From Profundibacter amoris (GTDB taxonomy: Bacteria; Pseudomonadota; Alphaproteobacteria; Rhodobacterales; Rhodobacteraceae), in NCBI RefSeq assembly GCF_003544895.1, contig NZ_CP032125.1:510001-574000 (forward strand): a stretch of 64,000 nucleotides of DNA. Reading direction: 5' to 3'. Position 1 is the stretch's first letter, and every line of letters begins with the position of its first letter. Positions 1 through 64,000 of the stretch are shown piece by piece. The notes beneath the pieces are model-generated. The model was not told the DNA's origin, did not search any database, and saw only the letters and a list, made by a program, of their open reading frames with translations. Position numbers and translations under genes: made by a program.

Positions 1-1512
<1,512 letters not shown>

Positions 1513-1606
1513 GATCCAGTAATAGAAAGACTTTGCTGGAACAAAGCATACTACACACTACAAAATACACGATCAGGAGAGTTGCGGCCAAAACCGCACT
1601 GATGTT

Positions 1607-1752
1607 TGCACTTCTTTCTCGGTTTGGTGGTCATAGCACAAGTGAAACACCCGATCCCATCCCGAACTCGGCAGTTAAGCACTGTTGCGCCAATGGTACT
1701 GCGTCTTAAGGCGTGGGAGAGTAGGTCACCGCCAAACCTAGTAAGAAGTGCA
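1607..1752 (+). other. Inverted repeat enclosing 5S rRNA (processing stem)
   Basis: TGCACTTCTT at 1607-1616 is perfectly complementary to AAGAAGTGCA at 1743-1752, so the two arms can pair around the 5S gene. A stem of this kind is the expected substrate for the RNase that releases pre-5S from the rrn transcript. The pairing is seen in the sequence; the processing role is inferred. Confidence 0.6.
1621..1738 (+). rRNA. 5S ribosomal RNA
   Basis: About 118 nt with the characteristic core 'cccgatcccatcccgaact' and the 3' motif 'gggagagtaggtc'. The terminal helix is GGTTTGGTGG (1621-1630) with CCGCCAAACC (1729-1738). It lies between 23S and tRNA-fMet in the same orientation and should be cotranscribed with them. 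Confidence 0.95.
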
Positions 1753-1842
1753 AGTTCGCAAATTTGCCATGCAAATGCGCGAGGTATCTCTCTAACGATG
1801 CTTCCCGGATACATTCTACCCCCTCCGGGAAAGCGCTTTTGG

Positions 1843-1919
<77 letters not shown>

Positions 1920-2231
1920 AAAATAATAAATAATATCAAAAACTTACGGGCCGCCCCCGCGGGTGGCATTGAGGATTTTGCCGGAGTATAGTTGCCGGGT
2001 TCAACAGCGACATTACGGAAACCCAACGGGGAGATGCACCGCCAACGGATAGTGGGCATGCGTGATATATGGAACATGACATTTTCTATACCGTTTGTCC
2101 TGACGAGGGGGCTGGTCGCGATGCATGTATTCAACTGTGTGATAGAAAGATAACCAGCAAGCGGCGGTTCGCGTGTCAACAAAACGGACGTTTCGTGGGC
2201 AGGCAATCCCGCTATCTAGAACGGAAATTGA
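1920..2231. other. 312-bp stretch without a convincing gene; possible rrn terminator hairpin at 1950-1967
   Basis: No open frame here has good coding character or a ribosome-binding site. An AT-rich start after the tRNA is followed by a GC hairpin, GCCGCCC (1950-1956) with GGGTGGC (1961-1967, one G-T pair), which may end the rrn transcript although no T-run follows. The remainder is unrecognised and could be decayed mobile DNA, given the IS66 remnant about 0.9 kb further on. Confidence 0.4.
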
Positions 2232-3023
2232 TTATTCAGGCAACTGGATAATCGGGACATCCTTCAATTCGTTTAACTGGTCAGTAATTTCAATATGGCG
2301 GTAGGCATTGCGCAGTTGTTGCGCAAGAAAAGCGAGGCGATCAAAGTCAAAAGGTCGGGTGTTTATTAAGTACGAAGGTTCTCCTCTGGGGATGTGGATA
2401 ATCTGCTTTGTAATAAACAGGATTTCAGATGGCGTGTAGCGGATATACAGGAAGCAATGGTACCCTTTCTCGGGTGCATTCATGGGATCTCCCTTCACAC
2501 AAGTTAAAATGTGTTCTGGAATGTCCCGCGCATCTGAACCGGGAAAGACCAAATCAAACTCCCTCGGCATGTTTTCTTTGCTCACCGGAACTGTTAACCG
2601 AGAAAGATTGATGCTTGGTACAAACACTTGGTAAGTAAAGCCACCAAGCTCAATCTGGCCAACTTTTTCAGACGGATTTTGCCGTAGGCCCGGCAAAGCT
2701 TCCAAAAACCCGTAGTGATTCCTAATTCTCCCAAACGTTTCATGAATATCGGGGAAGTTTTCAACAGCATAGGCATCAAGGCGCTGTTCTGAGTTAATTG
2801 TCAAATTGGGCCTATTCATTAGCGGTGGATAGGCAAACCCTTGCGTACAGATTCTGAAAAAATGTGAGCCAATTTTTCCGATTAGGCCCTCAGGATAGTA
2901 TTTCTCTCCTTTAGCGCAAAAAGGTTCTTTCGGGGCGCCTTGCGCTTTTGCTGTTACCTGGGTGATCATGCAAACAATGATTGTGACACGCAAAACCTCC
3001 TTTACAAAGCTTATTACCCGCAT
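2232..3023 (-). CDS. Hypothetical secreted protein
   Basis: A 263-residue protein I do not recognise. It starts with a basic segment and a hydrophobic stretch (about residues 10-28) ending in AKA-QG, which looks like a cleavable signal peptide, so the product is probably periplasmic or secreted. Three cysteines (in PFCAKGE, FRICTQG and LTCVKGD) could form disulfides after export. A purine-rich AAAGGT lies about 12 nt before the ATG. Its codon use is less GC-rich than that of the housekeeping genes, and its start lies only 26 bp from an IS66 remnant, which together suggest acquired DNA. The internal sequence shows no enzyme motif I can name. Confidence 0.65.
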   Translation of the reverse strand: MRVISFVKEVLRVTIIVCMITQVTAKAQGAPKEPFCAKGEKYYPEGLIGKIGSHFFRICTQGFAYPPLMNRPNLTINSEQRLDAYAVENFPDIHETFGRIRNHYGFLEALPGLRQNPSEKVGQIELGGFTYQVFVPSINLSRLTVPVSKENMPREFDLVFPGSDARDIPEHILTCVKGDPMNAPEKGYHCFLYIRYTPSEILFITKQIIHIPRGEPSYLINTRPFDFDRLAFLAQQLRNAYRHIEITDQLNELKDVPIIQLPE

Positions 3024-3049
3024 CTTTCTATATCTACCTTTGCAATAGG

Positions 3050-3229
3050 GTATGCGTCCGCCGCCTACGCCTACCGATTATAATTCCACGGCATCAGTTC
3101 GTCCACTCGGTTGATCTTGTGGTCGGCGATGCGTTCCAAACCCAAGTGAGCCATGCCTGCGGATAGACCTTGTTCAGCTTGGCGGCGGTTTCAACCTGTG
3201 CTGTTTGACGGGGTGCAAGGGACGCTTAC
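3050..3229 (-). mobile_element. IS66-family remnant, internally deleted, with tnpC 3' end
   Basis: The minus strand encodes the C-terminus of an IS66 TnpC transposase: an ETAAKLN...PQAWLTWV segment, then in another frame RIADHKINRVDELMPWNYNR and a stop. One T appears missing between the two (gtttggaacgc where the family predicts gttttggaacgc), so it is frameshifted. The ends are IS66-like inverted repeats, GTATGCGTCC from 3050 and, reading inward from 3229, GTAAGCGTCC. The left end joins almost directly to the last ~50 codons of tnpC, so nearly the whole element is gone. No matching 8-bp target duplication is visible. Confidence 0.7.
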
Positions 3230-3245
3230 ACTCAAACAGTGTGAA

Positions 3246-4904
3246 TCAACTCTCGTCTCGCCAGCGGTTCACGATCGGATAGCGTCGGTCCAGCCAGAAA
3301 GACCGCATGGTTAGGCGTGGTCCGGGCGCAGACTGGAAGCGTTTGTATTCACTGATATACAGCAGGTGTTCGACCTTTTTCACCACAGTGCGCTCAAACC
3401 CTTCGGCGACCAGTTCGGCCACGGATTTTTCATCATCCACCAGCCCCGTCAGGATCGCGTCCAGTATGTCATAGGGCGGCAGGCTGTCGTCGTCGCGTTG
3501 ATCGTCGCGCAATTCTGCCGATGGCGGTTTGTCGATCACACGCGGCGGGATCACTTCGCGGGCCGGCCCCGCCATCCAGTCGCGATGGTTGGCGTTGCGC
3601 CAGCGACAGGTTTCGAAAACGCGTGTTTTATACATGTCTTTCAGTGGGTTATACCCTCCCGCCATATCGCCGTAGATGGTGGCATAGCCCACGGCGACCT
3701 CGGATTTATTGCCAGTGGTCAGCAGCATTTCCCCGAATTTGTTGGACAGGGCCATCAACAACAGCCCGCGCAGGCGGGACTGGATGTTTTCCTCGGTCAG
3801 CCCTTCTTCGGTGCCTTCAAACAGCGGAGCAAGCGTGTTGGTGATGGCTTGGCGCCCCTCGGTGATCGGCACATAATCGTACCGGCATCCCAGATTTTCA
3901 GCGATTTCCTGCGCGTCATCCAGTGACGACTGCGAGGTGTATTCCGAGGGCAGCATCACACAGCGCACATTTTGCGGCCCCAGAGCGTCAGCCGCAATGG
4001 TTGCCACAATGGCGCTGTCGATCCCGCCTGACAGGCCCAGTAATACCTTTTTGAATCCGGTCTTGCGCATGTAATCGCGCAAGGCCTCGACCATCACGCG
4101 GTAATCCTGCTCCCACTCATCCGGTTGCGGGGCCAGATCGCCTTTGACGGCGCGCCAGCCGTCGGCCTCGCGGGTGAAATCGACGTGTGTTACGACCTCT
4201 TCAAACGGGGGCAGCAGCAGCGCCAGTTCCCCGCCCGGGTTCAGCACAAAGGACGCCCCGTCAAATACCTGATCATCCTGCCCGCCGACCATATTCAGAT
4301 AAACCAGCGGCAGATCATTTTCCGTTACCCGCGCCACCATGATGTTCATGCGCACGTCCAGCTTGTTGCGAAAATAGGGCGAGCCATTGGGGATCAACAG
4401 GATTTCCGCGCCGGTTTCGGTCAGGGTTTCGGCCACATCCTCGTGCCATGCGTCCTCGCAAATGGGCGAGCCGATGCGGATATTGCCAATACTGTAGGGA
4501 CCGGCCGGATCGCCACTGTCAAACAGGCGCTTTTCGTCGAATACGGTTTCGTTTGGCAGGTGGTGTTTCAGCACGCGACGAATGATCTTGCCGCCCTGCA
4601 GGATATAATAGGCATTGTACAGCTTGTCCCCGTCAGCATACGGCCCGCCGATGGCCAGTGCGGGGCCATCGGCACAGTCCTTGGCCAGTTGTTCGATGTG
4701 GTGCATGGCGTCGGCGGTAAAAGCGGGTTTCATCACCAGATCCTGCACCTGATAGCCGGTGATGAACATTTCCGGCAGGGCAACCAGACCGGCACCTGCA
4801 TCACGCCCCTGTTCCCACGCAATACGCGCTTTGGCAGCGTTATCGTCCAAAGCCCCCACAGTCGGGTTCAACTGGGCCAATGTCAGGCGGAATTTGTCAG
4901 ACAT
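3246..4904 (-). CDS. nadE: Glutamine-dependent NAD+ synthetase
   Basis: Catalyses the last step of NAD biosynthesis, amidating nicotinic acid adenine dinucleotide with ammonia released from glutamine. The 552-residue protein has an N-terminal nitrilase-type amidase domain (about 1-265) with the expected Glu45 (LPEMFITG), Lys113 (LKHHLPN) and Cys149 (SPICEDAW). A C-terminal ATP-pyrophosphatase domain follows, with its P-loop SGGIDS at 292-297 and TTGNKSE further on. The ATG at 4904 has AAAGGA about 10 nt upstream and gives the family length; the open frame extends further upstream without a better start. Transcribed divergently from the MORN gene. Confidence 0.96.
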   Translation of the reverse strand: MSDKFRLTLAQLNPTVGALDDNAAKARIAWEQGRDAGAGLVALPEMFITGYQVQDLVMKPAFTADAMHHIEQLAKDCADGPALAIGGPYADGDKLYNAYYILQGGKIIRRVLKHHLPNETVFDEKRLFDSGDPAGPYSIGNIRIGSPICEDAWHEDVAETLTETGAEILLIPNGSPYFRNKLDVRMNIMVARVTENDLPLVYLNMVGGQDDQVFDGASFVLNPGGELALLLPPFEEVVTHVDFTREADGWRAVKGDLAPQPDEWEQDYRVMVEALRDYMRKTGFKKVLLGLSGGIDSAIVATIAADALGPQNVRCVMLPSEYTSQSSLDDAQEIAENLGCRYDYVPITEGRQAITNTLAPLFEGTEEGLTEENIQSRLRGLLLMALSNKFGEMLLTTGNKSEVAVGYATIYGDMAGGYNPLKDMYKTRVFETCRWRNANHRDWMAGPAREVIPPRVIDKPPSAELRDDQRDDDSLPPYDILDAILTGLVDDEKSVAELVAEGFERTVVKKVEHLLYISEYKRFQSAPGPRLTMRSFWLDRRYPIVNRWRDES

Positions 4905-5036
4905 GCGTGCGTATCCTTTGTTCTTACCGGATTTATTAGCAGAGTTACGCCCGAGGGGAAGCCCAGAAGCGCAAAAGGCGTTGTCAGGGGGGCGGGGCTC
5001 TACTAGGTTCCTTCGTAACAAATATAGGGGGCCGAT

Positions 5037-6509
5037 GTGTTCAAGGTTAAAGCAGCAAAGACGCAAATGCAGGTGGCATTGGTCGGGGTGGCTCTGTCCC
5101 TCGGCTTGGCCAGTGCAGGATACAGCCAGAACACGACCGAGGTTATCACAAAACAGTACGGTGATGGCGGTCTTTACGAGGGAACCTTTCTTGATGGCAA
5201 ACGGCACGGCACCGGAACCTACCGCCTGCCCAATGGCTATGAATATAGCGGCGAGTGGGTCGAGGGGTATGCCAGCGGGCAGGGGATGGCGAAGTTCCAG
5301 AACGGATCAATCTACACCGGCTCTTTTGTCAAAGGCAAGCCGGACGGGTTTGGCAAGATCCTGTTTCCGGATGGCAGCAGTTACGAGGGCGACTGGGTCG
5401 AGGCGCAGATAACCGGTAACGGGATATGGGTCTATCCGAATGGCGCCCAGTACGAGGGCGGATTTCGTAATGGTCTGCGCCACGGTGAAGGCACAATGAA
5501 AAGCCCCAGCGGGCTGATCTATCAGGGGGAATGGGTCAACGGGGTCAAGGAAGGGCTGGCAAAGATTGTCTACCCGGACGGATCAGTTTTCGAGGGGACC
5601 ATGTTAAAAGGAAACCGCGAAGGCAAAGGGACACTCAGAACTCAGGACGGAACCAGCTACGACGGAGACTGGAAAGGTGACAAATTCGACGGCACCGGCG
5701 TGCTGACCCTGCTGGATCGCACGGTATATTCCGGCGAGTTCAAGGCCAACCAACGTGACGGCAAAGGCAAGATCACCTATCCTGATGGCTCGGTATACGA
5801 GGGTGATTTCAAGGATGACCAGCGCCACGGACAGGGCACGTTTACCAGCGCGGACGGGCAGGTCTATATTGGGAGCTGGATCAAAGGTGTCATGGAGGGC
5901 AAGGGCGAAGAGCATTATCCCGACGGCTCGGTCTATGTTGGCCAGTTCAAGAACAATTTGCCGAACGGGCAGGGCAAAATGACCTATGCCGATGGCGGTA
6001 CTTACGAGGGAAACTGGCTGGACGGGGCGCCGGATGGCAAAGGGGTTGCCCGTTATTCCAATGGTATGGTTTACGAAGGCGACTTCAAAAATGGCAGCTT
6101 TAACGGTCAAGGCATACTGACCACACCCGAGAAATACAAATATGTTGGTGGCTGGGAGAACGGCCGCCGTGAAGGCGAAGGCAAGGAATATACCGACGGC
6201 CAGCTTATCTATTCAGGTGGGTTCCTGAAAGGGTTGCGGGAAGGGCGGGGTGAACTGACCTTGCCAAGTGGTTTCAAATATACCGGTGGTTTCAAGGCCG
6301 ACAAATTCCACGGCCAAGGCAAGGCAACATACCCGAGTGGCGATGTCTATGAAGGTATGTTTGCCGACAACAAACGCGACGGGCAGGGAACTGTTTTCTA
6401 TGCCGATGGCAAAACGGCCTCGGGGCTCTGGCGCAATGATGTTCTGACCAAAGAGGTGCCTGTGGATAGTGAGACTGGGGAACAATCCCCTGAGGATAAC
6501 TCGAACTAG
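5037..6509 (+). CDS. Exported MORN-repeat protein
   Basis: A 490-residue protein built almost entirely of MORN repeats (YEGxWxxGxxxGxGxxxxxDG, 23 residues each); I count 19, the last degenerate. Residues 1-31 form a signal peptide (hydrophobic core VALVGVALSLGLASA then GYSQ), so the repeats should lie in the periplasm or outside. The start is GTG at 5037, six bases after a run of G; the ATG two bases earlier is out of frame. The last ~20 residues are acidic and unrelated to the repeat. MORN proteins usually act as scaffolds or bind lipid or partner proteins; the role here is unknown. A small secreted protein is encoded 11 bp downstream and is probably cotranscribed. Confidence 0.88.
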   Translation: MFKVKAAKTQMQVALVGVALSLGLASAGYSQNTTEVITKQYGDGGLYEGTFLDGKRHGTGTYRLPNGYEYSGEWVEGYASGQGMAKFQNGSIYTGSFVKGKPDGFGKILFPDGSSYEGDWVEAQITGNGIWVYPNGAQYEGGFRNGLRHGEGTMKSPSGLIYQGEWVNGVKEGLAKIVYPDGSVFEGTMLKGNREGKGTLRTQDGTSYDGDWKGDKFDGTGVLTLLDRTVYSGEFKANQRDGKGKITYPDGSVYEGDFKDDQRHGQGTFTSADGQVYIGSWIKGVMEGKGEEHYPDGSVYVGQFKNNLPNGQGKMTYADGGTYEGNWLDGAPDGKGVARYSNGMVYEGDFKNGSFNGQGILTTPEKYKYVGGWENGRREGEGKEYTDGQLIYSGGFLKGLREGRGELTLPSGFKYTGGFKADKFHGQGKATYPSGDVYEGMFADNKRDGQGTVFYADGKTASGLWRNDVLTKEVPVDSETGEQSPEDNSN

Positions 6510-6520
6510 AAAGTGTAACT

Positions 6521-7108
6521 ATGAAGTTTTTAATTGGTTTGGCAGTTGCCATAGGCATATCGTCACCGGCGTTTGCCGATATTGAAAATCCCTGTGCGGA
6601 CCTCTGGTTTTCACGCAACGCTATGCTGGACAAGGCGGGCTATTGTTTTTCAACCCCTTTGGGCAAGGCGCTGTTCGATAACAGTGACTGCACTACAAAA
6701 CAGCCAGAATTGACGCCCGAAGTCAAAGCCCAGATTGCTGTTATTCGCGAACTGGAGCAAGGGGACGAAGGCGGGTTTTACGCGGCCTGCAATATTGACA
6801 CAGGGCAGCAAAAGCTGGATTTGCCCGACCTCGAGCTTCGCAAGCAACTGGATTTCCAGCCGGCAACCGATGGCGGCACCGGTGTTTGTTTCGGATATAC
6901 GGGACCGGAACAGCCGCTGTTTGCCGCCCCTTGGGAAAATGCCCGCACGATTGGCGTAATCCACCAGGGCGATGATATCACCATTGCGCATCTGGATTGG
7001 CATGGCTGGGGGTTTACAACCGTCATGCAGGGCAACGAAACAAAGGCATTGGGCTGGTATAAAATACCGGTTGCCGATCCTGCCCAATGCAGGGTTTTCG
7101 CTGGCTGA
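6521..7108 (+). CDS. Secreted DUF4453/YARHG-like protein
   Basis: A 195-residue protein with a clear signal peptide (MKFLIGLAVAIGISSPAFA, cleavage before DIEN). Its N-terminal region, NPCADLWFSRNAMLDKAGYC followed by a conserved DNSDC, resembles the small extracellular YARHG/DUF4453 domain that begins with a 'dLw..RN.i..r.GYcF' pattern; the domain call is from memory. The C-terminal part (GDDITIAHLDWHGWGFTTVMQG) reads like an SH3-type beta domain. Six or more cysteines suggest disulfides. It lies 11 bp after the MORN gene and ends at a strong shared terminator. Confidence 0.72.
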   Translation: MKFLIGLAVAIGISSPAFADIENPCADLWFSRNAMLDKAGYCFSTPLGKALFDNSDCTTKQPELTPEVKAQIAVIRELEQGDEGGFYAACNIDTGQQKLDLPDLELRKQLDFQPATDGGTGVCFGYTGPEQPLFAAPWENARTIGVIHQGDDITIAHLDWHGWGFTTVMQGNETKALGWYKIPVADPAQCRVFAG

Positions 7109-7119
7109 TCCGGCAAAAG

Positions 7120-7148
7120 AAAACGGGGCCTGTTCAAGGCCCCGTTTT
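7120..7148. terminator. Bidirectional intrinsic terminator
   Basis: AAAACGGGGCC (7120-7130), a 7-nt loop and GGCCCCGTTTT (7138-7148) form an 11-bp stem flanked by A and T runs on the two sides. It serves the convergent MORN/DUF4453 unit and the flavoprotein gene from the opposite strand. Confidence 0.9.
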
Positions 7149-7150
7149 TG

Positions 7151-8422
7151 TTATTTTTGCAGCTTGGTGATTTTCAGCATCTTCATGATGCGTTTTTCAT
7201 ACCAGGGCTCGGAAACGCCTTTTTTGACTTTGCGGATAAAATACCATTCAAACGCCAGCTTGGCCCAATGCACCCAACGACCGCTTGAGGTCCAGTTTTT
7301 GTTGCGCGGCGGATTTTGCGGCATCGCAAGGAAGGCAAAACCACGGTTGCCAAAGTCGGCCAGACAGAAGGCGTTCCAGGTGGCCATTTCCTTGGGTTCT
7401 TTGCCAGCAATCACATCGGGGATGTTGTGTGCTGTTGCCGTAACCATGCTTTCAATCATAAAGCCGGTTTTCGGAACACCCGTTGGAACCGGAGTGATGA
7501 CCGGTGGTGCGATGGCAATACATACGCCGATGGCAAAGATGTTCTGGTATTTCGGGTTGCGCTGGAATTCGTCAACAATGACGAAACCGCGCGGGTTTAC
7601 CAGCCCTTCCAGCCCCATCAATGCGGGAATGCCGCGGAAGGCCGGCAGGAACATGCTGTAACCGAATTCTTCTTCGTGTTTGGCTTTTTCGGAACCGTCC
7701 TCGTTCACTTCGGTAAATTGCACTTTGTCTTTTTCAAATTTGTCGATCTTGCAATTGGTCACCCATTTGATGTCCCGATCCCGCAGCGCGCTTTCCAGCA
7801 TCCCTTTGGTATCGCCGACGCCGCCCAGACCAAGATGGCCGATATAGGGCTCGGAGGTCACAAAGGTCATCGGAACCTTGTGGCGGATTTTACGGCGGCG
7901 CAGATCTGTTTCGATGGTCAGCAGATATTCGTAAGCGGGGCCAAAACAGGACGCGCCCTGAACGGCGCCGATAACGATCGGGCCGGGGTTGGCACAAAAG
8001 GCATCCCAGTTGTTGCCGGAAATTTCCGCATGTTCCACATGACAGACCGAGGCCGTATACGCATCAGGGCCAAAGCCTTCGATTTCATCAAATGCCAGAT
8101 CGGGACCGGTGGCGATCACCAGATAGTCGTAGGTAACCTCGCGGCCGCTCTCCAGAACGATCCTGTTTTCATCGGGGTGCAGTTTCTTTGCGCCATCGCA
8201 GATAAATTCGATTCCCCGTTTCGACATCACGGGTTCCAGTTCGACGATCAGTTCTTCTTTCTTGCGCCAACCAACGCCTGCCCAAGGGTTGGATGGTGTG
8301 AACTGAAAGTACGATTTATTGGAAATAACCGTTATTTTATCGCTTTTCGCAAGCGTTTCGCGCAGTTCATACGCCTGAATGGCGCCGCCCAAACCCGCGC
8401 CCAATACGACGACATGTGTCAT
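7151..8422 (-). CDS. Sulfide:quinone oxidoreductase-like FAD protein
   Basis: A 423-residue flavoprotein of the SQR/flavocytochrome-c-sulfide-dehydrogenase group, predicted to oxidise sulfide (or a related reductant) and pass electrons to quinone. Visible parts are the dinucleotide fold GAGLGG (8-13), YLVIATGP (100-107), cysteines C127, C143 and C159 (GASCFGPAYE), and C301 in the FAIGVC segment. Several SQR types place a redox cysteine near C159. The C-terminal basic-hydrophobic stretch (AFEWYFIRKVKK) could bind the membrane surface. ATG at 8422 is preceded by GGGGAGAG and starts directly at the FAD fold. A TACATT-N10-AATGTA inverted repeat (8486-8507) upstream is a possible operator. Substrate is not certain. 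Confidence 0.82.
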   Translation of the reverse strand: MTHVVVLGAGLGGAIQAYELRETLAKSDKITVISNKSYFQFTPSNPWAGVGWRKKEELIVELEPVMSKRGIEFICDGAKKLHPDENRIVLESGREVTYDYLVIATGPDLAFDEIEGFGPDAYTASVCHVEHAEISGNNWDAFCANPGPIVIGAVQGASCFGPAYEYLLTIETDLRRRKIRHKVPMTFVTSEPYIGHLGLGGVGDTKGMLESALRDRDIKWVTNCKIDKFEKDKVQFTEVNEDGSEKAKHEEEFGYSMFLPAFRGIPALMGLEGLVNPRGFVIVDEFQRNPKYQNIFAIGVCIAIAPPVITPVPTGVPKTGFMIESMVTATAHNIPDVIAGKEPKEMATWNAFCLADFGNRGFAFLAMPQNPPRNKNWTSSGRWVHWAKLAFEWYFIRKVKKGVSEPWYEKRIMKMLKITKLQK

Positions 8423-8588
8423 AGCTCTCTCCCCGATGACAGATTTCTGGTGTTCATTCCGAAAGTCTATATAGAAAAACGCAATTACATTCAATATTCC
8501 CAATGTATCGCGTAACATTATGTCGCGTGCCAAATTTTGAAAGCCGGGCCTTTTCTTTTTAAATCCGGCCTCCTATAGTCACGGCGTG

Positions 8589-8678
8589 ATGATGACATTT
8601 GGACATATCCTTGTTGATACCGCAGCCCGCGCCCTTGGCCTGCTCCTGTCGTCGATCCTACTTCTTAGCCGCCTCTGA
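8589..8678 (+). CDS. leuL: Leucine leader peptide of leuA
   Basis: A 29-codon frame starting at tandem ATGs (8589, 8592) and ending TGA at 8678. Nine codons are leucine, mostly clustered as LGLLL and ILLLSRL near the end, exactly where an attenuation control peptide should sense leucyl-tRNA. It sits just before leuA and its stop lies within the first arm of a stable hairpin. A TATAGT at 8574-8579 could be the -10 element, which would put the transcript start within a few bases of the ATG, so translation may be leaderless as known for some alphaproteobacterial trp leaders. Function is inferred from composition and position. Confidence 0.85.
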   Translation: MMTFGHILVDTAARALGLLLSSILLLSRL

Positions 8679-8721
8679 GCGTGCCGATATGGCGCGACCG
8701 CTCAGAGGGGACAATCGCGCC
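8672..8721 (+). promoter_or_regulatory. Leucine attenuator: competing hairpins
   Basis: CCTCTGAGCG (8672-8681) pairs with CGCTCAGAGG (8699-8708), ten perfect base pairs that include the leader stop codon. GGCGCGA (8691-8697) pairs with TCGCGCC (8715-8721). The two stems interleave and cannot coexist, as expected for terminator/antiterminator alternatives controlled by ribosome stalling on the leucine codons. No T-run follows, so control may act through the AGAGGGG sequence (8704-8710) or through Rho rather than intrinsic termination. Confidence 0.65.
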
Positions 8722-8764
8722 AATGCACCTTCAGGCTAAGACACAGAACACGAAAGTTTCCAAA

Positions 8765-10312
8765 ATGACCGATACATCAACGCAAGACCGCGTAATCATC
8801 TTTGACACCACCTTGCGCGACGGCGAACAATCCCCGGGCGCCACCATGACCCATGACGAAAAGCTGGAAATCGCATCCCTGCTGGACGAAATGGGCGTGG
8901 ATGTGATCGAGGCGGGTTTTCCGATCGCCTCCGAGGGCGATTTTGCCGCTGTGTCCGAGATTGCCAAAAACAGCAAGAATTCGGTGATCTGCGGGCTGTC
9001 CCGCGCCAAGGTCGGCGATATCGACCGCTGCTGGGAGGCCGTAAAACATGCCGCCCGCCCGCGCATCCACACCTTTATCGGCACATCCCCCCAGCACCGC
9101 GCCATTCCAAATCTGGATATGGACGAAATGGCCGATGTGATCCATCAGACCGTGACCCACGCCCGCAACCTGTGCGACAATATCCAGTGGTCACCGATGG
9201 ATGCCACCCGCACCGAGGACGATTACCTGTGCCGCGTGGTGGAAATTGCCATCAAGGCCGGTGCGACCACCATCAACATCCCCGATACCGTCGGTTATAC
9301 CGCGCCAGCCGAAAGCGCCAAGATCATCCGCATGTTGCTGGAGCGTGTGCCGGGTGCCGATGACATCATCTTTGCCACCCATTGCCACAATGATCTGGGC
9401 ATGGCCACGGCCAACGCGCTGGCCGCTGTGGATGCGGGCGCACGGCAGATCGAATGCACCATCAACGGTCTGGGCGAACGCGCCGGCAACACCGCGCTGG
9501 AAGAGGTGGTGATGGCAATGCGCGTGCGCAATGACATCATGCCGTACCAAACGGGCATTGATACCACCAAGATCATGAACCTGTCACGCATGGTCGCCAC
9601 GGTATCCGGTTTTCCGGTGCAGTATAACAAGGCCATCGTCGGCAAGAACGCCTTTGCCCATGAAAGCGGTATCCATCAGGACGGGATGTTGAAATCGGCC
9701 GATACATTCGAAATCATGCGGCCCGAGGATGTGGGCCTGTCGGAAACCAATCTGGTGATGGGCAAACATTCGGGCCGCGCCGCGTTGCGGGCCAAGCTGG
9801 CCGATCTGGGCTATGATCTGGCCGACAACCAGTTGAAGGATGTGTTCGTGCGCTTCAAGGCGCTGGCGGATCGCAAGAAGGAAATCTTCGAGGACGACCT
9901 GATCGCCCTGATGCGCGACACCACATCGGATGCCGAACATGACACGATCCAGTTGAACCACCTGCGCGTGGTTTGTGGCACATCCGGTCCGCAGACAGCC
10001 GAAATGACGCTTGAGATCGAGGGCAAGGATTGCACCACCACGGCCACCGGTGACGGCCCTGTTGATGCTGCCTTTAATGCGGTAAAAGAACTGTTCCCGC
10101 ATGATGCCCGTCTGCAGCTATATCAGGTCCACGCCGTGACCGAGGGCACCGATGCACAGGCGACAGTCAGTGTCCGGATGGAGGAAAACGGCAAGATCGT
10201 TATGGGCCAGTCCGCAGACACCGACACGGTTGTGGCCAGCGCAAGGGCCTATATCAACGCCCTGAACAAACTGCTGATCCGGCGCGAGAAAACAAAACCG
10301 CAAGATACCTAG
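8765..10312 (+). CDS. leuA: 2-isopropylmalate synthase
   Basis: Condenses acetyl-CoA with 2-oxoisovalerate, the first committed step of leucine biosynthesis. The 515-residue protein has the signature FDTTLRDGEQSPGA at its N-terminus, the metal-binding THCHNDLG, the GLGERAGN segment, and a C-terminal LeuA allosteric domain (about 390-510) that binds leucine for feedback inhibition. The ATG at 8765 gives the usual family start; an in-frame ATG at 8723, about 12 nt after AGAGGGG, would add 14 residues and cannot be excluded. The leucine leader upstream indicates attenuation control. Confidence 0.96.
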   Translation: MTDTSTQDRVIIFDTTLRDGEQSPGATMTHDEKLEIASLLDEMGVDVIEAGFPIASEGDFAAVSEIAKNSKNSVICGLSRAKVGDIDRCWEAVKHAARPRIHTFIGTSPQHRAIPNLDMDEMADVIHQTVTHARNLCDNIQWSPMDATRTEDDYLCRVVEIAIKAGATTINIPDTVGYTAPAESAKIIRMLLERVPGADDIIFATHCHNDLGMATANALAAVDAGARQIECTINGLGERAGNTALEEVVMAMRVRNDIMPYQTGIDTTKIMNLSRMVATVSGFPVQYNKAIVGKNAFAHESGIHQDGMLKSADTFEIMRPEDVGLSETNLVMGKHSGRAALRAKLADLGYDLADNQLKDVFVRFKALADRKKEIFEDDLIALMRDTTSDAEHDTIQLNHLRVVCGTSGPQTAEMTLEIEGKDCTTTATGDGPVDAAFNAVKELFPHDARLQLYQVHAVTEGTDAQATVSVRMEENGKIVMGQSADTDTVVASARAYINALNKLLIRREKTKPQDT

Positions 10313-10353
10313 GCCTTTGCGACAAAAATAATTTATCGGTTTTGGCGGGGGAA

Positions 10354-10373
10354 TTGGAATTGCAAAATTCCAA
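10354..10373 (+). terminator. Hairpin after leuA
   Basis: TTGGAATT (10354-10361), loop GCAA, AATTCCAA (10366-10373): a perfect 8-bp stem 42 bp after the leuA stop. The following CATTTTC has only a short T-run, so it may be a weak terminator or an RNA-stabilising hairpin. The remaining stretch up to mreB holds two C7 runs (10504-10510 and 10515-10521) and no gene I can support. Confidence 0.5.
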
Positions 10374-10599
10374 CATTTTCAATGGATTTATTCCCTGCCA
10401 AAGCCGCCCAGTTTCAGATTCCAGACTTTTCCGCCGTTTTTCAAGCCAGCGAGATCAGGGCAAATATCCGCAGGCAAGGCAAAAAGGCGCTGACATTTGC
10501 CCGCCCCCCCTTTACCCCCCCTGCGCCCGCCGCCTATAAGAAAATCCGCCCTTGATGGCAGAATCGCAGGGCTGTTGGTTTATCAAACGGGAAGCATGA

Positions 10600-11640
<1,041 letters not shown>

Positions 11641-11666
11641 GCCATATCCGGCCACGGGAGCGTCCC

Positions 11667-12575
11667 TTGGCAAAAGACCGAAACACCCATGCACATTATG
11701 TCCGCCCGATCAGGCGTATTCTGGTCGGGCTATTGGTGTTTGTGCTGTTGGCCCTGTTCCTGTTGTGGCGCATTGACAGCCCGCGTGTGGAACGGTTCCG
11801 TGCGGCCATTGTTGACCGTTTTGTGCCGAATTTCGAATGGGCACTGGTGCCGGTGACGGCGGCGGCGGGGATGATCGAGAATTTCCGCTCCTACAACAAG
11901 ATTTACGAACAAAATCAGGAATTGCGCCGTGAATTGCAGCGCCTGAAATCGTGGAAAGAGGCCGCCGTTCAGCTGGAACAGCAAAACGCCAAACTGCTGG
12001 CGCTGAATTCGGTGCGGCTTGACCCGAAACTGACGTCGGTTTCCGGTGTGGTGCTGGCCGACAGTGGTTCCCCCTTTCGCCAGTCGGTTCTGCTGAATGT
12101 CGGATCGCGCGACGGGGTCAAGGACGGCTGGGCCACAATGGACGGGCTGGGGCTGGTCGGGCGCATTTCGGGGGTTGGCAAAAACACCGCGCGGGTGATC
12201 CTGCTGACGGATGCCAACAGCCGGATACCTGTGACAATCCAGCCATCCGGCCAAAGGTCGCTTTTGGTTGGCGACAATTTCGCGCGACCCCTGATCGAGT
12301 TTCTGGAAAAGCCGGAACTGGTGCGCCCCGGTGACAGGGTGGTGACCTCTGGCGATGGCGGGGTGTTTCCGGCCGGTTTGCTGGTGGGCGAAGTGACAAA
12401 GGATCTGGATCGGCGGTTAAGGGTTCGACTGGCTGCCGATTACGAGCGGCTGGATTTCCTGCGGGTTTTGCGCAGCCGCAATGTCGAGGTTATCAAAGAC
12501 CCCGGCGCCCTGCTGATAGGCGAACGATCTGCGCCACAGCCCCCCGCACCCGAAGAGGGGGCGAATGATGGTTGA
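11667..12575 (+). CDS. mreC: Rod-shape-determining protein MreC
   Basis: Periplasmic scaffold that links MreB filaments to the wall synthases. The 302-residue protein has a short cytoplasmic tail, one membrane helix (about 20-35, ILVGLLVFVLLALFLLW), a coiled coil (about 72-112, YEQNQELRRELQRL...) and the beta-barrel MreC core to about residue 280, then a disordered acidic/proline tail. The start is TTG at 11667 with GGGAG six bases upstream. It overlaps mreD by 11 bp. Confidence 0.95.
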   Translation: MAKDRNTHAHYVRPIRRILVGLLVFVLLALFLLWRIDSPRVERFRAAIVDRFVPNFEWALVPVTAAAGMIENFRSYNKIYEQNQELRRELQRLKSWKEAAVQLEQQNAKLLALNSVRLDPKLTSVSGVVLADSGSPFRQSVLLNVGSRDGVKDGWATMDGLGLVGRISGVGKNTARVILLTDANSRIPVTIQPSGQRSLLVGDNFARPLIEFLEKPELVRPGDRVVTSGDGGVFPAGLLVGEVTKDLDRRLRVRLAADYERLDFLRVLRSRNVEVIKDPGALLIGERSAPQPPAPEEGANDG

Positions 12576-13107
12576 TCCGGCTCTTAGTAGAAAATGGGTG
12601 TACTGGGCATTATTTCTGGTTCTTGCGGGCCTGATGTTCTTCATGCGCCTGATCCCGTTGCAAACCACCCCGTCAAACTGGGCAATGCCCGATCTGCTGG
12701 TTTGTATGTGCTTTGCGTGGGTGCTGCGCCGGCCTGATTATACGCCGGTGTTACTGATTGCCGCTGTCATGCTGCTGGCCGATATGCTGTTTCAACGCCC
12801 GCCCGGACTGATGGCGGCACTGGTTGTAATCGGCACCGAGTTTTTGCGCAGACGCACCCATCTGATGCGCGAACTGCCGTTCATGTTTGAATGGGCAATG
12901 GTGGCGGGGGTTATGGTTGCAATGCTCATCGCCTACAGGCTTGTCTTGATTGTTGTGATGCAGCCACGGCCGTCATTCTGGCTGTCGATGACGTTGTTGA
13001 TTTCGACAATTGCGGCATATCCGCTGGTTGTGGCCTTTTCCCGATATGTGCTGGGTGTGCGCAAGATCGCCCCCGGTGAAGTAGATGAATTGGGGCACCG
13101 GATATGA
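12565..13107 (+). CDS. mreD: Rod-shape-determining protein MreD
   Basis: A 180-residue integral membrane protein with five or so hydrophobic helices, the usual small MreD subunit that joins MreC and the PBP2/RodA pair. Two ATG codons lie in tandem at the start, within the last codons of mreC. Its stop overlaps the mrdA start as ATGA, suggesting translational coupling. Confidence 0.93.
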   Translation: MMVDPALSRKWVYWALFLVLAGLMFFMRLIPLQTTPSNWAMPDLLVCMCFAWVLRRPDYTPVLLIAAVMLLADMLFQRPPGLMAALVVIGTEFLRRRTHLMRELPFMFEWAMVAGVMVAMLIAYRLVLIVVMQPRPSFWLSMTLLISTIAAYPLVVAFSRYVLGVRKIAPGEVDELGHRI

Positions 13108-15023
13108 GGCGAAACCCGAAAGACACCATTGAAAGCCAGCGTCGCATTACCCGCCGCGCACTGTTTCTCGGGGCCTCGCAACTGGCGTTTGTCGGGGTGC
13201 TTGCGGCCAGAATGCGGTATTTGCAGGTGGATCAGGCGGACCAATACCGGCTTTTGGCGGATGAAAACCGTATCAATATCCGCCTTTTGCCCCCGGCGCG
13301 CGGATTGATTTATGATCGAAACGGTGTGGCTTTGGCGGTGAATAAACCGCTCTACCGGATCACCATCGTGCGCGAAGATGCGGGTGACGTGAACAATGTT
13401 GTAGCGCGCCTGAATGCGCTGGTCCCGCTTGATCCCGAAGAAATCGCACGCGCGCTGGATGAAATGAAACGGCGCAGCCCCTTTGTGCCTGTAACACTTG
13501 CCGAGCGTCTTACATGGGAGGATATTGCCGAAGTTGCCGTCAACGCCCCAGCACTTCCTGGTGTCACACCCGAGGTTGGTCTGTCCCGCGCTTATCCTCT
13601 GGCGGATGATTTTGCCCATATCGTTGGTTATGTGGGGGCCGTGAACGAGGCTGATTTGAACCGTACCAATGACCGTGATCCGCTGCTGCAAATCCCCCGC
13701 TTCCAGATCGGCAAGGTCGGGGTCGAGGCCAAACTGGAAAAATCCCTGCGCGGCAAGGCAGGTATCAAGCGCATCGAAGTGAATTCAATTGGTCGTGTCA
13801 TGCGCGAGCTGGGCCGGGAAGAAGGCGAGCCGGGGGCTAACCTGCAGTTGACCATCGACAGCGCATTGCAAAACTATGTTCAGGCGCGTCTTGAAGGGGA
13901 AAGTGCTGCGGCTGTTGTGATCGATGTGCAGACGGGGGATTTGCTGGCAATCGGTTCGACGCCCGCGTTTGATCCGAACAAATTTGTAAATGGCATATCG
14001 CAGGCGGACTATTCGGCGTTGTTGAATGACAAATATCGTCCGTTGCCAAACAAGGCTATACAAGGGGTTTACCCGCCGGCGTCGACATTCAAAATGATCA
14101 CGGCCCTTGCCGCACTCGAAGCAGGGGTGCTGACTTCGGAAGAAACCGTAAAATGCAACGGGTTTGTCGAGGTGGGCGGCCGAAGGTTCCATTGCTGGAA
14201 ACGCTCGGGCCATGGAAATGTAAACCTGAAAAACAGCCTGAAAAAATCATGTGACGTTTTCTATTACGAGATGGCACAGCGTGCAGGAATCGAAAAAATA
14301 TCGGAGATGGCACGTAAATTCGGCTTTGGTACTAAATTTGATGTTCCGATGTCTTCAGTGGCCAAAGGATTGGCGCCAACAAAAAGCTGGAAACTGGAGC
14401 ATCGTGGTTCGGAATGGGTGATCGGAGACTCCTTGAATGCTGCGATCGGACAGGGGTTTGTTTTATCGTCGCCCATGCAACAAGCATTGATGACCGCGCG
14501 GTTGGCCACAGGGCGGGCTGTTATGCCAAGGCTGATCAAATCGGTAAACGGGGCAGAAACCCCGATTAATGCAGGCGAGCCTTTGGGCATCAATGAAAAC
14601 AATCTGCGATTGGTGCGAAAGGCAATGTATGCTGTCGTTAATGAAACCGGTGGCACCGCTTTTCGATCTCGGATTCTGACGGAAAACATGCGTATGGCTG
14701 GCAAGACCGGCACCAGTCAGGTCGGGAATACGGTGGTCCGCAATAAGGATGTGCCGTGGGAAAAACGCGATCACGCGCTGTTTGTCAGCTTTGCCCCGTT
14801 TGATAATCCGCGAATTGCCGTTTCTGTCGTGGTGGAGCATGGTGGCGGTGGGTCCAAGGCGGCAGCACCTATTGCCCGCGACATTGCACTTCAGGCGCTT
14901 TACGGGGAACTGCCACCCCTTGATGCCTACCCCGAGCGGGACCGTTGGCGCATCCGAAGCGAGCAAAAGGAGTTGAACCTGCGCGACCCGGAAACATTCC
15001 GCGAAGGTAAAGATCAGGCATGA
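13104..15023 (+). CDS. mrdA: Penicillin-binding protein 2 (elongation transpeptidase)
   Basis: Crosslinks peptidoglycan during cell elongation. The 639-residue protein has one N-terminal membrane anchor (about 18-36), a pedestal/dimerisation domain, and a transpeptidase domain with the active-site serine S327 in STFK (327-330) and the downstream KTGTSQ box. The conserved ARGLIYDRNG near residue 65 is typical of PBP2. The start overlaps the mreD stop by four bases and the stop overlaps rodA in the same way, so the wall synthase pair is translated in a coupled manner. Confidence 0.97.
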   Translation: MRRNPKDTIESQRRITRRALFLGASQLAFVGVLAARMRYLQVDQADQYRLLADENRINIRLLPPARGLIYDRNGVALAVNKPLYRITIVREDAGDVNNVVARLNALVPLDPEEIARALDEMKRRSPFVPVTLAERLTWEDIAEVAVNAPALPGVTPEVGLSRAYPLADDFAHIVGYVGAVNEADLNRTNDRDPLLQIPRFQIGKVGVEAKLEKSLRGKAGIKRIEVNSIGRVMRELGREEGEPGANLQLTIDSALQNYVQARLEGESAAAVVIDVQTGDLLAIGSTPAFDPNKFVNGISQADYSALLNDKYRPLPNKAIQGVYPPASTFKMITALAALEAGVLTSEETVKCNGFVEVGGRRFHCWKRSGHGNVNLKNSLKKSCDVFYYEMAQRAGIEKISEMARKFGFGTKFDVPMSSVAKGLAPTKSWKLEHRGSEWVIGDSLNAAIGQGFVLSSPMQQALMTARLATGRAVMPRLIKSVNGAETPINAGEPLGINENNLRLVRKAMYAVVNETGGTAFRSRILTENMRMAGKTGTSQVGNTVVRNKDVPWEKRDHALFVSFAPFDNPRIAVSVVVEHGGGGSKAAAPIARDIALQALYGELPPLDAYPERDRWRIRSEQKELNLRDPETFREGKDQA

Positions 15024-16159
15024 GTTACCTTGAGCACAATATTAAAACGGTCCCGTCGGGCTTGCGGAAAATCCTGTTCCTGAACTGGCCGGTCATCCTG
15101 TTGCTTGCAGCGATCTCGGGCATCGGTTTCTTGATCCTGTATTCGGTTGCCGGCGGGTCGATGCGCCCCTGGGTCGAGCCGCAAATGAAACGCTTAGCCT
15201 TTGGCATGGGGTTGATGCTGTTTATCGCCATGGTGCCGATCTGGTTCTGGCGCAACATGTCGGCGCTGGCCTATCTGGTGTCTGTGCTGTTGCTGCTGGC
15301 TGTGCATTTCTTTGGCACAGTGAACATGGGGGCGAAACGCTGGATTGATCTGGGGTTTATGGTGTTGCAGCCGTCCGAACTGGCAAAAATAACCCTGATT
15401 ATGGTGCTGGCGGCCTATTATGACTGGCTGGATATCAAGAAAACATCGCGGCCTTTGTGGGTGTTGATCCCTGTTATCATTATCATGGTACCTACCGCCC
15501 TTGTTCTGAAACAGCCGGATCTGGGCACTGCCATCCTGCTTGTGGCGGGGGGCGGTATTCTTATGTTTCTGGCCGGTGTCAGCTGGTTCTATTTCGCGGC
15601 TATCATTGCTGCGGTGGCCGCCGCTATTACTGCGGTTTTCGAGTTTCGCGGCACCGAATGGCAGTTCCTGAAGGATTATCAATATCGCCGGATTGACACC
15701 TTTCTGAACCCCGCATCCGATCCTTTGGGGGCCGGGTACCACATCACCCAGTCAAAGATTGCGCTGGGGTCCGGCGGGCTAACGGGGCGCGGGTTTATGC
15801 AAGGCACACAGGCACGGCTGAATTTCCTGCCGGAAAAACACACCGATTTTATTTTCACTACACTGGCCGAGGAATTCGGCTTTCTGGGCGCGATGTCATT
15901 GCTGGGCCTGTACGCCCTGATAATCGTGTTCTGTGTGGTGTCGGCAATAAGAAACAAGGACCGCTATGCATCGCTTATCACCCTTGGGGTGGCGGCCACG
16001 CTGTTTTTGTTCTTTGTGGTCAATATGTCGATGGTGATGGGGCTGGCCCCTGTTGTCGGGGTGCCTTTGCCGCTGGTGTCTTATGGTGGCTCGGCCATGC
16101 TGGTGCTGTTGATCGCCTTTGGCTTGATGCAGAGCGCCCACGTCCATCGCCCCCGTTAA
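15020..16159 (+). CDS. rodA: Peptidoglycan glycosyltransferase RodA
   Basis: SEDS-family polytopic membrane protein that polymerises lipid II during elongation together with PBP2. The 379 residues contain about ten membrane helices, the conserved GAKRWIDLG near residue 110 and the family's C-terminal signature ending in PLVSYGGSAML near 352. It is the last gene of the mre operon. Its stop at 16157-16159 overlaps the stop of a LysR fragment on the opposite strand. Confidence 0.96.
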   Translation: MSYLEHNIKTVPSGLRKILFLNWPVILLLAAISGIGFLILYSVAGGSMRPWVEPQMKRLAFGMGLMLFIAMVPIWFWRNMSALAYLVSVLLLLAVHFFGTVNMGAKRWIDLGFMVLQPSELAKITLIMVLAAYYDWLDIKKTSRPLWVLIPVIIIMVPTALVLKQPDLGTAILLVAGGGILMFLAGVSWFYFAAIIAAVAAAITAVFEFRGTEWQFLKDYQYRRIDTFLNPASDPLGAGYHITQSKIALGSGGLTGRGFMQGTQARLNFLPEKHTDFIFTTLAEEFGFLGAMSLLGLYALIIVFCVVSAIRNKDRYASLITLGVAATLFLFFVVNMSMVMGLAPVVGVPLPLVSYGGSAMLVLLIAFGLMQSAHVHRPR

Positions 16160-16400
16160 ACGATGGCGCCCCGGATCAATTTCAGCGCCGGATGATCTGC
16201 CTGATGGGTCCGGCACAACAGGCCGATTTTGCGCGCTTCCTTACCGATAGGCTGGAACCTCATATCGGGAAACCTGTCGACCAACCCGGCCCATTTCGGC
16301 ACCACCGCCACGCCTAACCCGCTTTGCACCATAATGGCGATGGTATCCAGTGCGTCCAGTTCGCACAGAACCCGCAGGGTTTCATTGCAGTGTGTTGCAG
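16156..16400 (-). pseudogene. LysR-family regulator, 3' fragment only
   Basis: About 75 residues of a LysR substrate-binding domain remain, recognisable by CELDALDTIAIMVQSG-LGVAVVPKWAG and a normal C-terminal end. The DNA-binding half and first subdomain are missing. Homology fades somewhere between 16380 and 16440, immediately before AT-rich DNA carrying the retron promoter. The simplest reading is that the retron island replaced or interrupted the 5' part of the gene. An open frame continues upstream to 16506 but that part is promoter-like sequence, not LysR. Confidence 0.7.
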
Positions 16401-16452
16401 GCTCAGTTAAAATAATGAAACTGCTCCATTTCGTCTCCGAACTCAAATATAG

Positions 16453-16467
16453 TTCGCTATAAGCGAA
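16453..16467. promoter_or_regulatory. Palindrome upstream of the retron promoter (candidate XRE operator)
   Basis: TTCGCTATAAGCGAA is a perfect palindrome of two 6-bp arms around ATA. It ends 7 bp before the -35 hexamer of the retron promoter. The position suits an operator for the XRE regulator encoded in the same island. The palindrome is seen; its recognition by that protein is inference. Confidence 0.45.
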
Positions 16468-16474
16468 TTTTATC

Positions 16475-16503
16475 TTGACGATAAGCTGCCATACCCTTAT
16501 ATA
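16475..16503 (+). promoter_or_regulatory. Sigma-70 promoter of the retron
   Basis: TTGACG (16475-16480), a 17-bp spacer, then TATATA (16498-16503). This is one of the best consensus promoters in the window and should start transcription near 16510, directly before the structured ncRNA region. Confidence 0.7.
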
Positions 16504-16509
16504 CATTTT

Positions 16510-16709
16510 GTGTGAATACGGAATAAGTCCTCAAACCTAGCTTTGACTTATAGTCGAGGCGCGGAGAGTGAGAACTCTCTACCGTTTCATCCGCACAGGC
16601 CGCGAGGCCCCGGCGACGGGGAGTGCGCGGGCGGCGGGCGAAGCAGACGCGATAGCCGAGAACAGCTATCGCGTCTAGGTAAAGGGTGTAAGTCGTTGGT
16701 TCCGTTTTC
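16510..16709 (+). ncRNA. Putative retron msr-msd RNA
   Basis: About 200 nt of non-coding, highly structured sequence between a strong promoter and the retron genes. Possible a1/a2 arms are GAATACGGAA (16514-16523) and TTCCGTTTTC (16700-16709), 9 of 10 pairing. Between them are a stem at 16523-16551 (ATAAGT/ACTTAT continued by CAAA/TTTG), one at 16564-16579 (GAGAGT-GAGA-ACTCTC), a GC-rich one near 16600-16636, and a perfect 12-bp hairpin AGACGCGATAGC (16645-16656) with GCTATCGCGTCT (16665-16676). The long hairpin is the likely reverse-transcribed msd stem. The priming guanosine and exact ends could not be assigned. Confidence 0.7.
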
Positions 16710-16771
16710 TGGTTGGTGAGAACCCTTGGTTAGTTTGTCCATATCGGGCCTGCGGCCAAGGCAACCAGAAA
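16706..16771 (+). promoter_or_regulatory. Hairpin ending at the RBS of the retron small protein
   Basis: TTTCTGGTTG (16706-16715) is perfectly complementary to CAACCAGAAA (16762-16771), and CCTTGG (16724-16729) to CCAAGG (16756-16761) inside it. The last base of the outer stem is the first base of the ribosome-binding sequence AGGAG (16771-16775) of the 61-residue protein. It could limit translation, or end the ncRNA, and it competes with the proposed a2 arm for 16706-16709. Confidence 0.55.
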
Positions 16772-16782
16772 GGAGAAAGTCT

Positions 16783-16968
16783 ATGGCTTTTTTCGAGACA
16801 CGCCAACGGCGGCGGTGGCGCAAATTGCGGAGGAAACTCCAAAAATTGCGTCGTGGGTTTTGGGGGAAACTTCAACGCCCCCTAACTTGGAAGCTCATTG
16901 TAAAGATGGGCTTCATCATCTACCGGATCTACCGGTTGGTGCTTTGGGTTCTTGATCTCTTCGATTAG
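16783..16968 (+). CDS. Small basic/hydrophobic protein of the retron (candidate effector)
   Basis: A 61-residue protein not recognised by family. Its start is fixed by AGGAG eight bases before the ATG at 16783; the frame is open further upstream but runs through the RNA hairpin. Residues 7-34 are extremely rich in Arg and Lys (TRQRRRWRKLRRKLQKLRR), and residues 37-61 are hydrophobic with aromatic residues (LIVKMGFIIYRIYRLVLWVL then DLFD). This amphipathic, probably membrane-active layout resembles small toxic peptides. It lies between the ncRNA and the regulator of the retron, the slot where retrons carry their effector. A toxic role is inference. Confidence 0.72.
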   Translation: MAFFETRQRRRWRKLRRKLQKLRRGFWGKLQRPLTWKLIVKMGFIIYRIYRLVLWVLDLFD

Positions 16969-17012
16969 ACCGCTAACCCAATATCTAATGAAAGGCTAAC
17001 TTAGGCAGGATC

Positions 17013-17306
17013 ATGATAAACGAAGCTCTCAGACTGTTACGGGTTTTTCATGACCTTAAGCAATTTGAAATGGCCGAAAAACTTGGCATTTCCAAATCCC
17101 ATATATCTGAAATAGAAAAAGGCACTAAAAGCCCGTCTCTTGACCTAATCGAACGTTATGCTTCAGAATTCAATGTCCCTGTTTCCTCTATTATGTTTTT
17201 TGCCGAAAAAATTCCAGACGCCAAAGATGGTGGGAAAGTGAAGGCCAAAATTGCGACAAAAGTCTTGGATATTCTGAAATTTGTTGAGCGTAAAGCCAAT
17301 GCTTAA
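17013..17306 (+). CDS. XRE-family helix-turn-helix regulator of the retron
   Basis: A 97-residue protein with a Cro/CI-type HTH at residues 5-60 (AEKLGISKSHISEIEKGTKSPS is the recognition unit, PVSSIMFFAEK the end of the fold) and a basic C-terminal helix. It is encoded 44 bp after the small protein and overlaps the reverse transcriptase start by 8 bp. HTH genes accompany one class of retrons (type VI in the Mestre scheme, from memory). It may repress the island through the palindrome at 16453-16467, or be a functional part of the defence module. Confidence 0.9.
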   Translation: MINEALRLLRVFHDLKQFEMAEKLGISKSHISEIEKGTKSPSLDLIERYASEFNVPVSSIMFFAEKIPDAKDGGKVKAKIATKVLDILKFVERKANA

Positions 17307-18237
17307 AGAAACAACAATAAACACGTATTCGTTGCGAGATAGCCCCTTTTTCCGACTTCGAAGTCGGAAAAAATTAGCGCAGCTTTTGCGAGTGTCACCT
17401 AAAACCCTTTCTGAAATCTCCCAAAGGGAAGATCTCTATTCAAGATATTGGAAAAGCAAAAAAGGCGACGTTTGGCTGAAAAGCCCGCCTGACGAAGTGG
17501 ATGCCGACAAATACCGTCCTATAGATATTCCAGTTCACCGCCTAAAATCTCTACAGGCAAGGATCGCAAAATTGCTTTCTAGAATTACGCCTCCAGAGTG
17601 GTTGTTTAGTCCCGTCAAAGGTCGATCATATGTCGACAATGCAGCTTATCATAAGGGCGCAAAAGCATATTGGTTATTGGATATTGAAAATTTCTTTCCG
17701 AGTTGCTCTGGCAACAATGTGGTGCATTTCTTTTCCTCAAAGTTGGAATGCTCCCCCGATGTAACGGCTATTCTGGTCCATATAACGACAATCCTAGATA
17801 CTGACACAGATCGTGTAGGGCTACCGCAGGGGGCTCCGTGCAGCCCAATATTAGCGTATTTTTCAAACCTAGATATGTGGGCTGAGATCGAAAGCATAGT
17901 CAAAAGAGCATCATTGAAACACGGGGTATATGCTGACGATATTACCATATCTGGGGGTATGGTGCCCAAGGCCGCGATATGGGAAATAAAAAAAGCAATT
18001 CATAAACATGGGCATAAAATTAAGGCCGCAAAAGAAGTCAGTTTGATACATGCGCCAGCCGATATTACTGGCGTTATAGTTGCCGAAGGAAAAACAAAAT
18101 TGCCAAACCGCCAGTGGAAGAAACTCAACGAGTTACGGGCGGCTCGAAGCGTTGCCAAGGGTTCTAAACTGAAGCAACGACTGGACAATCAAATTTCTGG
18201 CCGTATTGCACAGAAAAACCAAGTTGAGCAGTCTTAA
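17299..18237 (+). CDS. Retron reverse transcriptase
   Basis: A 312-residue reverse transcriptase. Catalytic motifs are visible: D128 in LLDIENFFPS, GLPQGAPCSP (174-183) and YADD (211-214). Two retron-specific marks are present: NAAYH at 114-118, matching NAxxH, and ITG at 256-258 where retron RTs carry VTG in the thumb. The length is that of a stand-alone retron RT with no fused domain. ATG at 17299 overlaps the XRE stop; a TTG at 17281 would add six residues. The G+C is clearly below that of the flanking housekeeping genes, in keeping with transfer. No template/variable repeats or intron RNA domains are seen, so DGR and group II intron origins are unlikely. Confidence 0.93.
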   Translation: MLKETTINTYSLRDSPFFRLRSRKKLAQLLRVSPKTLSEISQREDLYSRYWKSKKGDVWLKSPPDEVDADKYRPIDIPVHRLKSLQARIAKLLSRITPPEWLFSPVKGRSYVDNAAYHKGAKAYWLLDIENFFPSCSGNNVVHFFSSKLECSPDVTAILVHITTILDTDTDRVGLPQGAPCSPILAYFSNLDMWAEIESIVKRASLKHGVYADDITISGGMVPKAAIWEIKKAIHKHGHKIKAAKEVSLIHAPADITGVIVAEGKTKLPNRQWKKLNELRAARSVAKGSKLKQRLDNQISGRIAQKNQVEQS

Positions 18238-18291
18238 TTGTGTGGCGCTATATACTCCTTACCAAAGCTACACAGCCAAAGGACGTAAGAC

Positions 18292-18702
18292 ATGTTGATT
18301 TTTCACCTTGCCTATAACGTCACCGATCTGGATCTGACCCGCGCCTTTTATGGCGGGGTGCTGGGATGTGTCGAGGGGCGCAGCACCGATACATGGGTTG
18401 ATTTCAACTTTTTCGGCCACCAGATTTCGCTGCATCTGGGCGAACCCTTTGAAACCCGCGCCACCGGCAAGGTGGGCGATCATATGGTGATGATGCCGCA
18501 TCTGGGTGTTGTGCTGGCGATGGATGAATGGCAATCCTTGGCCGACCGCCTGAAGGATGCGGGCATCGAATTTGTCATCCCGCCGACCCTGCGCTTTGCC
18601 GGGCAGCCGGGCGAGCAAAGCACGATGTTCTTTCTGGATCCGTCAGGCAATCCGATCGAAGTTAAGGGATTTGCCGATATGGCCGGAGTGTTTGCTACAT
18701 GA
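18292..18702 (+). CDS. VOC-superfamily protein (glyoxalase/dioxygenase fold)
   Basis: A 136-residue single VOC domain made of two beta-alpha-beta-beta-beta halves. Possible metal ligands are H5 (FHLAYNVTDL), H44/H52 region and the Glu in FFLDPSGNPIEVKGF, the typical end of the fold. The substrate is unknown. GGACG lies about 8 bases before the ATG. Its stop overlaps the next gene, ghrA-like, as ATGA, so the two are cotranscribed. It is the first ordinary gene after the retron island. Confidence 0.85.
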   Translation: MLIFHLAYNVTDLDLTRAFYGGVLGCVEGRSTDTWVDFNFFGHQISLHLGEPFETRATGKVGDHMVMMPHLGVVLAMDEWQSLADRLKDAGIEFVIPPTLRFAGQPGEQSTMFFLDPSGNPIEVKGFADMAGVFAT

Positions 18703-19631
18703 CCACCATCCTGTTTGCCGCCGGTTCCAAGCGCTGGGCGGAATACGAAACCCCGTTGCGCCGCGCACTGGATGCGCTGGGGCTTGACTATACCCTGTCG
18801 CCCGAAACGGATGATCCGGCGCAGGTGGATTACATCATTTATGCGCCCAACCCGTCACTGCACGACTTTACCCCGTTAACCAATGCCAAGGCGGTGCTCA
18901 GCCTTTGGGCGGGGGTCGAGCGGATTGTCGGAAATGAAACCCTGACCATGCCGCTGGCCCGTATGGTAAATGACGGCATGACCGAAGGCATGGTGGAATG
19001 GGTGGTCGCCAATGTGTTGCGGCATCATCTGGGGCTGGACAGGTATGTGTTGAACCCGACCCGTGAATGGGCACCCCGTGTGCCGCCACTGGCGCGGGAC
19101 CGCAAGGTGGCGGTGCTGGGGCTGGGCGCGCTGGGGCAGGCCTGTGCAAAAGGGTTGGCCGGGATGAATTTCGACGTCACCGGCTGGAGCCGCAGCCGCA
19201 AGGATATTGCGGGGATCACCTGTCTGTCCGGTGATGACGGGTTGGCGCAGACCCTTGCGCGGGCGGAAATTCTGGTGTTGTTGCTGCCGTTGACAGCGGA
19301 TACCGAAAACCTGCTGAATGCAAAGCGGCTGGCGCAGATGCCCGCAGGGGCGGTGGTGATCAACCCCGGACGCGGCCCTTTGATTGATGACGACGCCCTG
19401 CTGGCGGCGCTGGATAGCGGACATATCGCCCATGCCACGCTGGATGTGTTCCGCAAGGAACCATTGCCCGCTGATCACCCTTATTGGGCGCACCCCAAAG
19501 TCACAGTTACCCCGCATATCGCCTCGGATTTCCGAACCGATAGTGCTGCGCAGGTGATCGCCGAGAATATCCGGCGGGGCGAGGCGGGGGAGCCATTGCT
19601 GCATCTGGTTGATCGCGGTGCGGGGTATTAG
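18699..19631 (+). CDS. D-2-hydroxyacid dehydrogenase (GhrA-like glyoxylate/hydroxypyruvate reductase)
   Basis: Reduces 2-oxoacids such as glyoxylate or hydroxypyruvate with NAD(P)H. The 310-residue protein has the nucleotide-binding VLGLGALGQA near residue 134, the active-site arginine in NPGRGPLID, and the catalytic histidine in TPHIASD. The lack of a long N-terminal domain and the sequence ALSLWAGVERI match the GhrA subgroup. It ends just before a double-hairpin element that can terminate transcripts from both sides. Confidence 0.88.
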   Translation: MTTILFAAGSKRWAEYETPLRRALDALGLDYTLSPETDDPAQVDYIIYAPNPSLHDFTPLTNAKAVLSLWAGVERIVGNETLTMPLARMVNDGMTEGMVEWVVANVLRHHLGLDRYVLNPTREWAPRVPPLARDRKVAVLGLGALGQACAKGLAGMNFDVTGWSRSRKDIAGITCLSGDDGLAQTLARAEILVLLLPLTADTENLLNAKRLAQMPAGAVVINPGRGPLIDDDALLAALDSGHIAHATLDVFRKEPLPADHPYWAHPKVTVTPHIASDFRTDSAAQVIAENIRRGEAGEPLLHLVDRGAGY

Positions 19632-19640
19632 AGCGACAGC

Positions 19641-19682
19641 CTGTTTTCTTTTAAAGAAAACAGATCGATATCTTTGCAAGAT
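19641..19682. repeat. Double-hairpin intergenic element, copy 1
   Basis: A 23-bp palindrome CTGTTTTCTT...AAGAAAACAG (19641-19663) is followed by a smaller one, ATCTTTGCAAGAT (19670-19682). It lies between convergent genes and can act as a terminator for both. A closely similar two-part element occurs at 30368-30411, so this is a dispersed repeat family. Confidence 0.7.
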
Positions 19683-19692
19683 TTAGGGGCCG

Positions 19693-20478
19693 TTATCGCA
19701 GGATCGGCGGGTTTTCCGGATCGCGCCCGGGGGCTGCGGGGCTGTGGGCGGCCGGTTTCTTTTCCGGCAGATCAAACCGTAAACCGGTTTTCTGCAAGGT
19801 GGCAATCAACGGGTCATCCCCTGCAATAAAGGTCACATCCAGCGGGGTTGCAAAGCCGCTGAAACTGACGGCCTCGCTGACCGCTTTGGCCAGGGCGATC
19901 TCGGCTTCCGGCAGGGCGTCGATAATCGCCAGCATGTGCCCGCTGTTGCCGCCCTCGTATTCCACAGCCACAAGATAGGCGGTTTTGGCCAGACCGGCGG
20001 CGATGGCCAGCTTGCTGTCCAGTGCGGCCAGCAAGGTTTCGGAGATGCCCGAGGGGGTGGAAAAACCGACGGGTCTGGCCTGAATTTCATCCGGTGCTTC
20101 ATCCAGTATTTCACCCAGCCACGCCATTGCATCCGCCGGTATCAGGATTGACGATGGCGCCACGCCAGGATTGACCGCCAACCCGATCCCTTGCCCCGAC
20201 AGCATCTTTGCTGCCACACGTCCCGACAGGGTGGCGTGATGGGCCGTGGCTTTGACAAATTCAGCCAACCGTTCCTCGCGATCGAACACCAGCAGATATT
20301 TTGCCCCGTCCACCTCGAACACCTCGGGTTTGATGGTATCGCCCTGTGCCTCGGCTTCCAGCAGCAGGAATAATTCGCTATCTGCCAGCCGTTCAAAGAA
20401 CCGCAGGCGCCGGGCTGTGTCTTCGGGGGCAGCTTGCATTGCCGCATGGGCGGTATCTAGCGGGGTTGGGTCAGTCAT
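19693..20478 (-). CDS. SseB-family protein
   Basis: A 261-residue protein with an SseB N-terminal domain (about residues 10-130, including FFERLADSELFLLLE and YLLVFDREERLAEF). The C-terminal half resembles the SseB C-terminal domain (KTAYLVAVEYEGG). E. coli SseB was linked to serine-sensitivity phenotypes, but the biochemical role is not known. The start overlaps the end of the upstream UDG-family gene by 8 bp. The last residues are proline-rich and disordered. Confidence 0.82.
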   Translation of the reverse strand: MTDPTPLDTAHAAMQAAPEDTARRLRFFERLADSELFLLLEAEAQGDTIKPEVFEVDGAKYLLVFDREERLAEFVKATAHHATLSGRVAAKMLSGQGIGLAVNPGVAPSSILIPADAMAWLGEILDEAPDEIQARPVGFSTPSGISETLLAALDSKLAIAAGLAKTAYLVAVEYEGGNSGHMLAIIDALPEAEIALAKAVSEAVSFSGFATPLDVTFIAGDDPLIATLQKTGLRFDLPEKKPAAHSPAAPGRDPENPPILR

Positions 20479-21064
20479 CCAGAACCTCTTTTACACGGGT
20501 TTTCAGCGCCGGTAGCAGATCGGTTGTAAACCACGGATTTTTCCTGATCCAGCCTGTATTGCGCCAGGACGGATGGGGCAAGGGGAATAGATCGGGCGCA
20601 TGGTCGCGCCAGCCCTGAACGGTGCGTGTCACCCCGCCGCTGGCGGCTTTGCCCAGATGCCATTTCTGGGCGTATCCGCCAACCAGCAGGGTCAGGCGGA
20701 CCTGTGTCAGATGGCGGATAAGGTCATCGCGCCATGTCTCGGCGCAGAGTTTGGGCGGCGGCAGGTCTGACCCTTTGGCATCATACCCCGGAAAGCAAAA
20801 GCCCATCGGCGCAAAGGCGAATTTCTGCAGGTCGTAGAAGGTGCGGCTATCCACCCCCAGCCAATCGCGCAAACGATCACCCGAGGGATCATCAAACGGT
20901 TTGCCCGAGTCATGTACCCGTGCGCCCGGCGCCTGTCCGGCAATCAGGATACGGGCCTGCGGATCCAGCCAGATAACGGGACGTGGCTGATGGGCTGTGG
21001 CCGTGGCCGCAAAGCGGACGGCGCAAAGGCGGCAGGCTTGTAGGCGGGCAATAAACTGATCCAT
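20471..21064 (-). CDS. Uracil-DNA glycosylase family protein
   Basis: A 197-residue UDG-superfamily protein. The N-terminal active-site segment is GQAPGARVHDSGKPFDDPSG (about 42-61) and the C-terminal catalytic loop is PLPHPSWRN (about 160). Cysteines CRLC (11-14) stand where iron-sulfur UDGs have theirs, but the full four-cysteine set is not evident. It belongs to a conserved subgroup whose activity on uracil is not established. Divergent from the arsR-like gene at 21158. Confidence 0.82.
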   Translation of the reverse strand: MDQFIARLQACRLCAVRFAATATAHQPRPVIWLDPQARILIAGQAPGARVHDSGKPFDDPSGDRLRDWLGVDSRTFYDLQKFAFAPMGFCFPGYDAKGSDLPPPKLCAETWRDDLIRHLTQVRLTLLVGGYAQKWHLGKAASGGVTRTVQGWRDHAPDLFPLPHPSWRNTGWIRKNPWFTTDLLPALKTRVKEVLDD

Positions 21065-21126
21065 TTAATATGGTTCCATTCGATGAAATTACCCCAAGGT
21101 TTTCTAAGTTGCAATTTAGGCTTGCT

Positions 21127-21156
21127 TATGTTTCTATATTTTTAGTAACATAGAAA
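21127..21156. promoter_or_regulatory. Nested inverted repeats before the arsR-like gene (candidate operator)
   Basis: TTTCTAT (21131-21137) pairs with ATAGAAA (21150-21156), and TATGTT (21127-21132) with AACATA (21147-21152). A TATATT at 21135-21140 may be the -10 box. The repeats cover the promoter and end one base before the start codon, suiting autorepression by the ArsR protein. No ribosome-binding site precedes the ATG, so the transcript may be nearly leaderless. Confidence 0.45.
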
Positions 21157-21157
21157 T

Positions 21158-21502
21158 ATGGAACAAAAAAATATCACCCCTTTAAGCATTGAGCGCGCCG
21201 CATCAACATTTGCCGCCCTTGGTTCAGAGCAACGGCTAACAGTGCTAAACATTCTGGTTAGAGCTGGAGACGCTGGAATTTCCATTGGCACGCTTGGAAA
21301 ACGCAGTGGCATCACAGGGTCGACCCTTACACATCATTTGAAAATCCTGACTCAAGCGGGCTTGGTACAGCAAACAAAACGCGGACGATCAATTATCTGC
21401 GCCGCTGTTGCCTATGATCAGATCAATACTCTTTCACAGTATCTGCTGTCCGAATGTTGTGCCGATTGTGCCTTGGAAAGCGGGGATCCTGAAATTGACT
21501 GA
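21158..21502 (+). CDS. ArsR-family metalloregulator
   Basis: A 114-residue winged-helix repressor: AASTFAALGSEQRLTVLNIL (helix 1-2) and SGITGSTLTHHLKILTQAGLV (recognition helix). A C-terminal cluster CCADC could bind a metal or metalloid. It overlaps the permease gene downstream by 8 bp, so it probably senses the same compound that the permease exports and releases the operon on binding. The inducer cannot be told from sequence. Confidence 0.9.
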   Translation: MEQKNITPLSIERAASTFAALGSEQRLTVLNILVRAGDAGISIGTLGKRSGITGSTLTHHLKILTQAGLVQQTKRGRSIICAAVAYDQINTLSQYLLSECCADCALESGDPEID

Positions 21503-22544
21503 TCATACGCATAGCTATAGCCGCAAAGACGCCGGACCCCCGCTATGGAAACGAATAGACAAAGCGTGGGTGGTAATACTGTTAATCCCGATATTGCTGG
21601 TAATTTTTGACAGACCGCAATTGTTCCCAACAGTAATATTTGCAGCACAAGCAATATTGAAAACTGGAGTCTTTATCGTATTTGCTGTGCTTGCCGTTGG
21701 TTATCTAAAGGCAACCGGGGCAGAAACATTGCTGGCGCGCGCTTTTGAGGGGCGCGAAGTAAGGATGATATTGATGGCCGCGCTACTGGGCGGGTTGTCA
21801 CCGTTTTGCTCCTGCGAGGTAATCCCATTTATCGCCGTGCTATTGGCCGTTGGCGCGCCATTGTCTGCCGTCATGGCGTTTTGGTTGTCCTCTCCGATAA
21901 TGGATCCGGCAATGTTTCTAATTACGTCAGGCACATTAGGGTTTGATTTTGCCATCGCCAAAACGATTGCCGCAGTCGGAGTTGGATTGCTAGGCGGGTT
22001 TACCGTGAAAATCTTTGCCAAAAGCATGGTTTTTTCCAACCCTCTTCGTCCTACGGAGGCACAGCCGGAATGTGGTTGCGGCAGCCAGGCCACAGCATTC
22101 AGCGGTAAGCCCGAGTGGGCTTTCTGGCATGATGCCAAGCGGCGTAGGATATTCCGCACAACCGTAATCGAAAATGCGTTGTTCTTAGGTAAATGGCTGT
22201 TATTGGCCTATCTTTTCGAAGCATTGATGATTCGCTATGTGCCCGCAGAGATGATTGCATCTATTTTGGGCGGAGATGGTATAGCGCCCATTTTGCTGGG
22301 TGCCCTATTGGGCGGTCCCGCATATTTGAATGGCTATGCTGCTGTGCCTTTGATGGATGCCTTGCTTGATCAGGGGATGAGTAACGGTGCCGCAATGTCA
22401 TTTGTCATCGCAGGCGGTATCAGCAGCATTCCCGCAGCAATTGCTGTCTGGGCCTTGGTCAAACCACGCGTTTTTTATGCCTATATTGCGACTGCAATGA
22501 CCGGTGCTGTTATTGCGGGAATGTTGTGGAACATCGTTGCCTAA
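21495..22544 (+). CDS. YraQ/ArsP-type permease
   Basis: A 349-residue membrane protein of the DUF318 permease family, which includes ArsP-type exporters of organoarsenicals and relatives. It has two halves of about four helices, each with the repeated G-x-x-S-P-type loop (LGGLSPFCSCEVIPFIAVLL and the later half with GGISSIPAAI). The middle loop carries a CGCGSQ metal-binding-like motif. The likely start is TTG at 21495 with GGGGA eight bases upstream, overlapping the ArsR stop; the frame is open earlier but that lies in arsR. A second ArsR/YraQ pair is at 46.8-48.2 kb. Confidence 0.85.
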   Translation: MTDHTHSYSRKDAGPPLWKRIDKAWVVILLIPILLVIFDRPQLFPTVIFAAQAILKTGVFIVFAVLAVGYLKATGAETLLARAFEGREVRMILMAALLGGLSPFCSCEVIPFIAVLLAVGAPLSAVMAFWLSSPIMDPAMFLITSGTLGFDFAIAKTIAAVGVGLLGGFTVKIFAKSMVFSNPLRPTEAQPECGCGSQATAFSGKPEWAFWHDAKRRRIFRTTVIENALFLGKWLLLAYLFEALMIRYVPAEMIASILGGDGIAPILLGALLGGPAYLNGYAAVPLMDALLDQGMSNGAAMSFVIAGGISSIPAAIAVWALVKPRVFYAYIATAMTGAVIAGMLWNIVA

Positions 22545-22632
22545 TTGATTGCGCCGACCCATCGCTTATACTATCTGTAGCGAACCGGCCCCGCATGTCC
22601 GATCGAGGGTGGGACAACAAAGGGGGATATGG

Positions 22633-23115
22633 GTGCGAACCATTGGCATAGCGATTGTTTTCTTCGCCCTTTGGCTGTTGATGTCCGGTATTTTCGAACC
22701 TTTCATCATCGGGTTGGGCGTGGCTTCAGTGCTGTTGACGCTATTCATCACCAGCCGGATGGACGCACAGGATGGCGATCGGGTCAAACTGCTGCTGGCC
22801 CCGGTGAAATACGCCAAATATCTGGCTTGGTTAATGCTGGAAATCGCCCGTGCCAACTGGGCTGTGACCAAGATTATACTGGCCCGCGATATGCCGATCC
22901 GCCAGCATCTGTTCAAAACGCCCTACACCCAGAAAACCGATGTCGGGCAGGTGATCTTTGCCAATTCGATCACCCTGACACCGGGCACCATCACGGTTGA
23001 AACCGAGGACGGGCATTTTCTGGTACATGCCGTTTCCTGGTCCGAAGACGACCCCGACGCGCTGGCCGATATGGACGCGCGGATTACGGCCTGCGAAACC
23101 GCAGGGGGCGCGTGA
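22633..23115 (+). CDS. mrpE: Na+/H+ antiporter subunit E
   Basis: A 160-residue MnhE-type membrane subunit with two N-terminal helices (IGIAIVFFALWLLMSG and FIIGLGVASVLLTLF) and the family's SITLTPGTITVE motif. The GTG start at 22633 has AGGGGG six bases upstream; earlier codons in frame have no signal. It is the first gene of a ten-gene Mrp-type operon, the next genes being overlapped by a few bases each. Confidence 0.93.
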   Translation: MRTIGIAIVFFALWLLMSGIFEPFIIGLGVASVLLTLFITSRMDAQDGDRVKLLLAPVKYAKYLAWLMLEIARANWAVTKIILARDMPIRQHLFKTPYTQKTDVGQVIFANSITLTPGTITVETEDGHFLVHAVSWSEDDPDALADMDARITACETAGGA

Positions 23116-23408
23116 TGTTTGTTTTTGCCATCTTCGCGCTGTTTATTGCCATGGTGCTGGTTCTGGTGCGCCTATACGCCGGTCCGACGCTGTATGATCG
23201 CGTGTTGGCGGTCAATTCCTTCGGCACCCATACAGTGCTGTTCATCGGGGTGATCGGGTTTCTGACCGGCCGGCCCGATTTTCTGGATATCGCACTGCTT
23301 TATGCGCTGATCAATTTCGTTGGCACCATCGCGATCCTGAAATATTTCCGCTACCGTGCCATCGGGGATGTCCACCAGCGCCCCACAGATCGGGAGATCG
23401 GGCATTGA
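23115..23408 (+). CDS. mrpF: Na+/H+ antiporter subunit F
   Basis: A 97-residue MnhF subunit with three predicted membrane helices and the conserved RLYAGPTLYDRVLAVN segment. It starts at the ATG within the mrpE stop (TGATG); a GTG directly before it is an alternative. Mrp F subunits help assemble the membrane complex that exchanges Na+ or K+ for protons. Confidence 0.92.
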   Translation: MFVFAIFALFIAMVLVLVRLYAGPTLYDRVLAVNSFGTHTVLFIGVIGFLTGRPDFLDIALLYALINFVGTIAILKYFRYRAIGDVHQRPTDREIGH

Positions 23409-23773
23409 GCGCGCTGGAGATCATCATCAACCTGCTAAGCTGGTTCTTTATCGTTTCGGGATCGGTCTTTGTGGTAATCGGCGCGGTCGGCACTATTCGG
23501 TTCCCCGATTTCTGGTCGCGGCTGCATGCGGCCTCGATCACCGATAGCGCGGGGATGATCCTGCTGGTAATCGGCATGTGCCTGCAAGCGGGGCCAACGC
23601 TGGTCACTGTGAAACTGCTGATCATCGGGGTGTTCCTGTTTATCACCGGCCCGACCTCGACCCACGCTGTGGCCAACGCCGCCCTTGTCACCGGTCTGCG
23701 CCCGCCCGAGGGCGAAGGGCTGAGTGGGGCCGAGCCGGAACCATTGAAACTGGAAGGGGAAGGCGATGCTTGA
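23405..23773 (+). CDS. mrpG: Na+/H+ antiporter subunit G
   Basis: A 122-residue MnhG/PhaG subunit, with three helices and the conserved GTIRFPDFWSRLHA motif (about 32-45). It starts with TTG at 23405 overlapping the mrpF stop, preceded by GGGAG. The end of the protein is an acidic extension overlapping the next gene by 8 bp. Confidence 0.92.
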   Translation: MSALEIIINLLSWFFIVSGSVFVVIGAVGTIRFPDFWSRLHAASITDSAGMILLVIGMCLQAGPTLVTVKLLIIGVFLFITGPTSTHAVANAALVTGLRPPEGEGLSGAEPEPLKLEGEGDA

Positions 23774-24332
23774 TCTGTTCATCGACCTGTCCCTGTTCAC
23801 CATGCTGGTGGCCACCGCTTTCGCCATCGTAAAAATGCGCCGCCTGTTTGGTGTGACCATGATGGCGGGCGTGTTCAGCCTGTTGTCGGCCATGCTGCTG
23901 GTCACACTGGATGCGGTCGATGTGGCCTTTACCGAGGCCGCTGTCGGCGCGGGTATTTCAACCGTTCTGATGCTGTCGACCCTGACCCTGACATCGCGGA
24001 TCGAAAAGAAGCCGGTCCACACCCCGTGGATCCCGCTGCTGGTGGTCACTGTCACAGGTGCCGCAATCATTTACGGCACGCTGGATATGCCGAATTTTGG
24101 TGATGCCAATGCCCCTGCACAGGTCGGCGTGGCCGCGCAATATATGGAGCGCGGCCCCGAGGATATGGATATCCCCAATGTCGTGACCTATATTCTGGCC
24201 AGCTATCGCGGCTATGACACGATGGGCGAAACCGCTGTGGTTTTCACCGCCGGTGTCGGGGTGCTGATGCTGATTTCCGGATTGCGCCGTCGTCGCCGCA
24301 AGCACGCCAAGGATGAAAGGGAGGTTAGCTGA
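23766..24332 (+). CDS. DUF4040 antiporter subunit (MrpA C-terminal/MnhB-like part)
   Basis: A 188-residue membrane protein carrying the DUF4040 domain, the piece that in classical Mrp systems is the C-terminal part of the large MrpA subunit. The motif VAFTEAAVGAGISTVLML (about 57-74) is typical. Here it is a separate gene, so the MrpA function is split. The C-terminus is a basic tail (RRRRRKHAKDE). Begins with ATG after GGGGAAGG and overlaps mrpG. Confidence 0.85.
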   Translation: MLDLFIDLSLFTMLVATAFAIVKMRRLFGVTMMAGVFSLLSAMLLVTLDAVDVAFTEAAVGAGISTVLMLSTLTLTSRIEKKPVHTPWIPLLVVTVTGAAIIYGTLDMPNFGDANAPAQVGVAAQYMERGPEDMDIPNVVTYILASYRGYDTMGETAVVFTAGVGVLMLISGLRRRRRKHAKDEREVS

Positions 24333-24772
24333 TGCACCACCACCTGATCCTGCGTGTTGTTACCAAAATGCTGGTCGCTCCGATCATCCTGTTTGCGCTT
24401 TATGTGCAGTTCCATGGTGATTTTTCACCCGGTGGCGGGTTTCAGGCGGGTGTGATCATGGCCGTTGGATTTATCCTATATGGTATCGTTTACGGCATGG
24501 AAAATGTGCAGGCGGTTTTGCCTGCATGGCTGGCGCACAAAATGATGGCGCTGGGGGTTCTGATCTATGCCGGCACCGGTGTAGTGGCGCTGTTTCTGGG
24601 CTATGACTTTCTGGATTACGGATCCTTTTCACCGCAGCACCCGTCCCACGGCCAACACTGGGGAATTTTTGCGGTGGAATTCGGGGTGCTGGTGACAGTG
24701 ACCGGCGTTATGATCTCGATCTACTATGCCTTTGCGTCCCGCCGCCCCGCCATCAGTGACGAGGAATGGTGA
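24332..24772 (+). CDS. mrpB: Na+/H+ antiporter subunit B
   Basis: A 146-residue MnhB domain protein with four helices and the family hallmark HGDFSPGGGFQAGV (about 29-42). MnhB lies next to the MrpA C-terminal part in the complex. It starts in the stop codon of the DUF4040 gene and ends one base into mrpC. Confidence 0.93.
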   Translation: MHHHLILRVVTKMLVAPIILFALYVQFHGDFSPGGGFQAGVIMAVGFILYGIVYGMENVQAVLPAWLAHKMMALGVLIYAGTGVVALFLGYDFLDYGSFSPQHPSHGQHWGIFAVEFGVLVTVTGVMISIYYAFASRRPAISDEEW

Positions 24773-25200
24773 TGCCGACGCTTGAATTCATTCTTGGCCA
24801 TATGAATTACTGGCTGTTCACCGTTCTGATGATGACCGGCCTGTATATCGTTGTGGCCAAAGGCAACCTGATCAAGAAAATCGTCGGGCTGAACCTGTTT
24901 CAATCGGCGGTATTCATGTTCTACATTTCGCTTGGCAAGGTCACCGGCGGCACTGCGCCGATTTTCCCGCTGGATATGCAGATTGACCCCGAAACGGTTT
25001 ACACCAACCCGTTGCCACATGTGCTGATCCTGACGGCAATTGTGGTCGGCATTGCCACCACGTCACTGGGTCTGGCGCTGATTGTGCGTATCCGCGAGGA
25101 GTATGACACCATCGAAGAGGACGAAATTCTGGCGATCGAAACCGAGCTGGTCCGCAAGGAAAACCGGACCCACGGCGAATCCATGGGGGGGCGTGCCTAG
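24772..25200 (+). CDS. mrpC: Na+/H+ antiporter subunit C (NuoK-like)
   Basis: A 142-residue subunit homologous to NuoK of complex I, with three helices and the KKIVGLNLFQSAVFMFYI stretch containing the conserved helix. The start at 24772 has GAGGAA six bases upstream; an ATG at 24766 in frame is too close to that site. The cytoplasmic C-terminus is acidic. Confidence 0.92.
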   Translation: MPTLEFILGHMNYWLFTVLMMTGLYIVVAKGNLIKKIVGLNLFQSAVFMFYISLGKVTGGTAPIFPLDMQIDPETVYTNPLPHVLILTAIVVGIATTSLGLALIVRIREEYDTIEEDEILAIETELVRKENRTHGESMGGRA

Positions 25201-26736
25201 ATGTCGGCCGAAGCCCTGCACACAGCGCGCACCCTGTCGGACCATTTGCCAATTCTGGTGGTGCTGGTGCCGTTTCTGGCCGCACCCCTGACCGTGCTGA
25301 TCGGTTCGCGCCGTCTGGCGTGGCCGATTGCCTTTTGCGCGGCGCTGGCTTCGTTCATTATTTCGGTGTTGTTATTATTACGGGTGCTGGACAGCGGCGT
25401 GATTTCCTATGCCATAGGTGGCTGGTTGCCGCCGCTTGGTATCGAATACCGGATTGATGCGGCCAATGCGTTTGTGTTGTTGCTGGTGTCTGCCATCGGC
25501 ACCATCGTGCTGCCCTACACGATCCAGAGCATCAAAAACGAAATCACCCCGCGGCATCAGACCCTATTCTACACCATGTATCTGCTGTGTTTCACTGGTC
25601 TGCTGGGGGTGGTGGTGACAGGGGATGCGTTCAACGTGTTCGTGTTCCTCGAAATTTCGTCCCTGTCGACCTATGTGCTGGTCGCAATGGGGTCACGCAC
25701 GGACAAACGCGCGCTGACAGCGGCCTATGATTACCTGATCATGGGCACCATCGGCGCTACGTTTTTCGTGATCGGCATCGGCTTTCTATATGCCGCCACC
25801 GGCACCCTGAACATGGCTGATATTGCCCGCTATATTCAGGAGCACGGCACCAACCGCACGCTGGAAACCGCCTTTGCCTTTATTGTGGTCGGCATGGGGC
25901 TGAAGGCCGCTGTTTACCCGCTGCACCTGTGGCTGCCAAACGCCTATACCTATGCGCCCTCGGCGGTGACATCTTTCCTTGCCGCCACCGCCACCAAAGT
26001 TGCCATCTATGTGCTGCTGCGGTTTATGTTCACCATTTTCCAGCCGGATTTCCTGTTTGAAATGCACGCCGTTCGGTGGGTGATGATGCCGCTGGCGATC
26101 CTTGCGATGTTCGCCGCCTCGCTGATTGCCGTGTTCCAGAGCGATTTCAAGCGCATGCTGGCCTATTCCAGCATCGCCCAGATCGGTTACATCCTGCTGG
26201 GCATCGGCATGTTGTCGACCACGGGCCTGACCGCCGCCATTGTGCATCTGTTCAACCACGGTATCACAAAGGCGGCCCTGTTCATGGGCGTTGGCGCGCT
26301 GGTGCTGCGGTCGGGCGGTTCATTCTATGCCAAAATCGAAGGCATGGGAAAAGCGATGCCGTTCACAAGTTTCGCCATCGTCATTGCCGGCCTTTCGCTG
26401 ATCGGGGTGCCGGGCACTGCCGGTTTCATCAGCAAATGGGTGCTGGTGCAGGCCGCGATTGAACAGGGCTACTGGCCGCTGGCACTGGCGATTGTCGGAT
26501 CAAGCCTGCTTGCGATTATCTATGTTTGGAGGGTGATCGAAACCCTATACATGAAACAACCCGCCGAGGGCTGGACACGGCAAGAGGCGCCGCTGACCAT
26601 GCTGGTGCCGCTGTGGATTATGGCCGGGGCAACCGTGTGGTTCGGTGTTGATACCGACCTGACGATGACAGCGGCCCGCGCAGCCGCCGACGGTCTGTTG
26701 CACGGGTTTATGGGGGGCGTCGCCAGTGGAAACTAA
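25201..26736 (+). CDS. mrpD: Na+/H+ antiporter subunit D (NuoN/M-like), copy 1
   Basis: A 511-residue proton-antiporter membrane subunit with about 14 helices, homologous to NuoL/M/N. Conserved elements include EISSLSTYVLVA (Glu of helix 5), GLKAAVYPLHLWLPNAYTYAPSAVTSFLA (Lys of helix 7 region) and the FKRMLAYSSIAQIG segment. It directly follows mrpC. It is one of three such subunits in the operon, more than the usual two (MrpA and MrpD). Confidence 0.93.
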   Translation: MSAEALHTARTLSDHLPILVVLVPFLAAPLTVLIGSRRLAWPIAFCAALASFIISVLLLLRVLDSGVISYAIGGWLPPLGIEYRIDAANAFVLLLVSAIGTIVLPYTIQSIKNEITPRHQTLFYTMYLLCFTGLLGVVVTGDAFNVFVFLEISSLSTYVLVAMGSRTDKRALTAAYDYLIMGTIGATFFVIGIGFLYAATGTLNMADIARYIQEHGTNRTLETAFAFIVVGMGLKAAVYPLHLWLPNAYTYAPSAVTSFLAATATKVAIYVLLRFMFTIFQPDFLFEMHAVRWVMMPLAILAMFAASLIAVFQSDFKRMLAYSSIAQIGYILLGIGMLSTTGLTAAIVHLFNHGITKAALFMGVGALVLRSGGSFYAKIEGMGKAMPFTSFAIVIAGLSLIGVPGTAGFISKWVLVQAAIEQGYWPLALAIVGSSLLAIIYVWRVIETLYMKQPAEGWTRQEAPLTMLVPLWIMAGATVWFGVDTDLTMTAARAAADGLLHGFMGGVASGN

Positions 26737-28192
26737 TACCGCCATCCTGCTGACCATGCTGATCCCCGCTGCGGCCTCGATCGGCAACCTGCTGCTGCGC
26801 AACCACGCGAACCTGCGCGACAGCATGACCCTGGGTGCTGCTGCGGCCACCTTTGCCACGGTGCTAGTGATCCTGTCCAATGTGGGTAACGGAACGACCG
26901 AGGCCTTCAGCCTGCTGACCGTTTTCCCCGGCCTTGATATCGCGTTTAACGTCGAGCCGCTGGGCCTGATGTTTGCCATCATCGCGTCCGGTCTGTGGAT
27001 CCTGACGCATATCTACGGCGTCGGCTATATGCGCGGCAATAACGAAGACAACCACACCCGTTTCTTTGCCAGCTTCTCGCTGGCCATCGGTGCTGTGATG
27101 GGGCTGGCGTTTTCGGCCAATATGTTCACGCTGTTCCTGTTCTATGAAATGCTGACCCTGTCCACCTATCCGCTGGTCGCCCACAAAGGCACACCCGAAG
27201 CCATTAGCGGCGCACGCACCTATCTGGGCATCCTGATGGGCACCTCGATTGGCTTGCTGCTGGTCGCGGTGATCTGGACCTACACCATCACCGGCACGCT
27301 GGACTTTACCCAAGGCGGCATCCTGCGCGGCCACATCGCCGGACCGATGGTGGCACTGCTGTTGGGGCTGTATGCGTTTGGCATCGGCAAGGCGGCACTG
27401 ATGCCCTTCCACCGCTGGCTGCCCGCCGCGATGGTGGCCCCCACACCGGTCAGCGCCCTGTTGCACGCGGTTGCGGTGGTCAAGGCGGGCGTGTTCACCA
27501 TGCTGAAGGTCGGCATCTACATCTTCGGCATCGATTTTCTGGCCGAAACGGGGGCTTCCGAATGGCTGATGTGGGTGGCGGCCTATACTATTATCGCGGC
27601 CTCGATCGTGGCGATGACCAAGGACAACCTGAAGGCGCGGCTGGCCTATTCCACCATCAGCCAACTGTCCTACATCACCCTTGGCATGGCGCTGGCCACA
27701 TCCATGGGGGCGCTGGGCGGCGGGATGCATATTGCCATGCACGCGATGGGCAAGATCACTTTGTTCATGTGTGCCGGATCAATCTATGTTGCAACGCATA
27801 AAACTAACATCAGCCAGATGAACGGCCTTGGACGGATCATGCCGATCACCTATGGCGCGTTCCTGATCGGGGCATTGTCGATCATCGGCCTGCCACCGCT
27901 GGGCGGATCGTGGAGCAAATGGCTGTTGATCGTCGGTGCGGCGGACGCAGGCCAACAGGTGATGATCGCGGTGCTGATGCTGAGTTCCCTGTTGAACGTG
28001 GCCTATCTGCTGTCGATCGTCGGCAAAGGGTTCTTTTGGCCTGCAAAAGCGGGCGAGGCCACTGTGATCAGGGAATCCCCGACATTGGTCTGGCTGCCGC
28101 CAGCCATCACCGCGTTTGGCTGTTTGCTGCTGTTTTTCTATGCCACCGACATCAGGGATTTCCTGATGCCGATTGTGGGAGGGATGCGGTGA
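26726..28192 (+). CDS. Proton antiporter-M domain subunit, copy 2
   Basis: A 488-residue NuoM/N-like subunit starting at GTG 26726 inside the end of mrpD. It carries YEMLTLSTYPLVAHKG, GKAALMPFHRWLPAAMVAPTPVSALLHAV and KARLAYSTISQLSYI, so its key Glu and Lys positions are intact and it can be an active proton channel. Its role next to mrpD may be that of the MrpA N-terminal part. Confidence 0.9.
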   Translation: METNTAILLTMLIPAAASIGNLLLRNHANLRDSMTLGAAAATFATVLVILSNVGNGTTEAFSLLTVFPGLDIAFNVEPLGLMFAIIASGLWILTHIYGVGYMRGNNEDNHTRFFASFSLAIGAVMGLAFSANMFTLFLFYEMLTLSTYPLVAHKGTPEAISGARTYLGILMGTSIGLLLVAVIWTYTITGTLDFTQGGILRGHIAGPMVALLLGLYAFGIGKAALMPFHRWLPAAMVAPTPVSALLHAVAVVKAGVFTMLKVGIYIFGIDFLAETGASEWLMWVAAYTIIAASIVAMTKDNLKARLAYSTISQLSYITLGMALATSMGALGGGMHIAMHAMGKITLFMCAGSIYVATHKTNISQMNGLGRIMPITYGAFLIGALSIIGLPPLGGSWSKWLLIVGAADAGQQVMIAVLMLSSLLNVAYLLSIVGKGFFWPAKAGEATVIRESPTLVWLPPAITAFGCLLLFFYATDIRDFLMPIVGGMR

Positions 28193-28218
28193 ATTCGCTG
28201 ACTGTAATATCCGCGCTA

Positions 28219-28290
28219 CGCAGTCCCGCACCTGATGCGGGACCTTCCCCGTTGCAGGCAAAGAGGTCCCGTATCAGGTGCGGGACTGCG
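28219..28290. repeat. REP/BIME-like inverted repeat inside the antiporter operon
   Basis: Arms of 26 bp at 28219-28244 and 28265-28290 are complementary at 25 of 26 positions and separated by 20 bp. Each arm itself contains a short perfect palindrome, GTCCCGCA...TGCGGGAC. This is the layout of a REP-type doublet. It sits in the only sizeable gap of the operon (28193-28327), where it could attenuate or stabilise the transcript. Confidence 0.75.
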
Positions 28291-28327
28291 CGTCTTATCT
28301 CCTTTACCACTGCGGCAGGAGGCTGTC

Positions 28328-28672
28328 ATGTCAGACCCTAAAGACAACCCCGATACCTACCCCGCCCTTGGCCGGATGCTGCTGTGGGTTGATAAACCGG
28401 GCAGTGCGACCAAGATTTTTTGGGCGCTGGCCGTGGTTTGCGGGTTGTTGTTTCTGGTTGATTTCACCTACGAGAAACATGGCTATTTCCATATCGAGGA
28501 CCTGCCGGGGTTTTTCGGCTTTTACGGGTTTATCATGTTTACGGGCCTGATCCTTGCTGCCAAAGGTTTGCGCGTGCTGATCAAACGGCCCGAGGATTAC
28601 TACGGCGACAAGGCCGTGGACCGCGAGGAATATCCCGAAGCGGAACTGGAAAAGGTCGATTATGATGCTTGA
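28328..28672 (+). CDS. Small two-helix membrane protein of the antiporter operon
   Basis: A 114-residue protein with two hydrophobic helices (about 37-52 and 66-83), an acidic C-terminal tail rich in Glu and Asp, and no named domain I recall. The start ATG at 28328 has AGGAGG nine bases upstream; the frame is open earlier but crosses the repeat element. Conserved position between two large antiporter subunits suggests an accessory subunit. It overlaps the next gene by 11 bp. Confidence 0.8.
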   Translation: MSDPKDNPDTYPALGRMLLWVDKPGSATKIFWALAVVCGLLFLVDFTYEKHGYFHIEDLPGFFGFYGFIMFTGLILAAKGLRVLIKRPEDYYGDKAVDREEYPEAELEKVDYDA

Positions 28673-30362
28673 CCAGATCCCCACCGCTTACCTGTTCTTT
28701 GCCGCCGCCATTGTGCTGCTGGCACTGCCCAAAGGCCGGCTGCGGGCGGGGTTGTTGCTGATTGTGCCGGTGATTGCCGCATGGCAAGTCTGGAGTATGC
28801 CGCTGGGGATGCATTATGCGGTGCCGCTGTTCGGGTTCGAACTGGAATTGATGCGGGTCGATAAACTGGCCCGCGTGTTCGGGCTGATCTTTAGTCTGGC
28901 GGCGTTTCTGGGCAACCTATACGCATGGCATGTGCGCGATACGGTGCAGCAGGTGGCGGCACTGCTTTATGCCGGTTCGGCCATCGGCGCGGTGTTTGCC
29001 GGTGATCTGATCACGCTGTTTTTCTATTGGGAAGGCACGGCGATTGCCTCGGTTTTCCTGATCTGGGCGCGGCGAACAGAAGGGGCGTTCCATACGGGGA
29101 TGCGCTATTTGATTATCCAGATCGGATCAGGCGTGATCCTGCTGGCCGGTGTGGCGCTGGTATACCGCGACACGGGGTCGATTGTGTTTGAAACCATGAC
29201 GCTGGGGTCGCTTGGCACATGGCTGATCTTTCTGTCGTTCGGAATCAAGGCCGCCTTTCCGTTACTGCACAACTGGTTGCAGGACAGCTATCCGGCGGCG
29301 ACGATCACAGGCACGGTGATCCTGTCGGCCTTTACCACAAAGCTGGCGATTTATGCATTGGCACGCGGGTTCGCGGGCACCGAAATCCTGATCTATATCG
29401 GCGTGGTGATGGCCGTATTCCCGATCTTCTTTGCCGAGATCGAAAACGACCTGCGCCGCGTGCTGGCCTATAGCCTGAACAACCAGTTGGGGTTCATGGT
29501 GGTGGGCATCGGCATCGGGTCAGAAATGGCGCTGAACGGCACAGCGGCGCACGCATTCGCGCATATCCTGTACAAGGCGCTGTTGTTCATGTCGGTCGGG
29601 GCGGTGATGTATCGCACCGGCACGTCCAAAGCCTCCGAATTGGGCGGGCTATATCGCACCATGCCCAAAACCGCGATGTTCTGTCTGGTGGGGGCGGCTT
29701 CGATTTCGGCCTTTCCGCTGTTTTCCGGCTTTGTCACCAAATCCATCATTCTGGACGAAGCGGCGTCCGGCGGGATGATCATCGTCTGGCTGGCGCTGGT
29801 GTTTGCCTCGGCCGGTGTTTTGTCCCACTCAGGCATCAAGATCCCCTTCTTCATGTTCTTTGCCCATGACAGCGGCAAACGGCCAAAAGAGGCGCCAACG
29901 CATATGTTGCTGGCAATGGGGCTAACAGCCGCGCTGTGCATTGCCATCGGCGTTTATCCCGCCCCCCTATATGCCCTGCTGCCGTTCGAGGTGGATTTCA
30001 CCCCCTACACCACCAGCCACGTTGTCGGCCAGTTGCAATTGCTGCTGTTCGCTCTGCTGGCCTTTGGCATATTGATGCGCACCGGCATCCATCCGCCGGA
30101 AGTGCGGGCAATCAATCTGGATACGGACTGGAGTTATCGCTGGCTGCTGCCCCGCATCATCCGCAAGGTTGCCGCTGTGGTAAGCGGTGTCTGGACGGGC
30201 ACATTGGGTTTCCTCGTACGACGAGTAAAGGATATTATCGCAGGGCTATACCATTCGCACGGCCCCGAAGGGCGCATGGCAAGTACATGGCCCACCGGGT
30301 CAATGGTGATCTGGATATCGGTTCTGCTGGGCGCGACTTTGATTGTCAGTTTCTTTAGCTGA
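28662..30362 (+). CDS. Proton antiporter-M domain subunit, copy 3
   Basis: A 566-residue NuoL/M-like subunit, the longest of the three. It shows the YWEGTAIASVFLIWARR Glu helix, FGIKAAFPLLHNWLQDSYPAATITGTV with the key Lys, and ENDLRRVLAYSLNNQLGFM. Extra C-terminal helices (about 460-566) are reminiscent of the lateral-helix end of NuoL. Start is one of two tandem ATGs inside the preceding gene. It is the last gene of the operon; a double-hairpin element follows 5 bp after the stop. Confidence 0.9.
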   Translation: MMLDQIPTAYLFFAAAIVLLALPKGRLRAGLLLIVPVIAAWQVWSMPLGMHYAVPLFGFELELMRVDKLARVFGLIFSLAAFLGNLYAWHVRDTVQQVAALLYAGSAIGAVFAGDLITLFFYWEGTAIASVFLIWARRTEGAFHTGMRYLIIQIGSGVILLAGVALVYRDTGSIVFETMTLGSLGTWLIFLSFGIKAAFPLLHNWLQDSYPAATITGTVILSAFTTKLAIYALARGFAGTEILIYIGVVMAVFPIFFAEIENDLRRVLAYSLNNQLGFMVVGIGIGSEMALNGTAAHAFAHILYKALLFMSVGAVMYRTGTSKASELGGLYRTMPKTAMFCLVGAASISAFPLFSGFVTKSIILDEAASGGMIIVWLALVFASAGVLSHSGIKIPFFMFFAHDSGKRPKEAPTHMLLAMGLTAALCIAIGVYPAPLYALLPFEVDFTPYTTSHVVGQLQLLLFALLAFGILMRTGIHPPEVRAINLDTDWSYRWLLPRIIRKVAAVVSGVWTGTLGFLVRRVKDIIAGLYHSHGPEGRMASTWPTGSMVIWISVLLGATLIVSFFS

Positions 30363-30367
30363 ACGGG

Positions 30368-30411
30368 CTGTTTTCTTAAAAAGAAAACAGACGAAATCTT
30401 GCGCAGATTTC
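30368..30411. repeat. Double-hairpin intergenic element, copy 2 (terminator of the antiporter operon)
   Basis: A palindrome CTGTTTTCTT-AAA-AAGAAAACAG (30368-30390) is followed by GAAATCT-TGCGC-AGATTTC (30393-30411). The same two-part design occurs at 19641-19682. The position immediately after the operon's last stop codon suggests a terminator or 3'-end stabiliser. The rest of the gap to kpsT (30412-30612) shows nothing else I can name. Confidence 0.7.
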
Positions 30412-30612
30412 GGGTGCGTCCGGCCAAGCGTGAAATCTGTCGCTGAAACTGGTGCAATCCGGCAAAAAATGCAACAAATCCGGCGTATTTCCCCTGTTGC
30501 TGTTGGAATTTCGGGAATACTCCCGACATAACAGATGAATAGGCCGTGCAGAAGAAATTAACAAAAACCTGTTAGAACGCACGGTGCCAATGGATGCTAT
30601 ACCGGAGCATAA

Positions 30613-31266
30613 ATGCTCGAATTTATAAATGTCAGCAAGTCCTTCTGGACCGGCAAACAGCGCAAGGTGATCCTTGATCGCGCATCTTTTCGTGTGGAGT
30701 TGGGTAATTCCATGGGAATTCTGGCCAAGAATGGCACCGGAAAAACAACGTTGATAAACATGGTTGCCGGGCTTGAAAAACCGGATGAAGGGCAAATCAT
30801 AAAAAATTGCCGTGTTTCGTTCCCGCTGGGGTTTATGGGGGGGGTGATCAGCAAGCTGTCGGCGATGGAGAATTCACGCTATATAGCGCGGCTGTACGGG
30901 CTGGATCCAGACTATATTGAAGCGTTCTGTCGCTGGATGTGCGATCTGGATGAGTATTTCGACATGCCGGTAGGCACATATAGTCAGGGAATGCGATCCA
31001 GGTTCAGTTTTTCACTCATGCTGGCGCTGGATTTTGATCTATATCTTATTGACGAAGGGATGCCGTCGACAACCGACGCCGAATTCAATAAAAGGGCGGG
31101 TGATATTCTGCGTGAAAGGTTGGAAACCACAACTGTTCTGATTGTTTCGCACAAACCTGAAACGCTGGAGAAATATTGCCGTTCGGCGGCTGTCCTTCGG
31201 GAGGGCCAACTGCACATGTTTGATACTTTGGAAGAGGCAAAGCAACTTTATGACTATGAAGCCTAG
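30613..31266 (+). CDS. kpsT: Capsular polysaccharide export ABC ATPase (KpsT-like)
   Basis: A 217-residue ATPase that would energise export of a group 2-type capsule. Walker A is GILAKNGTGKTT (35-46), the signature is SQGMRSR and Walker B is DLYLIDE. Short length and the FPLGFMGG segment match KpsT/Wzt-type exporters. GGAG precedes the ATG. A run of eight G at 30837-30844 lies inside the frame (codons for MGGV). No kpsM permease gene is adjacent, so its partner must be elsewhere. It overlaps kpsE by 17 bp. Confidence 0.85.
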   Translation: MLEFINVSKSFWTGKQRKVILDRASFRVELGNSMGILAKNGTGKTTLINMVAGLEKPDEGQIIKNCRVSFPLGFMGGVISKLSAMENSRYIARLYGLDPDYIEAFCRWMCDLDEYFDMPVGTYSQGMRSRFSFSLMLALDFDLYLIDEGMPSTTDAEFNKRAGDILRERLETTTVLIVSHKPETLEKYCRSAAVLREGQLHMFDTLEEAKQLYDYEA

Positions 31267-32803
31267 AGCCAAAAAATACAGGATTCGCGGCAGTGGCCCC
31301 CTTAACGGTTCTTCTGGTGAAAAAGGGGAAGCGGGCAAGGGTGTTAGCGGTGAAGTCAGCGATGCCCGCGAAGTTTCTGTCGAGCAGGAGATACAGGAAA
31401 TCCGAAAAGAGGGCCTGACCGGCCGCCAGTTGCGAATGGCCCGTAGGGTGGCGCAAAAACACGGGCTGAAGGCGACGTCGGATTTTGACGCTGTCAGACT
31501 GCTGCGCGCCAAAGGTGTTGATCCGTTCCAGCGCGGAAATGCGATCATCGCAACTGAAAACAATAGCGATGGGGCAGGGGGCAGGACCCAACTTCCCCAA
31601 ACTGTACCGCTGGCAAAAACCAATTTGCCCTCAACCAATGTGGACACTGCTGGCGCGCGCGCCAAAGCCATATTGGAAGTTCAGCGTGATATTGCGCGAC
31701 GTCGTCGGCGTAGACTGTTCCTGCTGTTTACGCGGCTGGCATTTTTTGTGCTGCTGCCGACAATTCTGGTTGGATATTACTTTTACAATATTGCCACGCC
31801 GATGTATTCGACGACATCTCAATTCGTCATTCAAAAAGCTGACTCGCAAGGCGGGAGCAAGATTGGCAGCCTGTTTGGCGGCACGGGATTGGCCACCTCG
31901 CAGGATTCTATTACCGTGCAAAGCTATCTTCAGTCACGGGACGCAATGTTGCGTCTGGATCGGGAATATGGCTTCAAGGCACATTTTTCACAGGACTGGA
32001 TCGATCCGATCCAGCGGCTCGATCCTGACGCCACGAATGAACAGACTTACAGACTGTACAAACGCCATGTGATCCTAAGCTATGATCCGACAGAAGGCAT
32101 TGTCAAAATGGAGGTGATTGCCGCTGATCCCGATACAAGTGTCCTATATTCAAATGCCCTGATTTCCTATGCAGAAGAGCAGGTGGATCATATGACATCC
32201 CGCATGCGCGACGACCAAATGAAAGGTGCAGAGGATAATTATTCGGAGGCCAAGGAACAGCTGGATATAGCGCAGGAAAAGGTCAATTCGTTGCAGGAAA
32301 CCTTGCAAATAATCAACACCGAGGTCGAGGTTGCCCTGCTTACAAATAGCATAGCACTTCTGGAACAGGAATTGCTGCAAGCTGAACTTTCACTGGAAGA
32401 GCTACGATCCAACCCGCGTCCGAACCCGGCCAAACTGGCCCCTTTGGAACGCAAGGTTAATTCACTGAAAAGCAAGATTCAGGAAGTGCGCGGGAAACTT
32501 GTCTCCAATTCAGGCAATGATGTTTCCGTTGCACGTAGAACCAGCGAATTGCGCGGCGCCGAAAGAGAGGTGGAAACGCGCACCATGATGCTGGAAGCCG
32601 CCTTGCAGCAGTTGGAAAATTCCCGCGTCGAGGCAAACCGGCAAACCAGATATCTTTCAATGGGGGTTTCCCCGGTTAAGCCTGACGAAGCAGCATACCC
32701 GCGAAAATTCGAAAATACCTTATTGGCGCTTCTTATCTTTTCGGGTGCCTATCTTATGATTTCCCTGACGGCTTCGATCCTGCGGGAACAGGTTTCATCC
32801 TGA
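31250..32803 (+). CDS. kpsE: Capsule export inner-membrane protein (KpsE-like)
   Basis: A 517-residue polysaccharide co-polymerase/export protein. After a low-complexity cytoplasmic N-terminus (about 1-140) come a membrane helix (about 160-180, LAFFVLLPTILVGYYFY), a periplasmic region beginning YSTTSQFVIQK, a long coiled coil (about 320-440) and a second membrane helix near the end (LLALLIFSGAYLMISLTASI). The unusually long N-terminal extension is charged and probably disordered. ATG at 31250 lies inside kpsT; the ATG two codons later is equally possible. Confidence 0.85.
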   Translation: MTMKPRAKKYRIRGSGPLNGSSGEKGEAGKGVSGEVSDAREVSVEQEIQEIRKEGLTGRQLRMARRVAQKHGLKATSDFDAVRLLRAKGVDPFQRGNAIIATENNSDGAGGRTQLPQTVPLAKTNLPSTNVDTAGARAKAILEVQRDIARRRRRRLFLLFTRLAFFVLLPTILVGYYFYNIATPMYSTTSQFVIQKADSQGGSKIGSLFGGTGLATSQDSITVQSYLQSRDAMLRLDREYGFKAHFSQDWIDPIQRLDPDATNEQTYRLYKRHVILSYDPTEGIVKMEVIAADPDTSVLYSNALISYAEEQVDHMTSRMRDDQMKGAEDNYSEAKEQLDIAQEKVNSLQETLQIINTEVEVALLTNSIALLEQELLQAELSLEELRSNPRPNPAKLAPLERKVNSLKSKIQEVRGKLVSNSGNDVSVARRTSELRGAEREVETRTMMLEAALQQLENSRVEANRQTRYLSMGVSPVKPDEAAYPRKFENTLLALLIFSGAYLMISLTASILREQVSS

Positions 32804-32834
32804 AGCCGATCTATTCAATAGCGAGATATACAAA

Positions 32835-34331
32835 GTGACAAAACCAAGACAGCAGGTCGCCGAGAACACCTGGGAATTCCTACGTGACGCAATGATCACA
32901 CCAACCGGTTTTCGCGAGTATGACGCCCGCTGGAAATACCCCGAGGATATCAATCTGGCCGGCATCACAGCACTTGGCCTTGGCCTTGGCACCCAGATGC
33001 GCAATCGGGGGATCGAACCCGTCATTGCCGTTGGCAATGATTACCGCGACTATTCCCTGTCAATCAAAAACGCCCTGATGCTGGGGCTGATGCAGGCCGG
33101 CATCTATGTCAAAGACATCGGCCCGGCCTTGTCGCCGATGGCCTATTTCTCCCAGTTCCATCTGGATGCCCCTGCGGTGGCGATGGTCACGGCCAGCCAT
33201 AATCCGAACGGATGGACCGGTGTTAAAATGGGCTTTGAACGCCCGTTGACCCACGGCCCCGACGAAATGGCCGAACTGCGCGATATCGTGATGAGTGGGC
33301 ATGGCAAACCGCATGACGGCGGGCGCTATGAATTTGTTGACGGGGTGAAAGAAGCATACCTTGACGATCTGGTTGGTGATTTCAAAATGTCCCGTCCGCT
33401 CAAGGTGGTCTGTGCCACGGGCAACGGTACCGCCAGTGCCTTTGCGCCGGAACTGTTTGAACGTATTGGTGTCGAAGTGGTGCCGCTGCACAATGAACTG
33501 GACTACAGTTTTCCGCATTACAATCCGAACCCCGAAGCAATGGAAATGTTGCACGATATGGCGGCGGCGGTCACCGCCTCGGGGGCCGATCTGGCGCTGG
33601 GGTTCGATGGTGACGGGGACCGTTGCGGTGTGGTGGACGATACGGCCGAGGAAATTTTTGCGGACAAGGTGGGCGTGATCATGGCCCGCGATTTTGCGCG
33701 GCTTTACCCGAATTCCACCTTTGTGGCCGATGTGAAATCAACCGGACTTTATGCCTCGGATCCAGAGTTGCAGAAATACGGCGCCAAGGCCGATTACTGG
33801 AAAACCGGCCACAGCCATATGAAACGCCGGGTAAAGGAAATTGGTGCGCTGGCGGGGTTCGAGAAATCCGGCCACTACTTTCTGGCCGAACCGATTGGTC
33901 GTGGCTATGACTGCGGGCTGCGGGTAGCGGTGGAAATCTGCAAGCTGCTGGACCGCAACCCGGATAAATCCATGTCAGACCTGCGCCGCGCCCTGCCGCA
34001 AACATGGGCCACGCCCACCATGTCGCCCTATTGCGCCGATACCGAGAAATACGAGGTGCTGGAGCGGCTGGTGGCCAAGCTGGTGCAGCGGCACAAGGAC
34101 GGTGGCAGCATCGCAGGGCGCAAGATTACACAGGTCGTCACGGTGAACGGCGCGCGGGTTATTCTGGACAACGGCGCATGGGGGCTGGTGCGGGCCTCGT
34201 CCAACACGCCAAATCTAGTGGTGGTCTGCGAAAGCCCCGAAAGCGACGTCGAGATGCGGGCGATCTTTGCCGATATTGACGCGGTGATCCGCACGGAACC
34301 TGCTGTCGGGGATTATGACCAGACATTTTGA
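32835..34331 (+). CDS. Phosphomannomutase/phosphoglucomutase
   Basis: Interconverts hexose 1- and 6-phosphates, supplying GDP-mannose or UDP-glucose for surface glycans. The 498-residue alpha-D-phosphohexomutase has its phosphoserine S121 in TASHNPNGW, the magnesium loop GFDGDGDRC (Asp 258, 260, 262) and the sugar-binding FEKSGHYF motif. It starts at GTG 32835. It lies just after the capsule genes, 31 bp from kpsE, so a role in capsule precursor supply is likely. Substrate preference cannot be decided from sequence. Confidence 0.9.
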   Translation: MTKPRQQVAENTWEFLRDAMITPTGFREYDARWKYPEDINLAGITALGLGLGTQMRNRGIEPVIAVGNDYRDYSLSIKNALMLGLMQAGIYVKDIGPALSPMAYFSQFHLDAPAVAMVTASHNPNGWTGVKMGFERPLTHGPDEMAELRDIVMSGHGKPHDGGRYEFVDGVKEAYLDDLVGDFKMSRPLKVVCATGNGTASAFAPELFERIGVEVVPLHNELDYSFPHYNPNPEAMEMLHDMAAAVTASGADLALGFDGDGDRCGVVDDTAEEIFADKVGVIMARDFARLYPNSTFVADVKSTGLYASDPELQKYGAKADYWKTGHSHMKRRVKEIGALAGFEKSGHYFLAEPIGRGYDCGLRVAVEICKLLDRNPDKSMSDLRRALPQTWATPTMSPYCADTEKYEVLERLVAKLVQRHKDGGSIAGRKITQVVTVNGARVILDNGAWGLVRASSNTPNLVVVCESPESDVEMRAIFADIDAVIRTEPAVGDYDQTF

Positions 34332-34412
34332 CAGGGTCAGGAATATCTGACTGGCATTGCAAATCCGGCGCGGCTAAGGTCGCGCCAGATTATAAACAAA
34401 CGGATTGCCGCA

Positions 34413-35672
34413 ATGCGCCTGATTAAAAGCCTGCTAATACTTCTTCTGTTGTCCTTTCCTGCCGTTGCACAGGATGGTGCCGCCCAGCCCACCGGCACTA
34501 TCGAGGTTGAAGACAGCGCCCAGCAGGATGCCGCGATTGCTGTGCGCCTGCGTGACATCCTGAGTGAACTTGAAGGCTATGACGATGTAACCGTCACCGT
34601 TTCATCGGGTATTGTATCGCTGCGGGGCACGGCTCTGGATGGCGAGGCCATCACGCGACTGGGCGAGCTGGTCAGCCGGGTGGACGGTGTTGTCACCATC
34701 GAGAACGAGGTCACGGAAACCACCGATGTTGTCCAGCGCCTGAACCCCGCGATCGAGCGTTTCATCACCCGCATCAAACAGGCTGTTGCATTTATTCCCT
34801 TGGCTCTGGTCGCGTTGGTTGTTTTTGCACTGATCGTGTTTGCCGGCTTTGCCCTTGCCCGTCGCAAACAACTGTGGGACGGACTGGCCCCGAACGCCTT
34901 TATTGCCGATATTTACCGGCAGATCATACGGGTCGCGTCGATCATTGCTGCAGTCGTGGTGGCGCTGGATATTGTTGGCGCAACGGCGTTGTTATCAACC
35001 ATTCTGGGGGCCGCCGGGATCATCGGTCTGGCCATCGGTTTTGCCGTGCGTGACACGGTGGAAAACTTTATCGCCTCGATCCTGCTGTCCATGCGCCAGC
35101 CGTTCCGCCCGAATGACCTGATCGAGATCGGCGGGGATGTCGGCAAGGTCATCCGTCTGACATCGCGGGCCACGATCCTGTTGTCACTGGATGGCAACCA
35201 TATCCGTATCCCCAACGCCACTGTGTTCAAAAGCCGGATCATCAACTACACGCGCAATAAATCCCGACGGGTTACGTTTGACCAGACCGTCGATGCCGGA
35301 AAAGGATTGAAACAGCAACGCCGTGTGGTTCTGGAAACGGTCAAGGCTTTGCCTTTTGTGCTGGAAACCCCGTCCCCGAATGTATGGATTGAATCTGCGG
35401 ATGCGGACAAGGCAACTTTGCGGGTATCCCTTTGGGTGGATCAGCGTGAATCAGATGTTTCCCTGGCCCGGGGCGAAGCCATACGAAAAGTAAGGGAAGC
35501 ATTGCTGGAAGCCGCGAAAAAACCCACTGCTAGCGCAAAACGAAAGGCCGAAAAAGAGTCGATCGAAAATGTGGGCACCGAAGAAACAGCAGAACTGGAA
35601 CGCATGATCGCGTCCGAACGCGGCGAAACCGAAGCAGGAGACCTGCTGAACAGGGACGCATTGGAAGAATAA
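34413..35672 (+). CDS. MscS-family channel with N-terminal BON domain
   Basis: A 419-residue small-conductance mechanosensitive channel homologue. A signal peptide (about 1-20, LLILLLLSFPAVAQ) is followed by a BON domain in the periplasm (about 38-98, VRLRDILSELEGYDDVTVTV...). Three membrane helices follow; the pore helix is the Gly/Ala-rich ILGAAGIIGLAIGFAVRDTVENF. A cytoplasmic beta domain with PFRPNDLIEIGG comes next, and a charged C-terminal tail ends the protein. The BON domain may tie gating to the envelope. Confidence 0.9.
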   Translation: MRLIKSLLILLLLSFPAVAQDGAAQPTGTIEVEDSAQQDAAIAVRLRDILSELEGYDDVTVTVSSGIVSLRGTALDGEAITRLGELVSRVDGVVTIENEVTETTDVVQRLNPAIERFITRIKQAVAFIPLALVALVVFALIVFAGFALARRKQLWDGLAPNAFIADIYRQIIRVASIIAAVVVALDIVGATALLSTILGAAGIIGLAIGFAVRDTVENFIASILLSMRQPFRPNDLIEIGGDVGKVIRLTSRATILLSLDGNHIRIPNATVFKSRIINYTRNKSRRVTFDQTVDAGKGLKQQRRVVLETVKALPFVLETPSPNVWIESADADKATLRVSLWVDQRESDVSLARGEAIRKVREALLEAAKKPTASAKRKAEKESIENVGTEETAELERMIASERGETEAGDLLNRDALEE

Positions 35673-35704
35673 ATCGGGTTGAAAAATTTTTCTCATTTCA
35701 GGGC

Positions 35705-35733
35705 TTGAAGAGTCTCTCGGTCCATCGTATTTA
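35705..35733 (+). promoter_or_regulatory. Promoter of tRNA-Gln
   Basis: TTGAAG (35705-35710), a 17-bp spacer, TATTTA (35728-35733). The tRNA 5' end is 10 bp further on, as usual for a tRNA transcribed from its own promoter. Confidence 0.5.
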
Positions 35734-35743
35734 CCCGACAAGT

Positions 35744-35818
35744 TGGGACGTGGCCTAGTGGTAGGGCAACGCTTTTTGGTAGCGCAGATCGTAGGTTCGA
35801 ATCCTACCGTCCCAGCCA
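35744..35818 (+). tRNA. tRNA-Gln (TTG anticodon)
   Basis: A 75-nt cloverleaf with encoded CCA. Acceptor arms TGGGACG and CGTCCCA pair fully; the T arm is GTAGG-TTCGAAT-CCTAC; the anticodon loop is TTTTGGT, giving TTG. The anticodon stem ACGCT/AGCGC has an A-C mismatch at positions 27-43. Confidence 0.94.
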
Positions 35819-35827
35819 ACTCATCAA

Positions 35828-37210
35828 TTATTGCTCTTTATCCCGGTATGAACCATCGGTGTCAGTTCCCAGATCGCTGAACGAGAGTTGCGGCAGATGC
35901 AGTATAACCTGAACCCCGTCGTTACGTCCTGTTGCAGGCGATGAAATATCCAATTTTCCGCCAATACCATTGGCAATAGTATTTACAATTGCCAATCCCA
36001 ACCCACTGCCTTTGGCACTGCTATCGCCGCGGGCAAACCGCTGTGTCAAAACACCCAGAACCTCGGGCGCAACCACTGGGCCAGCGTTAACCACATACAA
36101 TGTGCCATCCTGTTTCAATGTGACGTTGACAGGCGCATTTTCATCCCCGTGGCGCAGGGCGTTTTCCAGCAGGTTGCGGGTGGCAATGGCAAAGGCATCC
36201 GCATCTACCCGTGACATCACCGGTTCCGGCGGCAGGTCCAGCATCAGCCGGTTGCCGTTGTCGGCATGCGCCAGATCATCGGCCACCATCCGCAGCACCA
36301 CCGCCAGATCATGCGGCGTATCGCTTAACAGATTGGCCCCTTCGGCCCGCGCCATCTGCATCAGCTTTTCCGACAGGCGGTTCAGACGCTTCAGCGAGGC
36401 CTCGATGTCATCTGCCCGCTTGCGTGTGCCCTCCTCGCCGGTTTCCGCGCCCAGACGTTGCGTCTGGGCCAATGCGGCGGCCACAGGGGTGCGCAACTCA
36501 TGGGCCGCGTTGGCGGTAAAACTGCGTTCGGCCGCCAGCGTGCGTTGCAGGCGGGCCAGCAGGGCGTTGACCGCTTCGGCCACGGGGGTGATTTCGTCGG
36601 GCAGATCGCCCGTATCAACCGGCGTCAGGTCGTTGCCATCGCGGCTGGCCACCCCGGCCCGAAACCCGCGCAAGGGGCGCAGCATCAGGCGCACCAGCAC
36701 CCAGATTCCGCCCAGTGTCAGCGGCAGCAGGATAAACAGCGGCAGACCCAGCGCCATCAGGGTTTCGCGCGAAACTTCGGCGCGGTGGTCCAGCGGTTCG
36801 GCAATGGCGATATTGAATTCATCGCCAAGGGCCGCGTCGTAATACAGCCGGTGGGTGGCTGTCTGGACAAAGCCGATTTCGGAATAGGGCGGGAAGTCGC
36901 GGATATCGGCGTCATGCGATCGCAACAGCACCCGTCCTGCTTTGTTACGCACCACATAGGTCAGGAATTCGTCGTGTTCGCGCAGGGTTGTGATCAGTTG
37001 TTCGGTGCCGTCATCCTCGCGTTCGAATATATCCTGAACGGCCAGCGGCAGGATGCGTTGGGCGGTTTCCTGAAGGGCGCTGTCAAACACCTCGTCGATT
37101 TCGCTGCGAATGGTGGCCGCGGTGATAAGCGATGTTACAACCCACAAAACCGCCACCCCCAGACCAATCGCCAGCGCCAGCCGCGCCTGAAGCGAGGACG
37201 GCAGCCTCAT
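35828..37210 (-). CDS. Sensor histidine kinase
   Basis: A 460-residue membrane kinase of the QseC/PmrB type. It has two membrane helices (about 11-32 and 155-176) flanking a periplasmic sensor of about 120 residues, a linker with HAMP-like properties, a dimerisation helix with H237 in HELRTP, the N-box NLLENALRHGD and G-boxes ending KGSGLGLAIV. It overlaps the response-regulator gene by four bases. The sensed signal is unknown; the regulon next door suggests envelope redox or metal stress. Confidence 0.93.
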   Translation of the reverse strand: MRLPSSLQARLALAIGLGVAVLWVVTSLITAATIRSEIDEVFDSALQETAQRILPLAVQDIFEREDDGTEQLITTLREHDEFLTYVVRNKAGRVLLRSHDADIRDFPPYSEIGFVQTATHRLYYDAALGDEFNIAIAEPLDHRAEVSRETLMALGLPLFILLPLTLGGIWVLVRLMLRPLRGFRAGVASRDGNDLTPVDTGDLPDEITPVAEAVNALLARLQRTLAAERSFTANAAHELRTPVAAALAQTQRLGAETGEEGTRKRADDIEASLKRLNRLSEKLMQMARAEGANLLSDTPHDLAVVLRMVADDLAHADNGNRLMLDLPPEPVMSRVDADAFAIATRNLLENALRHGDENAPVNVTLKQDGTLYVVNAGPVVAPEVLGVLTQRFARGDSSAKGSGLGLAIVNTIANGIGGKLDISSPATGRNDGVQVILHLPQLSFSDLGTDTDGSYRDKEQ

Positions 37211-37869
37211 GCTGCCCCCCCTAACCGATACCCCATGCCGCGCACGGTTTCGATCGTGCCTTTGTCCAGCTTCTTGCGCAGGCGGCTGACATGCACCTCG
37301 ATGGTGTTGCTCTCGACCTCGGTGTCAAAGGCATAGAGCCGTTCCTCGAGCTGGGCTTTGGACAATATCTGCCCCGGGCGCTGCACGAAGGCCTCGAACA
37401 GCACCCATTCGCGTGCGGTCAGCCTGACCGGCTTGCCGTTACGGCGCACCGATTTGGCGGCCAGATCAATTTCCAGATTGCCGATGGTAATCAAAGGGTT
37501 GGGGTTGCCGGAATAGCGCCGCGCAACAGCGGCCAGCCGCGCCGAAAGTTCGGACAGATCAAACGGTTTGACCATATAATCATCCGCCCCCGCATTCAGC
37601 CCCTCGATCCGGTCGCTGATCTGGTCCAGCGCGGTCAGGATGATCACCGGTGTGACATCGCCCCGCCCGCGCAATTCGCGCAAAAACGGCAGGCCCCGCC
37701 CGTCAGGCAGCATCAGATCCAGCAGTAGCAAATCATAGGCAGCACTGGCCAGATAGTCACTTGCCTCGTCCAGTCGGGTGACCCAATCGACGGAGTGGCC
37801 TTCGGCCTTGATCTGGTCGCGCACACCTGCGCCCAGCACCGTATCATCCTCGATCAATAAAACCCGCAT
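37207..37869 (-). CDS. OmpR-family response regulator
   Basis: A 220-residue regulator with a receiver domain (acidic pocket IEDD at 6-9, phospho-acceptor D51 in LLDLMLPDG) and a winged-helix output domain (SNTIEVHVSRLRKKL). ATG at 37869 is preceded by AGGA about nine bases upstream and begins exactly at the receiver fold; in-frame ATGs further upstream have no better site. Transcribed divergently from a PepSY gene, with shared operators between them (37913-37967). Confidence 0.94.
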   Translation of the reverse strand: MRVLLIEDDTVLGAGVRDQIKAEGHSVDWVTRLDEASDYLASAAYDLLLLDLMLPDGRGLPFLRELRGRGDVTPVIILTALDQISDRIEGLNAGADDYMVKPFDLSELSARLAAVARRYSGNPNPLITIGNLEIDLAAKSVRRNGKPVRLTAREWVLFEAFVQRPGQILSKAQLEERLYAFDTEVESNTIEVHVSRLRKKLDKGTIETVRGMGYRLGGAA

Positions 37870-37912
37870 CTGCTGTCCTGCCATGAATACTCTGCGCCCC
37901 TCTATCTTGCAC

Positions 37913-37967
37913 AAAGCTGACAGCCACCTGAAGCAGAAAAGAATAAATCCTTCAGGTTGGCGTCAGG
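37913..37967. promoter_or_regulatory. Two-part operator of the two-component regulon, site 1
   Basis: Block 1 (37913-37936, core CTGACAGCCACCTGAAG) and block 2 (TTCAGGTTGGCGTCAGG, 37951-37967) are inverted relatives: ACCTGAAG at 37926-37933 is the complement of CTTCAGGT at 37950-37957. The pair recurs before the DUF2271 gene at 39152-39205 with 23 of 24 bases of block 1 identical. Both sites end 48 bp before their ATG codons. Confidence 0.65.
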
Positions 37968-38015
37968 AATCGCGCGCATAAAGCAGGCAACTTAACCCGA
38001 AGCGGGAGATGGAAA

Positions 38016-38444
38016 ATGAAAAAATCGCTAATGCTTGCCAGTGTTCTGGCCACCCTGTCGGTAGGCACCCTTGCCTATGCCGATGATGATGATTTCTATG
38101 TGCCTATGTCGCAATGGCAATCGCGCGATGCGGTGCGCAGCATGGCCGAGGCGCAAGGCTGGGAAGTGCGCCGTATCAAGATTGATGATGGTTGTTACGA
38201 GGTCAAAGGATATGACGCCTCGGGCCGGAAAATCGAAGCCAAGATTGATCCGGCCACTTTGGCCGTTATCGAAATGGAATACGAGGGCCGCAAACATCGC
38301 GAAGAAGATGAACATGAAGACGACGACGATGATGATGGCTCTCGCCGCAGCAATGGCGGCAACGCAGCCCCGATGACCCCATCCAATCCCCCCGATAACG
38401 GATTGTTCGCACCGGGTGGCAAGCCGAAGGTGATTATCCAATGA
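38016..38444 (+). CDS. Periplasmic PepSY-domain protein
   Basis: A 142-residue secreted protein: signal peptide (about 1-22, MLASVLATLSVGTLAYA), one PepSY domain (about 32-88, including VRSMAEAQGWEVRRIKIDDGCYEVKGYDASGRKIEAKID), then an acidic Glu/Asp/His stretch likely to bind divalent metal and a Gly/Pro tail. It is the first gene after the two-component operator and overlaps the cytochrome b gene by four bases. PepSY proteins of this size often accompany membrane ferric reductases or sensor kinases. Confidence 0.88.
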   Translation: MKKSLMLASVLATLSVGTLAYADDDDFYVPMSQWQSRDAVRSMAEAQGWEVRRIKIDDGCYEVKGYDASGRKIEAKIDPATLAVIEMEYEGRKHREEDEHEDDDDDDGSRRSNGGNAAPMTPSNPPDNGLFAPGGKPKVIIQ

Positions 38445-39064
38445 TCAAGGTCTGGGATCCCTTGCAGCGGCTGTTCCACTGGGGCCTTGTCGCCAGCATC
38501 GCCATTGCATGGCTGACCAGTGAAGACGGCGAAGCCCTGCACGAATGGGCCGGTTACGCAGCCCTTGGCCTGATAGCTTTTCGTCTGGTCTGGGGTTTCA
38601 TTGGCCCGCGCTATGCCCGTTTCAGCCAGTTCATTCGTGGCCCGAAAGCGGTGATCGACTATACCAGGGATATGCTGAACAAGCGCGAAAAGCGTTATAT
38701 TGGGCACAATCCTTTGGGTGCTGTAATGGTGGTTGCCCTGTTGGCGACGACGGGGGCCACCGGTTTCACCGGCTGGCTGATGGTCGAGCCGGAGCGCATG
38801 GCCATGTTGCCCGAAATGCCGGCCTTTGTCACACCGGCCTTTGCCGATTCGGACGGGGACGAAGAGCGCGAATACGGTGGCTATGGCGAAGGCGACGAGG
38901 AAGCCATGGAGGAAATTCACGAGTTTTTCGCCAACCTGTTGCTGCTGCTGATTTTCCTGCATGTCGCCGGGGTGATCTATGCCAGCAGACGCCACAAGGA
39001 AAATCTGGCCCGCGCTATGATCACAGGCAAAAAGCTGGCTGCGGCACCTGACGATATTGCCTGA
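38441..39064 (+). CDS. Cytochrome b561-type membrane protein
   Basis: A 207-residue diheme cytochrome b, four helices. Candidate heme ligands are H12 (LQRLFHWGL), H35 (ALHEWAGYAA) and the late HVAGV histidine. A periplasmic loop near 140-160 is strongly acidic (DSDGDEEREYGGYGEGDEEA), an unusual feature it shares with its PepSY neighbour. It would move electrons across or within the membrane, probably from quinol. A strong terminator follows. Confidence 0.9.
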   Translation: MIKVWDPLQRLFHWGLVASIAIAWLTSEDGEALHEWAGYAALGLIAFRLVWGFIGPRYARFSQFIRGPKAVIDYTRDMLNKREKRYIGHNPLGAVMVVALLATTGATGFTGWLMVEPERMAMLPEMPAFVTPAFADSDGDEEREYGGYGEGDEEAMEEIHEFFANLLLLLIFLHVAGVIYASRRHKENLARAMITGKKLAAAPDDIA

Positions 39065-39094
39065 CGACCCCCGTTCACTCACAGAACGTCCCCC

Positions 39095-39134
39095 GGCCCC
39101 GTCTCTTTCCCCACAAGAGCGGGGCCACTTTTTT
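39095..39134 (+). terminator. Intrinsic terminator after the cytochrome b gene
   Basis: GGCCCCG (39095-39101) and CGGGGCC (39120-39126), extended inward by CTCTT/AAGAG after one bulged base, are followed by ACTTTTTT. It separates the PepSY/cytochrome unit from the DUF2271 unit, which has its own operator. Confidence 0.85.
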
Positions 39135-39151
39135 GGGAAACCCGAATTTCC

Positions 39152-39205
39152 AAAGCTGACAGCAACCTGAAGCAGTTTTTTGCAACATGTCAGGTAAGGG
39201 TCAGG
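39152..39205 (+). promoter_or_regulatory. Two-part operator of the two-component regulon, site 2
   Basis: Block 1 (39152-39175, core CTGACAGCAACCTGAAG) and block 2 (GTCAGGTAAGGGTCAGG, 39189-39205) repeat the arrangement at 37913-37967, with block starts 37 bp apart here and 38 bp there. Both end 48 bp before the ATG. This makes the DUF2271 operon a predicted target of the adjacent response regulator. Confidence 0.65.
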
Positions 39206-39253
39206 CGGGGGCGTCAAAACGAATGCAAGAAAACGAAATCTGGAGACTATGAA

Positions 39254-39721
39254 ATGAAAACCCTACTGTCCGTTCTGGCCCTGACCACTGCAATCGCCGC
39301 ACCTGTCGCTGTTGCCGCCAAACCCGTTACCTTTACCGCGCAGATGAAAAACTATCGCGGCCCCGGCGCCTATCTGGCGCTTTATGTCACCGACAAAAGC
39401 GGCGCCTACAAAGGCACCCTGTGGATGGCCGGTGGCAAATCGAAATATTACAAGCACCTTCCGGGCTGGCATCGTGCCACACGCGGCGATCTGGGGCAGG
39501 TGCGTGGGATCACAGGCGCCAGTGTTGGCGCGGGGCGCACGCTGAAAATCACCCTTGATCTGTCGGATGCACTGTTTGACGCGGGTTACAAGCTGCACGT
39601 TGACAGTTCCGTCGAGGACGGGCGCGATATGGCCAATGATGTGGTGATCCCGCTGACCAGTGCCAACGCAGGCAAACCGGCACGCGGCAAGCGTTACGTC
39701 AGCAGCTTTACCTTTAAATAA
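39254..39721 (+). CDS. Secreted DUF2271 protein with a flavinylation-like motif
   Basis: A 155-residue periplasmic protein: signal peptide (about 1-22) and a beta-rich DUF2271 domain. Residues 86-90 read ITGAS, matching the T-G-A-[ST] pattern that ApbE enzymes use to attach FMN through a threonine phosphoester, so Thr87 is the predicted site. The apbE gene is two genes downstream. DUF2271, PepSY and ApbE genes were reported to co-occur in clusters for extracytosolic flavinylated proteins (from memory). It would be an electron carrier or flavin-binding receptor. Starts after a good operator-promoter region. Confidence 0.85.
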   Translation: MKTLLSVLALTTAIAAPVAVAAKPVTFTAQMKNYRGPGAYLALYVTDKSGAYKGTLWMAGGKSKYYKHLPGWHRATRGDLGQVRGITGASVGAGRTLKITLDLSDALFDAGYKLHVDSSVEDGRDMANDVVIPLTSANAGKPARGKRYVSSFTFK

Positions 39722-39752
39722 TCCCCGATACCCCGTGATAAGGATACCCGTG

Positions 39753-41963
39753 ATGCTGCGTTCTCTGCATAAATACGCCGGTCTGTTTGCCACTGTTCTG
39801 GTGCTGGTTCTGGCCATCAGCGGTGTAACCCTTTCGGTTATTCCCGCCTGGAACAAACTACAGGCCCCCGCCATGACCGAAACCAGCCTGAGCGTGGCCG
39901 ATCTGGCGGCGCGGGTATCCGCAAACTATCCGGCGGTCGAGCAGATCAAACGCGCGCCTTCGGGTCGCATCACCGCCTATTACTTTGAAGGCGATGTTGC
40001 CGGTGCAGTGGTGGTTGATCCTGCCACCGGCAAGGGGGCTGCTGATTATGACACCTCGCCGGTTGTGCAATGGCTGACCAGCCTGCACCGCTCGCTGTTG
40101 CTGGGCGACGGGGGTCGTCTGACGGCAGCCGCCGGTGCACTGGCGATGCTGTTTTTGTCGATCTCGGGTCTGTTTCTGGTGGCGCGGCGCATGGGCGGCT
40201 GGCGGCAGTTCTTTGCCCGCACCCGTGGCCCGCTGGCCGGTCGGTTGCATGTGGAAATCGGACGTTTCACCGCAGCAGGTCTGATCCTTGCCTCGGTGAC
40301 TTCGCTTTACATGGTGGCCAATACCTTCGAGGTTTTGCCACAGGAAAACACTACCCCCGATTTCCCTGCGCAAGTCAGCGGTGAAATGGGCCTGAACCCG
40401 GCCGATATGCCCGCCCTTGCCGCCATCCCGGTCAGTCAGATGCGCGATCTGACCTTTCCCTATGCCGATGACCCGACCGATGTTTACACAATCAGCACCG
40501 ACAGTGGCGAAGGCTATGTCGACCAAGGCACCGGCGTTCTGCTGGCCTGGCAGTCGCTTGGCCCGTGGCAGCAGGTGTTCGAATTCATCTATATGCTGCA
40601 CACCGGTCAGGGTGCGTGGTGGCTGGGACTGATCATGGGCCTGATGGTTCTGGGTGTGCCGGTGATGGCCACAACCGGCGTGATCATGTGGTGGGCCGCC
40701 CGCCGCGCCCGTCCGAAAATGCCCAAAGGCGTGGCCGCAAAACAGGCCGATACCGTGATCCTTGTTGGCTCGGAAGGGGGCAGCACATGGGGCTTTGCCG
40801 CCACGTTGCAAGATGCGCTGATGGCCAAGGGCCATTCGGTCCACGCCGCCCCGATGTCGCGGTTCGAGCCTGAAAAATACACATCCGCCAAACAGATCAT
40901 CCTGTTGGCCGCCACCTATGGTGATGGCGCGGCCCCGTCCTCGGCCAAAGGGTTTATGGACAAGTTGATTGCGCTGAAAACCGCCCCTGCTGCCAGGTTG
41001 GCCGTTCTGGGTTTTGGCGACCGCCAGTTCCCCGCCTATTGCGCCTTTGCACAGCAAGCGGTTGAACAGGCAGAAGAAAAAGGTTGGGATCAACTGATCC
41101 CGATGGATACGGTCGATCAGCAATCGCCACAGGATTTCGCCCGCTGGGGTGCGGCGCTGGGTCAGGCGCTGGGCCATGAACTGGCGCTGGTGCATGAACC
41201 GGTACAGCCCAAAACCCGCCAATTGACCCTGATTTCCCGCCGTGAATATGGCCAGGAGGTGCAGGCCCCCACCGCGATCCTGCGCTTTGCCTTGCCCCGT
41301 ACGTCCCTGCTGGACCGTCTGCGTGGCCGTGGCTGGAAACGGTTCGAGGCCGGTGATCTGCTGGGCATCCTGCCCCAAGGATCGGACATCGCCCGGCTTT
41401 ATTCTCTGGCCAGCGGCACCGGTGACGGTTTTGTCGAGATTTGCGTGAAGAAACACGCGCATGGACTGTGTTCGGGGCAGTTGCTGGATTTGCAAATCGG
41501 TGACAGCATCACCGCTTTCATCCGCCCCAACCCCGATTTCCGCCCCGCCCGCAACAAAAAGCCGGTGATCCTGATCGGGGCCGGCACCGGTATCGGCCCG
41601 CTGGCCGGCTTTGCTCGCGCCAACACCAGACAGCGCCCGATGCACCTGTATTTCGGCATCCGCCACGAAGCATCCGACCTGTTCTATGGCGAGGAAATGC
41701 CCGCATGGCAGGACGCTGGCCATCTGGAAACGGTGAACATCGCCGCCTCGCGCACAGAACAACGCGCCTATGTGCAGGACATCCTGCGCCGTGACGCTGC
41801 CAGAATTGCCGCCCTGATTGAGGGTGGCGCGCAGATTCTGGTCTGTGGCGGGCGGGAAATGGCCGCCGGTGTGACACAGGCCCTGCACGATGTGCTTGCC
41901 CCGCATGGTCTGTGTCCGATCGAATTGAAAGCCCAGGGAAGATACGTCGAAGATGTCTATTGA
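39753..41963 (+). CDS. PepSY-TM/flavodoxin/flavin-reductase fusion protein
   Basis: A 736-residue membrane reductase. Residues 1-340 form the PepSY-TM unit (helices at 9-30, 130-150, 175-195 and 310-335, with periplasmic PepSY). Residues about 345-500 are a flavodoxin domain beginning VILVGSEGGSTWGFA, and about 510-736 a sulfite-reductase-type FNR domain (RLYSLAS, IGAGTGIGPLAGF, ILVCGGREMAAGV) that binds FAD and NADPH. It can carry electrons from NADPH through two flavins to the periplasm. ATG at 39753 has AAGGA eight bases upstream. It overlaps apbE by 11 bp. Confidence 0.9.
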   Translation: MLRSLHKYAGLFATVLVLVLAISGVTLSVIPAWNKLQAPAMTETSLSVADLAARVSANYPAVEQIKRAPSGRITAYYFEGDVAGAVVVDPATGKGAADYDTSPVVQWLTSLHRSLLLGDGGRLTAAAGALAMLFLSISGLFLVARRMGGWRQFFARTRGPLAGRLHVEIGRFTAAGLILASVTSLYMVANTFEVLPQENTTPDFPAQVSGEMGLNPADMPALAAIPVSQMRDLTFPYADDPTDVYTISTDSGEGYVDQGTGVLLAWQSLGPWQQVFEFIYMLHTGQGAWWLGLIMGLMVLGVPVMATTGVIMWWAARRARPKMPKGVAAKQADTVILVGSEGGSTWGFAATLQDALMAKGHSVHAAPMSRFEPEKYTSAKQIILLAATYGDGAAPSSAKGFMDKLIALKTAPAARLAVLGFGDRQFPAYCAFAQQAVEQAEEKGWDQLIPMDTVDQQSPQDFARWGAALGQALGHELALVHEPVQPKTRQLTLISRREYGQEVQAPTAILRFALPRTSLLDRLRGRGWKRFEAGDLLGILPQGSDIARLYSLASGTGDGFVEICVKKHAHGLCSGQLLDLQIGDSITAFIRPNPDFRPARNKKPVILIGAGTGIGPLAGFARANTRQRPMHLYFGIRHEASDLFYGEEMPAWQDAGHLETVNIAASRTEQRAYVQDILRRDAARIAALIEGGAQILVCGGREMAAGVTQALHDVLAPHGLCPIELKAQGRYVEDVY

Positions 41964-42900
41964 ACTGATCCGTATCAAAATGGCTGGCCCTGTGATGGGC
42001 ACCCGCTGGACCGCCGATCTGGGCCTGCCCGAAGGGATTGATCCGGCTGCCGTTGAAACCGCGCTGGCCGATGCGGTGGCGCAGGTGGATGCGCAGATGT
42101 CCACATGGAAAGCGGACAGCGACCTGATGCGCCTGAACGCGGCACCGGTCGGGGAATGGGTGGCGGTTCCGCCCGAACTGATGCAGGTGCTGTCGCGCGG
42201 GCTGGAGATCGGACAGGCCCCGGACGGGGCGTTTGACATCGGGCTGGGGGATCTGGTTTCGGCCTGGGGCTTTGGTGCCGATAACGCCGACGAAGCCACA
42301 ATCCGTGCCAATCTGGGCCGACCCCGCCAGCCCACGCACGAGGTGCTGGAACTGGATGAACAGGGCCTTCGCGCCCGCAAACTGGCCCCGTTGGCGCTGG
42401 ATCTGTCCGGCATCGCCAAAGGATACGGCGTGGACCGGATGATGCGGGTTTGCGGTGATTTCAACATCCCCTCGGCCCTTGTGGCACTGGACGGGGAATT
42501 GCGGGCCAAGGGCGTGCAACCCGACAGCACCCCGTGGTCCGTTGTGATCGAAAAACCGGCCTATGACGCCCGCCTGCCGCTGTCGATGCTGGAATTGCAG
42601 GATGCGGCCGTGGCCACCTCGGGCGATTACCGCCACTGGGTTGAGGTGGATGGCATGCGGCTTTCGCACACGATGGACCACCGCATGGGTGGACCGACAC
42701 TTCCCGGCATTGCCGGTGTCACGGTGGTGGCCGCAGACGGAATGACGGCGGACGCAATGGCCACCGCCATTCTGGTGCTGGGGGTGTCCGACGGGCGTGC
42801 ATTTGCCCAAAAGCGCGGTGTGGATTGCCTGATACTGGAACGCGCTGGCAGCGAATTGCGCCAGCACGGTGTCGGGCCGTTATTTGATGTTGATGCATAA
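41953..42900 (+). CDS. apbE: FAD:protein FMN transferase
   Basis: Attaches FMN covalently to threonine or serine of target proteins using FAD. The 315-residue protein has the GTRWTADLG start, the DIGLGDLVSAWGFG segment, DLSGIAKGYGVDRM and the metal-binding ATSGDYRHW of ApbE. There is no obvious signal peptide, so export or cytosolic action is undecided. It is the last gene of the DUF2271 operon; its likely target is the DUF2271 protein. Confidence 0.93.
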   Translation: MSIELIRIKMAGPVMGTRWTADLGLPEGIDPAAVETALADAVAQVDAQMSTWKADSDLMRLNAAPVGEWVAVPPELMQVLSRGLEIGQAPDGAFDIGLGDLVSAWGFGADNADEATIRANLGRPRQPTHEVLELDEQGLRARKLAPLALDLSGIAKGYGVDRMMRVCGDFNIPSALVALDGELRAKGVQPDSTPWSVVIEKPAYDARLPLSMLELQDAAVATSGDYRHWVEVDGMRLSHTMDHRMGGPTLPGIAGVTVVAADGMTADAMATAILVLGVSDGRAFAQKRGVDCLILERAGSELRQHGVGPLFDVDA

Positions 42901-42943
42901 CATTTGCCAGGGGCTGTTTTTCCCGAATGGTAAGTGACGGCTT

Positions 42944-44080
42944 CTAATCCAGTGTCCGGCGGAACCGTAAAAGCGCCAGTAGGCCGAAACCGAATGTGAA
43001 CAGCAGCATTGCGGCCATGGGCGTGCCGACCGCTTCCAGATTGGCCCCCTTAAGCATCACCGCGCGTATAATGCGCAGGAAATGGGTTAAGGGAAACATC
43101 TCGCCGATGTATTGTGCCCAGACGGGCATGCCGCGGAACGGGAACATAAAGCCGGACAACAACAGGGATGGCAGGAAGTAAAAGAACGTTAACTGCATGG
43201 CCTGCATCTGGGTCGTTGCAAAGGTCGAGAACGCATATCCCAACAAAACCAGCGCAAAGACAAAGATGAAAATGCCGACAAGCAATAGTGTCATCGACCC
43301 AACGAATGGAACCCCGAACAACAGCTTTGCAGCCAACAAAACCACGACCACCTGTACCGATCCGACAATCAGAAACGGGATCACCTTGCCCAGCATGATT
43401 TCCAGCGGATTGGCGGGCATCGCCAGCAGGTTTTCCATAGTGCCGCGTTCGATTTCCCGTGTCAGGGCCATTGATGTCATCATCACCATAGTCATTTGCA
43501 GGATCACCCCCAGCAGGCCGGGCACGATGTTATATTGGGTGATACCTTCGGGATTATATCGTCGATGCACCACCACTTCCAATTGGCGCGCCGCCTGATC
43601 AGCGGCCTTCACATCGGCCCCCAATTCACGCGTCAATGCCTGCGCCGCAACCGTGCCAAGGGTTGAAATTGCACCCGAGGCCACAGCAGGATCGGTTGCA
43701 TCCGCCTCGATCAAAATCTGCGGTCGATCACCTTTCAGCACCCTGCGGGTGAAATCCGAAGGGATGGTCACGACAAAGGAAACGGTGCCGTTTTCAATCA
43801 GCTTCTCGGCCTCGACCTGACTGTCGACAACATGGTTGAAACGGTAATAACCGGTGATCTCCAACGCCGAAACCATGGCCCGGGTGAACCTGTCCTGGCT
43901 ACTGGTTACCAAAGCAGCAGGAAGCTCTTTTGGATCGTTGTTGATGGCGAAGCCGAACAGGACCAACTGCATCAGGGGCACGCCCAACATCATTGCAAAT
44001 GTTATCCGGTCGCGCCGCATCTGGATCAATTCCTTGATCAGCAATGCAGCCAGACGGGTGAACGAAAACCAGCCCCTCAT
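42944..44080 (-). CDS. ABC-2 type transporter permease (YbhS/YbhR-like)
   Basis: A 378-residue permease with an N-terminal helix, a large periplasmic domain (about 45-175) and five to six C-terminal helices, the ABC-2 membrane fold. The motif LLSGFMFPFRGMPVWAQYIGEMFPLTHFLRIIR near the end is typical of the YhhJ/YbhS group. Only one permease gene is present, so a homodimer is likely, whereas E. coli has two. It overlaps the ATPase gene by four bases. It probably exports toxic amphipathic compounds. Confidence 0.9.
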   Translation of the reverse strand: MRGWFSFTRLAALLIKELIQMRRDRITFAMMLGVPLMQLVLFGFAINNDPKELPAALVTSSQDRFTRAMVSALEITGYYRFNHVVDSQVEAEKLIENGTVSFVVTIPSDFTRRVLKGDRPQILIEADATDPAVASGAISTLGTVAAQALTRELGADVKAADQAARQLEVVVHRRYNPEGITQYNIVPGLLGVILQMTMVMMTSMALTREIERGTMENLLAMPANPLEIMLGKVIPFLIVGSVQVVVVLLAAKLLFGVPFVGSMTLLLVGIFIFVFALVLLGYAFSTFATTQMQAMQLTFFYFLPSLLLSGFMFPFRGMPVWAQYIGEMFPLTHFLRIIRAVMLKGANLEAVGTPMAAMLLFTFGFGLLALLRFRRTLD

Positions 44081-44994
44081 GTCATGTTATCCTTTGATTT
44101 CGACATGAACTGGATGAACACATCTTCCAGACTGGTTTCCCCTTGATGCGATGTCACTTGCAGCCCCGTCACCGCCGCTTTGACCGCTTTCTTCAGGGCG
44201 ACCCCGTCCTGCCCGACAATATGCAGCGTATTGCCGAACGGGGCGATCTGATCAACGCCTTGTTTGCCGTTTAGCCTTATGGCGACCTGATGCACATCTG
44301 CGCCTTCAACAACCATGGTGGTTAAGGCCGCATTATTGACAACGTCGTGAACGGTGCCGCTGGCCAATAATCTGCCATAGGAAATGTAGTTTATGCGATG
44401 GCATCTTTCGGCCTCGTCCATGTAGTGGGTTGAAACCAGAACGGTCACCCCGTCTGCCGCCAGCGCATGGATTTCATCCCAGAACTCGCGCCGCGCTTTG
44501 GGGTCAACACCTGCTGTGGGTTCATCCAGCAATAACAATTTGGGTTTGTGCATGATGCAGGCAGCCAGGGCCAAACGCTGCTTCCACCCGCCCGACAACC
44601 TGCCGGCCAGTTGTGCACGCCGTGCAGACAGGCCCAGATTTTCCAGTGTATCACGCACCACTTGCCGCGCCGGTTTCAACTGGTACAGGCGCGCAACAAA
44701 CATCAGGTTTTCCTCGATCGACATGTCCTCGTAAAACGAGAACCGCTGGGTCATATAGCCGACCTCGCGTTTGATCTTTAGCTGGTCGCGGTGCAGATCC
44801 ATGCCCAGTACCGTGCCCCCGCCCGCATCCGGTGTCAGCAAGCCGCACATGACACGGATGGTGGTGGTTTTGCCGGATCCGTTCGGCCCCAGAAACCCTG
44901 AAATCTCGCCTTGTTCAACGGCTATGGAAACATTATCGACGACGGTTTTGCCGCCGTAACGTTTGACCAGCCCGTGAACGTCGATGGCTTTCAT
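44077..44994 (-). CDS. ABC transporter ATPase (YbhF-like)
   Basis: A 305-residue ATPase: Walker A GPNGSGKTTT (about 36-45), signature LSGGWKQRL, Walker B LLLLDEPTAG and the switch histidine STHYMDEA. Only one ATPase domain is present, half of the size of E. coli YbhF. The C-terminal ~80 residues are an accessory domain. Gene order TetR, HlyD, ATPase, permease is that of ybiH/ybhGFSR. Confidence 0.92.
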   Translation of the reverse strand: MKAIDVHGLVKRYGGKTVVDNVSIAVEQGEISGFLGPNGSGKTTTIRVMCGLLTPDAGGGTVLGMDLHRDQLKIKREVGYMTQRFSFYEDMSIEENLMFVARLYQLKPARQVVRDTLENLGLSARRAQLAGRLSGGWKQRLALAACIMHKPKLLLLDEPTAGVDPKARREFWDEIHALAADGVTVLVSTHYMDEAERCHRINYISYGRLLASGTVHDVVNNAALTTMVVEGADVHQVAIRLNGKQGVDQIAPFGNTLHIVGQDGVALKKAVKAAVTGLQVTSHQGETSLEDVFIQFMSKSKDNMT

Positions 44995-45941
44995 TCCGCC
45001 GCCTCGATCAAATCGACGTTGACGATCTGGCCCGGCTTCAGGGTGCCATCTCCTTTAAGGCGGGCTTCTAGCAGGTAGACCAGTTTTTGCCGGTTTTCGA
45101 GCGAATAGATTACAGGCGGCGTATATTCCGGCCCCGCTGAAATATAGCTGACTGTCGCTGTTATGCCCTTTGCGCAACCGTCACACTCTACCGCCAGTGC
45201 CGTGCCCAGCTGGATCTCGGAAAGATAGCTTTCGGCCACATACAGACGCAGTTTGATTGCCCCGTTTGGCAAGACCAACAATACGGGGGCTTGCGGTCCG
45301 GCCGTTTCGCCAGCGCTGCGAATAATGTCAATTATTGTGCCATCCCTGCTGGCCACCATGGTGCGTTTTGATAAACGCCAAAGCGCGTTCTCCAATGATG
45401 CCTGTGCCTGCGCGACGCTGGCTTTTGCCGCGGCAATTGCGTCTTTGCGGGCGGGCAGTTTCGCAACGGCAAGGTTTGCCTCCAACTCGGCAACATGGGC
45501 GTCGGACACCTCGCTTTGGGTCTTTGCCAGATCATATTTCGATTGCGAAATTGCCCCGCGGCGCACCAAATCCGCCTGCCGTTCCAGTTCGCGCTTTGCT
45601 TCTGCGGCCTGTGCTTTGGCCGACCGCAAGGATGCCTCGATTACAGCAATTTCCTCGGGCCGCCGCCCTTGCGAGATATCCGCCAGTTTGCTTTTGGCCA
45701 GCGCCAACGCTGCCTGTGCCTGAGACACGGCAATTTCCGCATCGCGACGTTCAAGAACGACCAGTTCCTGCCCCGCGCCGATTATATCCCCGCGTTTTAC
45801 TGTAACCTCGGATATCTGGGCAATTTCGATCGGGGCCAGCAAAATATATTCACCTTCAACATATCCGGTTGCCAGCGGGAACGGGGCCAAACAGGCAGAC
45901 AAAAGCGAATTTACCAGAGGGATGGAACATAGGAAGCTCAT
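44991..45941 (-). CDS. HlyD-family membrane-fusion adaptor, probable lipoprotein
   Basis: A 316-residue periplasmic adaptor with a lipoyl half-motif near residues 40-70, a long coiled-coil hairpin (about 75-200, rich in Ala, Glu and Lys) and a beta-barrel C-terminal region. The N-terminus contains LLSAC, a lipobox, so acylation at about residue 17 is predicted. It links the ABC permease to an outer membrane channel not encoded nearby. Overlaps both neighbouring genes by four bases. Confidence 0.9.
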   Translation of the reverse strand: MSFLCSIPLVNSLLSACLAPFPLATGYVEGEYILLAPIEIAQISEVTVKRGDIIGAGQELVVLERRDAEIAVSQAQAALALAKSKLADISQGRRPEEIAVIEASLRSAKAQAAEAKRELERQADLVRRGAISQSKYDLAKTQSEVSDAHVAELEANLAVAKLPARKDAIAAAKASVAQAQASLENALWRLSKRTMVASRDGTIIDIIRSAGETAGPQAPVLLVLPNGAIKLRLYVAESYLSEIQLGTALAVECDGCAKGITATVSYISAGPEYTPPVIYSLENRQKLVYLLEARLKGDGTLKPGQIVNVDLIEAAE

Positions 45942-46585
45942 TGGATTGATCCTTTTCTTGCGACATCCAGTGTTGCCCGCAGGTTAGTCCGGATTACGTT
46001 CTGTATGGCGCACACTTCTGTCTGTTCAACGCTATTCCAGCCCATACGCCGGCGCACAATTTCCTGACCGACCCTGAAGTATATGACCTGTCCGACCAGT
46101 GAAAAAACTGTCAGCATAACATCAGAGCTGCTTGCATTCTGACCGGTTGCTTTGGCCCAAAGCAGACACACGGATTCATGAACAGGGGCAATGAATTTTG
46201 GGAAAACAAGGTCAAGGACCTCACTTACCTGCGCCACCTCTTTTAACATGAACTGAGCCATTTCCTTACCCTGCGGCTGCTCTAGTAAAATGTGAACAAA
46301 TTCCGAAAGAACCTGTTCCAGCTTTGATGCGGCGTCTTCGGGGGACATGTCGTCAATCTTTTCCAAACCGGAAACTGCCATTGCCAGATGTTCGGCTATA
46401 TGTTCGGCACAGGCCAATCGCAGGCCCTTCTTGCCACCGAAATAGTATGAAATCGCCGAAATATTTGCGCCCGCAGCCTGTGCGACCTGTCGGGTTGATG
46501 TGGCATCATACCCGAATTCCCCAAACAAACGCACCCCCGCGTCGATGAGGGCAAGTCGTGTTGATCCGCGGGATTGATTGCTCAT
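45938..46585 (-). CDS. TetR-family regulator, CecR-like
   Basis: A 215-residue repressor: an HTH at about 10-55 (STRQVAQAAGANISAISYYFGGKKGL) and a C-terminal ligand domain like the CecR/YbiH family, which controls the YbhFSR exporter in E. coli. The start ATG at 46585 is chosen because it lies 12 bases after AAGGAGG; the frame is open to 46636. A palindrome at 46641-46656 upstream is the likely operator. First gene of the four-gene export operon. Confidence 0.9.
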   Translation of the reverse strand: MSNQSRGSTRLALIDAGVRLFGEFGYDATSTRQVAQAAGANISAISYYFGGKKGLRLACAEHIAEHLAMAVSGLEKIDDMSPEDAASKLEQVLSEFVHILLEQPQGKEMAQFMLKEVAQVSEVLDLVFPKFIAPVHESVCLLWAKATGQNASSSDVMLTVFSLVGQVIYFRVGQEIVRRRMGWNSVEQTEVCAIQNVIRTNLRATLDVARKGSIQ

Positions 46586-46640
46586 TGTTATCAATGCCTC
46601 CTTGGGTCGGGGTAGGGGGCGGGGCTTGCATCGCAATCTT

Positions 46641-46656
46641 AATCAATCGTTTGATT
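46641..46656. promoter_or_regulatory. Palindrome upstream of the TetR/exporter operon
   Basis: AATCAA-TCGT-TTGATT is a perfect inverted repeat with 6-bp arms around 4 bp, about 55 bp before the TetR start. Arm length and A/T-rich ends suit a TetR-family dimer; autoregulation is inferred. Confidence 0.5.
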
Positions 46657-46745
46657 TAGTAAAGAGACGATATCGCTTTGCGAAACCTGAAGTGAATCGC
46701 TCTGGCAGTTTGGTTTCAAAGGTTTCCTCGATTGTTGAAAAGTTC

Positions 46746-46785
46746 GCATATGCTATTGACTGCATATGCGATTGAAGGCATATGC
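46746..46785. promoter_or_regulatory. Three GCATATGC sites at 16-bp intervals (ArsR operator array)
   Basis: The palindrome GCATATGC occurs at 46746, 46762 and 46778, exactly 16 bp apart. A promoter TTGACT (46756-46761), 17-bp spacer, CATATG (46779-46784) lies within the array, so sites 2 and 3 flank its spacer. Binding by the ArsR protein encoded at 46814 would block transcription. Confidence 0.65.
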
Positions 46786-46813
46786 AGTTAGCAACATATT
46801 CGGGATTCCAGTT

Positions 46814-47101
46814 ATGCAGACTGTTTTAAACGCTATTGCCGACCCATTAAGGCGCCGTGCACTACATATCCTTTGGGGCGGCGGCGAACACTGTGTTTGC
46901 GAATTGATGGCCAAACTGGACGCATCGCAAAGCCGTATGTCACGGCATATGAAAACACTGAAAGACGCAGGGTTGGTAACAGACCGGCGCGATGCGCAAT
47001 GGGTTCGCTATCGCAGGAATGCCAACCTTGCCCCTGAAATTGCGGCGGTTATTGATGCTATCTTTGCTGCCGAAGCATCTCAGGAAAGGACAGTCGCATG
47101 A
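46814..47101 (+). CDS. ArsR-family regulator
   Basis: A 95-residue winged-helix repressor with ADPLRRRALHIL, a cysteine pair region HCVCEL typical of the alpha-3 metal site (CVC), and the recognition helix SQSRMSRHMKTLKDAGLV. The start ATG at 46814 begins at the usual family position; the frame is open further upstream through the operator array. It overlaps the permease gene by four bases. As/Sb sensing through the CVC site is typical for this class; the inducer here is inferred. Confidence 0.9.
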   Translation: MQTVLNAIADPLRRRALHILWGGGEHCVCELMAKLDASQSRMSRHMKTLKDAGLVTDRRDAQWVRYRRNANLAPEIAAVIDAIFAAEASQERTVA

Positions 47102-48150
47102 CGGTTCAATCCATGGAGTCCCCGAGCCGTCCGGCGTGGTTTTGGCATATGGGTGTTGTCGCCGCGACGATCATCTGGTTCCTGATCTACAAACAGCTGC
47201 CCGCCTTTTCCGAATGGCTGACCGCCCTGTTGCCGGTGGATCGCAGCAGTCATACAGGCGAGGCACTGGCCTTTTTCTTTTACGATACGCCCAAGGTGAT
47301 CATGCTACTTGCGCTGATTGTGTTCTGGATGGGGGTTATCCGCAGCTTTTTCAGTCCGGAAAAAACCCGCGCCCTGCTTTCGGGAAAACGCGAAGGCGTG
47401 GGCAATGTGATGTCCGCCAGCCTGGGCATTGTGACGCCGTTTTGTTCCTGCTCGGCCGTTCCCCTGTTCGTCGGGTTCGTGTCCGCTGGGGTGCCGCTGG
47501 GGGTGACCTTCAGCTTTCTGATCGCCGCGCCGATGGTGAACGAGGTGGCGCTGGTGCTGCTTTGGGGGCTGGTCGGGCCGAAAGTGGCGCTGATCTATCT
47601 GTTCTTCGGGCTGACAATTGCCATTGTCGCGGGCTGGGTGATCGGGCGCTTCCGGCTGGAAGGTTGGTTGCAGGACTGGGTCAAAGACATTCACATGGGG
47701 CAGGCCGCTGGCGCCTTGCCCGAGGAAAATCTGACCATGGCGGACCGTTACGGGCAGGGCATTGAATCTGTCAAAGAGATCGTCGGCAAGGTCTGGATCT
47801 GGGTCATCATCGGGATCAGTCTGGGTGCGGTCATCCACGGCTATGTGGCCGAGGATACGATGGTTTCGATCATGGGATCGGGGCAGTGGTGGTCGGTGCC
47901 GGTGGCGGTGGGCATGGGCATTCCAATGTATTCGAATGCCGCCGGTGTGATCCCGATTGTCGAGGCCCTGCTTGGCAAGGGCGCCGAACTGGGCACTGTG
48001 CTGGCCTTTATGATGAGCGTGATCGCCCTGTCCCTGCCGGAAATGCTGATCCTGCGCAAAGTGCTGACGATAAAACTGATCGCCGTGTTTGTCGGTGTGG
48101 TCGGCAGCGGCATTCTGGCTGTGGGTTTTCTGTTCAATGCAATCTTCTAA
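47098..48150 (+). CDS. YraQ-family permease
   Basis: A 350-residue DUF318-type membrane protein with about eight to nine helices and the CSCSAVPLFVGFVSAGVPLGVTFSFLIAAPM repeat of the family, matched by a second half-repeat YSNAAGVIPIVEALL. The cysteines in TPFCSCSAVP are conserved. It likely exports a metalloid or organic thiol-reactive compound detected by the upstream ArsR protein. Its structure is related to, but distinct from, the permease at 21495-22544. Confidence 0.9.
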   Translation: MTVQSMESPSRPAWFWHMGVVAATIIWFLIYKQLPAFSEWLTALLPVDRSSHTGEALAFFFYDTPKVIMLLALIVFWMGVIRSFFSPEKTRALLSGKREGVGNVMSASLGIVTPFCSCSAVPLFVGFVSAGVPLGVTFSFLIAAPMVNEVALVLLWGLVGPKVALIYLFFGLTIAIVAGWVIGRFRLEGWLQDWVKDIHMGQAAGALPEENLTMADRYGQGIESVKEIVGKVWIWVIIGISLGAVIHGYVAEDTMVSIMGSGQWWSVPVAVGMGIPMYSNAAGVIPIVEALLGKGAELGTVLAFMMSVIALSLPEMLILRKVLTIKLIAVFVGVVGSGILAVGFLFNAIF

Positions 48151-48168
48151 TCAATCGGAGCAATATAG

Positions 48169-48405
48169 ATGAAACATTTTAAAGTCCTCGGAAGTGGCTG
48201 CAAAAACTGCGAAAACACCGCCGAGATGATCGAACAGGCGGCCAAGGCCGCAGGTGTCGACGTCGAGGTGGAAAAAGTCACCGATATGGGCGCGATCATG
48301 GGCTATGGCGTTATGTCCACCCCGGGTGTTGTGCTGGACGAAAAGCTGGTTCACGCGGGCGGCGTTCCGGCACCTGAAAAGGTGCAGGAATGGGTGCAGG
48401 GATAG
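48169..48405 (+). CDS. Small thioredoxin-fold CxxC protein
   Basis: A 78-residue protein of the 'redox-active disulfide protein 2' family, with the active-site CKNC (residues 11-14) and the cis-Pro segment MSTPGVVLDEKLVHAG. It lies 18 bp after the permease gene. Such proteins accompany YraQ permeases and probably reduce or carry the thiol-reactive substrate. Confidence 0.9.
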   Translation: MKHFKVLGSGCKNCENTAEMIEQAAKAAGVDVEVEKVTDMGAIMGYGVMSTPGVVLDEKLVHAGGVPAPEKVQEWVQG

Positions 48406-48417
48406 CAGGGGATTTTC

Positions 48418-48714
48418 ATGGATAACGAACCACAACTTCACTCCAATATCGTCGCGATGGTATCGCTGGCGTCGGGCATTGCCGCCAACCATCCGGCAAT
48501 GGGCCAATGCCAGCTTGAGCGGTTGCGCGGGGCAGGGGTGCCAGAGCACCAGATCAATGCGGTGATCGAAATCGCACGCCACATACGCGACGAAGCTACC
48601 GAGAAGCTGGATTTTGCTTTTGACGCGGCGGCAAATGACGCGGCCCCCGTCGTGGCACCTGAAGGGGAAACATGCGGTTGCACCCCGACCAAAAGCGGCC
48701 AAAGCTGCTGTTAA
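48418..48714 (+). CDS. Small protein with C-terminal Cys-rich tail
   Basis: A 98-residue protein with an all-helical N-terminal part (about 8-65, MVSLASGIAANHPAMGQCQLERLRGAGVPEHQINAVIEIARHIRDEA) resembling the AhpD/carboxymuconolactone helical fold, though the usual CxxC is absent. A tail at 86-98 has CGCTP and SCC, a likely metal or metalloid binding end. It is the last gene of the ArsR-permease operon and overlaps the stop of soxR on the opposite strand. Not recognised by name; an accessory metallochaperone role is inference. Confidence 0.72.
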   Translation: MDNEPQLHSNIVAMVSLASGIAANHPAMGQCQLERLRGAGVPEHQINAVIEIARHIRDEATEKLDFAFDAAANDAAPVVAPEGETCGCTPTKSGQSCC

Positions 48715-49172
48715 TCCAGATCCTTGGGCCGGTCCCCCATCATATAGCGGGGGCCTGGCCCAAGGCGCGCGGCGCGGTCCTGATCATTATATAGACGGCA
48801 TATTTTCAGCGACAGGCAGCCACAGCCGATGCAGCCATCCAGATTGTCACGCATCTGTTCCAGTGTCTGGATTTGTTCATCCAACGTTCGCCGAAAACTG
48901 CGACTGATCTTTTCCCAATCGCGTTTGGTGGGCGTGCGCCCCTCGGGCAGGGTGGCCATCAGGCTGGCGATTTTGGGCAGGGTATAACCGAACTGCTGCG
49001 CAATCTTCACAAAGGACAGGCGGCGGATGTCCGAGCGCCGAAACCGCCTTTGCCCGCCCGAATTGCGTTCGGGGCGGACCAGCCCCTGTTCCTCGTAATA
49101 GCGAATGGCCGAAACCGCCAGACCGGTGCGACGTGCCAGATTGCCGATTGTCATTTCATCAGATGCGCGCAT
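48711..49172 (-). CDS. soxR: Redox-sensitive MerR-family activator SoxR
   Basis: A 153-residue MerR-type regulator with the N-terminal HTH (MTIGNLARRTGLAVSAIRYYEEQGLV), a dimerisation coiled coil and the [2Fe-2S] site CIGCGCLSLKIC (about 118-129), diagnostic of SoxR. Start ATG 49172 follows AAGGA by five bases. A SoxR box at 49200-49217 lies between it and the VOC gene. Redox-cycling compounds or superoxide would oxidise the cluster and activate the divergent gene. Confidence 0.96.
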   Translation of the reverse strand: MRASDEMTIGNLARRTGLAVSAIRYYEEQGLVRPERNSGGQRRFRRSDIRRLSFVKIAQQFGYTLPKIASLMATLPEGRTPTKRDWEKISRSFRRTLDEQIQTLEQMRDNLDGCIGCGCLSLKICRLYNDQDRAARLGPGPRYMMGDRPKDLD

Positions 49173-49195
49173 GGAATTCCTTTTGAAAATATCCC

Positions 49196-49226
49196 TTGAC
49201 CTCAAGTTAGCTTGAGGAATTACAAG
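49196..49226 (+). promoter_or_regulatory. SoxR-controlled promoter with SoxR box
   Basis: CCTCAAGTTAGCTTGAGG (49200-49217) is a near-canonical SoxR box. It lies between TTGACC (49196-49201) and TACAAG (49221-49226), with the overlong 19-bp spacer typical of MerR-family activation. It points to the VOC gene at 49256. Confidence 0.9.
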
Positions 49227-49255
49227 TTATAAATCAAGTATAGAAAGGAAATAAA

Positions 49256-49636
49256 ATGTCGGAAATATATCTGGAACACGTCAATATCACCGTGCGTGAC
49301 CCCGAGGTCACCGCCGCGCTCTATAGCAAACTGTTCGGCTGGAAAATCCGTTGGCAGGGCACAGCAATACATGGCGGCGTTACCCTGCATGTGGGCGGTG
49401 AAAACAGCTATGTCGCGCTATATACCAAGGGCGATTTCGAGCCGGCCGCCGACAGCTATTCCCATGTTGGCGGCATCAACCATATCGCTGTTGTGGTCGA
49501 TGATCTGGACGCCATCGAGGAACGGGTGCGCAAAGCGGGCTGTGACATCCATTCACACGCCGATTATGAGCCGGGTCGGCGGTTTTATTTCAACGATCCG
49601 GATGCGGTCGAGGTCGAGGTGGTCAGTTACGCCTGA
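49256..49636 (+). CDS. VOC-superfamily protein controlled by SoxR
   Basis: A 126-residue glyoxalase/bleomycin-resistance-type protein. Metal-ligand candidates are H8 (LEHVNITVRD), H77 (NHIAVVVDDLD) and the late E in VEVEVVSYA. The promoter carries a SoxR box, so expression should rise with redox-cycling drugs. Substrate is unknown; detoxification of an electrophile or antibiotic is a reasonable guess. Confidence 0.88.
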   Translation: MSEIYLEHVNITVRDPEVTAALYSKLFGWKIRWQGTAIHGGVTLHVGGENSYVALYTKGDFEPAADSYSHVGGINHIAVVVDDLDAIEERVRKAGCDIHSHADYEPGRRFYFNDPDAVEVEVVSYA

Positions 49637-49703
49637 CGCCCCCTTCCACATCGGCCAAAATTGCCGTAAGAGCTAGGCGAACCCAAACAACCGGACCTGA
49701 TCC

Positions 49704-51023
49704 ATGACAACCACCCGTTTCGCCCCGTCCCCGACCGGCTATATCCACGTTGGCAACCTGCGCACCGCGCTGATGAATTACCTGATTGCCCGCAAGGCTG
49801 GCGGGCAATTCATTTTGCGGCTGGATGATACCGACCCCGAGCGTTCCAAACAGGAATATGCGGACGGGATCATGGAAGATCTGCAATGGCTGGGCCTGAC
49901 TTGGGACCGGATGGAAAAGCAGTCAACGCGGCTGGATCGCTATAATCAGGCGGCGGATGATTTGCGCGCCAGCGGGCGGTTGTATGAATGTTTCGAAACG
50001 CCGATGGAGTTGGATCTGAAGCGCAAGAAGCAACTGAATATGGGGCAACCGCCGGTTTATGACCGCTCCGCGCTTGAGCTTTCGGACGAGGAAAAGGCCC
50101 GCCTGCGCAACGAGCGCGGTGCGGGGCATTGGCGTTTCAAGCTGGATCAGGAACGGATCGAGTGGACTGACGGTATTCTTGGCGATCTGTCGATTGACGC
50201 GGCAAGCGTGTCTGACCCCGTGCTGATCCGTGGCGACGGGCAGTTCCTGTATACGCTGGCCTCGGTTTGTGATGACATTGATTTTGGTATCACCCATGTG
50301 GTGCGCGGCTCGGACCATGTGACCAACACCGCCACGCAAATCCAGATCATTCGGGCGCTGGGCGGCACGGTGCCGACCTTTGCGCATCACTCGCTTCTGA
50401 CGGGGCCGCAGGGTGAGGCTTTGTCCAAACGTCTGGGCACACTCGCACTGCGTGATCTGCGGGCGCAGGGTGTGCAGCCGATGGCGCTGCTGTCACATAT
50501 GGCGCGGCTGGGAACATCCGATCCGGTCGAACTGCGCACCGATATGGAGGAGCTGGTTCAGGGGTTCGACCTGTCGCATTTCGGGGCGGCGCCGACCAAA
50601 TTCGACGTGGATGACCTGTTCCCGCTAACCGCGCATTACAACCAGTCCCTGACCTTTGCCGAGGTGGCTGATTACATCCGTTCGCTGGGCGTGCCCGATG
50701 ATCTGGCCGAAGCCTTCTGGAACACAGTACGCGAAAACATCACCGTGCTGGACGACCTGAAGGACTGGTGGGCGCTGTGCCGCGACGGGGCCAAGCCGCT
50801 GGTTTCTGACGAGGATAAGGAATTCGTTGAACAGGCGCTGGCGATGTTGCCGGAGCAGCCGTGGGATACCGGCACATGGGGCGCATGGACCAAAGCGGTG
50901 AAAGAGGCCACAGGCCGCAAGGGCCGCGCATTGTTCATGCCGTTGCGCAAGGCGCTGACGGGGATGGACCACGGGCCGGACATGTCGCATCTGCTGCCGC
51001 TGTTGCAGGGGGTTAAGCGTTAA
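49704..51023 (+). CDS. gltX: Glutamyl-tRNA synthetase
   Basis: Charges tRNA-Glu (or, in organisms with two copies, tRNA-Gln) with glutamate. The 439-residue class I enzyme has the HIGH-type signature PSPTGYIHVGN (about 8-18) and the KMSKS-type motif as ALSKRLG (about 241-247). The C-terminal anticodon domain is short. Alphaproteobacteria commonly have two gltX genes; which this is cannot be told. Its stop overlaps the MFS gene on the opposite strand by 4 bp. Confidence 0.95.
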   Translation: MTTTRFAPSPTGYIHVGNLRTALMNYLIARKAGGQFILRLDDTDPERSKQEYADGIMEDLQWLGLTWDRMEKQSTRLDRYNQAADDLRASGRLYECFETPMELDLKRKKQLNMGQPPVYDRSALELSDEEKARLRNERGAGHWRFKLDQERIEWTDGILGDLSIDAASVSDPVLIRGDGQFLYTLASVCDDIDFGITHVVRGSDHVTNTATQIQIIRALGGTVPTFAHHSLLTGPQGEALSKRLGTLALRDLRAQGVQPMALLSHMARLGTSDPVELRTDMEELVQGFDLSHFGAAPTKFDVDDLFPLTAHYNQSLTFAEVADYIRSLGVPDDLAEAFWNTVRENITVLDDLKDWWALCRDGAKPLVSDEDKEFVEQALAMLPEQPWDTGTWGAWTKAVKEATGRKGRALFMPLRKALTGMDHGPDMSHLLPLLQGVKR

Positions 51024-52234
51024 CGTCCGGGTATATGATCCGGATGGCGTTTATCTATCAGCAACAGGGATAGCAGCGCGGCCGACAGAAGACAGGCGGG
51101 CATGGTCAGCATTGCCCATGCAAAATCGCCGTTGTTTAAATCGACGATTGCCCCGACAAGCGGCTGGAATATCAATGCCCCGCCAATGCCGATCATGTTG
51201 ACAAAGGCAATGATCGTGCCGGAATAATCCGCCGTATGCCTTTCCTTGGCGATGGAAAATGTCAGCATCTGCCCGCCGCCCAGAAAGCCGCTAAGGAACA
51301 GCAGGGCCGACAGCAAAGGCACAGATGATGTCGGCAGGTAAACCGCTGCGGTAAAGCTGATAGAGGTCAGAAACGCCCCGATCACGATGATCCATTTCCG
51401 GTGGCCCAGATGATCCGACAACCACCCCGCCGCGATGCTACCCGCTGCCAGTCCCCAAAAGATCATGGAAACAGCGGTTTCGGCATGAACCGGACTTAAA
51501 CCGTGGTCTTTGGTCAATTCCGCATTGCCCCATAGCCCGCCAAAAACATTGATCGGCATGTAGTAAAGCGTGCCGATGACGGCGATCAGCCAGATATGCG
51601 GATCGCGCACCGCCACACGGACGGGCGTGATAAAGCTGGTGGTTTTTTTGCTGGCCGGGACATGTTCGGGCGGATCACGCATGAACAGCAGGGCAATGAC
51701 AAACAGAACCAGCCCGGCAATACCGGTGGCCCAGAACACATTTTGCCAGCCGCTTGTGGCAATGACCGAGGTCAACGCCACCGCCCCGATCGCCGTGCCC
51801 AGCATCCCGACTGCGTTCACCACGCCGGACAGCAATGCAAACCGCCCTGCCCCAAACCAGTGGTTCACCACATAAAGCGAGCCGACAAAGGCAAACGAGG
51901 CCCCAAGCCCCGTCGCAAACCGCCCGATTCCGGCAATATAGGCGTTGCCCGCTGTGGCAAACAGGATCACACCGCCGGCGCAAACCAGAATGGCGGGCGG
52001 GATCAGCCGGCGCGCGCCGAACCGGTCCAGCAGCAGACCGACGATCAGTTGCATCGGGGCATAGATCCAGAAGAATATGCTGGCCAGCGTGCCGAACTGG
52101 GCATTGTTCAGCTGAAAACGTGCAGCGATTTCGCTGTTGGCAAGGCTGGGTTCGATGCGGGTGACGAATTCAAACAGAAAGAACAGCGCCGTAATCGTCA
52201 GGATCAGCCATTTCATGTTTCCGTGGTGGCGCAT
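51020..52234 (-). CDS. MFS transporter
   Basis: A 404-residue major facilitator permease with 12 predicted helices and the loop 2-3 motif LLLDRFGARR (about 73-82), matching the family's GxLaDrxGrk pattern. The ATG at 52234 is preceded by AGGAG; an internal ATG six codons later lacks such a site. The family resembles nitrate/sugar-phosphate type antiporters (GlpT/UhpT-like), but substrate is unclear. Confidence 0.9.
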   Translation of the reverse strand: MRHHGNMKWLILTITALFFLFEFVTRIEPSLANSEIAARFQLNNAQFGTLASIFFWIYAPMQLIVGLLLDRFGARRLIPPAILVCAGGVILFATAGNAYIAGIGRFATGLGASFAFVGSLYVVNHWFGAGRFALLSGVVNAVGMLGTAIGAVALTSVIATSGWQNVFWATGIAGLVLFVIALLFMRDPPEHVPASKKTTSFITPVRVAVRDPHIWLIAVIGTLYYMPINVFGGLWGNAELTKDHGLSPVHAETAVSMIFWGLAAGSIAAGWLSDHLGHRKWIIVIGAFLTSISFTAAVYLPTSSVPLLSALLFLSGFLGGGQMLTFSIAKERHTADYSGTIIAFVNMIGIGGALIFQPLVGAIVDLNNGDFAWAMLTMPACLLSAALLSLLLIDKRHPDHIPGR

Positions 52235-52261
52235 TGATAGGCTCCTGATGAAAAAAGATGC

Positions 52262-55200
52262 TTACCCCTGCAGGCTCCGCACGCCCAACTCGCCTTCTTC
52301 GCGCGACTTCATCGCCAGGGCCACCGCATGGCTGGCCGCCGCCGTGGTGAAATAGGGCAGGCCGTCATTCAGGGCCACCGAGCGGATTTCGCGGCTGTCC
52401 TCGACCGCCTGTGCGCCTTCGGTGGTGTTCATCACCAATGCGATTTCGCCGTTTTTCATCCGGTCAACGATGTTGGGGCGGCCCTCGTACACCTTGTTCA
52501 CGATCTCGCAGTCAATCCCGTCTTCCTGCAACCATGCGCCGGTGCCACGGGTGGCAATCAGGTTGAACCCCAGCTCGATCATAAGGCGGGCGGTGTCGGC
52601 CATGTCGGTGGTTTTGTCCATATCCTTGATCGAGATGAACACAGCCCCCTCGGTCGGCAATACCACACCTGCCCCCATTTGTGCCTTGAGATACGCCAGC
52701 GCGAAGGAACGGTCCCAGCCCATGACTTCGCCGGTGGACCGCATTTCGGGGCCAAGGATCGTGTCGACGCCGGGGAAGCGGGCAAAGGGCAGCACGGCCT
52801 CTTTCACCGAAAACCACGGCATGTCCGGATCGGCCAGCGACATCGGATCGGCAAAGGGCAGCGGTGTGTCGGGACCGGCACCTTCGGGGTAGGGCGGCCG
52901 CATCGGGAAATTCGACAGCGGCTCGCCCGCCATGATCCGCGCGGCAATACTGGCAATGGCGCTATCGGTCGCCTTGGCCACAAACGGCACGGTGCGGCTG
53001 GCACGCGGGTTGACCTCGATCAGGAAAACCTTGCCGTCCTTGACCGCGAACTGGATGTTCATCAGGCCAACCACATTCAGCGCCAAAGCCAGTGCTTTGG
53101 TCTGGCGGTGAACCTCTTGAATAATCTCGGGCGGCAGCGAATAGGGCGGCAGCGAACAAGCGCTGTCACCGGAATGCACACCGGCCTCTTCGATATGTTG
53201 CATGATGCCTGCGACATGCACGTCCTTGCCATCGCACAGCGCGTCTACATCCATTTCAATCGCACCTGACAGATAGCTGTCGAGCAACACGGGGCTGTCG
53301 CCGGAAACCACCACAGCCTCGGCGATATAGCGTTCCAGATGGGGCATATCGCGCACGATCTCCATCGCCCGGCCACCCAGCACATAGGAGGGGCGGATCA
53401 CCAAGGGGAAGCCGATTTCCTCGGCGATTTCCAGGGCTTCCTCGTCGGTGCTGGCAATGCCGTTTTTCGGCTGCAGCAGGCCCAGAGAGTTCACCAGTTC
53501 CTGAAACCGCTCGCGGTCCTCGGCCAGATCGATACTGTCGGGCGAGGTGCCCAGAATAGGGATGCCCGCGTCTTGCAGATCATTGGCCAGCTTCAGCGGG
53601 GTTTGCCCGCCGAATTGCACGATCACCCCGTGCAGGGTGCCGTTTTCCTGCTCGACCCGCAGGATTTCCATCACATGTTCAAAGGTGACAGGTTCAAAAT
53701 ACAGCCGGTCAGATGTGTCGTAATCGGTGGAAACCGTTTCCGGGTTGCAGTTGATCATGATGGTTTCATAGCCCTGATCGGTCAGGGCGTAACAGGCGTG
53801 ACAACAGCAGTAATCAAATTCGATCCCCTGTCCGATCCGGTTCGGGCCACCGCCAAGGATCACCACCTTTTTCCTGTCACTGGGCCGCGCTTCGCATTCC
53901 ACGTCGCCCATCGCCGGGGCCTCGTAGGTGGAATACATATAGGGCGTCTGGGCCTCGAATTCCGCCGCACAGGTATCAATGCGTTTGAAGACGGCGGTGA
54001 CACCGGCGGCAAGGCGTGCGTTGCGCACATCGGTTTCGGTTTTGCCGGTCAGCGTGGCCAAACGGGCATCCGAGAAGCCCATCATCTTGATTTTACGCAA
54101 GGCATCGGCATTGTCCGGCAGACCGTTTGCCCTGATCTGTGCCTCGGCGTCCACGATCTCGCGGATGCGCGACAGGAACCACGGGTCAAACATGGTGGCA
54201 TTGTGGATTTCGTCATCCGTCAGCCCCTCGCGCATGGCTTGGGCGATGGTGCGCATCCGGTCGGGCGTTTGCATGCTGATGGCGCGGGTGACGGCGGCCT
54301 TGTCGGGGGCGCCTTCGATTTCCATTTCGTCAAATCCGGTCAGGCCGGTTTCCATGCTGGCCAGCGCCTTTTGCAGGGATTCGTGGATGGTGCGGCCGAT
54401 CGCCATGGTTTCGCCAACCGATTTCATCGCGGTGGACAGCAGCGGTTCAGAACCTGCGAATTTTTCAAAGGCAAAACGCGGGATTTTGGTGACGACATAG
54501 TCGATGGTTGGCTCAAATGACGCGGGCGTTACCTTGGTGATGTCGTTGTCCAGTTCATCCAGCGTATAGCCCACAGCCAGTTTCGCGGCGATCTTGGCAA
54601 TCGGGAAACCCGTTGCCTTGGACGCCAGCGCCGAGGAGCGCGAAACACGCGGGTTCATTTCGATCACCACCATGCGGCCATCGGCAGGGTTCACCGCCCA
54701 TTGCACGTTGGAGCCGCCGGTTTCCACGCCGATTTCGCGCAAAACCGCAATCGAGGCCGAGCGCATCATCTGGTATTCTTTGTCGGTCAGCGTCAGAGCA
54801 GGGGCGACGGTGATGCTGTCGCCCGTGTGCACGCCCATCGGATCAATGTTTTCGATTGAACAGACGATAATGGCGTTGTCGGCGGTATCGCGCACCACCT
54901 CCATTTCGTATTCTTTCCAGCCCAGCAGGGATTCATCAATGAGGATCTGGTTGACGGGGGATGCATCCAGCCCCGTGGTGCAGAAATGGATGAAATCATC
55001 GCGATTGTAAGCCACGCCGCCGCCGGTTCCGCCAAGGGTAAAGGCGGGGCGGATGATGGCGGGCAGGCCGATATCCTCGAGTGCGGCCATGCATTGATCC
55101 ATGTTTTCGGCAATCGTTGCACGCGGGTTTTCAAGGCCCAGACGATCCATCGCCTCGCGGAACAGCTTGCGGTCCTCGGCCATTTCGATGGCCTCGCGGT

Positions 55201-55555
55201 TGGCGCCGATCAGCTCGACGTTGTATTTTTCCAGAACCCCCATATCGGCCAGTTCCAGCGCCGTGTTCAGGCCGGTTTGCCCGCCCATTGTCGGCAATAA
55301 TGCGTCGGGACGCTCGGCCTTGATGATTTTGGCAACCATTTCGGGGGTGATCGGCTCGATATAGGTGGCATCGGCCAGTTCCGGATCGGTCATAATTGTG
55401 GCCGGATTCGAGTTGACCAGAATAACGCGATAGCCTTCTTCGCGCAGGGCTTTGCAGGCCTGCGCACCAGAGTAGTCAAACTCGCAGGCCTGTCCGATAA
55501 TGATAGGGCCTGCGCCGATAATCATGATGGATTTGATGTCATCTCTTTTTGGCAT
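52262..55555 (-). CDS. carB: Carbamoyl-phosphate synthase, large subunit
   Basis: Makes carbamoyl phosphate for arginine and pyrimidine synthesis, using ammonia from the small subunit (not in this window). The 1097-residue protein has the two duplicated ATP-grasp synthetase halves ([18 protein letters not shown] at the start and the second half from [19 protein letters not shown] near residue 570). The C-terminal ~140 residues form the MGS-like allosteric domain that binds UMP or ornithine. The length matches the family. Confidence 0.97.
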
Positions 55556-55639
55556 TTGGCAGACCCCCGAGGTGCAAATAGCGGCAAATTCTTTGGGGTT
55601 ATAGACAAGCGGCGGCGGGGCGCAAGTCCTGTTATGCTG

Positions 55640-56932
55640 CTACATGCTGTCCGGTGTGTTGGAATGGCGCGGATTTCGCCGCATGGCGACGGCAAATGCA
55701 ACCGCCAATCCGATCATCCCGATTGTAGAGGCAATCTGGTCCGGATTCTTGATCCAGCCGAAATCAGGCAGGGATACATATTTGATCATTAAAAACGGGG
55801 TAAATAATATGGCCAGTAAAAGAACAGCTATGCTTGGCCGATAATAGATCAGCAATGCAGGCGCAAAGGCCACCGCCGGCATATAATGATAGCTCCATGA
55901 AATAGGATTAAGTAATGCAACAATTATGATCACCAATGGCCAAGCAAGATCATGTTGCGGGGTCCCTACCGGGTTTTTCCTGAACAGACGCGATATGACG
56001 ACAATAGTCAGCACCATTGCAACCGCTGATATCCCCCCCCAGAGCGTGGATTTTTTCAAGATATACCAACCTAATGACAAGTCCTGAGTTTGCATATTAC
56101 CGGCAGATTGAACGAAATCCAGATCATCGGCGAAGAACAGTTGGGCAATGGCCCCGTCGATTGATGTATTCATTAAGTTAACCATAGCCGTATGGTTGAT
56201 TATCATGACTTCATGCAAGAATGTCTGATGCAAAGGCCAACCCGCAAGCAAAACCGAAGCCCCCGCCAAAACAAGACCCGCCACAATAAAACTGCCAAAG
56301 GCTTTTCGATTTCCGCTGGCCAGCCAGAATAGCGCAAACAAGGCTGGATATAACTTGATCGATGCCGCGATAGCCAATGCAACGCCGGCTATTACCGGCG
56401 CATTGTAACGGCTCCGTTCAATTGCCAGTACGATTAGAAAACTGACCAGTATTTGCGACTGGTTCTGGTAAATCGGGACAAACCCGATCGTTGTGCTGAC
56501 CAGAATGAGCAAGCCGATGAAGGTATAAACAGCAACAGACATTGTATTGCCCATGCTTCGCCAGGCCAGAACAACCATGCTTCCCATAAGAACCGGATTG
56601 ATGGCCCGTGCCAGGTTCGACAGCGTTTCATATGTGGTCACAGTTGTTAGCCAGCCAAATATATGGACCCAAAGCGGGGGGTAAATGAATGGAAACACAG
56701 AACCGTCATAGCCCTGATCCTTGAGGTAAGGCATCCACGCATCAGGGGGGAGCATTGAATAGGTTTGTGTATCGGAGGGGTAAATTTGGTCCAAGGCGCC
56801 AATTTGATAAAAATGGCCGCCCATCCAGTTTGCCAGCAGATCCGGGGATCGCACATTGTAGAAAACAGCAAAAAGCATCGTCGAAAAAAATATAACCAGC
56901 AAAATTGCCGTTCTTGTCGAACGTGGTATCAT
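55640..56932 (-). CDS. GT87/DUF2029-type membrane glycosyltransferase
   Basis: A 430-residue polytopic protein with about ten helices, an N-terminal hydrophobic anchor and the acidic periplasmic loop. The sequence VIAGVALAIAASIKLYPALFALFWLASGNRKA is typical of GT87 (alpha-mannosyltransferase PimE-like) and related GT-C enzymes using polyprenyl-phosphate sugars. A G8 homopolymer (C8 at 56033-56040 on the plus strand) lies in the coding sequence. Its lower G+C than neighbours suggests later gain. Acceptor glycan unknown. Confidence 0.82.
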   Translation of the reverse strand: MIPRSTRTAILLVIFFSTMLFAVFYNVRSPDLLANWMGGHFYQIGALDQIYPSDTQTYSMLPPDAWMPYLKDQGYDGSVFPFIYPPLWVHIFGWLTTVTTYETLSNLARAINPVLMGSMVVLAWRSMGNTMSVAVYTFIGLLILVSTTIGFVPIYQNQSQILVSFLIVLAIERSRYNAPVIAGVALAIAASIKLYPALFALFWLASGNRKAFGSFIVAGLVLAGASVLLAGWPLHQTFLHEVMIINHTAMVNLMNTSIDGAIAQLFFADDLDFVQSAGNMQTQDLSLGWYILKKSTLWGGISAVAMVLTIVVISRLFRKNPVGTPQHDLAWPLVIIIVALLNPISWSYHYMPAVAFAPALLIYYRPSIAVLLLAILFTPFLMIKYVSLPDFGWIKNPDQIASTIGMIGLAVAFAVAMRRNPRHSNTPDSM

Positions 56933-57152
56933 TTCACAAACTCTTTAATGCCAAAATACACTTGGACCCTTTGCATTCGCGATTATAGGGGGCCAGTAGT
57001 GCAGTTGATAATACTTGAATTGGAAACATTAGCGGATGATGTGATTTCTGCAACTGGATGCAAATCATTGTGCCGACCACCTATAATAGCATGTTCATCA
57101 AAGGGAATGGTGCAAATTTCATTTTGAAAGGCCGCAAAACAGGGATGTGACC

Positions 57153-57181
57153 TTGACTTTGGCCGTTTTGCAGGGTGTATC
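57153..57181 (+). promoter_or_regulatory. Candidate promoter of aspS
   Basis: TTGACT (57153-57158), a 17-bp spacer, TGTATC (57176-57181), 36 bp before the aspS ATG. The -10 is imperfect. The rest of the 285-bp gap between the GT87 gene and aspS shows nothing else I can name. Confidence 0.4.
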
Positions 57182-57217
57182 GGCTGGAAACCTGAAATTG
57201 CCCACAAGGGGACGACT

Positions 57218-58993
57218 ATGCACGCCTATCGCAGCCACACTTGCGCCGAACTGAACAAATCCAACGTCGGGGATAATGTCCGCTTGTCGGGCTGGGTGCA
57301 TCGGGTGCGTGATCACGGCGGCTTGCTGTTTATCGATCTGCGTGATCATTTCGGCATCACGCAGGTGATGGCCGATCCGGACAGCCCGGTGTTTGCCGAA
57401 ATCGAAAAGGTGCGTTCGGAATGGTGCATCCGGATTGACGGCAACGTGATGGCGCGGGACGAAAGCCTGATCAATCCGAAAATCCCCACCGGCGAAGTCG
57501 AGGTATTCATCCGCGATATCGAGGTGTTGGGGCACGCTGACGAACTGCCGCTGATGGTGTTCGGTGATCAGGAATACCCCGAGGAAACCCGCCTGAAATA
57601 CCGCTATCTGGACCTGCGCCGCGAGAAGCTGCAAAACAACATGAAACTGCGCAGTGATGTGGTGGCCAGCATGCGCAAACGGATGTGGGACAAGGGGTTC
57701 CGCGAATTCCAGACACCGATTATCACGTCGTCCAGCCCTGAAGGCGCGCGCGATTTCCTGATCCCGTCGCGCCTGCACCCCGGCAAGTTTTACGCGCTGC
57801 CACAGGCCCCCCAGCAGTTCAAACAGCTGATCATGGTGTCGGGCTATGACAAATATTTCCAGATCGCCCCGTGTTTCCGCGACGAAGACCCGCGCGCCGA
57901 TCGCTCGCCAACCGATTTTTACCAGTTGGATATGGAAATGTCCTTTGTCACCCAGCAGGATGTGTTTGACACCATCCAGCCGGTGATTCAGGGCGTGTTC
58001 GAGGAATTTGGTGAGGGGCGCAAGGTCGATACCGAATGGGAGCAAATTTCCTACAAGGACGCGGCGCTTTGGTATGGCACCGACAAGCCCGACCTGCGCA
58101 ACCCGATCAAGATGCAGATCGTTTCCGAGCATTTCCGCGGCTCGGGCTTTGCGATATTCGCGAAACTGCTGGAGCAGGAAGGCACCGAAATCCGCGCCAT
58201 TCCGGCGCCCGGTGGTGGCTCGCGCAAATTTTGCGACCGTATGAACGCCTTTGCGCAAAAAGAGGGCCTGCCGGGGATGGGGTATATCTTTTGGCGTGAT
58301 CAGGGCAACGGGATGGAAGCCGCTGGGCCTTTGGCGAAAAATATCGGCCCTGAGCGCACCGAAGCTATTCGCCAGCAGTTGGGTCTTGAAGTCGGCGATG
58401 CCGCGTTCTTCCTTGCCGGCAAGCCCAAGGCATTCGAGGCTGTGGCCGGTCGGGCCCGTGATGAAATCGGTCGCGAGCTGAAACTGATCGACGAGGACCG
58501 TTTCGCCTTTGCCTGGATCGTCGATTTCCCGATCTACGAGCGGGACGAGGAAACCGGCAAGGTCGATTTTGAACACAACCCGTTTTCGATGCCCCAGGGC
58601 GGCATGGAGGCGCTGGAAGGGGATCCGCTCGAGGTTCTGGGCTATCAGTATGACCTGTCATGCAACGGCTATGAACTGGTTTCGGGCGCGATCCGCAATC
58701 ACAAACCGGAAATCATGTTCAAGGCGTTTGAAATTGCCGGTTACGGCAGGGACGAAGTTGAAAAACGCTTTGGCGGCATGGTGAATGCGTTCAAATACGG
58801 CGCTCCGCCCCACGGTGGTTGTGCGGCCGGAATTGATCGCATTGTGATGCTGCTGGCCAACGAGGCCAACATCCGCGAAGTCATCATGTTCCCGATGAAC
58901 CAGCGTGCCGAAGACCTGATGATGGGCGCGCCGAATGAACCGATGAACGAACAGCTGCGCGAGTTGCACTTGCGGGTGATCCCGCAGGAATAA
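57218..58993 (+). CDS. aspS: Aspartyl-tRNA synthetase
   Basis: Charges tRNA-Asp (and, in nondiscriminating forms, tRNA-Asn). The 591-residue class II enzyme has an N-terminal OB anticodon domain (1-~110), motif 2 ([22 protein letters not shown]), a bacterial GAD insertion (about 290-420) and motif 3 ([19 protein letters not shown]). A terminator follows the stop. The start is supported by the family's usual MHAYRSH beginning and AAGGGGA upstream. Confidence 0.97.
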
Positions 58994-59016
58994 TTCAAAG
59001 CAGATTACAAAAACAC

Positions 59017-59046
59017 AAAACCCCGCGGCTGAACCTGCGGGGTTTT
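59017..59046. terminator. Intrinsic terminator after aspS
   Basis: AAAACCCCGC (59017-59026), 10-nt loop, GCGGGGTTTT (59037-59046), then CTTTTT. Strong on the plus strand; the flanking A-run also lets it end the pilin transcript from the minus strand. Confidence 0.9.
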
Positions 59047-59086
59047 CTTTTTCGGGCTTGATTGTAACAGCCGTGACAGGCCGGAT

Positions 59087-59260
59087 TTAGTCGTTGGCCG
59101 TGATAACGGTTTCTGGCTGGCTGGACCCGGCATTCGCATTGCCGGTTGCGGTCAGGACGATGGCCATGACCAATGACAAAACGCCGGTAGCCAGCACCAG
59201 CCAGTCCACAGTGGTGCTGCCATCATCGTCATGGGCAAAGCGGAACATGGATTTCAACAT
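59087..59260 (-). CDS. Flp-type (type IVb) pilin-like protein
   Basis: A 57-residue protein with the Flp pilin layout: a short charged leader, then FAHDDDGSTTVDWLVLATGVLSLVMAIVLTA (Glu-5-like position replaced by Asp in TTVDW) and a short soluble tail. The ATG at 59260 is preceded by AGGAG. No tad/cpa assembly genes are adjacent, so it depends on a locus elsewhere or is an orphan. The frame is open upstream without signals. Confidence 0.78.
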   Translation of the reverse strand: MLKSMFRFAHDDDGSTTVDWLVLATGVLSLVMAIVLTATGNANAGSSQPETVITAND

Positions 59261-59411
59261 ACTGGCAACTCCTGCAAATATAGACAAATTTTCTTTTACA
59301 TTGGGTAAGATGGGCGGCAAATGCGGCCAAAATTGGGTAAGAGTGGTGCGATTTCTGGGTTTCCGGGGCAGGTCGGGCGCAGTAGTGTCCCTGTAAAACA
59401 GGAGCATTGGC

Positions 59412-60110
59412 ATGGGTCAGGACGCAAAAATGGGCCGCAAACTAACGAACTGGACGCCTCGGCCGCGCCCCTCGGCGCCTGTTCTGAAAGGGCGCTATGC
59501 ACGGCTGGAACGGCTGGATGCGGACCGCCATGCTGACGAATTGTACCAAGCCAACCAACTGGATACGTCCATTTGGGATTACATGTCTCACGGGCCATTT
59601 TCCAGTGCGGCCACATATTTCGAATGGGTGCGCAGTGCTGCGGCTTTGGATGATCCGTTCTATTACGCCATTCGGAACCTTGAAACCGGACGGGTTGAAG
59701 GGGTTGCCAGTTATTTGCGCATCAAACCGGAAATGGGGGTCATCGAGGTGGGAAGCATTGTTTTCACCCCGCCCCTGCAACGCACCCGCGCCGCGACCGA
59801 GGCGATGTTTTTGATGATGCAATGGGCCTTTGAGGCGGGTTACCGGCGGTACGAATGGAAATGCGACACCCTGAACGCGCCGTCACGACGGGCGGCCCTG
59901 CGGTTCGGCTTTAGCTTTGAGGGAATTTTCCGCCAGCATATGGTGATCAAAGGTCGCAATCGCGATACAGCGTGGTTCGCGGTGATCGACAGCGAATGGC
60001 CTGTGTTGAAAACTGCCTATCAAACCTGGCTGGATCCCGAAAATTTTGACGCAAACGGCCAGCAGCACAACAGCCTGTCCGCACTGACAAGTGACCTGCG
60101 CAACGTCTAA
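59412..60110 (+). CDS. GNAT-family N-acetyltransferase
   Basis: A 232-residue acetyltransferase of the RimJ/RimL type (about 25-195), with the acetyl-CoA binding segment near residues 115-135 (QRTRAATEAMFLMMQWAFE) and the YRRYEWKCDTLNAPSRRAALRFGFSFEGIFRQ strand-helix typical of the family. Substrate unknown. ATG at 59412 follows AGGAG by 7 bases. Confidence 0.88.
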   Translation: MGQDAKMGRKLTNWTPRPRPSAPVLKGRYARLERLDADRHADELYQANQLDTSIWDYMSHGPFSSAATYFEWVRSAAALDDPFYYAIRNLETGRVEGVASYLRIKPEMGVIEVGSIVFTPPLQRTRAATEAMFLMMQWAFEAGYRRYEWKCDTLNAPSRRAALRFGFSFEGIFRQHMVIKGRNRDTAWFAVIDSEWPVLKTAYQTWLDPENFDANGQQHNSLSALTSDLRNV

Positions 60111-60826
60111 ACCACTTCACCACCGGCCAGCCGTTCCCGAAATATACCGCTCAACCGCTGCACATCCCCGCGTATCGACCGCCCTATGGCACGGTCTTTG
60201 GCCAGTGCAACGGCGGCGGCCTCAAGCTGTGTATCATGGGCACTGCGGGCAATGCCGCTGGTGAACTGGGCGACATAATCCAGTGCATCCCCGTCGGGGC
60301 CGTCCTGCAACACACCTGCAGCGCGGGCAATATCCTCGCGAAAGGTAAACGGGTCGGGCTGAATGGCCTCGTCCGGTATCTGGCGCGGGGCAGGGGGTTG
60401 TGCCGTTTCCGGCAAAAGTGACAGGATTGCCTGCTGGAATGCGCCAAGGGTTTCAACCGGTTTTGACAGAAAACCATCTGCGCCCGCCGCCATCGCTTCG
60501 CCCTCGCGTGCCGGATCGCCACTGATCCCCAGCAATACGTCGATACGCGGGCTGGCCTTGTCCAGTTCGGCAATCAGGCCGGTGCCGGACCCGTCCGGCA
60601 ATCCCAGATCGATCACCACCACCGAGGGACGGTAAACCCGCAAATGTTTGCGTGCCGAGGTCAGACAATCGGCCCGCCGGATCCGCGCGCCGGATCGCAG
60701 GCACAACAGGCGCATCGCTTCGCTGGCAAAGCGGCTATCCTCGACCACCAGCACGGTCAGGCCCAGCAGGGGCCGCGCGGCAGTGGGTGTGCGGGCCAGC
60801 ATTATGTCGTCAAAATCATCCATCAT
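60107..60826 (-). CDS. Response-regulator receiver protein without DNA-binding domain
   Basis: A 239-residue protein: receiver domain at about 22-140, with VVEDSRF acidic residues, the phospho-acceptor Asp in VVVIDLGLPDGSG and Lys in FLSKPVE. The C-terminal part (about 145-239) is helical and has no recognisable DNA-binding fold; a helical-bundle or phosphotransfer-like role is possible but no His-containing HPt motif is evident. It overlaps the GNAT gene stop by 4 bp. Partner kinase unknown. Confidence 0.85.
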   Translation of the reverse strand: MMDDFDDIMLARTPTAARPLLGLTVLVVEDSRFASEAMRLLCLRSGARIRRADCLTSARKHLRVYRPSVVVIDLGLPDGSGTGLIAELDKASPRIDVLLGISGDPAREGEAMAAGADGFLSKPVETLGAFQQAILSLLPETAQPPAPRQIPDEAIQPDPFTFREDIARAAGVLQDGPDGDALDYVAQFTSGIARSAHDTQLEAAAVALAKDRAIGRSIRGDVQRLSGIFRERLAGGEVV

Positions 60827-60974
60827 GTTCCCCTTTGCAGTGTTGCGAGCGACTCGGAGTAAGCCCGAGATTGGCTAAGACGAAGTTAACGGCGCGAAAT
60901 TATGCCCAAGGAATGCTTGCACCGGTGCCGCGCGCACTACATAACTTGGGCAAAGCGAACACAAGGAACCAATT

Positions 60975-61379
60975 ATGATCGGACGTCTGAACCACGTTGC
61001 CATAGCCGTGCCGGATCTGGATGCCGCCGCCGCCCTGTACCGCGATACACTGGGGGCCAAGGTGGGCGCGCCACAGGATGAACCGGACCACGGGGTAACG
61101 GTGATTTTTATCGAATTGCCCAACACCAAAATCGAACTGTTGCATCCGCTGGGCGAGGACAGCCCGATCAACGGTTTTCTGGCCAAGAACCCGTCGGGCG
61201 GCATCCACCACATCTGTTACGAAGTCGATGACATCATTGCCGCGCGTGACAAGCTGAAAGCATCGGGTGCGCGCGTTCTGGGCACAGGCGAACCCAAAAT
61301 CGGCGCCCACGGCAAGCCGGTTCTGTTCCTGCACCCCAAGGACTTCACCGGCACGCTGGTCGAGCTGGAGCAGGTGTAG
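60975..61379 (+). CDS. mce: Methylmalonyl-CoA epimerase
   Basis: Interconverts the 2R and 2S forms of methylmalonyl-CoA in propionate catabolism. The 134-residue VOC protein has metal ligands H7 (MIGRLNHVAIAV), H77-type HHICYEVDD and Glu in LVELEQV, and the catalytic Glu in TKIELLHPLGE. The next gene (DUF1467) is a conserved neighbour in Rhodobacteraceae. Confidence 0.94.
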   Translation: MIGRLNHVAIAVPDLDAAAALYRDTLGAKVGAPQDEPDHGVTVIFIELPNTKIELLHPLGEDSPINGFLAKNPSGGIHHICYEVDDIIAARDKLKASGARVLGTGEPKIGAHGKPVLFLHPKDFTGTLVELEQV

Positions 61380-61381
61380 GC

Positions 61382-61678
61382 ATGGCCATAACTTCCGCTC
61401 TTGTCCTGTTCGCCGTGATCTGGTTCATGACCCTGTTCATCGTATTGCCCCTGCGCTTGAAAACCCAGGCCGATGTCGGCAAGGTGGCCCGTGGCACACC
61501 GTCCTCGGCCCCTGTTGATCCGCAGCTAAAGAAGCGGGCATTGATTGTGACGGTGGTGACCGTGGTTTTGTGGTCCATCCTGATGGTCGTGATCCTGAGC
61601 GGCGTGATTGAGGTCGAGGATTTCGACTGGTTCGACCACTTTACCCCGCCTTCTGCAAACGGTGGAACAGGTGGGTAA
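61382..61678 (+). CDS. DUF1467 membrane protein
   Basis: A 98-residue protein with two helices (about 4-26 and 54-74) and the conserved WFMTLFIVLPLRLKTQADVG motif (about 15-34), which contains the short cytoplasmic loop. It starts 2 bp after the mce stop and is cotranscribed. Function unknown; it is regularly found next to mce in this family of bacteria. Confidence 0.88.
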   Translation: MAITSALVLFAVIWFMTLFIVLPLRLKTQADVGKVARGTPSSAPVDPQLKKRALIVTVVTVVLWSILMVVILSGVIEVEDFDWFDHFTPPSANGGTGG

Positions 61679-62333
61679 AGGTTGCCGCCCCCAGAATGGG
61701 CACGAACAGATTGACGACGGGAATCGTTAACGGCACCACCATCAGCAACCCTGCCATCCAGATGGTGCCGGAATGTTGTTTGCGCAATGCCTTGGCCCCG
61801 TCCCGGCCCAAACGGCGCATCGCGGCCAGCTGGAAATATTCCCGCCCCAGCAAAAAACCGTTCAGCGCCCAGAACACCAGCGGGCTGGCGACATTGGTGA
61901 CAGCATAGACCAGTATCGCCAGAATATTGGCACCGATCAGCACGCCCAGAAAATTCAGCGTATCAATGATGTTTTCCCGAAACGGGATGCGCGGGGCAGG
62001 GGGCAGGTCGGGATAATACCGGCGTTCGACCGCTTTGGCGATGTCCTCCAGAAACAGACCGGTAAAGGCCGAGGCCACGGGGATCATCAGGAAAAACGAC
62101 AGGATCAGCATGAACCCGACCGATCCCCAGCTTAACAAATCCTTCAGCCATGTGACCTCGCCGACAAAGGGGATGGTCAGGGTGTCAGGGGCAAGATTGT
62201 CGATCAGCCACAGGAAACCGGCGTAGAATCCGAACAACAAGGCAATGGTCATGGCCAGCCCGAACAGCAACACCCGCAGGAAACGCGGGTCGGTCAACTG
62301 GCTGACGGCTTTGGCAAAATCGCTGAAAATCAT
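61641..62333 (-). CDS. EI24/CysZ-like membrane protein
   Basis: A 230-residue membrane protein with four to five helices and the EI24 (etoposide-induced 2.4)/CysZ fold signature, including NGFLLGREYFQLAAMRR and the preceding FWALNGF stretch. CysZ proteins import sulfate, but this subgroup's activity is unclear. It overlaps the DUF1467 gene on the other strand by 38 bp and the nitroreductase gene by 4 bp. Confidence 0.88.
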   Translation of the reverse strand: MIFSDFAKAVSQLTDPRFLRVLLFGLAMTIALLFGFYAGFLWLIDNLAPDTLTIPFVGEVTWLKDLLSWGSVGFMLILSFFLMIPVASAFTGLFLEDIAKAVERRYYPDLPPAPRIPFRENIIDTLNFLGVLIGANILAILVYAVTNVASPLVFWALNGFLLGREYFQLAAMRRLGRDGAKALRKQHSGTIWMAGLLMVVPLTIPVVNLFVPILGAATFTHLFHRLQKAG

Positions 62334-62911
62334 TCCTCGATCCAGTCTGTGATGGCACTCATATCAGGGCGCGGCCGGTCGGGCGGGGTGCAGGTTTCAC
62401 TGCCGATATGGATAAAACCGGCCACGGTTTCGCTGCCGGACAGGTCCAATCCCCGCGTCAGGAATTCGCGATCATGGGCGGGCCAGCCGGACAACCAGTT
62501 CGCCCCCCAGCCGGACGCTAAAGCCGCGTTCAGCAGTGACAGACAGGCCGCACCGGCGGAATAGCATTGCTCGACCGGCGGGATTTTATCCGAAGGCTTG
62601 GGCGCGGCAATCACAGCCACGATCAGCGGCGCATTGGCGAAACTGTCGGCGGTCTTGGAAATCCTGTCGGGATCGAACCCCAAAGCCGCCCCACGGGTCC
62701 GGGCAAGGGCGGCAAGGCGTTGCAGCGCCTGTCCTTGCAAAACGACAAACCGCCACGGCTCCAGCTTGCCATGATCCGGCACACGGGCGGCGGCGGTTAA
62801 CAATGGTTCCAGCGCCACGCGATCCGGTGCAGGTGTGGTCAGGGTTCTGTAGGGGCGGGATCTGCGGGTCAGGAGGAACTCCATCACGGCAGCATTGTCG
62901 GCAAGGCTCAT
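62330..62911 (-). CDS. Nitroreductase-family protein
   Basis: A 193-residue FMN-dependent oxidoreductase, similar to E. coli YdjA. FMN-binding features are RRSRPYRTL near the start, ARVPDHGKLEPWRFVV (about 45-60) and the ASGWGANWLSGWPA segment. ATG at 62911 has AGGAG twelve bases upstream and begins at the family's usual start; the frame is open earlier. It may reduce quinones or nitro compounds with NADPH. Confidence 0.9.
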   Translation of the reverse strand: MSLADNAAVMEFLLTRRSRPYRTLTTPAPDRVALEPLLTAAARVPDHGKLEPWRFVVLQGQALQRLAALARTRGAALGFDPDRISKTADSFANAPLIVAVIAAPKPSDKIPPVEQCYSAGAACLSLLNAALASGWGANWLSGWPAHDREFLTRGLDLSGSETVAGFIHIGSETCTPPDRPRPDMSAITDWIEE

Positions 62912-63077
62912 TATAGCGGTTTCTCCTGTTGGCCCGATATATGTCGGTGATTTCACGCGGCGGTTCAAGGGGCGGGCAAAAATGGCCCCTTGTTTCTTTT
63001 TCGCCCAAATATCCCCGCCGGAGGCACCGCGCCGTCAGGCGCAAAACAAAAGAGTGCCCCGCAGGGGCTCCATTCAT

Positions 63078-63629
63078 TCAAACCTGCCGCCATTCCCCGC
63101 TATCCAGCCCGTCAATCGTCCACGATCCGATCCGGTAACGGATTAGCCGCAATGTCGGATGCCCCACCGCCGCCGTCATCCGCCGCACCTGCCGGTTGCG
63201 CCCTTCGGTGATGGTGATCATTAGCCAGCTATCTGGCACGGTTTTGCGAAACCGCACCGGCGGATCACGCGGCCACAGGGCCTTGGGTTCCTCCATCCGC
63301 TTCACCTTGGCAGGCCGCGTTTTACCGTCTTTCAGCACCACGCCATCCCGTAAGGATTGCAGCGCCGCGTCCTCCGGCACCCCTTCGACCTGCACCCAAT
63401 AGGTTTTCGCCATCTTGTGCCTCGGATTGCTGATCTTGGCTTGCAGCCGCCCGTCATCGGTCAGAACCAGCAACCCTTCGCTGTCCTTGTCCAGCCGGCC
63501 GGCGGCATAGACACCTTTCACGTCGATAAACTCGGACAGGGTTTTGCGCGAACTGCCCACTGACCCCGCATCCGTAAACTGCGACAGCACGTTGAACGGC
63601 TTGTTGAACAGGATTACCTTGGCGTTCAA
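63078..63629 (-). CDS. Pseudouridine synthase, RsuA/RluE type
   Basis: A 183-residue rRNA pseudouridine synthase with the catalytic Asp in [19 protein letters not shown] (about 42-60) and the family's [11 protein letters not shown] motif (about 142-152). It lacks an S4 domain at the N-terminus, resembling RluE, which modifies 23S U2457. It overlaps the deacetylase gene by 4 bp. Confidence 0.92.
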
Positions 63630-64000
63630 AAGAACTGCCCTTCCAGATCACCGATCACCTTGGAAAATACCGCCTGCATATCGGCGTTGGGCTGGCGGAT
63701 CACATAGGCTTCGGCCAGCGGATCAGGCGCAGTGATATTGCTGCCCGACATCTGTTCCAGCACCGCATGACCACAGAAGGGCACATAGGATTCCGAATAG
63801 CCCCCCTCGTGCACCAGAACCAGCCTGCCGCCACACAGTTCATCCGCCGCCGCCATCATCTGCGCGGTCATCCGGCGGAAGGTATCGGCGGTGCACAGCA
63901 TCCTGCCCAACGGATCGTCGATCGCGGGATCATAGCCGAAGGCGATGATGATCACATCGGGGGAAAACGCGCGCAGGGCAGGGGTGACCAGCCGCTCCAT
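63626..64000 (-). CDS. Histone deacetylase/acetylpolyamine amidohydrolase family protein, C-terminal part
   Basis: The C-terminal 124 residues of a class II deacetylase-like enzyme; the gene begins beyond the window. Visible are [14 protein letters not shown] (metal ligand Asp), [18 protein letters not shown] with the conserved Glu-Gly-Gly-Tyr catalytic tyrosine motif, and the end of the fold. Likely removes acetyl groups from polyamines or small molecules. It overlaps the pseudouridine synthase gene by 4 bp. Confidence 0.9.

Follow-up and report, generated by a model that had tools for sequence, protein, structure and literature searches.

A PepSY reductase, DUF2271 and ApbE module beside a two-component system in Profundibacter amoris, a predicted route for transmembrane electron delivery

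Gene content and conservation of the locus

The window, i.e. the whole stretch of DNA analyzed, comprises 64,000 nucleotides of Profundibacter amoris (contig NZ_CP032125.1, positions 510,001 to 574,000), and all coordinates below are those of the window. The genome consists of one contig of 3.56 Mb and encodes exactly one ApbE and one DUF2271 protein, while no FMN_bind protein was found in it. Three consecutive genes on the + strand encode the DUF2271 protein (39254-39721, 155 aa), a PepSY reductase (39753-41963, 736 aa counted from the ATG at 39753) and ApbE (41953-42900, 315 aa), the latter two overlapping by 11 bp. This arrangement had been described in a first-pass annotation of the window, and both open reading frames and Pfam domains (PF10029; PepSY_TM, Flavodoxin_1 and NAD_binding_1; PF02424) agree with it. 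The bounds then given to the unit (39254-42900) are, however, too narrow, as the conserved unit extends over 35828-42900. The additional genes, absent from the first-pass description, encode a QseC/PmrB-like sensor histidine kinase (35828..37210, - strand; 2CSK_N, HAMP, HisKA and HATPase domains in Pfam), a response regulator of the OmpR/PmrA-QseB type (37207..37914, - strand; Response_reg and Trans_reg_C), a secreted, acidic-tailed PepSY_2 protein (38016..38444, + strand; PF13670, 4.6e-27) and a membrane heme protein of the cytochrome b561 type that includes an acidic stretch (38441..39064, + strand; PF01292, 1.3e-31). The response regulator probably starts at the ATG at 37884.

Gene order was compared across 70 neighbourhoods in the bacterial family of P. 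amoris and across 45 named loci whose sources include Reyranella, Bosea, Mesorhizobium, Xanthobacter, Skermanella and Burkholderiales; the genomes in this and all other comparisons are samples, and the structures discussed below are predictions. The usual order was a divergent kinase and regulator pair, PepSY_2, sometimes cytochrome b561, DUF2271, the PepSY reductase and ApbE. Judged by these neighbourhoods, the three genes belong to a larger module of a QseBC/PmrAB-like two-component system, PepSY_2, cytochrome b561, DUF2271, PepSY reductase and ApbE. Loci were split into two subtypes by how well they scored against the window-subtype profile, so that the subtypes are defined by sequence and not by neighbours. 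Among 90 non-redundant window-subtype loci with enough flank, the reductase was present in 88 and ApbE in 87, the kinase and the regulator in 80 each, PepSY_2 in 75 and cytochrome b561 in 26, the last being by this count an optional member of the module. Kinase and regulator were each found in 0/22 classic-subtype loci, a count made with the profiles and thresholds of the window subtype, which could miss more distant regulators and which distant PepSY_2 or cytochrome proteins could likewise escape. Furthermore, the DUF2271 protein and the ApbE subclade of the window subtype differ from those of the classic subtype. A Marinosulfonomonas MAG carries a near-identical protein (99%).

The DUF2271 protein and its predicted flavin site

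The DUF2271 protein matched PF10029 with an E-value of 7e-33 (113.7 bits, curated cut-off 27.3). An ITGAS motif spans residues 86-90 (39509..39523, + strand), with T as residue 87 and S as residue 90 (codon 39521-39523). Across 70 aligned relatives, column 87 contains T in 67 and S in 3, column 88 is G in 70/70, column 89 is A in 69/70 and column 90 is S in 70/70, a degree of conservation that marks ITGAS as no chance motif. Conservation of ITGAS among DUF2271 homologues beside apbE had been set beforehand as a test of flavinylation, and the motif proved to be conserved. The residue proposed in the first-pass annotation, Thr87 of an ApbE-like site, is probably wrong. According to a 2025 review (PMC12052999), FMN joins the C-terminal S/T of the motif D-x-x-[S/T]-G-A-[S/T], and by this rule Ser90 is the expected FMN acceptor. 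Matched motifs of the classic subtype consistently have T as their last residue (e.g. DGVSGATRAPG), and on the motif rule together with this comparison Thr87 was rejected in favour of Ser90 as the likely acceptor. The Asp that opens the canonical motif is absent from the DUF2271 protein, which has R84 in its place, and relatives mostly contain N, D or S at this position; loss of the motif Asp had only a minor effect in one test system (PMC12052999).

The DUF2271 protein has a Sec-type signal peptide at about residues 1-22, and a hydrophobic N-terminus was present in 66/69 relatives. Twin-arginine export was rejected, with RR occurring within the first 15 residues in 0/69 relatives. The structure model was of high predicted quality (pLDDT 94.8). 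Foldseek yielded no significant match to the model in the PDB (best E 0.039), and VIA-align gave middling Z scores, up to 7.5, to C2/beta-sandwich domains; these matches being weak, no function was read from the fold. The protein is predicted to be a periplasmic electron carrier.

Association of this family with ApbE is established. In the eLife 2021 survey by Meheust et al. (PMC8238504), DUF2271 genes adjoin orphan apbE genes, and the DUF2271 protein of A. ursilacus is flavinylated by its ApbE and loses the flavin when the Thr of its predicted [S/T]GA[S/T] site is mutated. The survey also counts 2833 PepSY clusters with DUF2271 and 1077 PepSY-NAD fusions. The main idea of the first-pass annotation, that DUF2271 is an ApbE substrate in a type of cluster noted in flavinylation surveys, is therefore correct but not new, as such clusters are catalogued and a family member has been shown biochemically to be a substrate.

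The PepSY reductase and the predicted electron route

The reductase contains a PepSY_TM domain (PF03929, E 6e-39) in addition to Flavodoxin_1 and NAD_binding_1, and is thus a predicted bis-heme membrane domain joined to flavodoxin, FAD and NADPH domains. Four histidines of the membrane half (H6, H112, H166 and H283) were invariant in 113/113 sequences. The only clear solved relative of this half is FoxB of P. aeruginosa (7abw; profile match, E 3e-8), which has a PepSY_TM membrane core and heme histidines in common with it; as solved, the FoxB chain of 382 aa is without a diflavin reductase half, unlike the reductase here. The C-terminal half has sequence matches to CYPOR, NOS and CysJ, and in the structure model (pLDDT 85.8, pTM 0.61) it adopts a CYPOR/CysJ-like fold with a Z of about 28 over about 390 aligned residues at an rmsd of about 5.4.

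From these domains and the invariant histidines we infer a route from NADPH through FAD, FMN and two hemes to the periplasmic covalent FMN. The path drawn in the first-pass annotation, from NADPH through FAD/FMN to covalent FMN, is supported by the domains, the fold and the histidines as regards its flavins, but it missed the hemes. The locus has the features by which PepSY-like flavinylation is defined, namely a PepSY_TM gene clustered with ApbE/DUF2271, plus one or more signal peptides.

An ApbE without a signal peptide

The ApbE protein matched PF02424 with an E-value of 6e-72, and its conserved GPVMGTRW motif starts as early as residue 12. With an in-frame stop preceding the ATG by 9 codons, there is no N-terminal extension, and a signal peptide hidden by a misplaced start codon was ruled out here. 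Neither this ApbE nor its cluster relatives bear the signal peptide or lipobox that marks extracytosolic ApbEs, a property that the first-pass annotation missed. Cluster ApbEs were without a hydrophobic N-terminus (maximum 10-residue hydropathy mean before the motif about 1.1 in the family set), and the distance from stop to motif was at most 25 residues in 75/99 cluster ApbEs. Other ApbE entries of the same bacterial family served as controls (50 entries, all from Rhodobacteraceae, the family of the window), and 49 of the 50, representing 46 distinct non-cluster proteins, had a signal-like hydrophobic N-terminus (above 1.6). The sole exception is itself a cluster-type ApbE, and many controls bear a lipobox or twin Arg. 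Signal peptides were judged by this hydropathy rule and not by SignalP; a stricter rule undercounted the controls because it truncated some sequences within the signal, and it was set aside in favour of the hydropathy count. In the ApbE tree, DUF2271-linked ApbEs of both subtypes grouped into a single clade, separate from the 46 controls (support 0.967). Classic-subtype ApbEs were mostly without a signal by inspection, with 1/18 passing a lenient rule.

On these sequence features, ApbE is probably cytosolic. The DUF2271 protein is its obvious client, since the genome holds one of each and no FMN_bind protein. The simplest reading of an ApbE without a signal and a DUF2271 protein with a Sec-type signal is that flavin would be attached before export, and the missing signal peptide undercuts the usual assumption of periplasmic attachment. 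We would give even odds to the broader proposition that ApbEs of the DUF2271-linked clade attach flavin to their client in the cytosol and that the flavin-bearing pre-protein then crosses the membrane via Sec. To our knowledge, passage of a covalent flavin through Sec has no demonstrated precedent. This favours an alternative in which ApbE is exported non-classically or acts on another cytosolic protein, the missing signal then being uninformative about where DUF2271 is flavinylated. Also on its side is the ApbE of Klebsiella pneumoniae, which is likewise signal-less and serves a fumarate reductase that stays in the cytosol (PMC12052999); here the substrate has an export signal, which makes the pairing of a signal-less ApbE with an exported client unusual. 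The alternative nevertheless appears improbable given the single ApbE of the genome, the lack of an FMN_bind protein there and the position of ApbE near DUF2271 in 87 of 90 relatives. Cytosolic attachment need not apply to every DUF2271-linked ApbE, as the A. ursilacus enzyme is called 'signal peptide-truncated' in the eLife 2021 study (PMC8238504), and in Salmonella a periplasmic ApbE could not be replaced by a cytosolic one (PMC12052999). If flavinylation in the cytosol is true, the cofactor would be added after synthesis and before export, so that FAD would not have to be delivered to the periplasm, and an ApbE clade without the usual export signal but with an exported client would offer a clean test of pre-export flavinylation.

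Two-component system, PepSY_2 and a candidate operator

The kinase has two TM helices and a periplasmic 2CSK_N sensor of about 115 residues. In NCBIfam it matched QseC-like, PmrB-like and heavy-metal sensor kinase models, and the regulator matched PmrA-like and QseB-like models, all below cut-offs. The solved chains nearest to the kinase are QseC and HprS. Cys was absent from the kinase sensor in 97/98 sequences. An RExxE iron motif was considered in the kinase and dropped, as it occurred in only 36/60. The kinases do conserve an ExxE pair after TM1, which may be general to this kinase family.

PepSY_2 relatives share two near-invariant Cys, one of which the P. amoris protein lacks. The PepSY_2 protein probably serves the kinase as a regulator or ligand. 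Small secreted PepSY proteins also stand beside kinase/regulator pairs in the DbfQRS and BqsRS systems: DbfQ of V. cholerae controls the adjacent kinase DbfS (PMC12714742), and for another such protein binding to the Fe(II) sensor BqsS has been predicted (PMC12666569). As far as the available text of the two reports goes, neither module is tied to flavinylation genes, unlike the one here.

The module also contains a shared operator-like box, which the first-pass annotation missed. It occurs as AAGCTGACAGCCACCTGAAGCAG (37914..37936, + strand) about 80 nt 5' of PepSY_2 and as AAGCTGACAGCAACCTGAAGCAG (39153..39175, + strand) about 80 nt 5' of DUF2271, with the consensus AAGCTGACAGC(C/A)ACCTGAAGCAG. 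The first copy contains a direct repeat, CTGAC/CTGAA, with an 11-bp period. A weaker, inverted copy with 2 mismatches to the 19-bp core faces the response regulator gene (37949..37967, - strand). With up to 3 mismatches allowed, only two sites were found in the 3.56 Mb genome, both in the module, and the backwards-pattern control yielded no genome sites. In 14 other genomes the pattern had 0-2 sites each. Of 94 homologous intergenic regions, 92 had a best site scoring more than 8 bits, though the matrix had itself been trained on these regions by iterative refinement. Outside the training set, a box above 10 bits lay upstream of DUF2271 in 41/123 loci, compared with 5/322 random stretches. The two-site distribution is what the target set of a dedicated regulator would look like, and the box is a candidate operator.

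Proposed role of the module

Taken as a whole, the locus would be an inducible transmembrane electron-delivery module, a reading that we hold at a probability of roughly 0.6, with its cytosolic flavinylation, two-component switch and metal reduction included. ApbE would modify Ser90 of the DUF2271 pre-protein with FMN in the cytosol, before or during Sec export, and the PepSY reductase would then reduce the periplasmic carrier, passing electrons from NADPH through FAD, FMN and two bis-His hemes to the covalent FMN. The two-component system would sense a periplasmic signal, probably with tuning by the secreted PepSY_2 protein, and would switch on both PepSY_2/cytochrome b561 and DUF2271/reductase/ApbE by binding the shared box. 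The weakest steps are the acceptor and the trigger. A metal ion in the periplasm is the most likely terminal acceptor, with Fe(III) as first candidate, and the trigger would be metal or envelope redox conditions, as opposed to iron starvation of the Fur type. PepSY_TM relatives reduce ferrisiderophores, and the PepSY_TM protein CrpH has been proposed as a copper reductase (PMC13038864).

The core is common to the PepSY clusters of the eLife 2021 survey (PMC8238504), which combine a PepSY_TM reductase, DUF2271 with [S/T]GA[S/T] and ApbE; relative to the clusters in its available portion, the module here is distinguished by its TGAS motif (TGAT/SGAT there), its dedicated two-component system, the operator-like box and a signal-less ApbE, and no DUF4198 was seen in it. 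This shared core also fits an ordinary iron-assimilation reductase under other regulation, similar to the PepSY/DUF2271/DUF4198/ApbE operons that Fur controls in Caulobacter and Shewanella, as does ferrisiderophore reduction by the PepSY_TM relatives. In Caulobacter, CC_3059-3063 are responsive to iron and Fur (PMC3751524), the operon is needed under EDTA (PMC12004947), and periplasmic ferric reduction is proposed for the Fur-regulated CCNA_03155-03159 (PepSY, DUF2271, DUF4198, ApbE and a flavoreductase), whose core families are common to both loci. The available text on Caulobacter mentions no two-component system of the operon's own, unlike here, and the iron-assimilation reading is rather unlikely in view of the module's own two-component system and operator-like box, its distinct DUF2271 and ApbE subclade, and its neighbours: a scan of ten proteins around the module turned up neither an iron transporter nor a TonB receptor or DUF4198 protein.

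A periplasmic redox-repair or oxidant/copper-stress system akin to HprSR-MsrPQ, in which the two-component system would respond to oxidants or copper and the carrier would feed repair or Cu(II) reduction, is suggested by QseC and HprS as nearest relatives of the kinase, the heavy-metal sensor kinase matches, the paired Cys of the PepSY_2 relatives and CrpH, but is doubtful still, since in HprSR-MsrPQ the periplasmic Met-sulfoxide reductase MsrP stands beside the two-component genes and no such domain was found among the proteins scanned here, no MsrP or copper gene was seen in the module, the kinase sensor is nearly always free of Cys, and the PepSY_2 of P. amoris has only one of the pair. A PepSY/DUF2271 electron route under a private two-component switch would provide a handle on the purpose of such modules.

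Variation within the flavinylation module and its surroundings

The PepSY_2 protein of the window (38016-38444) contains a phenylalanine at a position where 90 of 91 aligned sequences have a cysteine, while Cys60, the partner of the replaced residue, is retained. The cysteine is also present at this position in the PepSY_2 protein of the Marinosulfonomonas locus L193, whose DUF2271 protein is 99% identical to that of the window. The substitution represents either a natural variant or a sequencing error. In the neighboring cytochrome b561 (38441-39064), a TGAT tetrapeptide was observed at residue 104, within or adjoining a predicted membrane helix, and is probably incidental.

Among the related loci, L155, L163, and L164 encode a single protein that has a signal-like N-terminus and is comprised of DUF2271 and a diverged ApbE. 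The flavinylation motif [S/T]GA[S/T] was not found in these three fusion proteins, which possibly represent a third subtype. Two open frames occupy the place of one PepSY reductase at loci L046, L048, and L100, perhaps as a result of frameshifts. Gene order also varied, with the reductase preceding DUF2271 at L085 and L232-L235, and the two-component genes in opposite orientation in Xanthobacter.

Downstream and convergent with the module, the minus-strand genes at 42944-46636 (ABC-2 permease, ABC ATPase, HlyD-like protein, and CecR-type TetR regulator) constitute an ordinary efflux operon that is apparently unrelated.
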